From a bacterium BMS3Bbin13 (GTDB lineage Bacteria; Pseudomonadota; Gammaproteobacteria; 21-64-14): DNA of 34,791 nucleotides. Position numbers and translations under genes: made by a program. Location of the stretch: the NCBI GenBank assembly GCA_002897735.1, contig BDTW01000035.1, positions 1 through 34,791 on the forward strand, written 5' to 3'. Below, one piece after another: positions 1-34,791 of this stretch. The number at the start of each line of letters is the position of its first letter. The first letter of the stretch is position 1. Under the pieces are notes generated by a model. The model was given only the letters and a program-made list of their open reading frames with translations, was not told where the DNA came from and made no database searches.

Positions 1-235
1 GCCTCGCAGAGTAGGCAGTCAGCGACCTCGCATTCACATGGAACCATCCACCGGGCCCTTATGGAAAAGGATCCGCGTACGCCCCATCTTCGCGCAGGGG
101 CGTCCCTGCTGCATAGTACCGGGGCAGGCGTGGCGGAAAATGACCCAGGTCAAGAACGACGGGGATTTGACGTGCGAGGACGCGAAAGAGAGAAGGGCCG
201 CCGCCCAATCCGGCGGCGGCCGAAAAACGGATGAG
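1..235. repeat. Left copy of a 235-bp terminal inverted repeat
   Basis: Read against the reverse complement of the right end (34557-34791), I found no mismatch across 235 bp; identity stops after the bases atgag at 231-235. It contains a perfect GC-rich hairpin at 196-221 (10-bp arms, loop caatcc). The open frames inside it look non-coding. On the minus strand the hairpin lies downstream of a transposase remnant and could terminate transcription. It may be a multicopy repeat at which the assembly stopped, or a real inverted repeat flanking the segment. The sequence alone cannot decide between these. Confidence 0.9.
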
Positions 236-382
236 TCAGGAGTCCAGGTAAGCGAGCCGTTGTCCGACGCGCTACGCCCGCGAGAAGACTGCGCGTCCGG
301 ATCTGTGCGGGTGCCCGGTGACCGGTGTTCCCGCCGCGAGAGACGACATGAAGGGTGAACACCCCACCGGCCGACGGAATGT

Positions 383-603
383 ATCAATGAGAATGAGACA
401 CCGGGTTGTCGAAATTAGTGTAGCTATGCAACCTTCTGCTGGTCGGCTGAGGCATCGGACGGTGGGTTGATCCAGACTGCCTCCGGGGGGCGGTTGGGTA
501 CGGGCCGTTTGCCCTTGAAGCGTGCGGCGTTGGCCTCGTAGGCGGCGTCCAGGGCGAAGCCGGATCGATCGACCATACGACCGATCGATCGTCCTCGCTT
601 CTT
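383..603 (-). mobile_element. 3' remnant of an integrase-type IS transposase
   Basis: On the minus strand an open frame ending at the TAG at 424-426 encodes about 50 residues rich in proline. It contains YEANAARFKGKRP, then PEAVWINPPSDAS and a short tail. This NxxRF..PxPP..P..VWINPP pattern resembles the C-terminal tail of IS3-like transposases with an integrase core; that is recalled family knowledge, not a database hit. The sequence after the stop (about 383-400, tgtctcattctcattgata read on the minus strand) could be the element's end. No catalytic DDE region is present upstream, so only a fragment survives. The exact element boundaries are uncertain. Confidence 0.45.
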
Positions 604-616
604 CCCGGGAGGAAAG

Positions 617-1186
617 ATGATGACGTGGCTGTATACAGTCTTGGATGTTTCCGTAGGTGCCTGGATAATATCAGGCCGATATGTCTTTTCGGAAATAAAA
701 AAGACCTATGATAGGGGCGGTGTTTTCACGAGCAAACTTCTGAACCTTTGGTTCGTTATGTGGGGGTTCTACCATCTGGCGGTGATTCTGTCGGCGCTAT
801 ATGGCTTGCGGTTGATACCGATCGACAGGAGGTTCGCATTAACGGGCGGATTGGTTCTGATTGTGGTTGGTATTATCGTATTGGCAACCGGGATGATTGA
901 GTTCCGCTCTTTGCGCAGAAGTTGCGGGCAAGATATTTCAACGCTCATAACCACGGGAATATATCGGTGGAGCAGGAATCCGCAGTTTATCGGCTGTCTT
1001 TTTTATCTTCTGGGTATAGCGCTTGTTGGTCGATCAGGGCTTGCTTTTGTGCTTACCGGAGCGGCCGTTATTGTCATCGTTCTGTATACGGCCCGGTTGG
1101 AAGAGCCGTATCTTGAACGCCTTTATGGAGAGGAGTACCGTTTGTACAAATCAAAAGTCGGAAGGTGGATTTCAATGCGAAGGTAA
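617..1186 (+). CDS. Isoprenylcysteine methyltransferase-like integral membrane methyltransferase
   Basis: The 189-aa protein has four to five hydrophobic segments (about residues 4-24, 41-64, 73-94 and two between 122 and 160). It carries the C-terminal pattern of the ICMT/phospholipid methyltransferase family: GIYRWSRNPQFIG followed by EEPYLERLYGEEYRLYKSKV. In that family this region binds S-adenosylmethionine at the membrane; the substrate here cannot be inferred. GGAGGA at 608-613 sits just before two consecutive ATGs (617 and 620), and the second is equally plausible as start. Base composition is clearly more AT-rich than the neighbours. The gene lies next to an IS fragment, which suggests horizontal acquisition. 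The family call is fairly secure, the enzymatic role is not. Confidence 0.75.
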   Translation: MMTWLYTVLDVSVGAWIISGRYVFSEIKKTYDRGGVFTSKLLNLWFVMWGFYHLAVILSALYGLRLIPIDRRFALTGGLVLIVVGIIVLATGMIEFRSLRRSCGQDISTLITTGIYRWSRNPQFIGCLFYLLGIALVGRSGLAFVLTGAAVIVIVLYTARLEEPYLERLYGEEYRLYKSKVGRWISMRR

Positions 1187-1241
1187 GTGGAAGAGCGTCG
1201 CTCCTTCCTTGGTTTGCTTTTTTCCGCCGGGGAGGTGATAC

Positions 1242-1271
1242 GTTGTTGTGTACATCAACAACACTCAGTGT
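1242..1271. promoter_or_regulatory. Two adjacent inverted repeats ahead of the 66-aa gene
   Basis: gttgttg (1242-1248) and caacaac (1256-1262) form a perfect 7-bp inverted repeat around tgtacat. It abuts acact-c-agtgt at 1261-1271. Together they lie 24 bp before the start codon at 1295, a position suited to an operator or a leader hairpin. No matching regulator is recognised in the window. Confidence 0.35.
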
Positions 1272-1294
1272 GCCACTAACAAATCGGAGGAAAA

Positions 1295-1495
1295 ATGGAT
1301 CCTGAAAAAATAATGGAGGGTGTTTCGAAAGAAATATTCATTGCATTAAAAGCAATGGCAAAAGTGAGGACCCCGGAGGAAAAGTTGATGTACAGTGAAA
1401 TAGTGAAGAACCTGTGTGATTCGCTCGGAGTTTTCCTCAATTTGATTAGCGGAATGGCCCTAGATGACGGAGAAGACGGTCCAATTCCTTTTTAA
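1295..1495 (+). CDS. Small hypothetical protein, 66 aa
   Basis: A good Shine-Dalgarno (CGGAGG at 1285-1290) is spaced 4 nt from the ATG. The predicted protein is mostly helical and soluble. It has a lysine/glutamate-rich first half (PEKIMEGVSKEIFIALKAM), a hydrophobic stretch near LGVFLNLISGMAL and an acidic tail ending DDGEDGPIPF. I do not recognise the family. Codon and base use are AT-rich like the preceding gene, so the two probably arrived together. The paired inverted repeats just upstream suggest regulated expression. The AT-rich downstream gap to 1657 holds no further gene that I can support. Confidence 0.6.
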   Translation: MDPEKIMEGVSKEIFIALKAMAKVRTPEEKLMYSEIVKNLCDSLGVFLNLISGMALDDGEDGPIPF

Positions 1496-1657
1496 AAGCC
1501 GATTTTTTTCATGGGAAGTGTCATCCGGATGAGAGGGGGCGCAGGGCCGGCTGCTTTCCTGCCGCATCTGGTTTTGGACAAGAATTCTGCGGCGTCGACG
1601 TGGAATCAACTGGTTTCCGCGTCTCTTTTTTGTAAAAGTCGAACACGCCGATAGGAG

Positions 1658-1676
1658 GGCGGGTCTGAGACCCGCC
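1658..1676. repeat. REP-like palindrome GGCGGGTC-tga-GACCCGCC
   Basis: A perfect 8-bp inverted repeat lies just beyond the 3' end of trpE. It matches the recurrent intergenic palindromes of this window and is followed by the same CCCCTAC-type flank. On the minus strand it could also stabilise or terminate the rpe-gph-trpE transcript, although no T-run follows the stem in that direction. Confidence 0.6.
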
Positions 1677-1706
1677 CCTACGGTCGCCTCTACACCCGGC
1701 CCGCCC

Positions 1707-3197
1707 TTACGACCGCACCGGCTTTTCCAGGCCTGCTTCGGCCATAGCGACGGCGCGGAAGATGGCGCGGCGTTTGTTGAGGGTCTCTTCCCATTCGGTG
1801 CCGGGGACGGAGTCGGCTACGACGCCGCCGCCGGCTTGGATGTGCACGGTGCGGTCTTTGATGACCACGGTGCGGATGGCGATGGCGGTGTCCATGTTGC
1901 CGGACCAGGAGAGGTAGCCTACGGCGCCGGCGTAGACGCCGCGCTTGACCGGTTCGAGTTCGTCGATGATCTCCATGGCGCGGATCTTGGGGGCGCCGGT
2001 GACGGTGCCGGCCGGGAAGGCGGCGCGCAGGACGTCGATGGGGCCGAGTCCTTCGCGCAGTCGCCCGGTGACGTTGGAGACGATGTGCATGACGTGGGAG
2101 TAGCGCTCGACGATCATCTTCTCGGTCAGCCGGACGGTACCGATCTGTGCGACGCGGCCGACGTCGTTGCGCCCGAGATCGATCAGCATGAGGTGTTCGG
2201 CGAGTTCCTTGGGATCGGCGAGCAGTTCGCGCTCGAGCGCGAGGTCCTCTTCCTCGGTGGCGCCCCGGGGGCGGGTGCCGGCGATGGGCCGCAGGGTGAT
2301 GACGCCGTCTTCCAGGCGCGCCAGGATCTCGGGGGACGATCCCACGACGTGGAAGTCCGCCAGGTCGAAGAAGAACAGGTAGGGCGAGGGGTTGAGGCTG
2401 CGCAGCGCGCGGTAGAGGTCGAGGGGGTCGGCCTCGTAGGGAAGGGCCATGCGCTGGGAGGGGACCACCTGCATGACGTCGCCCTCGACGATGTAGCGCT
2501 GGATCCGGCGCACCGCATCCTCGTAGCCCTCGCGCGAGAAGCTCGACCGGAAGTCTTCTTCGCGTACGCGTCGCGTGTTGCGCGGAGCGGGCGGGTGCGG
2601 GGTCGCCTCGCGCAGGGCGCGGGCCAGGGCGTCGAGACGTTCGTTGGCGCGGCGGTAGGCGTCGGGTTCGGCCGGGTCGGCGTGGACGATGAGTTCCAGC
2701 TTGCCGAGCAGGTTGTCGAAGACGACCACCTCTTCGGAGACCAGCAGGAGGATGTCCGGCGTGCCGAGGGGGTCGGGGTTGGGACACTCCCCGAGCCGCG
2801 GTTCCACATAGCGCACCGTGTCGTAGCCGAAGTAGCCCACCAGGCCCCCGGTGAAACGCGGCAGCCCGCTGAGCGCGGGCACGCGGCAGGTGTGCTGGTA
2901 GTGTTCGATCCAGGACAGCGGGTCGTCGGTGCGGATCTGTTCGATGATCGCGCCGTCGCGCTCGATCACGGCCTCGTGACCGCGAACGCGTAGCACGGTG
3001 CGACACGGCAGGCCGATGATCGAGTAGCGGCCCCACTTCTCCCCGCCCTGTACGGATTCGAGAAGGTAGGAGTAGGGACCCCGGGCGAGCTTGAGGTAGG
3101 TGCTGAGCGGGGTGTCCAGGTCGGCGAGGACCTCGCGGCGCACCGGGATGCGGTTGTAGCCTTCGGCGGCGTAGCGCCGGAATTGCTGTTCGGTCAT
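1707..3197 (-). CDS. trpE: Anthranilate synthase component I
   Basis: This 496-aa protein converts chorismate to anthranilate, with ammonia from the TrpG glutaminase, at the entry to tryptophan synthesis. The N-terminal domain has [18 protein letters not shown], which includes the LLES region that binds feedback tryptophan. The C-terminal chorismate-binding domain has [49 protein letters not shown] and the C-terminal [11 protein letters not shown]. The ATG at 3197 begins [19 protein letters not shown], which matches the usual TrpE start; an open frame continues upstream to 3536 but looks non-coding. It is the last gene after rpe and gph on the same strand, a common order in gammaproteobacteria. 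trpG, trpD and trpC are not in the window. Confidence 0.97.
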
Positions 3198-3376
3198 GGG
3201 GGCGGCTCCAGCGGGACGAGGCCGGCCGCGGCCGGCGGTCGGTCGGGGGCGCTCAGGCGCCGCGCCATCGTCCGCCGCTCGCGGGCGGGCGCCGATAGTC
3301 TCGTTCACTGGATGCGTACATACGGTCGATCTCCGGGGCCGCGCCGGAATTCGCGCGGGGGCCGAGACGGTTGAGA

Positions 3377-4117
3377 CTATAGACCAGATCGTGCCAAAAC
3401 CCCATCCCCGAGGGATGTTCTTCGTGCGGTGCCCGCGCGTTCGAGCAGGCCCCCGAGTTCCGCGAGGCTGTCGAGCACCGCGTCGGGCCGTGTCGCGCGG
3501 ATGTCCCGGCCGTGGTTGTAACCGTAGGTCACGCACACCGCCTGGAAGGCGGCTGCGCGCGCTGCGCGCACGTCGTTGACCGAATCGCCGATCAGCCAGC
3601 AGTCCGCCGGCGCGACGCCGAAGAAGCGCGCCGCGTGCAGCAACGGTTCGGGGTCGGGCTTCTTGCGGGGCAGGCTGTCGCCGCTGAGCACCAGGGCGAA
3701 GTCGTCCCTGAGCCCGAGGTGTTCCAGCAGCGGTTCGGTGAAGCGCGCCACCTTGTTGGTCACGCAGCCGAGCGGGATGCCGGCCGTTTCAAGGGAATCG
3801 AGGCCCTCGCGCACCCCGGGATACAGGGTGCTGCGCACACAGGTGTTCGCCGCGTAGAGGTCGAGAAACATCGGGTAGGCCCGTTCGAACAGCGCCTCGT
3901 CGGGTTCGCCTTCCATCCGGCCGGTCAGGGCGCGGCGCACCAGACGCTCGGCGCCGTTGCCGACCCACTCGCGCACCGTCGCCTCGCCGCGGACCGGCAG
4001 GCCGAGGCGCTCCATCATGCGATCGACGCACCAGGCGAGATCCGGGACGCTGTCGACCAGCGTGCCGTCCACGTCGATGAGTATCATGGACGGGCGGCGC
4101 AGCCCCACGGGCGTCAT
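3377..4117 (-). CDS. gph: Phosphoglycolate phosphatase (HAD family)
   Basis: This 246-aa HAD-superfamily hydrolase dephosphorylates 2-phosphoglycolate, which arises from RuBisCO oxygenation or DNA repair. All HAD motifs are visible: nucleophile motif DVDGTLVDS (about residues 15-23), motif II threonine in GCVTNK, motif III lysine in [12 protein letters not shown] and motif [12 protein letters not shown]. Helical cap residues lie between motifs I and II. Its ATG overlaps the rpe stop codon (ATGA at 4114-4117), so the two are translationally coupled, and trpE follows 179 bp downstream. The C-terminal 20 residues ([16 protein letters not shown]) look like an unconserved extension. HAD substrate assignment by sequence is imperfect, but the rpe-gph order supports Gph. 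Confidence 0.93.
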
Positions 4118-4788
4118 TTCCCCGCGCGCGCGAGTTCCTCGCGCATCGTCGCGATCGTGGCCTTGTAGTCGTCGGTTCCGAAGACGGCCGATCCGGCCAC
4201 GAAGGTGTCGGCGCCGGCCTCGGCGATGGAACGGATGTTGTCGATCTTCACGCCTCCGTCGACTTCCAGGCGGATGTCCCGACCGGACGCGTCGATGATC
4301 TTGCGCGCCTCACGCAGCTTGTCGAGGACATAGGGGATGAATTTCTGGCCGCCGAAGCCGGGGTTGACGGACATCAGCAGCACCAGGTCGACCTTGTCGA
4401 TGACCCAATGGAGGTAGTCCAGCGGGGTGGCCGGGTTGAAGACCAGACCGGCCTTGCAGCCCTCGCCGTGGATGAGTTGCAGCGTGCGGTCGACATGCTC
4501 GCTGGCCTCCGGGTGGAAGGTGATATAGGTCGCCCCGGCGGCCGCGAAGTCGGGCACGATGCGGTCGACCGGCTTGATCATCAGGTGCACGTCGATGGGG
4601 GCCGTGACACCGTGTTTGCGCAACGCCCCGCACACCAGCGGGCCGATGGTCAGGTTCGGCACGTAGTGGTTGTCCATGACGTCGAAATGGACGATATCGG
4701 CGCCCGCGTCCAGGACATGGGTGACCTCCTCGCCGAGGCGCGCGAAGTCCGCCGACAGGATACTCGGGGCGATCATATAATCTGGCAT
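4114..4788 (-). CDS. rpe: Ribulose-phosphate 3-epimerase
   Basis: A 224-aa TIM-barrel enzyme that interconverts ribulose 5-phosphate and xylulose 5-phosphate in the pentose-phosphate and Calvin cycles. The signatures are [16 protein letters not shown] at the N-terminus, [23 protein letters not shown], the second metal/acid site in [12 protein letters not shown], and [12 protein letters not shown]. The length is standard. The start at 4788 has AAGAGGA 7 nt upstream. It leads the rpe-gph-trpE operon. The gap to the divergent gene at 4986 carries TATAC-like sequences on both strands. Confidence 0.97.
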
Positions 4789-4933
4789 GGTTTGTTCCTC
4801 TTGGCTTCTCGGGCGTCTGCAGGTCCGGCCCGTTTCTCGTCGACGTCGCTTGCGCCTGGGCGTGTGAACCGTGGAATCTACCCGATCGGCGTGGAATTTT
4901 CAGCCCCCGGGCCGTCGACGCCGTATAACGCTG

Positions 4934-4939
4934 TATAAT
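4934..4939 (+). promoter_or_regulatory. Sigma-70 -10 box (TATAAT) before the hydrolase gene
   Basis: TATAAT at 4934-4939 is preceded by TG and lies about 47 bp before the chosen start at 4986. A near-copy (gtataac) sits 12 bp upstream. I see no convincing -35 at the proper distance, so this may be an extended -10 type promoter or one needing an activator. Confidence 0.45.
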
Positions 4940-4985
4940 GCGCCCTGACGGGGGCTTGCCCCCACGGCCCGCCGGGAGATCGCGG

Positions 4986-5804
4986 ATGCGCCCCTGGATC
5001 GCGCTGGGTCTGTGCCTGTCGTTTCTCGCGCCGTTTCCGGCGCCGGCGGCCGGCAAGTCCGATACGGCGAAGGAACAGCGCTGGGCCAAGGAGATCGCGC
5101 CCCTGATCTTTCAGGGCCGTGCCGAATGGCTCAAGACCAAGGGCGGCGAGCGCTTCTTTTCGATCTACACTCCGGCGCGCGGCCCGACGGTCTATGGCGG
5201 GGTGATCCTGCTCCATGGGATGGGGGCCAACCCGGACTGGACCGACGTGATCCGCCCGCTGCGCACGGGGCTGGCCGACCGAGGCTGGGCGACACTCTCG
5301 TTGCAGATGCCGGTGTTGCCCAACAGCGCCGTTCCCAAGGATTACATCCCGCTGTTTCCGGACGTGGCACCCCGCATCGAGGCGGGGATCGCGTTTCTGC
5401 GCGCCAAAAAGATCGCGCCCATCATGCTCGTAGGCCACAGCCTCGGTGCGGCGATGGGGGCCTGGTTCCTGGCCCATACGCCGAGGAGCGGGATCCGGGC
5501 GTTCGTGGGCATCGGCATGTCCGGCGGCCCGGCCCCCAAGTCACCACTCGATACGGCCGCCTCTCTGGGCAAGATCCACCTGCCGGTGCTCGACTTGTAC
5601 GGCAGCCGGGATTTCAGGGCCGTGCTGTCGGGGGCGCCGCGGCGCGCGGCGGCGGCACGCGCCGCCGGCGAGCACGGTTACGAGCAGGTCGAGGTCGACG
5701 GGGCCGGACATTTCTTCCGCGACTTGGACGGACCCCTGATCACCCGGGTCTCCGGTTGGTTGCACAAGTACGCCCGGCATCCGGCGACCGCGCCAAACGG
5801 ATGA
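4986..5804 (+). CDS. Exported alpha/beta-hydrolase, DUF3530-like
   Basis: The 272-aa protein begins with a signal peptide (MRPWIALGLCLSFLAPFPAP, cleavage near PAAG), so it should act in the periplasm. The hydrolase fold shows an oxyanion strand with LLHGMGANPDW, the nucleophile elbow GHSLGAAMG and a late histidine in VDGAGHFFRD. LYGSRD supplies a likely acid. The DUF3530 assignment is a recalled resemblance. The ATG at 4986 is preferred over the upstream in-frame ATG at 4938 because it has GGGAG 6 nt before it and directly starts the signal peptide. The substrate is unknown. The downstream gene starts 18 bp after the stop, probably on the same transcript. Confidence 0.8.
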   Translation: MRPWIALGLCLSFLAPFPAPAAGKSDTAKEQRWAKEIAPLIFQGRAEWLKTKGGERFFSIYTPARGPTVYGGVILLHGMGANPDWTDVIRPLRTGLADRGWATLSLQMPVLPNSAVPKDYIPLFPDVAPRIEAGIAFLRAKKIAPIMLVGHSLGAAMGAWFLAHTPRSGIRAFVGIGMSGGPAPKSPLDTAASLGKIHLPVLDLYGSRDFRAVLSGAPRRAAAARAAGEHGYEQVEVDGAGHFFRDLDGPLITRVSGWLHKYARHPATAPNG

Positions 5805-5821
5805 ACCACTGAGGAGACGAT

Positions 5822-6286
5822 GTGGAGATCGCCATCGCGTTGCACACGTTGTCCGCCGTGATCTGGGTCGGCGGGATGTTCTTCGCCTACGTGGCCCTGC
5901 GCCCGGCGGCCGCGAACCTGCTGGAGCCGCCGCACAGGCTGGCGCTGTGGTCGCAGACCTTCGCCCGTTTCTTCCCATGGGTCTGGCTGGCCGTGATCTT
6001 GCTGCCGGTGACCGGCTATTGGATGGTGTTCCGGTTCCTGGGCGGGATGGCGCACGTGGGGGTGTATGTGCACATCATGCAGGGGTTGGGCTGGGTGATG
6101 ATCCTGCTCTATCTGTACGTATTCTTTGCGCCCTACCGGCGGCTCGCGCGGGCCGTGGCGCGGGAGGACTGGCACGAGGGCGCACGGCGGCTCGCGCAGA
6201 TCCGGCGCCTCGTCGGGGTCAACTTGATCCTGGGCCTGATCGTGGTGGCGGTGGCCACCGGCGGACGGTATTGGCATTCGGGCTGA
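5822..6286 (+). CDS. CopD-family integral membrane protein
   Basis: The 154-aa protein has four predicted membrane spans. It starts with a His in the first helix (IALHTLSAVIWVGGMFFAY) and has MAHVGVYVHIMQGLGW before the third helix. The HxxxxxxWVGG pattern and helical layout resemble the CopD/putative copper-export membrane family, whose histidines may bind heme or copper. It starts at a GTG with GAGGAGA at 5811-5817. It follows the exported hydrolase by 18 bp. The ligand and transport role are inferred from the family only. Confidence 0.7.
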   Translation: MEIAIALHTLSAVIWVGGMFFAYVALRPAAANLLEPPHRLALWSQTFARFFPWVWLAVILLPVTGYWMVFRFLGGMAHVGVYVHIMQGLGWVMILLYLYVFFAPYRRLARAVAREDWHEGARRLAQIRRLVGVNLILGLIVVAVATGGRYWHSG

Positions 6287-6337
6287 GGGCCGACGTCGTG
6301 GAGCCGCACGCTGCGATGCGGGGATGTCCGATGTCGC

Positions 6338-6413
6338 CGGCGGGGCGGGCCCCGCCCTACAGGCCCTCCCGGAATTGGAGGTTGCGGGCAGGGCTTGCCC
6401 GGCCGGCGCCGAC
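6338..6413. repeat. Pair of REP-like palindromes
   Basis: Between the CopD-like and OsmC-like genes lies a GGCGGG...CCCGCC palindrome followed by cctac (about 6338-6360), then a degraded copy of the GGGC-tt-GCCCGGCC type (about 6387-6405). They belong to the two palindrome classes scattered through the window. Their placement interrupts what might otherwise be a continuous operon. Confidence 0.55.
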
Positions 6414-6429
6414 CACGGGAGACGCAGTC

Positions 6430-6903
6430 ATGACTGTGGAGTCGACCTTTACGCTTGAACTGGAGCGCGTCCGGGACTATGAGTTCCGGGTGCGCTTCGA
6501 CTGGCCCGACGCGCCGGATCTGACGGTGGATGAACCGCCGCCGCTGGGTGGGGCCGCAGGCCCCAACGCCTCGCGCCTGCTCGCCGCCGCGGTGGCCAAC
6601 TGTCTGAGTGCGAGCCTCCTGTTCTGTCTGGAGAAGAGCCGGGTGCCGCCGCGGTCGGTGCGCAGTACGGTGACGGCGACACTGTTGCGCGGCGATGCGA
6701 ACCGGTTGCGCATCGGTGCCCTGGAGGTGGTGATCGACCTGGAGGGTACCGGGGAGGCCGGCGCGCGGCTGGCGCGTTGCAGCGGGCTGTTCGAGGAGTT
6801 CTGCGTGGTGACGGCGAGTGTGCGGCAGGGCATTCCCGTGGGGGTGACGGTGCGCGCCGACGGCGAGGTGGTGCATCGGGAACCGGCGCCGGCATCGGAA
6901 TGA
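6430..6903 (+). CDS. OsmC/Ohr-family protein
   Basis: The 157-aa protein has the two cysteines expected of OsmC-like thiol peroxidases: one in ANCLSASLLFCLEKSRV (with an additional nearby Cys) and one in LFEEFCVVTASVRQGIPV. The ATG at 6430 has GGGAGAC 7 nt before it. The long in-frame upstream extension back to 5947 overlaps the CopD-like gene and is not coding. Members of this family reduce organic hydroperoxides, but several subfamilies lack a proven substrate and this one could be such. The next gene follows by 13 bp. Confidence 0.85.
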   Translation: MTVESTFTLELERVRDYEFRVRFDWPDAPDLTVDEPPPLGGAAGPNASRLLAAAVANCLSASLLFCLEKSRVPPRSVRSTVTATLLRGDANRLRIGALEVVIDLEGTGEAGARLARCSGLFEEFCVVTASVRQGIPVGVTVRADGEVVHREPAPASE

Positions 6904-6916
6904 GCGGGACGCGGGC

Positions 6917-7357
6917 GTGAGCCGCTGGATCGAGAGCGCAGTGCGGATCGACGCGCCCGCACATCGCGTGTGGGAGATCCTGCTGGATACGGCCCGTTAT
7001 CCCGACTGGAACCCGTTTCTGCGCAGGGTCGAGGGGGAACTGAGGCCGGGGATGCGGCTGAACGTGGAGGTGGACCTGCCGCGGCTCGGCCCGCAGCGGT
7101 TCCGGCCCACGGTACTGGCCGTGCTCCCGGAGCGGGAGCTGCGCTGGTTGGGACGACTCCGGCTGCCGGGCGTGTTCGACGGGGAGCACCGTTTCCGCTT
7201 GGAGGAGAACGGCGAGGGTCGGATGCGGTTTCTCCAGGATGGGTGCTTTCAGGGGATCCTGGTGGTCCCGCTCTGGAGGCGGCTCGCGCCCGCGATCCGG
7301 GAAGGCTTTGAACGCATGAACCGGGCCTTGAAGGTGCGGGCCGAAGCGGGTGGCTGA
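6917..7357 (+). CDS. SRPBCC (START-like) domain protein
   Basis: The 146-aa protein starts with the typical SRPBCC opening APAHRVWEILLDTARYPDWN and has the beta-rich core ending in FQGILVVPLWRRLAPAIREG plus a C-terminal helix with GFERMNRALK. The family forms a hydrophobic ligand pocket (polyketide cyclases, coenzyme Q-binding proteins and many uncharacterised members). It starts at GTG 6917, 13 bp after the OsmC-like gene, and is likely cotranscribed with it. Ligand unknown. Confidence 0.8.
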   Translation: MSRWIESAVRIDAPAHRVWEILLDTARYPDWNPFLRRVEGELRPGMRLNVEVDLPRLGPQRFRPTVLAVLPERELRWLGRLRLPGVFDGEHRFRLEENGEGRMRFLQDGCFQGILVVPLWRRLAPAIREGFERMNRALKVRAEAGG

Positions 7358-7364
7358 ACGGATG

Positions 7365-7502
7365 GTAGCCTGGATGAAGCGAAGCGGAATCCGGGGATGA
7401 TGTCCTGCGTGCTCCCGGATTTCGGCCTGCGGCCTGTATCCGGGCTACATGGACGTGGTGGTCTAGAGGAAGCGAAGCGGAATCCGGGACCGATTCCCCG
7501 CT
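7365..7502. repeat. Large imperfect inverted repeat, GTAGCC...AATCCGGG type
   Basis: A left arm (7365-7395, gtagcctggatgaagcgaag then cggaatccggg) faces a right arm (7414-7446, cccggatttcggcctgcgg then cctgtatccgggctac). They share gtagcc, ggat and aatccggg at matching positions and would fold into a long interrupted hairpin. A third, partial copy of the left arm follows at 7461-7489 and forms its own small hairpin with gattccccgcttc. The motif is a repeat I recall from several gammaproteobacterial genomes. Confidence 0.7.
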
Positions 7503-7547
7503 TCCGCAGCAGTGGGATGATGACTCGTGCAGGACTCGTCGCCGCGA

Positions 7548-7576
7548 TTGTCCGGCCCTTCGTGCCCACCTATAAT
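7548..7576 (+). promoter_or_regulatory. Sigma-70 promoter of the moaB-moeA-moaCDE operon
   Basis: TTGTCC (7548-7553), a 17-bp spacer and a consensus TATAAT (7571-7576) lie 31 bp before the moaB ATG. The predicted start site near 7583 gives a short leader of about 25 nt, too short for a Moco riboswitch, so regulation by the known Moco RNA is not indicated. Confidence 0.75.
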
Positions 7577-7606
7577 GACAGCCCCCGGTCCGCGGCAGGC
7601 CCTCCC

Positions 7607-8137
7607 ATGACTCACTCCAAAAATCCACCGCCGTTCATCCCGCTGGAGATCGCCGTGTTGACGGTCTCGGATTCGCGCACGGAGGAGACCGACACCTCCG
7701 GGCGCGCGCTGGTGGAGCGGCTTACGGAGGCCGGCCACCACCTCGTGAAGAAGGTCATCCTGGCGGACGATCTCTACCGCATCCGTGCGTTGGTGGCGCG
7801 CTGGATCGCCGAGCCGCAGGTGCAGGTGGTGTTGGTGACCGGCGGGACCGGGATGACCGGGCGCGACGTGACCCCGGAGGCGTTGCGGGTGCTGTTCGAC
7901 AAGGAGGTGGAGGGGTTCGGAGAGCTGTTCCGCTGGCTGTCCTTCGAGGAAATCCGAACCTCGACGCTCCAGTCGCGGGCGTTTGCCGGCATCGCCAACG
8001 GGACGGTGATCTTCTGCATGCCGGGCTCGACCGGGGCCTGCCGCACGGCCTGGGACCGGATCCTCCGCGACCAGTTGGACAATCGCCACCGGCCGTGCAA
8101 CTTCGTGGAACTGTTGCCGCGCCTGACGGAGCGTTGA
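7607..8137 (+). CDS. moaB: Molybdenum cofactor biosynthesis protein MoaB
   Basis: This 176-aa MogA/MoaB-family protein is proposed to adenylylate molybdopterin before metal insertion, although the E. coli MoaB role is debated. Key elements are [15 protein letters not shown], the nucleotide-binding [17 protein letters not shown] and [16 protein letters not shown] near the end. The ATG at 7607 lies just after a good promoter; the in-frame extension back to 7397 runs through repeat DNA. It is the first gene of a molybdenum cofactor operon, with moeA starting 4 bp after its stop. Confidence 0.95.
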
Positions 8138-8141
8138 GGCG

Positions 8142-9407
8142 GTGCGGGCCGATACGACCCGGGATGGCGGCCGTGCCCCGAAGCCCTCCGCGATGCGGGG
8201 TGTGGACGAGGCGGTGACGTTTCTGCTCGGGCGCTCGCGCCCGGTGGCGGAGACCGAGTCGGTGGCGCTGGGTGAGGCACTGGGGCGGGTCCTTGCCGAA
8301 TCGCCGGTGGCGGCGGCCGATGTCCCGCCGTGGGACAACAGCGCGATGGACGGCTACGCGGTGCGTAGCGCCGATCTGGATCCGGCCGGTGCGCCCGTGC
8401 GACTGCCGGTCGGTCAGCGGATCCCCGCCGGGCGCGTCGGCTCGCCGCTCGTCCCGGGCAGTGCGGCGCGCATCTTCACCGGTGCCCCGATCCCCCCGGG
8501 CGCCGACCAAGTGGTCATCCAGGAGGTCTGCGAGGTGCACGGGGGCGACGTGGAGCTTCGCGTCGCCCCCGCCGCCGGGGCCAACATCCGCCGTGCCGGC
8601 GAGGACCTGCGTGCGGGTGCGCGCGCCCTGGATGCGGGCACCCGGCTCGCCCCGCAGCACCTCGGGTTGGCCGCCGCGGTGGGGTTGGCGCGGCTCCCGG
8701 TGTACCGGCGCCTGCGCGTAGCGGTGTTTTCGACGGGCGATGAACTGGTGCGCCCCGGAGCGGCGCTCGGCCCGGGCCAAATCTACAATTCGAACCACTA
8801 CACGCTGGAGGGTCTGTTGCGGGCGCTGGGCTGCGCGGTGGAGGACCTGGGGGTGGTGCCCGACCGGCTCGAGGCCACCTGCGAGGCGCTGGAAGCGGCG
8901 GCGGGGTGCGCGGACCTGATCCTCACTTCGGGTGGGGTGTCGGTGGGCGAGGAGGATCACCTCAAGCCGGCCGTGGAGCGGCTCGGCAGTCTCGATCTGT
9001 GGCGCATCGCCGTGCGACCCGGTAAACCGCTCGCCTTCGGCGAGGTCGCCGGCACGCCGATCCTCGGCCTGCCCGGCAATCCGGTCTCGCTGTTCGTGAC
9101 CTTCTGCCTGTTCGCGCGTCCGTTCATCGTGCGCGCGCAGGGTCGTGCGCCGACCGCGGAGCCGACGCTGCGTTTGCCCGCGGGCTTCGACTGGCCGCGC
9201 CCGGATCCGCGGCGCCGCGTGTACCTGTGCGCGCGCCTGGTGGGCGACGAGGAAGGCACGCCGCGGGTCGAGGTCTACCCGAGCCGATCCTCGGGCGTGC
9301 TCAGCTCGGTGACCTGGGCGCGGGGCTTGGCGGTGATCCCGGAGGGACGCACGCTGCGGCGCGGCGATCCGGTCGAGTATCTGCCGTTTGCGGAACTGCT
9401 GTGGTGA
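8142..9407 (+). CDS. moeA: Molybdopterin molybdotransferase MoeA
   Basis: This 421-aa enzyme inserts molybdate into adenylylated molybdopterin. The domains are in usual order. The N-terminal part has [20 protein letters not shown] followed by AMDGYAVR; the middle has [15 protein letters not shown]; the MogA-like domain has [19 protein letters not shown] and [15 protein letters not shown]; and [13 protein letters not shown] precedes the small C-terminal beta domain. The start is GTG at 8142; an ATG at 8193 ([10 protein letters not shown]) is an alternative that fits the usual N-terminus. Its stop overlaps the moaC start by 4 nt. Confidence 0.96.
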
Positions 9408-9901
9408 AGCGGCTGACGCACCTCGACGAGGCGGGGCAGGCGCGCATGGTGGACGTCGCGGGCAAGGCGGTCACGCTGCGCGAGGCGATCGCCGAGTGCG
9501 CGGTGCGCATGGACCCGGACACCTTGCGCATGATCCTCGAGGGCACGCACCGCAAGGGCGACGTGCTGGCGGTGGCGCGCGTGGCCGGCATCCAGGCCGC
9601 GAAGCGCACGCCGGAGTTGATCCCGCTGTGTCACCCGTTGGCGCTGTCGGCCGTGGAGATCGAGCTGGAGCCGGACGCGGCGGCGGGTTGCGTGCGGGTA
9701 CGCGCCGCCTGCCGGCTCGAGGGGCGTACCGGGGTGGAGATGGAGGCGCTGACCGCAGCGGCGGTGGCGGCGCTGACCGTCTACGACATGTGCAAGGGCG
9801 TGGACCGGGGCATGGTGATCGGCGGGCTGCGGCTGCTGGAGAAGAAGGGCGGGCGCAGCGGTCACTGGCGCGCGACGCCGCGGACCGGGGATGGGCCGTG
9901 A
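9404..9901 (+). CDS. moaC: Cyclic pyranopterin monophosphate synthase MoaC
   Basis: The 165-aa protein carries out the second half of the conversion of the GTP-derived intermediate to cyclic pyranopterin monophosphate, acting after MoaA. It begins with [19 protein letters not shown] and has the active-site segments [25 protein letters not shown] and [28 protein letters not shown]. The GTG at 9404 overlaps the moeA stop (GTGA). A second GTG lies directly before it at 9401. moaA is absent from the operon and from this window. Confidence 0.95.
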
Positions 9902-10149
9902 TCCGGGTGCTCTATTTCGCGCGGTTGCGCGAAGAGGTGGGCACCGGCGAGGAGTCGCTGGCGCTGCCCGCGGGGGTGCACACCGTCGGCGCGCTCACCG
10001 CGCGCCTGCGCGCGCGCGGTGAGCGGTGGGACGAGGCCCTGGGCGGGAGACCGATGCTGGTGGCGGTCAACCAGACCCTGTCCGCCTCGGAGGGTGCGCT
10101 GGCCGACGGCGATGAGATCGCCTATTTCCCGCCGGTGACGGGCGGCTGA
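9898..10149 (+). CDS. moaD: Molybdopterin synthase small subunit MoaD
   Basis: This 83-aa ubiquitin-like sulfur carrier ends in the required GG (PPVTGG). The C-terminal glycine is thiocarboxylated and donates sulfur to the pterin. The N-terminus is [20 protein letters not shown]. The GTG start at 9898 overlaps the moaC stop (GTGA), and moaE begins 1 bp after its stop, so translation is probably coupled through moaC-moaD-moaE. Confidence 0.95.
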
Positions 10150-10150
10150 G

Positions 10151-10630
10151 ATGGCCGGGTGCATCCGCGTACAGACCGAGGCGTTCGATCCGGGCGTCGA
10201 ACTCGATGCGTTGGCGCGCGGCGACGCCGGGGCGGGGGCGCTGGTGAGTTTCATAGGGCGGGTGCGGGATGACGGTGCGCACGCACCGGTCTTGCGGCTC
10301 ACGCTGGAGCACTACCCCGGTATGACGGAGAAGGCGCTGGGGGCGATCGTGGAGCAGGCGCGTGCGCGCTGGGAGTTGCGCGACGTGGTGGTGATCCACC
10401 GCGTCGGGGCGATGGAGCCGGGCGAGCCCATCGTGCTCGTGGCGGTGGCGAGCGCCCACCGGGCGGCGGCGTTCGCGGCCTGCGAGTTCATCATCGACCG
10501 GTTGAAGACCCGTGCACCTTTCTGGAAGCGCGAGCGGACCTCTCAAGGGGATCGCTGGGTAGAGGCGCGCGCCGGCGATGCGCAGGCCGCCGAGCGCTGG
10601 GAACGCGACGCGGGGCTGCACCGGGAATAG
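10151..10630 (+). CDS. moaE: Molybdopterin synthase catalytic subunit MoaE
   Basis: The 159-aa large subunit converts cyclic pyranopterin to molybdopterin with MoaD thiocarboxylate. Signatures are GALVSFIGRVRD, LEHYPGMTEKAL, the IHRVGAMEPGEPIVLVAVAS-type core and the catalytic region AACEFIIDRLKTRAPFWKRE, which includes the conserved lysines. It is the last gene of the cluster. A GC-rich sequence follows but no textbook terminator is seen. Confidence 0.96.
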   Translation: MAGCIRVQTEAFDPGVELDALARGDAGAGALVSFIGRVRDDGAHAPVLRLTLEHYPGMTEKALGAIVEQARARWELRDVVVIHRVGAMEPGEPIVLVAVASAHRAAAFAACEFIIDRLKTRAPFWKRERTSQGDRWVEARAGDAQAAERWERDAGLHRE

Positions 10631-10684
10631 GCCGCCCCGTGCGGCGGCGGGTATTCAGTCGCCGGGGGTCCCGCCGATACAGGC

Positions 10685-10714
10685 TTTACCGCGATGTCTC
10701 GCTTTGTGTAGAAT
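10685..10714 (+). promoter_or_regulatory. Candidate sigma-70 promoter upstream of the HDOD gene
   Basis: TTTACC (10685-10690), 18 bp and TAGAAT (10709-10714) form a moderate promoter in a locally AT-rich stretch. It would give a leader of about 260 nt before the HDOD start, which contains a tiny frame (atgaaaaacaaatga, 10724-10738) and the small open frame at 10831. Confidence 0.45.
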
Positions 10715-10830
10715 AAAATTTCCATGAAAAACAAATGAGAACGTCATAGGCGCGGCAGGAACGCCGCGTGAGGCCCGAGACCGCGGGCCCTGTTTCGGCC
10801 ACCGGACATCGACCGTCGGGAGACGACCAG

Positions 10831-10989
10831 ATGGGTGACAGCCTACCGCAGACGCCGGCCTCACGCCCGGTTCCGTCGTCCCGGTCCTGCCTTGCAGGCC
10901 GTGAACCCCCGCCTATTCAAGATATTGTGCGTCTGAACCGGTCGCACCGGTCATCCGATCAGGGAGCGCGCGCCGCCCATGGTCATTGA
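10831..10989 (+). CDS. Possible 52-aa leader ORF overlapping the HDOD gene
   Basis: An ATG at 10831 is preceded by GGGAG at 10818-10822 with 8-nt spacing, which is a better ribosome site than the HDOD gene itself has. The frame encodes a Ser/Pro/Arg-rich peptide (MGDSLPQTPASRPVPSSRSC at the start) and stops 11 nt inside the HDOD gene. The composition is not protein-like in any family I know. It could be a coupling leader or chance. Confidence 0.25.
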   Translation: MGDSLPQTPASRPVPSSRSCLAGREPPPIQDIVRLNRSHRSSDQGARAAHGH

Positions 10990-11842
10990 TCCCATGGAGT
11001 TGGTGACCGGCCGGGTCCGGCTCGCCTCGCTGCCCGAGGTGGTGTCCCGCGTCTGCGAGCTGATCGGTGACCCGCGCACCTCGGCATCGGACATCGGCCA
11101 GGTGATCAGCGAGGACCCGGCGCTCACGGCACGCCTGCTGCGGGTCGTCAACAGCCCGTTCTACGGCTTTCCATCGAGCATCGATACGGTCTCGCGGGCG
11201 GTGACGGTGGTCGGTACCGCCGAACTGATGGACTTGGTGCTGGCGGCCTCCGTGGTACGGATGTTTCGCGGGATCCCCCCGGAACTCGTCGACATGGACT
11301 CGTTTTGGCACCACAGCCTGTACTGCGGCGTGGTCGCGAGGGTCCTGGCGGCGCGCCGCCGCAGACGCAACATCGAGCGCCACTTCGTCGGCGGGCTGAT
11401 CCATGACCTGGGCGCCCTGGTCCTCTATCAATCGGTCCCGGACCTCGCGGCGCGCGCCCTGGCGCTGGCGCGCGAGCGTGACCTCGCGATCTACCTGGCG
11501 GAGCGCGAGGTCATGGGGTGCGATCACGCCGCCGTCGGTGCCGAGTTGATGCGTACCTGGAACATGCCGCCGGTACTCGAGGAGGTGGTGGCTTACCACC
11601 ATGAGCCGCAACGCGCGCACGAATACCCGGAGGAAGTGGCGATCGTGCACCTGGCGGACGTGATCAGTGGTGCGCTGGAGACGCCCGACATCGGTTCCGA
11701 GCAGATACCGCCGCTGGAACCGGCGGCATGGGAGAGCGCGGGCTTTCCGGTCGAGACCCTGGAGGCTATCGTGACCGACGCGGACCGGCAGTTCTCGGTC
11801 GCCCACGAACTCATCGCGCCCGACCACCTGGAACCGGCCTGA
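10979..11842 (+). CDS. HDOD-domain signalling protein
   Basis: The 287-aa protein is essentially one HDOD domain. The N-terminal half shows RLASLPEVVSRVCELI, DIGQVISEDPALTARLLRVV and NSPFYGFPSSIDTVSRAVTV. The HD-like half retains HSLYCGVVARVLA, GGLIHDLGALVL and HHEPQRAHEYPEEVAIVHLA. HDOD proteins act in signalling and stress regulation, often without hydrolase activity. The start at 10979 has only a weak ribosome site; ATG 10994 is an alternative. No kinase or receiver domain is fused and no partner is adjacent. Confidence 0.88.
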   Translation: MVIDPMELVTGRVRLASLPEVVSRVCELIGDPRTSASDIGQVISEDPALTARLLRVVNSPFYGFPSSIDTVSRAVTVVGTAELMDLVLAASVVRMFRGIPPELVDMDSFWHHSLYCGVVARVLAARRRRRNIERHFVGGLIHDLGALVLYQSVPDLAARALALARERDLAIYLAEREVMGCDHAAVGAELMRTWNMPPVLEEVVAYHHEPQRAHEYPEEVAIVHLADVISGALETPDIGSEQIPPLEPAAWESAGFPVETLEAIVTDADRQFSVAHELIAPDHLEPA

Positions 11843-11892
11843 GCGCCTGTTTCCCCGTTCCGGGCAATGTCCACCCGGGCGGATCAGGGCGA

Positions 11893-12489
11893 TCAACCCT
11901 TGAGTTTCAGCAGCAGGGCCTCGACGTGGTGCCGCTTGAGGACCTCACGGGTCTCGTTGAGCTTGCGCAGGCTGTGGAAGGGGCCCAGCCGCACGCGGTG
12001 CCAAGTCTCGTCGCCGTTGACGGTCACGTCCTGGATGTTGGCTTCCAGGCCGAGCAGCGCAAGCTGCGCCTTTAGGCGATCGGCTTGGCCGTAGCGGCGG
12101 AATGAGCCGACTTGTAGGGTGTAGGTGCCGGGCGTCTTCACATGGGCGACGCCGTGCTCCACCTTCCCGGCGATGTCCTGCTCCGGCACCATCACCTCCA
12201 CCTCCGGGAGGATGGTGTAGAAATCGAATTTCGGTTTCGTGGCCGCACCCGTCCCGGTGTCCCTGGCGTGCCGCCGGGCGGCGGATTTCTCGGCGGCGCC
12301 CCGGGGCCGGCGCGGGTGGGCCTGTGGGGCGGGGCGGGCGAGCCGGACTTCGGGTGCCGGGTAGCGCTGGTGGAGAAAGACGAGCAGCGCCACGAACAGC
12401 CCCACCGTGAGCCCCGCCAGCATCCATACCCAGCCCGGGGACGGTTTGCGCTTGCGACGCCGGGTCGTGTCCTTGTAGTCGCGCGGCAT
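11893..12489 (-). CDS. SPOR-domain inner-membrane protein, FtsN-like
   Basis: The 198-aa protein has a basic cytoplasmic tail (PRDYKDTTRRRKRKPSPGW), one membrane span at about residues 20-40 and a Pro/Arg/Ala-rich periplasmic linker. A C-terminal SPOR domain (about 118-196) starts TYTLQVGSFRRYGQADRLKA and ends LLLKLKG. This is the topology of FtsN, which binds denuded septal peptidoglycan and activates division. Its position directly after argS matches the argS-ftsN order of pseudomonads and relatives. It is 9 bp from the argS stop and probably cotranscribed. FtsN orthology is likely but not proven. Confidence 0.85.
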   Translation of the reverse strand: MPRDYKDTTRRRKRKPSPGWVWMLAGLTVGLFVALLVFLHQRYPAPEVRLARPAPQAHPRRPRGAAEKSAARRHARDTGTGAATKPKFDFYTILPEVEVMVPEQDIAGKVEHGVAHVKTPGTYTLQVGSFRRYGQADRLKAQLALLGLEANIQDVTVNGDETWHRVRLGPFHSLRKLNETREVLKRHHVEALLLKLKG

Positions 12490-12498
12490 GATGCGTGC

Positions 12499-14268
12499 CT
12501 ACATGGTTTCCGGCGCCGATACCCCGAGCAGGCGCAGACCGTTGCGCAGCACCTGGCGGACGGCGACGATCAGGTTGAGACGCACATCGCGCAGGCCGGC
12601 GTCCTCTACCAGGAACGGATGGGCGTTGTAATAAGTATGGAAGTCGTTGGCCAGCTCGCGCAGATAATGCGCCAGCAGGTGGGGTTCCTCCCCGTGCGCC
12701 GCCGCCTCCACCACTTCGGGGTAGCGTGAAAGCGTGTAGAGCAGCGCCTGTTCGTGGCCCTCCGTGAGACGATCCAGGTTGGCGTTGCCGCGGGCCTCGT
12801 CGCGCTCCAGGCCCTTCTCCGCGCGCTGTTTCAGCACGCTGCACACGCGCGCGTGTGCGTACTGGATATAGTAGACCGGATTGTCCGCCGACTCGGATTT
12901 GGCCAGATCCAGATCGAAGTCCAGGTGCTGTTCGCACTTGCGCATCACATAGAAGAAGCGCGCGGCGTCGTTGCCCACCTCGCGGCGCAGCTCGCGCAGC
13001 GTGATGAATTCGCCGGAACGCGTCGACATCCGGACCTTCTCGCCGCCCCGGTAGAGGATCGCGAACTGCACCAGCAGCACGTCCAGACACGCCGGATCCT
13101 CGCCGAGGGCACCGAGCGCCGCCTTCACCCTCGCCACGTAGCCGTGGTGGTCCGCGCCCCACACGTCGATCAACCGCTCGAAGCCGCGTTCGCGCTTGTT
13201 CATATGATAGGCGACGTCGGAGGCGAAGTAGGTGGTCCGGCCGTTCTCGCGTACCAGCACGCGGTCTTTGGTGTCGCCGAGCGCGCTCGAACGAAACCAA
13301 AGCGCCCCGTCGCGCTCGTAGGTGTGTCCCGCCGCCCGCAGGCGTTCGACGGCACGCGTCACGGCGCCGCCCTCGACCAGGGATCGCTCTGAGAACCACT
13401 CCTGGTAGTGCACCCCGAACTCCTCGAGGTCGCGGCGGATGTCGGCGAGGATCGTGAGCAGGCCGGCGTCGAACACCGTCCGGTAGCGCTGCGCACCGAG
13501 CAGTTCACGCGCCCGCGCGATGAGTGCGTCGACGTGGGCCTCCCGGTCGCCGCCGTCGGGTTCGTCGGGCGGCAGGTCCGCGTATACGCGCGCGCCCGGC
13601 ACATGGAAGGCATCGGCATGTTCCCGGTGCAGGTTCGCGGCGATGTCCCACACGTAGTCGCCCTGGTAGCCGTTGGCCGGGAAGGCGGTCTTCTCGCCGC
13701 ATAATTCGAGGTAGCGCAGCCAGACGCTCGCCGCCAGGATGTCCATCTGCCGCCCGGCGTCGTTGACGTAGTATTCGCGATGCACGCGGAAGCCCACGGC
13801 CTCCAGGAGATCGGCGACCGCCGCGCCGTAGGCGGCGCCGCGCCCGTGTCCGACGTGCAACGGTCCGGTCGGGTTGGCGGACACGAACTCCACCTGCACG
13901 GCCTGTCCCGCCCCCATCCCGCTACGGCCGTAGTCCTCGCCGGCGTCGAGGATCGCGGGCACGACCGACTGGAAGGCCGCGGGGCCGAGGGTGAAGTTGA
14001 TGAACCCCGGGCCGGCCACCACAACCTGCGCGAGGCGCGCGTCGTCCGCCAGCACCGCCACGATGCGCTGCGCGAGTTCGCGAGGCGCCAGACCGGCCTC
14101 CTTGGCGAGGGTCAGCGCCACGTTGCTGGCGAAGTCGCCATGGCGGCGGTCGCGGGTGCGCTCCACCGCGCAGGGCCCGGCGTGTGACGGCGCTGGCACC
14201 CCCGTTCGACGCAGTTCCGCCAAGGCGTCGTCCAGGAGTTGCTGAAGGAATCGCTTCAAACCACCCAC
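12499..14268 (-). CDS. argS: Arginyl-tRNA synthetase
   Basis: This class I synthetase (589 aa) charges tRNA-Arg. The N-terminal Add-1 domain has [20 protein letters not shown]. The catalytic core has [20 protein letters not shown] with the HVGH signature, [14 protein letters not shown], and [20 protein letters not shown]; the KMSKS counterpart is VRMSTRSGE. The C-terminal anticodon-binding domain includes [13 protein letters not shown] and a Met end. GTG 14268 is the longest start, but TTG 14259 (encoding [11 protein letters not shown]) has GAGGTGGG properly placed upstream and matches the usual N-terminus better. It is followed by the SPOR gene. Confidence 0.97.
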
Positions 14269-14411
14269 CTCGTCCGTTCGGCGGCGGTTCGCCGCACAGG
14301 ACGCCGGGTCCGATGCAGGGGGCGGGTACCGGACCGTGTCCGGCCGGGCCGCGTTTCCGGTAGATCGTGCGGATTTGGTAATGAGTGCATTGGTAAACCG
14401 ACGTTGGAGTT

Positions 14412-14434
14412 CCCGCCCTCTTCAAGGAGGCGGG
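14412..14434 (-). terminator. Hairpin between priA and argS
   Basis: cccgccctctt (14412-14422) and aaggaggcggg (14424-14434) pair with one mismatch around a single base. The hairpin lies 70 bp after the priA stop in the direction of transcription. It lacks a downstream T-run, so it may only attenuate or stabilise the mRNA. The remaining 14435-14503 and 14269-14411 show nothing else clear. Confidence 0.3.
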
Positions 14435-14503
14435 ACAGGGTGGGGACGGTGGGATCGGCGCCTATTATCCGGGACCGTCGGCGTCTTGCAAGCACGTTGT
14501 GGG

Positions 14504-16717
14504 CTACAACGTGTCGGCCGGGTCCACGTCCACCGACCAGCGCACGCGGCGGGCGGATTTCAGTCCTTCCAGGGAGGGAACCCAGGCGGCCAGCAGCCGT
14601 TGCAACGCGGCGTGACCGGTGCTCTGCAGGAGGAGCTGCGCGCGATAACGTCCGGCACGCCGTTCCATGGGCGCCGGTACCGGCCCGAGGACCGCGACCG
14701 CGCCGTCGCCCAGGTGCAGGGCGCGGTCGCGCGCCGCCTCGAGGAAGGCAAGGGGCGCCTCGGGTGCGGGCGCCTCGGCGCGCAGCAGTGCCAGGCGCGT
14801 GTACGGCGGCAGTTCCGCGGTGCGCCGTTCGTCCAGGGCCTGGGTTGCGAAGCCGGCATAGCCGCCGCGCAGGAGCGCCGTGAGCAACGGGTGGTCGGGG
14901 TGATGGGTTTGCACCAGCACCTCGCCGGGCCGCTCGGCGCGCCCGGCGCGCCCCGCCACCTGCACGATCAGTTGCGCCATACGCTCGCCGGCGCGGAAGT
15001 CGGCGCCATAGAGCCCCTGGTCGCCGTCCAGGACGCCGACCAGGGTCACGCCGGGGAAGTGGTGTCCCTTGGCGAGCATCTGGGTGCCGATCAGGATGCG
15101 GCTGCGGCCCGTGCGGGCGCCGTCGAGCAGCGACTCCATGGCACCCTTGCGCCGCGTGCTGTCGCGGTCGATGCGCGCGATCTCCACACCGGGGAAGTGC
15201 CGCTCCAGGGCCTGCTCCATCCGCTCGGTGCCCTGACCCAGGGCGCGCAGATCCTCCCCCCCGCAAGTGGGGCACTGCTGCGGGAGCGGGCGCTCCGCGC
15301 CGCAGTGATGGCAACGCACGCGCCGGCGGCCGAGGTGCAAGGTCATATGGGCGTCGCAGTGGGGGCACTCGGCGACCCACCCGCATTCGTGGCAGATCAC
15401 GGTCGGCGCATAGCCGCGCCGGTTGAGGAACAACAGTACCTGCCCGCCCTCCCGGAGGTGGTCGCCGATGCGCCGCAACAGTTCCCCGGAGAGACCCTCG
15501 TCCATGGACCGGCGGCGCAGATCGAGCACCCCCATGCGCGGGGGCACGGCGTTGCCCACCCGCTCCGGCAGCACCAGTCGTTGATAACGACCGTGCGCGG
15601 CGTTGTGCAGCGACTCCAGCGACGGGGTGGCCGAGCCCAACACGATCGGGACCCCGAGGCGCCGGGCGCGCAGTACCGCCAGATCGCGCCCGTGGTAGCG
15701 AAAGCCCTCCTGCTGTTTGAAGGAGGCATCGTGCTCCTCGTCCACGATCACCACGCCGGGCGCCGCGAGCGGTGTGAACACCGCGGAACGGGTGCCGATG
15801 ATGACCGGTGCGGCGCCGCTACGCGCCGCCAGCCAGGCGGTCAGGCGCTCGCGTTCGCTCAGTCCCGAGTGCAGCACCACCACCGGTGCCTGCAGACGCC
15901 GCCGGAACCGTGCGACCAGTTGCGGGGTGAGCCCGATCTCCGGTACCAGCACCAGGGTTTGCCGGCCTGCCTGCAACGCGGCCTGCACGATGCGCAGGTA
16001 GACCTCCGTCTTGCCGCTGCCGGTGACCCCGTCGAGGAGAAACGCCTGGAAGCGGCCCAAGGCCCCGCATACCGCCTGCACCGCGTCGTGCTGCGCGCCG
16101 CTCAGGGTCGGTGCCGTGGACGCGGCGGCGGACTCGCAGGCGGGCGCGACGGCCGGTTCCTCGTGGACGTCGATCCAACCCCTGGCGGCGAGTGCGCGCA
16201 ACGCGCCGCGCCAGTCGCCGCCGAGCGCCCGGATCGGCTTCTCTTCGACGCCTTCGGCCCGTTCGTCCAGCAGCGTCAGGATCCGCATCTGGCGCGGGGC
16301 GCGGCGCGGCTCTCCCGGATCGCGCCCCCGGCCGGTTTCGGTCAGGCGCCAGCGGCGCGCGGGCACCCCGCGCGCGGGCACCCCGCGGCGCAGGGCGACG
16401 GGCAGCGCCGTGGCGAACACCTCACCCGGAGGGTGGCGATAGTAGTCTGCCGCCCATCCCAGGAGCGCAAGCAGCGATTCGTCGAACAGCGGTTCGCGAT
16501 CGAGCACCTCCAGCGCGGGGCGCAGCCGGCCCCGATCCACCCGGCTGTGCGCAGAGCAGCCCACGAGGATGCCCACGGCACGGGTGCGACCGAACGGTAC
16601 CCGGACCCGGATCCCGGGGCACAGGCCTGCCGGATCGACGCCGGCCGGTGCCAGGTAGTCGAAGGTCCGGTACACGGGCGAGGGGACTGCGATCTGAAGG
16701 ACGGGCCGGCGTGACAT
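14504..16717 (-). CDS. priA: Primosomal replication-restart helicase PriA
   Basis: This 737-aa 3'-5' helicase reloads the replisome at stalled forks. The N-terminal DNA-binding part begins LQIAVPSPVYRTFDYLAP. Walker A is GVTGSGKTEVY (GSGKT about 233-237), Walker B is VIVDEEHDASFKQQEG, and the zinc region has CHECGWVAECPHCDAHM, CHHCG and CPTCGGE. Helicase motifs LIGTQMLAKGHHFPGVTLV and VAGRAGRAERPGEVLVQT follow. Length and order are standard. The ATG 16717 has AAGGAAG 4 nt upstream. DnaA-box-like sequences lie about 95-115 bp upstream. Confidence 0.97.
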   Translation of the reverse strand: MSRRPVLQIAVPSPVYRTFDYLAPAGVDPAGLCPGIRVRVPFGRTRAVGILVGCSAHSRVDRGRLRPALEVLDREPLFDESLLALLGWAADYYRHPPGEVFATALPVALRRGVPARGVPARRWRLTETGRGRDPGEPRRAPRQMRILTLLDERAEGVEEKPIRALGGDWRGALRALAARGWIDVHEEPAVAPACESAAASTAPTLSGAQHDAVQAVCGALGRFQAFLLDGVTGSGKTEVYLRIVQAALQAGRQTLVLVPEIGLTPQLVARFRRRLQAPVVVLHSGLSERERLTAWLAARSGAAPVIIGTRSAVFTPLAAPGVVIVDEEHDASFKQQEGFRYHGRDLAVLRARRLGVPIVLGSATPSLESLHNAAHGRYQRLVLPERVGNAVPPRMGVLDLRRRSMDEGLSGELLRRIGDHLREGGQVLLFLNRRGYAPTVICHECGWVAECPHCDAHMTLHLGRRRVRCHHCGAERPLPQQCPTCGGEDLRALGQGTERMEQALERHFPGVEIARIDRDSTRRKGAMESLLDGARTGRSRILIGTQMLAKGHHFPGVTLVGVLDGDQGLYGADFRAGERMAQLIVQVAGRAGRAERPGEVLVQTHHPDHPLLTALLRGGYAGFATQALDERRTAELPPYTRLALLRAEAPAPEAPLAFLEAARDRALHLGDGAVAVLGPVPAPMERRAGRYRAQLLLQSTGHAALQRLLAAWVPSLEGLKSARRVRWSVDVDPADTL

Positions 16718-16810
16718 GACTTCCTTACTCTACACCAGCGGCGACCGGTCTCCGCTCCGGAAATGGGGATCGGCACCCCCTGTTTTTTTTCAAGAGGTAC
16801 TCGTACAACC

Positions 16811-16831
16811 TGTGGATAACTTTGTGGATGA
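16811..16831 (-). promoter_or_regulatory. Two DnaA-box-like sequences upstream of priA
   Basis: tgtggataa at 16811-16819 is the exact reverse complement of the DnaA box TTATCCACA. tgtggatga at 16823-16831 matches with one mismatch, 12 bp further on. A third match (tgtgtataa, i.e. TTATACACA) is at 17001-17009. All are in the same orientation within a markedly AT-rich 400-bp gap, 16718-17124, that holds no gene. This could be DnaA control of priA or an origin-like element. Confidence 0.5.
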
Positions 16832-16973
16832 ATCGGGAACCCCCGGTACTTTCACGAGTTTTCCGATTGGATGCGGAACCGGGCCGATCTTGATAAGGTT
16901 TACAAATATGCATTCAAAAACAATCGGTTAGCGATTTCTGTGTAAATATTCGGTATTGTGGTAGGGCATACGA

Positions 16974-17010
16974 TGTCAACCGTTGACAGGTTGTATTGCT
17001 TGTGTATAAC
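16974..17010 (+). promoter_or_regulatory. Strong promoter with TGTCAAC inverted repeat over the -35 box
   Basis: TTGACA (16983-16988), 16 bp and TATAAC (17005-17010) form a near-consensus sigma-70 promoter facing the gene at 17125. TGTCAAC (16974-16980) and GTTGACA (16982-16988) form a perfect 7-bp inverted repeat around one base, covering the -35. Another TGTCAAC stands alone at 17053-17059, downstream of the start point. This looks like a repressor operator with an auxiliary site. The regulator is not identifiable in the window. Confidence 0.55.
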
Positions 17011-17124
17011 CCGGAAGCACGCCGGAAATCCGCCGCTGCGCCGGTGAATCCGTGTCAACCTCCGTGCTGCCGGGGCGTTATAAGAACTTGAAAGCCATTC
17101 AATCCGATCAGAGGGGCGTTGCCG

Positions 17125-17559
17125 ATGAGAACCAGTCGCAGTCTTAAAGGGTGGTCCGTGGTGGCCTGCACGGTGTTGGTTGTTGGGGTGATGGCAGGAC
17201 CGGTGACCGCCCGAGCCGATCAGTCCAGGGCCGGTGAGCGGGTGGAACACCGTCTCGAACACCGGGGAGATCGCGTGGACCGTCGCCTCGATCGCCGCGG
17301 TGAGCGTCTCGATCGGCGGCTGGACCGCCGCGGCGAGCGGGTCGAGCACCGTTTCGACCGGCGGGCGGGTCGCGCCGCGGCCAATGGCCACGAACGCCGG
17401 GCCGGGCGCCTGCATCGTCGCGGTGAGCGGGTGGAACATCGCCTGAATCGTCGCGGCGACCGCATCGAGCGGCGGCTGGACCGGCACGGCGACCGTTTCG
17501 AACGACGCATGGACCGACGGGCCGGACGGGTGGAGCGCCGTGTGGGACGTCGCCGCTGA
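17125..17559 (+). CDS. Exported arginine-rich protein of 11-residue repeats
   Basis: The 144-aa protein opens with a clear signal peptide (hydrophobic core VVACTVLVVGVMAG, cleavage near ARADQ). The mature part is almost entirely an 11-residue repeat of the form RRGERLDRRLD, in two arrays of four to five units. The arrays are separated by a short AAANGHERRAGRLH linker that keeps the basic character. At DNA level this is a 33-bp degenerate tandem repeat. Hendecads favour long helices or coiled coils, and the net charge is strongly positive, suggesting binding to an anionic polymer such as nucleic acid or lipopolysaccharide; that is inference. The ATG at 17125 follows AGAGGGG by 8 nt; a TTG at 17119 is less likely. 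It precedes the ECF sigma operon by 98 bp. The family is not recognised. Confidence 0.65.
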   Translation: MRTSRSLKGWSVVACTVLVVGVMAGPVTARADQSRAGERVEHRLEHRGDRVDRRLDRRGERLDRRLDRRGERVEHRFDRRAGRAAANGHERRAGRLHRRGERVEHRLNRRGDRIERRLDRHGDRFERRMDRRAGRVERRVGRRR

Positions 17560-17657
17560 GGCCGGTGTCGCGCACCGGACCCGCGTCGCACGGAGGGCGA
17601 CGCAGGTCCCTTTCGGGATAGGGGCGGGGAGGCCGGGCGCTGAACAGCGATGGAGAG

Positions 17658-18191
17658 TTGGACCGGTTTTTGGCCGGGGTGGAACGCCGTGCGCTACGCA
17701 TGGCGGAATTCGCCGTCGGCGATCGCGATCAGGCCCTCGACCTGGTGCAGGACGCCATGATGCGGTTGGCGGGACGCTATGCGGATCGCCCCGCGGCACA
17801 GTGGCCGCCGCTGTTCCATCGGATCCTGCAGAACCGGATTCGCGACTGGCGGCGGCGCGAGCGTTTGCGTCGGCGCCTGCATGCGTGGTGGGATGGGTCG
17901 CCGGGCGGCGATCCCGATGAGGCGCAGGGGGATCCGATGGACCGCCTGCCGGACCCGCGCGGCGCGACCCCGCTCAAGGAGATCGCGCGCGCAGGGGCGA
18001 TCGCGGCGCTGGAGCATGCGTTGCGCGCGTTGCCGCCCCGACAGCAGCAGGCGTTCCTGCTGCGGGTCTGGGAGGGTCTGGGCGTGGCGCAGACGGCGCG
18101 TGCCCTGGGTTGCTCGGAGGGGAGCGTGAAGACCCATTATGCGCGGGCGCTGCGGACGTTGCGCAGCCGTTTGGAGGAGTATCGACCATGA
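17658..18191 (+). CDS. ECF-type RNA polymerase sigma factor
   Basis: The 177-aa protein has a sigma region 2 (AEFAVGDRDQALDLVQDAM, then WPPLFHRILQNRIRDWRRR) and a sigma region 4 helix-turn-helix (ALRALPPRQQQAFLLRVWEG, then ARALGCSEGSVKTHYARAL). The linker is short, as in ECF sigmas, and there is no region 1 or 3. The frame has no ATG near the start: TTG 17658 gives MDRFLAGVERRALRMAEF with GGAG just before it, and CTG 17640 would add six residues. Its stop overlaps the ATG of the next gene (ATGA). It presumably activates this cluster, but no promoter of its own class could be identified. Confidence 0.88.
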   Translation: MDRFLAGVERRALRMAEFAVGDRDQALDLVQDAMMRLAGRYADRPAAQWPPLFHRILQNRIRDWRRRERLRRRLHAWWDGSPGGDPDEAQGDPMDRLPDPRGATPLKEIARAGAIAALEHALRALPPRQQQAFLLRVWEGLGVAQTARALGCSEGSVKTHYARALRTLRSRLEEYRP

Positions 18192-18547
18192 GGGCGGCGG
18201 GCGAGGAGGAATTCCTGCGACGGGTCCGGGAGGGCCTGGACGCCGGGGCGGGCGCCCTGGACGCGGCGACGGTGATGCGGCTGCACCGTGCGCGGGCGCA
18301 CGCCATCGAGGCGGCCGGCGGGCGTGCCCGCCGGGTCCGCGGATGGGTCCCGGCGGCGGCCGCAGCGGGCGTGGTCGCACTGGTCGTGTGGATCGGCTGG
18401 AGCGGCCCGATGCACCGTCAGACGCCGGCGCCCGCCGTGGCGGCGCGGCTCGAGGCGGCCGAGGTGCTCGCGAGCGGCGCGAACCTGGATCTGTACGAGA
18501 ACCTGGATTTCTATGCGTGGCTCGCCCATGGCCCGGGGCACGGTTGA
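18188..18547 (+). CDS. DUF3619-like single-span membrane protein, putative anti-sigma factor
   Basis: The 119-aa protein has a cytoplasmic N-terminus with EFLRRVREGLDAGAGALDAA and RLHRARAHAIEAA, one membrane span at about residues 53-71 and a short periplasmic tail ending NLDLYENLDFYAWLAHG. This resembles the DUF3619 family found after ECF sigma genes. Its start overlaps the sigma stop (ATGA), which supports a regulatory pair. No zinc-binding HxxxCxxC anti-sigma motif is present, so the anti-sigma role is inferred from topology and context. Confidence 0.65.
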   Translation: MRAAGEEEFLRRVREGLDAGAGALDAATVMRLHRARAHAIEAAGGRARRVRGWVPAAAAAGVVALVVWIGWSGPMHRQTPAPAVAARLEAAEVLASGANLDLYENLDFYAWLAHGPGHG

Positions 18548-18819
18548 GCACCTCGCGCCCCTGTCGGCGCTGCTGATTCATCGGCACCCGGCGGCGGCGC
18601 AGCCGGACCCCCGGGCCGGGCGCGCCGCGCCCGCCACGACGCACGGTGCCCGACCCGGCGCTCCTGGAGTACCTGGGTTTCTTTGAGACCGCCGACGGGC
18701 GCCGGATCGATCCGATGAGCCTGGCGACGTCCCCGGCCGATCCGGGACCGCCCGCCGATGCCGGCTCCGACTCCGGCTCCGACCGGTCGCACGACAACGC
18801 AGGAGGCAACGAGCGATGA
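18528..18819 (+). pseudogene. Frameshifted small gene between the DUF3619-like and DUF3106 genes
   Basis: Two halves of what looks like one short exported protein sit in different frames. From ATG 18528 one frame gives a signal-peptide-like stretch LAPLSALLIHRHPAAAQPDP. A second frame, open from 18577 to the TGA at 18817, gives VPDPALLEYLGFFETADGRR and a Pro/Asp/Ser-rich tail. The second frame ends in an ATGA overlap with the DUF3106 start, as expected of a real operon gene. A GTG at 18646 could start a 57-codon version. One indel near 18600-18646 would join the halves; it could be a true mutation or a sequencing error. Function unknown. Confidence 0.5.
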
Positions 18820-19388
18820 ACCCGATGCGACGCCGCGTATGCGGCGGGATCCTGGCCTTGGCGGTGTTGCCGTTGTCGGCCTGGGCGCAACCATCCGGGG
18901 TGTCTCAATCCGGGAACCGCGGGGCCGGGATCGTGCAGGAGGGCGCGATCTCCTGGGACCGGCTCACGCCCCGGGAGCGCGAGATCCTGAAGCCGTTCGC
19001 CGGGCGCTGGGACCGATTATCCGCGGAGCGCCGGCGGCGCCTGCGCCGCGGGGTGGAGCGCTGGAGCCACCTCACCTCCGCACAGCGCGAGCGGGTCCGT
19101 GAGCGGTTCCGGCGCTGGCGTGCGCTGAGCCCCGGGCAGCGGGCACGGATCCGTCGGCGCTTCGAGGAATTCCGCCGGCTCCCGCCACAGGAGCAGAGGC
19201 GCATCCGCCGGCGTTACCGCTGGTTCCAGGGCCTGCCGCCGGAGCGGCGCCGGGAGCTGCGCGAGCGCTGGCGGCGCCTGAGTCCGGAGCGGCGCCGGGA
19301 GTTTCTGGAGCGCCGGCGCCTGCGGCTGCACTCCCGGGGCGCAGCGGAAGGGATCCGCGCGCGCCCCATGAGGCCCCGCGAGCGCTGA
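18816..19388 (+). CDS. DUF3106-like exported protein with seven W/F-x-x-L repeats
   Basis: The 190-aa protein has a signal peptide (hydrophobic core GILALAVLPLSAWAQ) and then seven tandem units. Five are 18 residues long with the pattern W/F-x-x-L-S/T/P-x-x-x-R-x-x-I/L-x-x-x-F/Y; examples are WDRLSAERRRRLRRGVER and WRALSPGQRARIRRRFEE. The last two are 15 long. The pattern matches my recollection of DUF3106. Arginine dominates, so the mature protein is very basic. AGGAGG at 18801-18806 is a strong ribosome site, and ATG 18816 overlaps the stop of the preceding frame. Known DUF3106 neighbours are ECF sigma genes; function is unknown. Confidence 0.75.
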   Translation: MNPMRRRVCGGILALAVLPLSAWAQPSGVSQSGNRGAGIVQEGAISWDRLTPREREILKPFAGRWDRLSAERRRRLRRGVERWSHLTSAQRERVRERFRRWRALSPGQRARIRRRFEEFRRLPPQEQRRIRRRYRWFQGLPPERRRELRERWRRLSPERRREFLERRRLRLHSRGAAEGIRARPMRPRER

Positions 19389-19451
19389 CGCTCTGCGGTC
19401 GGGCCGACCGGCGGGCCGTGTCCGGGCCACATATGCGGAAGTCAGCTATAC

Positions 19452-19526
19452 GGCCGGGCGAGCCCGGCCCTTGTACAGGGCAACCGCAGGCGCGGCGAAA
19501 CACGGTAGGGCGGGCCTTGGCCCGCC
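19452..19526. repeat. Two REP-like palindromes
   Basis: GGCCGGGC-ga-GCCCGGCC (19452-19469) and GGCGGGCC-tt-GGCCCGCC (19509-19526), both perfect 8-bp inverted repeats, lie 39 bp apart. The second is preceded by gtagggc and followed by gacg. They start the gene-free stretch 19389-19890. Confidence 0.75.
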
Positions 19527-19562
19527 GACGGCGTTCGGGATTCGGATTGCGCTTTGGATTTG

Positions 19563-19803
19563 ACATCCTCCCCGGCATGAATGCCGGAGATTCCTACGGC
19601 GCTCAGGCGCGGCATTGAGCCGCTCCCGAGTCGCTTCGGCGGGTTCCTGCTTCATCGGGGCAGGTTGCGGCGCGCAGCGCCCAACACTTACGGCCTCTCC
19701 ACAGGCTTCACTTCCCGCCTGCCCGGCGGTAGGTCTTGCAACATTCACATTATAGGACGGCTGCGCCGTCCGCGCTATCCTTCCCCGCCCTGAACGGCGG
19801 GGC
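19563..19803 (-). mobile_element. IS200/IS605-type 3' remnant: tnpB tail and omega-RNA-like end
   Basis: On the minus strand a run resembles the C-terminal tail of TnpB/OrfB (frames giving NVNVARPTAGQAGSEACGEA and MKQEPAEATRERLNAAPERR, with alternate frame LQDLPPGRREVKPVERP). It is followed by the hairpin at 19572-19587 (ccggcat-ga-atgccgg) and the end ggggaggatgtcaa. At the other side lies ccccgcc-ctgaac-ggcgggg (19783-19802) and a third hairpin at 19755-19771. Hairpins of this kind and the gatgtcaa end are typical of IS605-group ends. No TnpA or RuvC domain is present, so it is a fragment or a non-autonomous derivative. The family call rests on memory of such ends. Confidence 0.55.
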
Positions 19804-19814
19804 TTGCCGCGCAC

Positions 19815-19860
19815 CGGGTCAACGGACCCGGCCGGGCGAACCCGGCCCGATTGACGGGTC
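19815..19860. repeat. Nested palindrome with REP-like core
   Basis: A GGCCGGGC-ga-ACCCGGCC core (19830-19847, one mismatch) is enclosed by gtcaa (19818-19822) and ttgac (19851-19855), with an additional cgggtc/gacccg pair at 19815-19830. It ends 31 bp before the pntB stop and could also act as a terminator for the transhydrogenase operon. Confidence 0.55.
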
Positions 19861-19890
19861 CCTCGCAGGTCCACGGAAGGGCCGTTCCCG

Positions 19891-21258
19891 TTACAGCCTC
19901 TTTACCGCCTGGATCAGTTTGCTCACCATGTCCTGGGCGTCGCCGTAGAGCATGCGGGTGTGGTCCTTGCCGAACAGGGCATTCTCGATCCCGGAGAAGC
20001 CCCTGCCCTGTCCGCGCTTGATCACCAGCACATTTTTCGCTTGGTCCGTGTTCAGGATGGGCATCCCGTAGATCGGGCTCTCCGGATTGGTGCGCGCCAC
20101 CGGATTGACCACGTCGTTGGCGCCGATGACCAGCGCCACGTCCACGGTGGGGAACTCGGGATTGATCTCGTCGAGGTCGTAGATCTTATCGTAGGGCACG
20201 CCGGCCTCGGCCAGCAGCACGTTCATGTGCCCGGGCATGCGCCCGGCCACCGGATGGATCGCGAACTTCACCCGGACGCCGCGTTCCTCCAGCAGTTCCG
20301 CCAGTTCCCAGATCTTGTGCTGCGCCTGGGCGACCGCCATGCCGTAGCCCGGAACCACTACGACCTTGCTGGAATAGGCCATCATGATGCCCGCATCGTC
20401 GGCGTCGATGGGTTTGAGGGCCCCGCTCTCCCCGGCGCTCGCCGCCGCCGGCGCGTGGCCGAAGGCGCCGAACAGGACGTTGGCGATCGAGCGGTTCATG
20501 GCCCTGGCCATGAGTTGGGTGAGCAGCGAACCGGCGGCACCGACCACGGTACCGGCGATGATCATCGCCGCGTTGTTCAGCACAAATCCTTCGAGGCCCA
20601 CCGCCAGGCCCGTTAGGGCGTTGTAGAGGGAGATCACCACCGGCATGTCGGCGCCGCCGATGGGCAGGGTCATCAGCACACCGAAGGTCAGCACGAGGGC
20701 GAAGAACACGAATACCAGGACGCCGCCGGATCCCTGAAACGGCAGCAGGGCGCCGATCACCACCGCGGTGCCCAATACCGCGAGGTTGAAGGGTTGCTGC
20801 ATAGGGAAGACGATGGATCGCTTGATCAGTCCCTGCAGCTTGGCGAACGCGATCAGGCTGCCGCTGAAGGAGACGGTGCCGATCAGTCCGCCGATCACCG
20901 CGAGCCCCATCACGGCACCCGAATGTCCGTTGGTGCCGCGGAGCAACTCGATGGCCGCAATCGCCGCCGCCGCACCGCCGCCCATGCCGTTGTAGAGGGC
21001 GATCATCTGCGGCATGGTGGTCATCGCAACCCGCTTGCCGGAGATCCAGGCCACGCTGGAGCCGACGGCGATGGCCAGGATCATGAGCAGATAATTGCTC
21101 ATGCCATGCCAGAAGAACGTCACCACCGTGGCCACCAGCATCCCGGCGCCCGCCCAGACGATACCGTCGCGCGCCGTGACCGGGGAACTCATGCGCTTGA
21201 GGCCGAGGATGAACAGCGCCGCGGCCAGGAAATAGCTGATCTGGATGACCACGCCCAT
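19891..21258 (-). CDS. pntB: NAD(P) transhydrogenase subunit beta
   Basis: The 455-aa subunit contains the proton-channel helices (domain II) over about residues 1-260, including HGMSNYLLMILAIAVGSSVAW and LYNGMGGGAAAAIAAIELL. The NADP-binding domain III follows, with VVVPGYGMAVAQAQHKIWEL, FAIHPVAGRMPGHMNVLLAE, LVIGANDVVNPVARTNP and VIKRGQGRGFSGIENALF. Together with the alpha subunits it couples hydride transfer between NADH and NADP to proton translocation, mainly to make NADPH. The start overlaps the stop of the preceding pntAB. Confidence 0.97.
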   Translation of the reverse strand: MGVVIQISYFLAAALFILGLKRMSSPVTARDGIVWAGAGMLVATVVTFFWHGMSNYLLMILAIAVGSSVAWISGKRVAMTTMPQMIALYNGMGGGAAAAIAAIELLRGTNGHSGAVMGLAVIGGLIGTVSFSGSLIAFAKLQGLIKRSIVFPMQQPFNLAVLGTAVVIGALLPFQGSGGVLVFVFFALVLTFGVLMTLPIGGADMPVVISLYNALTGLAVGLEGFVLNNAAMIIAGTVVGAAGSLLTQLMARAMNRSIANVLFGAFGHAPAAASAGESGALKPIDADDAGIMMAYSSKVVVVPGYGMAVAQAQHKIWELAELLEERGVRVKFAIHPVAGRMPGHMNVLLAEAGVPYDKIYDLDEINPEFPTVDVALVIGANDVVNPVARTNPESPIYGMPILNTDQAKNVLVIKRGQGRGFSGIENALFGKDHTRMLYGDAQDMVSKLIQAVKRL

Positions 21259-21548
21259 CAGCGGCCCCCCTTGTTGCTCTTGAACATGTCGAGCATGCGC
21301 TCGGTGACCACGTAGCCGCCGACCGCGTTCATGCTCGCGAGCAGCACGCCGAAGAAACCGATGGCCCGTTCCAGGCCGGTACCGGCGTGGCCGAGTGCCA
21401 CCATCGCGCCTACCAGCACGATGCCGTGTATGAAGTTGGATCCCGACATGAGCGGCGTGTGCAGGATCACCGGCACGCGCGCGATCACCTCATACCCGGT
21501 GAAGGCGGCCAGCATGAAGATGTACAGCGCCGTGAAGCCCTCGATCAT
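21258..21548 (-). CDS. pntAB: NAD(P) transhydrogenase subunit alpha part 2
   Basis: This 96-aa membrane subunit has three predicted helices (ALYIFMLAAFTGYEVIARV; NFIHGIVLVGAMVALG; GFFGVLLASMNAVGGYVV) and the conserved VPVILHTPLMSGSNFIHGI. In many bacteria (for example Rhodospirillum rubrum) the alpha chain is split and this piece carries part of the proton channel. It overlaps the pntAA stop by 3 nt and abuts pntB, giving a tightly coupled three-gene operon. Confidence 0.96.
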   Translation of the reverse strand: MIEGFTALYIFMLAAFTGYEVIARVPVILHTPLMSGSNFIHGIVLVGAMVALGHAGTGLERAIGFFGVLLASMNAVGGYVVTERMLDMFKSNKGGR

Positions 21549-22678
21549 CGATCGCCTCCTTCCACCAGATTGCGGGTCGCCTCGTGGCGGATCGCCCCGT
21601 CACGGGTGAGGGTGCTCTGCGCGATCACCTCATCGTTCCAGTCCGGAACGAGTTCCCCGTCCTTGATCATCAACGACAGGAAATTCAGGATGTTGCGCGC
21701 GTACATCTCGCTGGCGTCGGCCGCGAGCATGCTTGGCACGTTGAGCGGGCCGTGGATGAGCACGCCGCCGTGATCCACACTCTCGCCGGGTTGGGTCAGC
21801 TCGCAGTTGCCGCCGCTCTCCGCCGCGAGGTCGACGATCACCGCACCGGGCCGCATCTGTTCGACCATGGCGGTGGTGAGAATCCGCGGCGCCGTGCGCC
21901 CGGGCACCGCGGCGGTGGTGATGACGACTTCGGCCGCGGCCACGTGCCGGCCCAGGATCTCGGCCGTGTGCGCCTTCTCCTCGTCGGTCAACTCGCGCGC
22001 ATAGCCGCCGGTCGACTGGGCGTCGACCCCGACGTCGACGAACTTCGCACCCAGGGACTCCACCTGTTCCTTGGTGACGCTGCGCACGTCGTAGGCCTCG
22101 ACGATGGCACCCAGGCGCCGCGCCGTGGCGATCGCCTGCAAGCCGGCGACGCCGGCGCCGATGATCAGCACCTTGGCCGGGCGGATGGTACCGGCGGCGG
22201 TGGTCAGCATGGGGAAGAAACGCCCGGTGAGGCCGGCGCCGATCAGTACCGCCTTGTATCCGGCCGCGGAGGCCTGGGAGGAGAGCGCATCCATGCTCTG
22301 AGCGCGCGCGATGCGCGGGATGAATTCCATCGCGAAGCTGGTGATCCGGCGATCGCGCAGGCGTGCGACCCGCTCGGGGTGGCGGTACGGCATCATGAAG
22401 CCGATCACCACCGTGCCCTCGGCCATCCGGTCGATTTCCTCCTCGGTGGGAGGCAGGACCCGCAACACGACCTGTGCGGCCTCGTACAATTCTTTGGTAT
22501 CGGCCACGATCCGGGCCTTGGCGTAGGCCGCGTCGGGATAGTGCGCGCGCCGGCCCGCTCCGGCCTCGATCAGTACTTCGGCGCCGAGGCCGGAGAGGCG
22601 CTCGGCGACGGCGGGTACCACGGCCACACGGAGTTCCCCCGGCGTGTTTTCCTTCGCGACGGTCACGCGTATCGGCAT
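21545..22678 (-). CDS. pntAA: NAD(P) transhydrogenase subunit alpha part 1
   Basis: The 377-aa soluble NAD(H)-binding domain I starts at ATG 22678 (MPIRVTVAKENTPGELRVAV), with GAGG 8 nt before it; the in-frame extension to 22927 is not coding. The Rossmann motif is VLIIGAGVAGLQAIATARRL followed by EAYDVR. The interface loop ARAQSMDALSSQASAAGYKA and NVPSMLAADASEMYARN are characteristic of the family. It is the first gene of the pntAA-pntAB-pntB operon. Confidence 0.96.
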   Translation of the reverse strand: MPIRVTVAKENTPGELRVAVVPAVAERLSGLGAEVLIEAGAGRRAHYPDAAYAKARIVADTKELYEAAQVVLRVLPPTEEEIDRMAEGTVVIGFMMPYRHPERVARLRDRRITSFAMEFIPRIARAQSMDALSSQASAAGYKAVLIGAGLTGRFFPMLTTAAGTIRPAKVLIIGAGVAGLQAIATARRLGAIVEAYDVRSVTKEQVESLGAKFVDVGVDAQSTGGYARELTDEEKAHTAEILGRHVAAAEVVITTAAVPGRTAPRILTTAMVEQMRPGAVIVDLAAESGGNCELTQPGESVDHGGVLIHGPLNVPSMLAADASEMYARNILNFLSLMIKDGELVPDWNDEVIAQSTLTRDGAIRHEATRNLVEGGDR

Positions 22679-22832
22679 GCTTGATCCTCGTTCTGCCGGC
22701 TCTTGCCCGGTTGTCATTCGGTTTTCAGGGAGGCGGCGTGTACCCGCGGCGGTGCCGGGCCGGAACCGGCCGGCCGGACCGCGTTCGCACGCACAGGACA
22801 TCCGGGCGAGCGCCCGCTCGGTAAAGGCGGGA

Positions 22833-22860
22833 ATAATAGCCCATTCCGCCCTGCGTTCAA
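22833..22860 (-). promoter_or_regulatory. Sigma-70 promoter of the pnt operon
   Basis: On the minus strand TTGAAC (22855-22860), 16 bp and TATTAT (22833-22838) form a good promoter about 155 bp upstream of pntAA. The rest of the gene-free stretch 22679-23090 is GC-rich, contains a small cgggcg/cgcccg palindrome near 22804-22816 and shows no further gene. Confidence 0.6.
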
Positions 22861-23090
22861 ACTCGCCGGGGGCCCCTTCGATTGACTCGACCAATGCCCG
22901 GGACGAGGAACGGAACCCTCCCGCCATCCGCGAATGTCGCTGTTATGGCCGCTTTTCCGCAAAGCTGGTACGCTTCCGGGCGCGGGGCGCCCCTTCGGGG
23001 CACGGTCCGGCGGCCGATAACCGGCCGAGGACACCGGCGGGAGGCCCGCAAGAGGCGTTTATCCCACACGGCGAGGTCCCGAGGCGCGGC

Positions 23091-23690
23091 GTGGTTGACT
23101 TGATATATCAGGTTCTACGTACCGACGTGGCCGGCATGCCCCTGGAGTGGATCGGCTACCAGGACGCGGTGCGCCTGTATCACCTCGGGCAGGTCGCCTA
23201 CACCTGCGGCGCGTTGCTCTATCGCATCCGCGGGGGCACCAATGCACGGACCGGTCGGCGCACCGTCATCGAGGTCAATTCCATCATCGCCACCTATGGC
23301 TACCACCATGCCCTCGCCAAGGCGCGCGACCACTACGTTCCGCCGCTGAACAACCCGGCGCTGTTCAAGCGCGACGGGCGCCTGTGCCTGTACTGCGGGC
23401 GACGGTTCATGGATCGGGACCTCTCCCGCGATCACGTCACGCCGCTCAGCCGCGGCGGCGAGGATGTCTGGAACAACGTGGTGGCGGCGTGCAAGCGCTG
23501 CAACAATCACAAGGCCGGCCGCTCCCCGGAGGAGGCCGGGTTGGAACTGCTCGCGGTGCCGTTCGTTCCCACCCACGCGGAGTACATCTATCTGCAGGGG
23601 CACCGCGTGCTGACCGACCAGATGGAGTTTCTCCTCGCGCACTTCCCGCGCACCAGTCCGCTGCACCAGCGCCTGCGCCTCCTGGTCTGA
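23091..23690 (+). CDS. HNH endonuclease
   Basis: The 199-aa protein has the HNH motif with zinc-binding cysteine pairs: CLYCGRRFMDRDLSRDHVTP followed by LSRGGEDVWNNVVAACKRCN and NHKAGRSPEEAG. The N-terminal 90 residues (starting VDLIYQVLRTDVAGMPLEWI) are unassigned but look conserved in the group I recall from gammaproteobacterial chromosomes. The GTG at 23091 with GAGG 6 nt upstream is the likely start; the longer frame to 22644 covers promoter DNA. It stands alone, divergent from pntAA. Its role could be DNA processing or repair rather than mobility, as no intein or intron is present. Confidence 0.85.
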   Translation: MVDLIYQVLRTDVAGMPLEWIGYQDAVRLYHLGQVAYTCGALLYRIRGGTNARTGRRTVIEVNSIIATYGYHHALAKARDHYVPPLNNPALFKRDGRLCLYCGRRFMDRDLSRDHVTPLSRGGEDVWNNVVAACKRCNNHKAGRSPEEAGLELLAVPFVPTHAEYIYLQGHRVLTDQMEFLLAHFPRTSPLHQRLRLLV

Positions 23691-23781
23691 AGCGGTGGAT
23701 CGCAGGGTGTTGCGGCGCGCGTTCCTGTACGGCCCCGACAGGCCGGCGGAGCCGGCCGTCATTCCCTGAGATCGACTGTCG

Positions 23782-24687
23782 ATGCGATCCGCTCCCGAAA
23801 GCGATTTCTGGCCGGTACTCGCCGATCGGATCGCCCGCGCCACCGGCCGGGCGTTCGTCGTGCACCGCAGCGTGCCGGTGGGCGGCGGTTGCATCAACAC
23901 CGCCTGCCGGATCGAGGGGGACGGCGCGCGCTATTTCGTCAAACTCAACCGCGCTGCGCGCCTGGGCATGTTCGAGGCCGAGGCCGAGGGTCTGCACGAG
24001 ATGGAGCGCAGCGCCGGCGTGCGCGTGCCGCGCCCGATCTGCCCGGGGGTCCATGACGGACGCAGCTTCCTGGTGCTCGAATACCTCGATCTCGGCGCGG
24101 CCGGTGATGCGCGGGCATCGGAACGCCTGGGCCGGCAGCTCGCGACCATGCATCGCACCACCCGGGCGCGGTTCGGTTGGCATCGCGACAACACCATCGG
24201 TTCCACGCCCCAGGAGAATGCCGAGTCGGAGGACTGGGTGGCGTTCTGGCGCGAACGCCGGCTGCGGTTCCAGCTTGAACTGGCGGCGCGCAATGGCTAC
24301 GGCGACCGGTTGCAGGCGCGCGGCGCGCGCCTGCTCGACGCCTTCCCGGCGTTGTTCGACGGCTATCGGCCGATCCCGTCGCTGTTGCACGGTGACCTGT
24401 GGGGCGGGAACTTCGGGGTGACCCGCGACGGCGAGCCGGTGCTGTTCGATCCGGCGACCTACTATGGAGATCGCGAGGCCGACCTGGCCATGACCGAGCT
24501 GTTCGGCGGCTTCGGCCCGCGTTTCTACGCGGCCTACCGCGAGGCCTTCCCGCTGGATCCGGGTTACCGCGTACGCCGCACGCTCTACAATCTCTACCAC
24601 ATCCTCAATCACCTGAACCTCTTTGGCGCCGGCTACTGCGGCCAGGCCGAGGCGATGATCGACGAACTGCTTTGCGAACTGGGTTGA
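23782..24687 (+). CDS. Fructosamine kinase-family protein
   Basis: The 301-aa protein has the aminoglycoside-phosphotransferase-like fold. It shows the nucleotide-binding start with GGGCINTACRIEGDG and RYFVKLN (Lys), VLEYLDLG, the catalytic loop LLHGDLWGGNFG and metal-binding DPATYYGDREADLAM. Fructosamine-3-kinases phosphorylate glycated lysines to reverse protein glycation; bacterial members often act on ribulosamines. The length fits the family. It begins 91 bp after the HNH gene. Confidence 0.9.
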   Translation: MRSAPESDFWPVLADRIARATGRAFVVHRSVPVGGGCINTACRIEGDGARYFVKLNRAARLGMFEAEAEGLHEMERSAGVRVPRPICPGVHDGRSFLVLEYLDLGAAGDARASERLGRQLATMHRTTRARFGWHRDNTIGSTPQENAESEDWVAFWRERRLRFQLELAARNGYGDRLQARGARLLDAFPALFDGYRPIPSLLHGDLWGGNFGVTRDGEPVLFDPATYYGDREADLAMTELFGGFGPRFYAAYREAFPLDPGYRVRRTLYNLYHILNHLNLFGAGYCGQAEAMIDELLCELG

Positions 24688-24795
24688 CGGGGGGGGATGT
24701 CGGCATAGCGGCGAAGCCGCGGAGGCGATAGGCAATCGGATCCGAAACGCCGTCCGGCCCTCGTATCCATGGACCGATTCCGGGGCCGTCGCCAC

Positions 24796-24861
24796 GGCCG
24801 GGCGAGCCCGGCCCTACCGGATGCACGGGGATGCACGAATCCCGGCGGGCCTTGACCCGCC
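24796..24861. repeat. Two REP-like palindromes
   Basis: GGCCGGGC-ga-GCCCGGCC (24796-24813, followed by ctacc) and ggcgggcc-tt-gacccgcc (24844-24861, one mismatch) are present. They lie in the 443-bp gap between the fructosamine kinase-like gene and pepP, which also holds a cggcgaagccg palindrome near 24709-24719 and a TATACT at 25087 without a clear -35. Confidence 0.7.
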
Positions 24862-25130
24862 GACGTTGTTGCGGGGACCCGCCGTGATCACCTATGGGCC
24901 GCCCTGTGTTCGGCGCGCGCTCAGCATCGGGCGGGTTGCGGTGTCGCGGTCCCGGGGCGCGCTACGGTCCCGGGCCTCCGATTCGGGTAAGTGCGAATCG
25001 AGGGGGATCGGGGGGCCGGTTCGGCGTCGTGCATTCAACCCTCGATCCGCCCCGGCGGCCCGGGTGCGCCGGGGCGCACGGGACCGTATACTCGGGCGGA
25101 ATCCGCGAGCCTGATCGAGTCCGGCCAGAC

Positions 25131-26441
25131 ATGAAGATGAGCGAGTTCGCCCGGCGTCGACGCCAGTTGATACGCATGATGGGCAACGGCAGTATCGCGA
25201 TCGTCCCGGCCGCGCCCGAGCGGCTGCGCAACCGGGACGTGGAGTACCCGTACCGCCAGGACAGCGACCTTCATTATCTCACGGGCTTTCCGGAGCCGGA
25301 GGCCGTGGCGGTGCTCGTTCCCGGCCACCGGCATAGCGAGTTCGTGCTGTTCTGCAGGGCGCTGGATCCGGAGCGGGAGGCCTGGACCGGCCCGCGCGCC
25401 GGTCAGAAAGGCGCGGTGGACGGCTTCGGCGCGGACGACTCGTTCCCGATCACCGATCTGGACGACATCCTCCCGGGCCTGCTGGAGGGCTGCGAACGGG
25501 TCTTCTACACGATGGGCCGGGACCCGGAGTTCGACCGGCGCCTGATCGCGTGGGTGAATCGGATCCGAGAAAACACCCGTTCCGGTTCCCGCTCTCCCGC
25601 GGAGTTCATCTCGCTCGATCTATTGCTGCACGAGATGCGCCTGTTCAAGAGCGCGGCCGAGTTGCGGGTGATGCGCGCCGCCGCACGTATCACCATGGAG
25701 GCCCACCGGCGCGCCATGCGCCGCTGTCGTCCGGGGATGGGGGAGTACGAGGTGGAGGCGGAACTGCTCTACCACTTCCGCCGCCACGGCGCCGACGTCG
25801 CCTATCCCCCGATCGTAGGCGGCGGCGCCAACGGCTGCGTGCTGCACTACGTGCGCAACGATGCGCCGTTGCAGGACGGCGATCTTCTGCTCATCGATGC
25901 CGGGGCCGAACTGGAGTGCTATGCCTCCGACATCACCCGCACCTTTCCGGTGAACGGGCGTTTCACGCCGGCCCAGCGGGCGATCTACGACCTCGTGTTG
26001 AAGGCGCAGGAGGCGGCGATCGCCAAGGTGCGGCCCGGCAACCACTGGAACGATCCGCACCAAGCCGTGGTGCGGGTGTTCACCGAAGGTCTGGTTCGGC
26101 TCGGCCTGCTCAAGGGTAGGCCCGCGCAGCTGATCAAGGATGGTGCCTATCGGCGCTTCTACATGCATCGTACGGGGCACTGGCTCGGATTGGATGTGCA
26201 CGACGTGGGCGACTACAAGGTCGACGGAAAATGGCGGCTGCTCGAGCCCGGCATGGTCCTGACCGTCGAGCCCGGGCTGTACATCCCCGCGGGCGGCAAG
26301 GGCGTGGCGCGCAAGTGGTGGAACATCGGCGTGCGCATCGAGGACGATGTGCGGGTCACGCCGGAGGGCCGCGAGGTCCTCACGGGCGGCCTGATCCGTT
26401 CCGCCGACGCGATCGAGGCGTGGATGGCGGGAGGCGACTGA
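25131..26441 (+). CDS. pepP: Xaa-Pro aminopeptidase
   Basis: This 436-aa creatinase-fold metallopeptidase cleaves N-terminal residues next to proline. The AMP_N domain (about 1-170) has RNRDVEYPYRQDSDLHYLTG FPEPEA. The pita-bread catalytic domain has VGGGANGCVLHY, LLIDAGAELECYASDITRTF with two metal-binding Asp, MHRTGHWLGLDVHD with His, LTVEPGLYIP with Glu and GVRIEDDVRVT with Glu. The ATG at 25131 is the likely start; the in-frame extension to 24894 is GC-rich repeat DNA. A ubiH remnant follows 3 bp after the stop, as in the conserved pepP-ubiH order. Confidence 0.95.
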   Translation: MKMSEFARRRRQLIRMMGNGSIAIVPAAPERLRNRDVEYPYRQDSDLHYLTGFPEPEAVAVLVPGHRHSEFVLFCRALDPEREAWTGPRAGQKGAVDGFGADDSFPITDLDDILPGLLEGCERVFYTMGRDPEFDRRLIAWVNRIRENTRSGSRSPAEFISLDLLLHEMRLFKSAAELRVMRAAARITMEAHRRAMRRCRPGMGEYEVEAELLYHFRRHGADVAYPPIVGGGANGCVLHYVRNDAPLQDGDLLLIDAGAELECYASDITRTFPVNGRFTPAQRAIYDLVLKAQEAAIAKVRPGNHWNDPHQAVVRVFTEGLVRLGLLKGRPAQLIKDGAYRRFYMHRTGHWLGLDVHDVGDYKVDGKWRLLEPGMVLTVEPGLYIPAGGKGVARKWWNIGVRIEDDVRVTPEGREVLTGGLIRSADAIEAWMAGGD

Positions 26442-26444
26442 GCG

Positions 26445-26654
26445 GTGGCCGAGTCCTTCGATACGGCGACCGGCGCCGCGTCGCGCGGTTCACCGATGTA
26501 CTGCCGGGCGTGTTCGCCGTGCCCGCCGGCGCCGGTAGCCGCAATGCGCACCGCCGGGTTGGTCGCGCTCGATCTGTCTCCGCCGGCCAAGCGGCTCATC
26601 ATGCGCCGCGTCGGCGGCCTGCCCGCGATCGCGTGCGTCGCGGCGGACGGCTGA
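26445..26654 (+). pseudogene. ubiH: Decayed ubiH: fused start and C-terminal fragment
   Basis: A GTG open frame begins VAESFDT, like the start of UbiH. It contains MRTAGLVALDLSPPAKRLIM followed by RRVGGLP, like the C-terminal helix of UbiH/UbiI monooxygenases. A second frame in between gives YGDRRRVARFTDVLPGVF, matching the Y-x-x-R-R...T-D region that normally precedes it. The FAD-binding GGGxxG, DG and GD motifs and about 330 residues are missing, and one frameshift separates the two C-terminal pieces. The position directly after pepP is that of ubiH in many gammaproteobacteria. The match is by pattern memory, so alignment is needed. Confidence 0.6.
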
Positions 26655-26676
26655 CCGGTAGGGCGCGTCGACGGCG

Positions 26677-27927
26677 ATGGATCTCGTCTCAGTCATCTCG
26701 GTGCTGCTCACCATCGCGGCGTTGTTCGGCTACCTGAACGAGCGTTACGTGCACCTGCCGAGCACCATCGGCCTGATGCTGATCGCGTTGGTGATGTCGC
26801 TCGGCCTGATCGTCCTCGGCCGTTTCGGTCTGGCCCCCGGACGCGTGGTGCGCGAGTTCCTGACGCACGTGGATTTCAACCAGGCGCTGATGCACGGCAT
26901 GCTCTCGTTTCTCTTGTTCGCCGGCGCGTTGCACGTCAACCTCGAGGATCTGAACCGCAACCGCTGGACCGTGGGCCTGCTGGCCACGGGCGGGGTGATC
27001 GTGTCCACCGCGCTGATCGGCGTCGCGGGGTGGTGGCTGTTCGGGATGCTGGGTGTCGATCTGCCGCTGCTCTATTGTTTGGTGTTCGGCGCTCTGATCT
27101 CGCCCACCGATCCGATCGCGGTGCTCGCCGTGCTCAAGAGCGTCGGGGTCTCGCGCGACCTCGAGGCCAAGATCGCGGGCGAGTCGCTGTTCAACGACGG
27201 CGTGGGGGTCGTCGTGTTCGTGGTGCTGCTCGGTATCGCCGCCGAGGGCGGTGGTGTACGCGCCGGCGATATCGCCCTGCTGTTCGTGCGCGAGGCGCTC
27301 GGCGGAGCCGTGTTCGGACTCGGCGCCGGCTATCTCGCCTACCGGATGCTCAAGGGCGTGGATAACTACTCGGTCGAGGTACTGATCACGCTGGCGCTGG
27401 TCGCCGGCGGCTACGCGCTGGCCGATCACCTGCACCTGTCGGGACCCATCGCTATTGTCGTGGCGGGCTTGCTGATCGGCAACCACGGGCGTCTCCTGGC
27501 CATGTCCTCCGCCACCCGTGCGCACCTCGACTCCTTCTGGGAGCTCATCGACGAGACGCTGAACGCGGTGCTGTTCGTCCTCATCGGCCTGGAGGTGCTG
27601 GTGCTCACCTTCACGCCGCGCCTGTTGTTGGCCGGGGCGCTGATGATCCCGCTGGTGCTCGTCGCACGCTTCGTGAGCGTCGGGCTGCCGGTGCGCCTGC
27701 TCGGGCGCGCGCGCGAGTTCAGCCCGCATGCGATCCCGGTGCTGACCTGGGGCGGGCTGCGCGGGGGGATCTCCGTGGCGCTCGCGCTGTCGGTACCGGT
27801 CGGGCCCGAGCGCCCGGTGATCCTGGCCGTGACCTACATCGTCGTCGTGTTTTCGATCCTGGTACAAGGTCTCACGGTGGGGCGCTTGGCGCGCGCCGCC
27901 GGTGGTGGTGGTGGTGCATCCGGCTGA
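26677..27927 (+). CDS. CPA1-family Na+/H+ antiporter (NhaP-like)
   Basis: The 416-aa protein has about 12 membrane helices. Ion-binding motifs are FGALISPTDPIAVLAV, AGESLFNDGVGVVVFV with the Asp of the exchange site, and TWGGLRGGISVALALS near the C-terminus. The C-terminal end (ARAAGGGGGASG) is low-complexity, with a GGT run at DNA level (27900-27918). It exchanges Na+ (or K+) for protons at the inner membrane. It begins 22 bp after the ubiH remnant, so its expression may run from the pepP promoter. Confidence 0.92.
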   Translation: MDLVSVISVLLTIAALFGYLNERYVHLPSTIGLMLIALVMSLGLIVLGRFGLAPGRVVREFLTHVDFNQALMHGMLSFLLFAGALHVNLEDLNRNRWTVGLLATGGVIVSTALIGVAGWWLFGMLGVDLPLLYCLVFGALISPTDPIAVLAVLKSVGVSRDLEAKIAGESLFNDGVGVVVFVVLLGIAAEGGGVRAGDIALLFVREALGGAVFGLGAGYLAYRMLKGVDNYSVEVLITLALVAGGYALADHLHLSGPIAIVVAGLLIGNHGRLLAMSSATRAHLDSFWELIDETLNAVLFVLIGLEVLVLTFTPRLLLAGALMIPLVLVARFVSVGLPVRLLGRAREFSPHAIPVLTWGGLRGGISVALALSVPVGPERPVILAVTYIVVVFSILVQGLTVGRLARAAGGGGGASG

Positions 27928-27945
27928 AACCTGCGCGCCGCGCGC

Positions 27946-28503
27946 TCAGGCCGGCGGCGGCCGGCGCAGTTTGCGCTGCAGCGTGCGCCGGTGCATCCTC
28001 AGCGCCCGCGCCGCGGCCGAGATGTTGTGATCGTGATCCAGCAGCACCCGCTGCAGGTGTTCCCACTCCAGGCGCTGCACGGACAGCGGTCGTTCGGCGG
28101 CCGGTGTCCCCGGGTCGCCGGCGTCACGGTGCAGCGCGGCCAGGACCTCGTCGGCGTCCGCGGGCTTGGTCAGGTAATGGGTCGCGCCGAGTTTGATGGC
28201 CTCCACCGCGGTGGCGATGCTCGCATAGCCGGTCAGGACGACGATGCGCGTGTTCTCGTCCAGTTCGTGGAGGCGGCGCACCAGTTCCAGTCCGGAGCGA
28301 TCGCCGAGGCGCAGATCCACGACTGCGTATTCGGGCGTGTAGCGCTCGGCGAGCGCCAGCGCACCCTCGACCTCCAGTGCCGCGACCACATCGAAACCGC
28401 GTCGTCCGAGCGCCTCGGAGAGCACGCCGCAGAAGGTCTCGTCGTCATCGACCAACAGCAGCCGCGGGAGGTCGTCGCCGACCCGTTCAGGTTTGATCAT
28501 CAT
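27946..28503 (-). CDS. regA: Redox response regulator, RegA/PrrA/RoxR family
   Basis: The 185-aa regulator has a receiver domain (acidic pocket DDDE about 19-22, phospho-acceptor Asp63 in AVVDLRLGDRSG, Thr91 and Lys113 in HYLTKPAD). A short linker leads to a C-terminal Fis-type helix-turn-helix, NISAAARALRMHRRTLQRKL then RRPPPA. This compact receiver-plus-Fis arrangement without an ATPase domain is that of RegA/PrrA/ActR/RoxR, which control respiratory and redox genes. The coding region overlaps the 3' end of the kinase gene by 17 nt, so the kinase and regulator form one operon with the kinase first. Confidence 0.9.
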   Translation of the reverse strand: MMIKPERVGDDLPRLLLVDDDETFCGVLSEALGRRGFDVVAALEVEGALALAERYTPEYAVVDLRLGDRSGLELVRRLHELDENTRIVVLTGYASIATAVEAIKLGATHYLTKPADADEVLAALHRDAGDPGTPAAERPLSVQRLEWEHLQRVLLDHDHNISAAARALRMHRRTLQRKLRRPPPA

Positions 28504-29776
28504 CCGATTTCGTGCCGAGCCGCCGCAATGGCAGACGTACCTGCGCGCAGGTGCCGCCGCCGTCGCTGCGCGCTTGCAATGTCACCTCGCCGCCGTAGCG
28601 GCCGATGGCGGCGTGGGCCAGAAACAGTCCGAGTCCGAGACCCTCGTCTTTGGTGGTGAACCGACGGTGCCCGGCGGCCCGTGAGGCCGCGGGCGCCAGG
28701 CCGGGGCCGCGGTCGCAGACCCGGATGTCCAGGACGTCCGCATTCCATCCGGCCGTCAGTTCCACCTCCCGTGGTGAGGCATCCGCGGCGTTGTTGAGGA
28801 TCGTGATCAACGCCTGCGCCAGGGTGTGCTCGGCGAGGATGCGCGGCGCCGGGCGCGCGCCCTCGAGGGCGACGCGGACCGTGGCACCGTGGCGCATCGC
28901 CCGCCACCCGGCGACGATCTCGCCGATGAACTCGTCGACCGCGAGCGATCGGCCGGCCTCGGCGCGCACACTGCCGGCCGATGCCGCGATCGCGGCGAGC
29001 GCCTGCTTGCAGCGGTCGACCTGGCCGCGCAACATCCGCAGCCGCCCGGTATCCGGATCCGTCGCCGCCCCGCTGCGATCGCGCTCCATCTCCCGCAGCA
29101 CGGTGGCCATGGTGGCGAGCGGCGTACCCAACTCGTGCGCGGCGCCGGCGGCGAGCGTACCCAGCGCGATCAGCCGCTCGTCGCGCAACGCCTGCTCGCG
29201 GCGCTCGGCCAACAGGTGTTCGCGTTCGCGTAGCGTGCCCGCCATGCGCGCGACATAGTAGGCGAGGAGGCCCGCGCTGAATACGAAGCCCACCCACATG
29301 CCGATGACGTGCAGTTCGAACCCGTGCGCCGCGAGTCGCGTGTCCCGGGACAGCGGCATGTTCTCGACCATCAGCGCCGTGTAGCAGAGCACCGTCACCA
29401 CCGCAAGCAGCCGCGTGTGTGCCGGCGGCAGCACCGTCGCGGCGACCGTGATCGGCAGCAACAGCAACCAGACGAACGGGTTGAAGGCCCCCCCGGAAAA
29501 ATATAACAGGCCCGTGAGCGCGCCGACGTCGACCAGCAGTTGGACGAAGAATTCCCCGGTGCCGATCTCGCCCCCGCGCCCGAGCCGCCGCCGGGTGAAG
29601 ACGTTGAACGCCGCGAGCGCGGCGATGATCGCCGCCATCGGCGCCACCGGCAGCGCGATCCCGAACCCATATACCGCCGTCAACACCGTCACTGTCTGCC
29701 CGACGACGGCGACGTTGCGCAACGCATACAGGCGGCGCAGGTTTTGCCCGGTGTCGCGTGCGGATCGGGAAAACAC
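28487..29776 (-). CDS. regB: Redox sensor histidine kinase, RegB/PrrB/RoxS family
   Basis: The kinase (429 aa from GTG 29776) has about six membrane helices over residues 20-180. The RegB heptapeptide GGAFNPF is at about 95-101. The H-box is LGTLAAGAAHELGTPLATM with phospho-His about 214, and a Cys in VDRCKQALAAIAA (about 256) occupies roughly the position of the redox cysteine of RegB (42 versus 40 residues after His). The ATPase has NNAADASP, CDRGPGL and GLGLGLFLAH. The frame runs on to 30268 without a good start. I chose GTG 29776, preceded by GAGGGGG, because upstream sequence is not RegB-like. Other starts cannot be excluded. Confidence 0.88.
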   Translation of the reverse strand: MFSRSARDTGQNLRRLYALRNVAVVGQTVTVLTAVYGFGIALPVAPMAAIIAALAAFNVFTRRRLGRGGEIGTGEFFVQLLVDVGALTGLLYFSGGAFNPFVWLLLLPITVAATVLPPAHTRLLAVVTVLCYTALMVENMPLSRDTRLAAHGFELHVIGMWVGFVFSAGLLAYYVARMAGTLREREHLLAERREQALRDERLIALGTLAAGAAHELGTPLATMATVLREMERDRSGAATDPDTGRLRMLRGQVDRCKQALAAIAASAGSVRAEAGRSLAVDEFIGEIVAGWRAMRHGATVRVALEGARPAPRILAEHTLAQALITILNNAADASPREVELTAGWNADVLDIRVCDRGPGLAPAASRAAGHRRFTTKDEGLGLGLFLAHAAIGRYGGEVTLQARSDGGGTCAQVRLPLRRLGTKSDDDQT

Positions 29777-29981
29777 GGTTACAGCCGCCCCCTCAACGGC
29801 CCGCCGCGCGGTGCGGCCGATCGCCGCGCGGCGATCGATCGCATTGTACCCCGTTACGCTTTTCCCATCCTGCTCGACCCGGACGGCGGCGTGCACCGTC
29901 GCCACGAGATCGGCGCTCCCTGTGATGTGCCGCATCGGTTCAGACGGGTGATTCCTCGGGTGCGCCGCTGCGGTGTCACCG

Positions 29982-29995
29982 GATGATGTATCATC
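29982..29995. promoter_or_regulatory. Perfect palindrome GATGAT-gt-ATCATC
   Basis: This 14-bp element lies between the divergent regB (start 29776) and the SDR gene (start 30056), 61 bp before the latter. It is a candidate operator for one or both genes. The surrounding 280-bp gap shows no other clear signal. Confidence 0.4.
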
Positions 29996-30055
29996 GCCCT
30001 CCGCCGCGCCGGGGCGATCGGGCGCGCCACACCCAACGAATGCCGGGACAATCGA

Positions 30056-31009
30056 ATGAACGCCGTCGCCGAACTCCATGTGATCATCGGATCCGGCGCC
30101 CTCGGAATGGGCGTGGGGCGGGAACTGCTGGTGCGGCGCAAGCGCGTGCGGATGGTCAACCGCTCGGGCATCGCCGACGTGCCCACCCGCATCTACGTGT
30201 TCAAGGGCGATGTCGCCGATCCCGCCACCCTGCGCGAGTCCTGCGAGGAGGCCACGGTCGTCTATCACTGTGCACGACCCGATTCACGGGAGGGGGACGG
30301 GCGCGCCGAACGGTTGATGGCCGGGGCCATCGAGGCCGCCGCGCGTGCCGGGGCGCGCATCGTCTACGGCGAGTGCGCGACGTTCTACCGGGCGGGCGCC
30401 AGGCCGATGACGGAAGAGGAGGCCGTGCCCGTGGCGGGCGGTGAGGCGTGCACGCGCCCGGCGGCCATGCTTATGGAGGCGCACGCCGCCGGGGGCGTGC
30501 GTGCCGCCATCGGTCGCGGCTCGGACCTGTTCGGTCCCTGGGCCGGTGCCTCGCTGCTCGGTCGCCAAGTGTTCGCGCGTGCCGTCGCCGGGCATGCCGT
30601 CCAGTTGCCCGGCAATCCGGAGTTGGCCCATACCTTCACTTATGTCGACGATTTCGCCCGTGCGCTGGTCACGCTCGGGGAGCGGGACGAGGCCCTCGGC
30701 CGGGTCTGGCACGTGCCGAGTGCGGAGCCGTTGAGCCCGCGCCGGTTCGCGGAGCTGGTGTTCGAGACGCTCGGCACGGTGCCGCGCATCACGGTGCCGG
30801 GGCGTGCCCGGCTGGCGCTGCACGGGCTGGTCGATCCGGCCGCCCGTGTGCTACGCGCGGCGACGGAGCGCTTCGAGCGGCCCTTCGTATTGGATCACGG
30901 GCGCTACCGGGCCGCGTTCGGAGGGGCATTCACGTCGCACCCCGACGCCATCCGTGCGACCCTGGAGTGGCGGCGCGCCAATCCGAATGCGGCGCCGGCG
31001 CGCGCATGA
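30056..31009 (+). CDS. NAD-dependent epimerase/dehydratase-like SDR protein
   Basis: The 317-aa protein starts with a Rossmann motif, LHVIIGSGALGMGVGRELLV, an NRSG loop that often selects NADP, and VFKGDVADPATLRES. VRAAIGRGSDLFGPWAGA and FTYVDDFARALVTLG match extended-SDR family members. The Y-x-x-x-K of true SDR catalysis is not evident: the region that would carry it is EACTRPAAMLMEAH. The enzyme may thus be an NmrA-like sensor or work by another route. It is divergent from regB. Downstream (31010-31340) there is no further gene. Confidence 0.75.
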   Translation: MNAVAELHVIIGSGALGMGVGRELLVRRKRVRMVNRSGIADVPTRIYVFKGDVADPATLRESCEEATVVYHCARPDSREGDGRAERLMAGAIEAAARAGARIVYGECATFYRAGARPMTEEEAVPVAGGEACTRPAAMLMEAHAAGGVRAAIGRGSDLFGPWAGASLLGRQVFARAVAGHAVQLPGNPELAHTFTYVDDFARALVTLGERDEALGRVWHVPSAEPLSPRRFAELVFETLGTVPRITVPGRARLALHGLVDPAARVLRAATERFERPFVLDHGRYRAAFGGAFTSHPDAIRATLEWRRANPNAAPARA

Positions 31010-31040
31010 ACACGCCGCCGGTGGAGGTTGCGACGCCGCC

Positions 31041-31110
31041 GGCGGGCCGAGGTCCGTCCTACATGGTTCGTCCGGTGTTGGAGATTTCGTAGGGCCGGGC
31101 TTGCCCGGCC
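31041..31110. repeat. Degenerate and perfect REP-like palindromes
   Basis: ggcgggcc-ga-ggtccgtc (31041-31058) is a degraded class-B copy, followed by ctac. GTAGGGCCGGGC-tt-GCCCGGCC (31089-31110) is a perfect class-A copy with the GTAGGG flank. The rest of the gene-free stretch up to 31340 contains a weak cggac/gtccg hairpin near 31167-31190. Confidence 0.65.
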
Positions 31111-31340
31111 GAGGCCGTTGAAATCCATGACCGCGTTGAGATGAGTCACGGACCTCGCGGAATGCACGGACAACCCGTATTGAGTCCGTACGTTCCGTGG
31201 GGTTCGCGGCCATTCCGTCACGATATGGGCTGAGACCCCGCCCGGGCCGGCGTCCGGATCAGGGCGCAATCCCCGTATTCCGGCCTGCATACGGGCCACC
31301 CGGGTTCGGGCGTCGAAGCCGGCGCGGGTCGGGTTGCCCG

Positions 31341-31862
31341 CTATTTTCCGCCGCCCCGGGCGCCCATGTGCTCCATCATCTGCTTCATCATCATCTGCAT
31401 CATCTGCTGGTGTTTGGCCATGCGCTTCATCATCGTCTGCATCCGCTCCGGAGACATGCGCGCACCCTTACTAGCGGCGCTCTTCATGCCGCACGGATTC
31501 CTCGGGGGAGTGGGGGAGGCACCGTGCCCCATCGCCTTGCCCTTTCCTCCGCCCATCATGCCGCCTTTGCCGCCGCCCATCATGCCGCCTTTGCCACTGC
31601 CCATCATGCCGCCGCCCATCATGCAACTGCCCATCATGGACATGGCCTTCTGCATCTCGCGCATGTGCTGCCGCAGCAGGCGCCGGCGCTCGCGAGGATT
31701 TTTGGTGGCGCGGATCCGGTCCATGGTCCGCTGCATCTGCTGCAAGCGTCCCTGCATCTGCATCATGGGCTTGGCGGTGCCGTTGGCGGGCGCACCGGCG
31801 TAGGCGGCCGGGACGAGGAAAGCCAGCGAAGCAGCCATCATCAGAGATTTGAGTCCTATCAT
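31341..31862 (-). CDS. Exported Met/Gly-rich protein, possible copper binder
   Basis: The 173-aa protein has a signal peptide (MIGLKSLMMAASLAFLVPAA, cleavage near AYAG). The mature part has a helical region with MQMQGRLQQMQRTMDRIRAT, then a Gly/Met/Lys array with an 8-residue unit MMGGGKGG repeated about three times (24-bp DNA repeat at roughly 31545-31640), then MMKRMAKHQQMMQMMMKQMM. Dense methionine with some histidine, plus two Cys, suggests periplasmic Cu(I) or Ag(I) binding; this is inference, no family is recognised. AGGAGG with 5-nt spacing precedes the ATG. It is divergent from the DUF1134 gene. Confidence 0.7.
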   Translation of the reverse strand: MIGLKSLMMAASLAFLVPAAYAGAPANGTAKPMMQMQGRLQQMQRTMDRIRATKNPRERRRLLRQHMREMQKAMSMMGSCMMGGGMMGSGKGGMMGGGKGGMMGGGKGKAMGHGASPTPPRNPCGMKSAASKGARMSPERMQTMMKRMAKHQQMMQMMMKQMMEHMGARGGGK

Positions 31863-32142
31863 GGTGTCCTCCTGTCGGTCCCTGCGGGAAGATGCCGCCC
31901 GCGCACCGGGCCCGGGAGAGGGCGGCGCGCGGCGCGGGTGCAACAAGTATAGACGGGTCTTTGACAGCGCCGTGATAGACTTTACAACTGTACCCCACGC
32001 ACAGGTCAAGCGGCGGCGGATGGTCCCGGGCGGCGGGAACCCCTGCGGAGTGCCGCAGCCGGTTACGGGAAACGCGGGGATTCGCGCGGCGGGGGCGGGC
32101 GCCGAGAGGTGTCCCGATCACGACAGCTTGCGAGGTCGATCC

Positions 32143-32760
32143 ATGACGATGCAGCCCCGGGCGTTTCGCGCTTCTCCGGCCCTGGCGGCGATGATGGCCG
32201 CGGCCCTGTTGATGTTCAGTGCCGGCGCGCAGGCGTCCCGGCCGTCGGCCGGGACGGCCAAGGCGCCGGCGAATGCCCCCACCTACGACCAGGATACGGT
32301 GATCCACGATGCCGTGGAGTTCTTCGGAAAGGGCAGCGCCGGCATCGCCAAGGTCATTGCCAAGGCATTCGGGGAGCAAGGACGGCCGGACGCGGTCATC
32401 AAGGGCGAGGAAGTCGGTGGCGCCTTGGTGGTGGGGCTGCGCTACGGCGACGGCACGCTACGCATGAAGAACGGCGCCGGCGAGAAGGTCTTCTGGACCG
32501 GGCCGTCGATCGGTTTCGATTTCGGGGCCAACGCTTCCAAGGTCTATGTGCTCGTCTATCACCTGCCCAATCTGAATGCGATCTTCCAGCGCTTTCCGGC
32601 GGTCGACGGCAGCCTCTACTACGTCGCCGGCGCGAGCATCAACTACCAGCGTGCGGACGGCATCGTGCTGGCCCCCATCCGGCTCGGGGTGGGCCTGCGC
32701 GCCGGTGTAAATCTCGGGTACATGCATTACACGCGCAAGAAGACCTGGCTTCCGTTTTGA
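32143..32760 (+). CDS. DUF1134-family exported protein
   Basis: The 205-aa protein has a signal peptide (LAAMMAAALLMFSAGAQA) and a C-terminal domain with GKGSAGIAKVIAKAFGEQGR, IKGEEVGGALVVGLRYGDGT, VFWTGPSIGFDFGANASKVY and LGVGLRAGVNLGYMHYTRKK. I recall this as DUF1134, proteins of unknown function that may bind or act at the cell envelope. The ATG 32143 has GAGG 7 nt upstream; the in-frame extension to 31849 is not coding. The gap 32761-33177 carries palindromes and a regulatory region. Confidence 0.8.
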   Translation: MTMQPRAFRASPALAAMMAAALLMFSAGAQASRPSAGTAKAPANAPTYDQDTVIHDAVEFFGKGSAGIAKVIAKAFGEQGRPDAVIKGEEVGGALVVGLRYGDGTLRMKNGAGEKVFWTGPSIGFDFGANASKVYVLVYHLPNLNAIFQRFPAVDGSLYYVAGASINYQRADGIVLAPIRLGVGLRAGVNLGYMHYTRKKTWLPF

Positions 32761-32826
32761 GCCTGCGGTTCGGCCGGCCGCCGCCGTCCGAATCCACACC
32801 GGCACCGAAGCATCGCGGGTGTCGTC

Positions 32827-32989
32827 GGCGGGCCGAGGCCCGCCCTACGGGTGCCGTGGGGCCGGGCTCGCCCGGCCGATTCCACCGGCTCCCCCAAACC
32901 ACAGTACAACCCCCGAACGTCGCCGGCGGGCCGAGGCCCGCCCTACCATGAAACGCGCACCGCGCCGACCCGGCCGGGCTTACCCGGCC
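32827..32989. repeat. Cluster of four REP-like palindromes
   Basis: Class B GGCGGGCC-ga-GGCCCGCC occurs at 32827-32844 and 32925-32942, each followed by ctac. Class A GGCCGGGC-tc-GCCCGGCC is at 32860-32877, and ggccgggc-tt-acccggcc is at 32972-32989. B and A alternate over 163 bp just after the DUF1134 gene, the densest cluster in the window. Confidence 0.85.
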
Positions 32990-33038
32990 GGCGCCGTTGA
33001 TGATTCTCACGATCACGGCGCTCCACACTGCAGTGCCT

Positions 33039-33100
33039 TTGCGCTGGATCAATGCCACCTGCGACAGAGTGTCGCAATCTAGACACTAGCTAGATAAAAT
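33039..33100 (+). promoter_or_regulatory. FNR-like site, perfect hairpin and -10 before the cytochrome-porin gene
   Basis: TTGCG-ctgg-ATCAA (33039-33052) resembles an FNR/Dnr box (TTGAT-N4-ATCAA) with one degenerate half. TGCGACA-gag-TGTCGCA (33060-33076) is a perfect 7-bp inverted repeat. An AT-rich tagataaaat (33091-33100) can serve as the -10. If transcription begins near 33106, the FNR-like site is centred at about -61. Confidence 0.45.
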
Positions 33101-33177
33101 CGAGTGCGACGCTCGCCCGCCCAGGACGGTGCCGCCGCGGTTCGGGCTCAAACGACTGCAAGCAGAGGATTTTCGCC

Positions 33178-34524
33178 ATGAATCATGGGAGAACAATGCG
33201 TAGAATCGCCTACCACGCCGCCCTCGACGGGTTGCTGAGTGTGGCCCTTGGACTGGCGTCCACTGCCGTCTATGCGGTGCCCAGCTTCGCGCGCCAGACC
33301 GGCATGCCGTGCGACGCGTGCCACACGGTGTTCCCCGAGCTGACCGCCTTCGGCCGGGATTTCAAGCTCAACGGCTATACGCTGACCGGCATGAAACAGA
33401 TCAAGGCCACCGGCGCCGCCGGGAGCATGAAGATCAATGCGATTCCGCCGCTCTCGGTCATGCTGCAGGTCGGGTTCACCCATGTCGCCAAGACGCGCAA
33501 CGTGCCGGGCGGCGCCCAGAACAACAACGTCGCGTTTCCGGATGGGCTGAGTCTCTACTACGCCGGTGAGATCAGCCCCCACATGGGGACCTTCCTGCAG
33601 GTCACCATGGATAATTCCAATAGTGGCTTCGGTTTCGACATGGCGGACTTCCGTTACGCCAACCGTGCGACGTTGGGCGGACGGCCTCTGGTGTACGGGG
33701 TGACCCTGGACAACTCGCCGGGCATGGAGGACGTCTGGAACACCACCCCCGCATGGAACTATCCCTATATCGGTTCGTCCACGGCGCCGGACAACGGCAT
33801 CGCTCAGTCCCAGCTCTTCAATATCATGGGCGCGGGCTTTGGCGGTTACGCCCTGTGGGACAACCACTGGTATGGCGCGGTGAGTCTCTACCGCAGCGCG
33901 GCGGCTATGGGGAGCACAGATAGGATTAGCAATGTCGCGCCTTACTGGCGTTTCGCCTGGCAGGGCACCCTTCCGAACCGCGCTTACCTGGAGGTCGGCA
34001 CCTACGGCCTGTATGCGAAGTTGCGCAACCAGCCGACGTCGACTACGACGACCCTGGTCCCCCCTTGTAATACTATTGCCACTATAGGGTGCTCTGTCAC
34101 GACAACGACCACGACGACGCCTAATGGTTATACGAAATACGCCGACTGGGCGATGGACGGCACGTACCAGCAGCCGTTGAGCGACGGGAACCTGCTGTCA
34201 CTGCATGCCCTCTATCTTCATGAGAACCAGACGCGTACAAGCGGCAGCAACATACTTCAGCAGTTCCGTGCCGATGCGAACTATGAGATTGGCCACCGGG
34301 CACAGGCTTCGCTGGGGTACTTCAACTCCTGGGGCTCCGGCGCCAGCGTCACCAACGCCAACACAGTCATCGGTGACACCGCCGGTGTTGTCGCCGAGGC
34401 GGACTACCTGCCGTGGGAGAACACCAAGTTCTCGCTCCAATACACGGCCTATACCAAGTACGCCGGGAGCAGCACGGCGTCGGACAACAACACGCTATAT
34501 CTGAACTCCTGGCTCCTGTGGTAA
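33178..34524 (+). CDS. Outer-membrane monoheme cytochrome-porin fusion, Cyc2-like architecture
   Basis: The 448-aa protein has a signal peptide (core GLLSVALGLASTAVYA) and then FARQTGMPCDACHTVFPELT with one CxxCH (residues 45-49). About 380 residues follow with alternating hydrophobic/polar strands and a C-terminal aromatic end (LYLNSWLLW), as in outer-membrane beta-barrels. One heme plus barrel is the layout of Cyc2 iron oxidases, but related proteins of unknown role exist. A Thr-rich loop (about residues 287-320) includes Cys-Cys separated by 10 residues, possibly surface-exposed. The ATG at 33178 has AGAGG upstream; 33196 is an alternative start. A hairpin terminator follows. Confidence 0.7.
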   Translation: MNHGRTMRRIAYHAALDGLLSVALGLASTAVYAVPSFARQTGMPCDACHTVFPELTAFGRDFKLNGYTLTGMKQIKATGAAGSMKINAIPPLSVMLQVGFTHVAKTRNVPGGAQNNNVAFPDGLSLYYAGEISPHMGTFLQVTMDNSNSGFGFDMADFRYANRATLGGRPLVYGVTLDNSPGMEDVWNTTPAWNYPYIGSSTAPDNGIAQSQLFNIMGAGFGGYALWDNHWYGAVSLYRSAAAMGSTDRISNVAPYWRFAWQGTLPNRAYLEVGTYGLYAKLRNQPTSTTTTLVPPCNTIATIGCSVTTTTTTTPNGYTKYADWAMDGTYQQPLSDGNLLSLHALYLHENQTRTSGSNILQQFRADANYEIGHRAQASLGYFNSWGSGASVTNANTVIGDTAGVVAEADYLPWENTKFSLQYTAYTKYAGSSTASDNNTLYLNSWLLW

Positions 34525-34534
34525 CGATGTAACG

Positions 34535-34557
34535 GGGCCCGCCGACCCGGCGGGCCC
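34535..34557 (+). terminator. Rho-independent-type terminator of the cytochrome-porin gene
   Basis: gggcccgccg-acc-cggcgggccc forms a perfect 10-bp stem 11 bp after the stop codon, followed by tcatccgtttttc with five Ts. The right inverted repeat begins at its last base. Confidence 0.7.
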
Positions 34558-34791
34558 TCATCCGTTTTTCGGCCGCCGCCGGATTGGGCGGCGGCCCTTC
34601 TCTCTTTCGCGTCCTCGCACGTCAAATCCCCGTCGTTCTTGACCTGGGTCATTTTCCGCCACGCCTGCCCCGGTACTATGCAGCAGGGACGCCCCTGCGC
34701 GAAGATGGGGCGTACGCGGATCCTTTTCCATAAGGGCCCGGTGGATGGTTCCATGTGAATGCGAGGTCGCTGACTGCCTACTCTGCGAGGC
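34557..34791. repeat. Right copy of the 235-bp terminal inverted repeat
   Basis: It is the exact reverse complement of 1-235. It begins directly at the terminator of the cytochrome-porin gene and runs to the end of the window. It carries the same 26-bp GC-rich hairpin (34571-34596) and the line of non-coding frames. Confidence 0.9.

Follow-up and report, generated by a model that had tools for sequence, protein, structure and literature searches.

The five-gene locus examined here lies in a 34,791-nt contig of bacterium BMS3Bbin13 (hereafter the window; BDTW01000035.1). Judging from its sequence, it is a system of the SigAb-AabA-AabB type described in Acinetobacter baumannii (PMC12153292), because its sigma factor shares 41% identity with SigAb and falls into the same equivalog, its promoter has the same -35 and -10 elements, and the order is the same, with anti-sigma gene aabA and then DUF3106 gene aabB. 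Very probably, these genes make up a single autoregulated operon of this kind, whose repeat proteins are exported as effector and feedback products. Beyond what was described there, the analysis adds the wide distribution of the system, a repeat protein as the first gene of the operon, a small acidic gene and a predicted regulon.

Organization of the operon

Table 1. Features of the operon in the window.
Feature	Position	Strand	Basis or remark
ECF promoter GTCAAC-N16-CGTT	17054..17079 (-35 17054-17059, -10 17076-17079)	+	motif match, conservation, SigAb identity
Gene 1, exported 144-aa protein with 11-residue repeats (RGxRhxxRhDR)	17125..17559	+	first gene after promoter; same in relatives
ECF sigma factor, SigAb/PRK09047 type; TTG start 17658, possibly CTG 17640	17658..18191	+	NF006550
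DUF3619 membrane protein of 119 aa with a single TM helix; putative anti-sigma factor, AabA counterpart	18188..18547	+	PF12279
Small exported acidic protein gene, frameshifted here	18528..18819	+	intact relatives
Exported DUF3106 protein of 190 aa with helical repeats of 18 residues; counterpart of AabB	18816..19388	+	PF11304

The five genes, which span 17125-19388, follow each other in the order given by an earlier sequence-only reading of this DNA. The ATGA overlaps that it had pointed out between the sigma and DUF3619 genes and between the small gene and the DUF3106 gene were confirmed on the sequence, whereas 98 nt separate gene 1 from the sigma gene. The two flanking repeat proteins, called unrelated in that reading, differ in their repeat periods (11 and 18 residues) and in their predicted folds. 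Rfam gave no match in the window, and a scan for sigma-70 promoters and terminators yielded nothing useful.

Downstream of the operon, between the DUF3106 gene and a pntB-like gene (19561-19815), lie two palindrome-bearing stretches, CCTCCCCGGCATGAATGCCGGAG and CCTTCCCCGCCCTGAACGGCGGGG. They resemble the termini of an IS200/IS605-type element and enclose no transposase ORF; a repeat search confirmed only the first palindrome.

Families and predicted structures of the gene products

The sigma factor scored 227.6 bits against the NCBIfam equivalog NF006550/PRK09047 (cut-off 173), the product of the third gene 28.5 bits against DUF3619 (Pfam cut-off 22.2) and that of the fifth gene 105.6 bits against DUF3106 (cut-off 24.3). 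A literature search returned no paper mentioning DUF3619 or DUF3106. The DUF3619 protein has a short cytoplasmic N-terminus ahead of its TM helix; it did not resemble any solved anti-sigma structure, and no convincing solved relative was found. The 18-residue period of the DUF3106 protein was reached by none of 2000 shuffles, and its AF2 model is an array of short helices with pLDDT >90 over the repeats.

The small gene had been described as broken, and this proved correct: translation from the start (frame of 18528) is cut short by a stop codon, and the conserved core VPDPALLEYLGFFETADGRRIDP is encoded in a different frame that ends at 18819. An intact copy is found in the one congeneric genome, L015, and in roughly half of the relatives. 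Among all loci examined, it was detected in 47 at E<=1e-3. Its intact products are exported, usually acidic, and share the core P[DE]xELLE[FY]LGxxxxxDGxWxDP. Across the loci, the C-terminal tail of DUF3619 proteins (LExLEFYxWL) resembles the core of the small protein (ELLEFLGxW), as if one mimicked the other.

Relation to SigAb, AabA and AabB of A. baumannii

A literature search for the promoter motif brought up SigAb as one fitting case. In A. baumannii, SigAb drives its own operon, which also holds the genes for the membrane protein AabA and the periplasmic protein AabB; both proteins have anti-sigma activity, and copper stress raises the activity of SigAb (PMC12153292). In tblastn, the window sigma factor was 40.6% identical to A. 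baumannii sigAb (E 2e-26; the matching records are filed as plasmids, some being chromosome-sized). An annotated A. baumannii record holds a sigma gene, a gene for a 106-aa hypothetical protein and a DUF3106 gene; the motif lies 86 nt upstream of sigAb. We take these genes to be the published sigAb, aabA and aabB, an assignment that rests on their order, their sizes and the identical promoter. SigAb scored 236.7 bits against the same equivalog, and AabB scored 38.1 bits against PF11304. In a 39-sequence tree, which was used for grouping only since long branches make exact placement rough, SigAb grouped with the module sigma factors (88/91) and RpoE fell elsewhere; an RpoE-like assignment of the window sigma factor was therefore rejected.

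AabA has no match to PF12279 in Pfam, and its direct score against the DUF3619 profile was not significant (E 0.11). The DUF3619 protein corresponds to AabA in position, size and topology, and a sequence link runs through an intermediate protein (L022), which matches both AabA (BLASTP 1e-9, as a pair) and a DUF3619-like profile built from seven seeds (2e-4). Because of this intermediate, common descent of AabA and DUF3619 is likely but not proven.

The sequence-only reading had called the biological role of the neighborhood unknown. This is no longer wholly so, since the A. baumannii system is of the same kind. Joining SigAb with DUF3106 gives a lead to the function of this family through AabB, a periplasmic negative regulator, and DUF3619 becomes a testable anti-sigma family. 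The wider family would also provide harmless hosts in which the SigAb pathway can be dissected in the laboratory.

Conservation of the module across genomes

The co-occurrence that the sequence-only reading had proposed to look for was found in two sets. The first comprised 66 strong sigma-family matches in 229 genomes of the window's class, and 60 of these were followed by a DUF3106 gene on the same strand, 392-832 nt downstream. The second comprised 80 named contigs picked by similarity to the sigma factor alone; a DUF3619-like gene was present in all 80 and a downstream DUF3106 gene in 77. On the basis of this co-occurrence and of the conservation of the promoter, a chance neighborhood was rejected.

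The module is divergent from a priA-like gene in many Gammaproteobacteria, the window included, and adjoins an acetolactate-synthase-like gene in several Betaproteobacteria (both names by reading of the proteins). Contigs labelled Nitrospira, Trichlorobacter, Syntrophales and Zetaproteobacteria carry the module as well. SigAb was called Acinetobacter-specific in the mBio 2025 paper (PMC12153292); given these contigs, that description is too narrow, and the SigAb family is not Acinetobacter-specific.

A conserved promoter ahead of the first gene

The shared elements GTCAAC and CGTT first became apparent upstream of seven loci that carry the 11-mer gene. Within the window, GTCAAC-N16-CGTT occurs once, ~45 nt 5' of the gene 1 ATG and ~600 nt 5' of the sigma gene. 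The same -35 (GTCAAC) and -10 (CGTT) elements of SigAb were defined by mutagenesis, with a spacer of 16-18 nt; the native spacer is 17, and 16 is nearly as good (PMC12153292). The exact motif was found within 1.2 kb upstream of the sigma gene in 66 of 87 operons, compared to a mean of 0.06 and a maximum of 1 in Markov resamplings. The spacing of 16 is almost fixed. As a control, a 17-base spacer gave 54 matches across the 229 genomes, and the 16-base spacer gave at least 150. The extended consensus reads TGTCAACC-N14-GCGTTAWA, and the motif can be used for scanning many genomes.

Where an extra exported gene stands ahead of the sigma gene, the motif lies ahead of that gene (window, L015-L018, L039, L044, L045, L054, L070, L073, L083, L085, L086, L088 and L103). 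In ~10 loci with a repeat gene, it precedes the repeat gene and has no copy between this gene and the sigma gene. Since the motif lies ahead of the 11-mer gene in the window as well, gene 1 is the first gene of the sigma factor's own operon. Its membership had earlier been raised only as possible, and the search for a common ECF promoter upstream of the locus had been recommended. Together with the co-occurrence, this promoter supports the proposal of a single ECF-controlled unit that exports repeat proteins.

Upstream of the betaproteobacterial relatives (about 12 loci), GTCAAC-N16-CGTT was absent, and these operons therefore probably use a different promoter. Betaproteobacterial sigma operons form a branch of their own (L079, L084, L090, L094, L096, L097 and L099-L102).

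Exported proteins in the first slot

The gene 1 product has a signal-peptide-like start (MRTSRSLKGWSVVACTVLVVGVMAGPVTARA, followed by DQ) and contains 43 Arg among 113 mature residues. Its self-identity is 49% at lag 11, a value reached by none of 2000 shuffles. The predicted structure is a two-helix hairpin (residues 28-86 and 90-143) with a conserved central turn and a pLDDT of mostly 75-90; no convincing relative of the 11-mer protein was found among solved structures. A highly cationic character, which the sequence-only reading attributed to these proteins, does not hold as a general trait of gene 1, as its relatives range from +1 to +22 in net charge (last 110 residues).

In relatives, the first slot is also held by G-x-G hexarepeat proteins (L016, L070, L073), by His/Arg/Tyr-rich exported proteins (L083, L103) and by a Lys/His-rich one (L086). 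Exported hexarepeat proteins (VQGRGVVQGRG...) are located behind the same promoter at L016:3008-3457, L070:4471-4896 and L073:4291-4620, and in L126 and L198; the L070 protein joins an 11-mer start (RGERIEHRL) to G-x-G repeats. The locus thus points to exported repeat-protein families for which no description was found.

Predicted regulon

The extended motif GTCAACC-N14-GCGTT was scanned in 63 sigma-bearing and 166 other genomes. Among the matches listed, at least 33 were at the operon and at least 72 off the operon in the 63 sigma-bearing genomes, and at least 45 were in the 166 genomes without the sigma factor. A signal-peptide-like ORF, called by a simple home-made heuristic, followed the off-operon site in 40/74 cases in sigma-bearing genomes and in 9/44 cases in the others (Fisher p 0.0003, matches listed).

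A DUF4382-type lipoprotein of 514-644 aa recurs as a predicted target in more than twelve genomes, where its gene frequently follows closely on the DUF3106 gene; it is a strong candidate for a regulon member. A SigAb-type motif lies just upstream of such a lipoprotein gene in L035, L038, L093, L117-L122, L124, L125, L127, L128 and L237. A search with PF14321 (DUF4382) was rejected as a finder of these lipoproteins, as it mostly returned other DUF4382 proteins. Further predicted off-operon targets are unlinked 11-mer genes (L133, L176, L177), G-x-G repeat proteins (L126, L198), glycine-zipper lipoproteins (L131, L154, L175) and, as single cases, a weak LTXXQ-like protein (L123) and an EF-hand protein (L134). 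The presence of the motif before unlinked genes for exported proteins is consistent with a regulon of such proteins.

A small exported family (SGxLTxxExxRLxxEQxxIxxxExxxKADGxLTxxERxKL...IYRxKH) was also seen behind the motif (L043:6730-7059, L052 after 1792, and L210). Its hosts are Thermodesulfobacteriota and one genome of the window's class in which the module sigma factor was not found.

In the window's own genome, GTCAAC-N16-CGTT gave 6 matches and the reversed control also 6, i.e., no excess. The five matches other than the operon promoter were rejected as targets, as they do not exceed the reversed control and lie mostly inside ORFs. The genome lacks the DUF4382 lipoprotein, and the PF14321 search gave no match in it. 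As no further target stands out, the regulon here may consist mostly of the operon itself. One other genome (G163) had 111 matches to the reversed control pattern, presumably from a repeat family.

Proposed mechanism and alternatives

In the mechanism that we propose, the DUF3619 protein would use its short cytoplasmic part to keep the sigma factor at the membrane. In the periplasm, the DUF3106 protein, with the small acidic protein where this is intact, would set the stability or state of the DUF3619 protein. An envelope signal, possibly metal-related like copper for SigAb, would free the sigma factor, which would then raise expression of its own operon and thus the export of the 11-mer and DUF3106 proteins as effector and feedback products.

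A speculative refinement of this mechanism, rather than a strict alternative, is that the basic repeat proteins and the DUF3106 protein act primarily as a sensor: bound to the acidic periplasmic DUF3619 tail, they would keep the sigma factor off until a damaged envelope, another polyanion or a metal titrates them away. CpxP and RseB are precedents for such an exported-protein sensor, and the charges across loci are complementary, with median net values of -11 for the periplasmic DUF3619 tail and -13 for the small protein, against +14.5 for the DUF3106 protein and +14 for the 11-mer protein. Moreover, in a published model AabB wraps around the end of AabA that lies in the periplasm (PMC12153292). 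In the window, however, the charge of the DUF3619 tail is just -3 and the small gene is frameshifted, and most relatives are without the 11-mer protein. We consider this refinement rather unlikely.

It is improbable that the DUF3619 protein is a membrane effector or adaptor instead of an anti-sigma factor, with the DUF3106 protein or another protein as the real inhibitor. This reading would fit the lack of likeness between DUF3619 and solved anti-sigma structures, and in the published assay SigAb activity was likewise reduced by AabB on its own. However, the cytoplasmic part of AabA alone is a potent inhibitor of SigAb (PMC12153292), and the DUF3619 gene overlaps the sigma gene directly, encodes a protein of AabA-like topology and is conserved in every one of the sigma-picked loci.

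Still less probable is that sigma, DUF3619 and DUF3106 form the regulatory unit and the 11-mer gene is an unrelated neighbor with its own regulation: this gene is present in only about 11/87 loci, many relatives lead directly from the motif to the sigma gene, and the 98-nt gap differs from the overlaps elsewhere, but the sigma promoter precedes the 11-mer gene and is not repeated behind it, other repeat families fill the same slot, and where the 11-mer gene is found apart from the module (genomes G197, G228 and G112), the situation that the sequence-only reading had named as speaking against one unit if regulation were also independent, it carries the same motif.

The autoregulated operon remains the preferred reading. 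In a broader and more tentative proposal, which we put forward with limited confidence, SigAb may belong to an ECF family that spans several phyla (Gammaproteobacteria, Nitrospirota, Thermodesulfobacteriota and others). The main task of this family would be to deploy DUF4382 lipoproteins and a set of exported repeat proteins of low complexity (11-mer Arg/Asp helices, G-x-G hexarepeats and His-rich proteins), and the basic exported products would read out the acidic DUF3619 tail, giving a feedback sensor for stress from the envelope or from metals.

Comparison with known systems

Like the Apolipoprotein A and LEA-type 11-mer proteins, the gene 1 product has 11- and 22-residue amphipathic helical periodicity and a weak score to the Apolipoprotein family in Pfam. 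It differs from them in being bacterial, Arg-rich and a hairpin, and membership in PF01442 was rejected (20.2 bits against a cut-off of 90). The DUF3106 protein resembles Spy/CpxP (LTXXQ) in being exported and helical with repeated L-[TS]-P-x-[QR] motifs, but it has an 18-residue repeat array, no LTXXQ match in Pfam and no significant fold match in the PDB.

The RpoE-RseA-RseB system of E. coli, like the window with its putative anti-sigma factor and co-regulator, combines an ECF sigma factor, a membrane anti-sigma factor and a periplasmic co-regulator in one operon. In contrast, its promoter is different, its sigma factor belongs to a separate clade, and RseA has 217 aa compared to 119 aa here. 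To our knowledge, RseB is not a relative of DUF3106. The CnrH-CnrY-CnrX system of Cupriavidus metallidurans shares the small single-pass anti-sigma factor; CnrH is a weak profile match to the window sigma factor (E 1.6e-4), and no CnrX-like protein was seen. The AabA-SigAb pair was modelled as CnrY-CnrH-like (PMC12153292).

Compared to the SigAb operon, the window has two additional genes, the 11-mer repeat gene in first position and the broken small acidic gene. Its anti-sigma candidate matches DUF3619, whereas AabA does not, and its DUF3106 protein is longer than AabB (190 vs 129 aa). The published direct targets of SigAb are relA and sabS, not exported repeat proteins (PMC12153292), and these two were not found as targets here. 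Both systems share a sigma factor of the same equivalog, the -35 and -10 elements, and overlapping genes in the order sigma factor, one-TM protein and DUF3106 protein.
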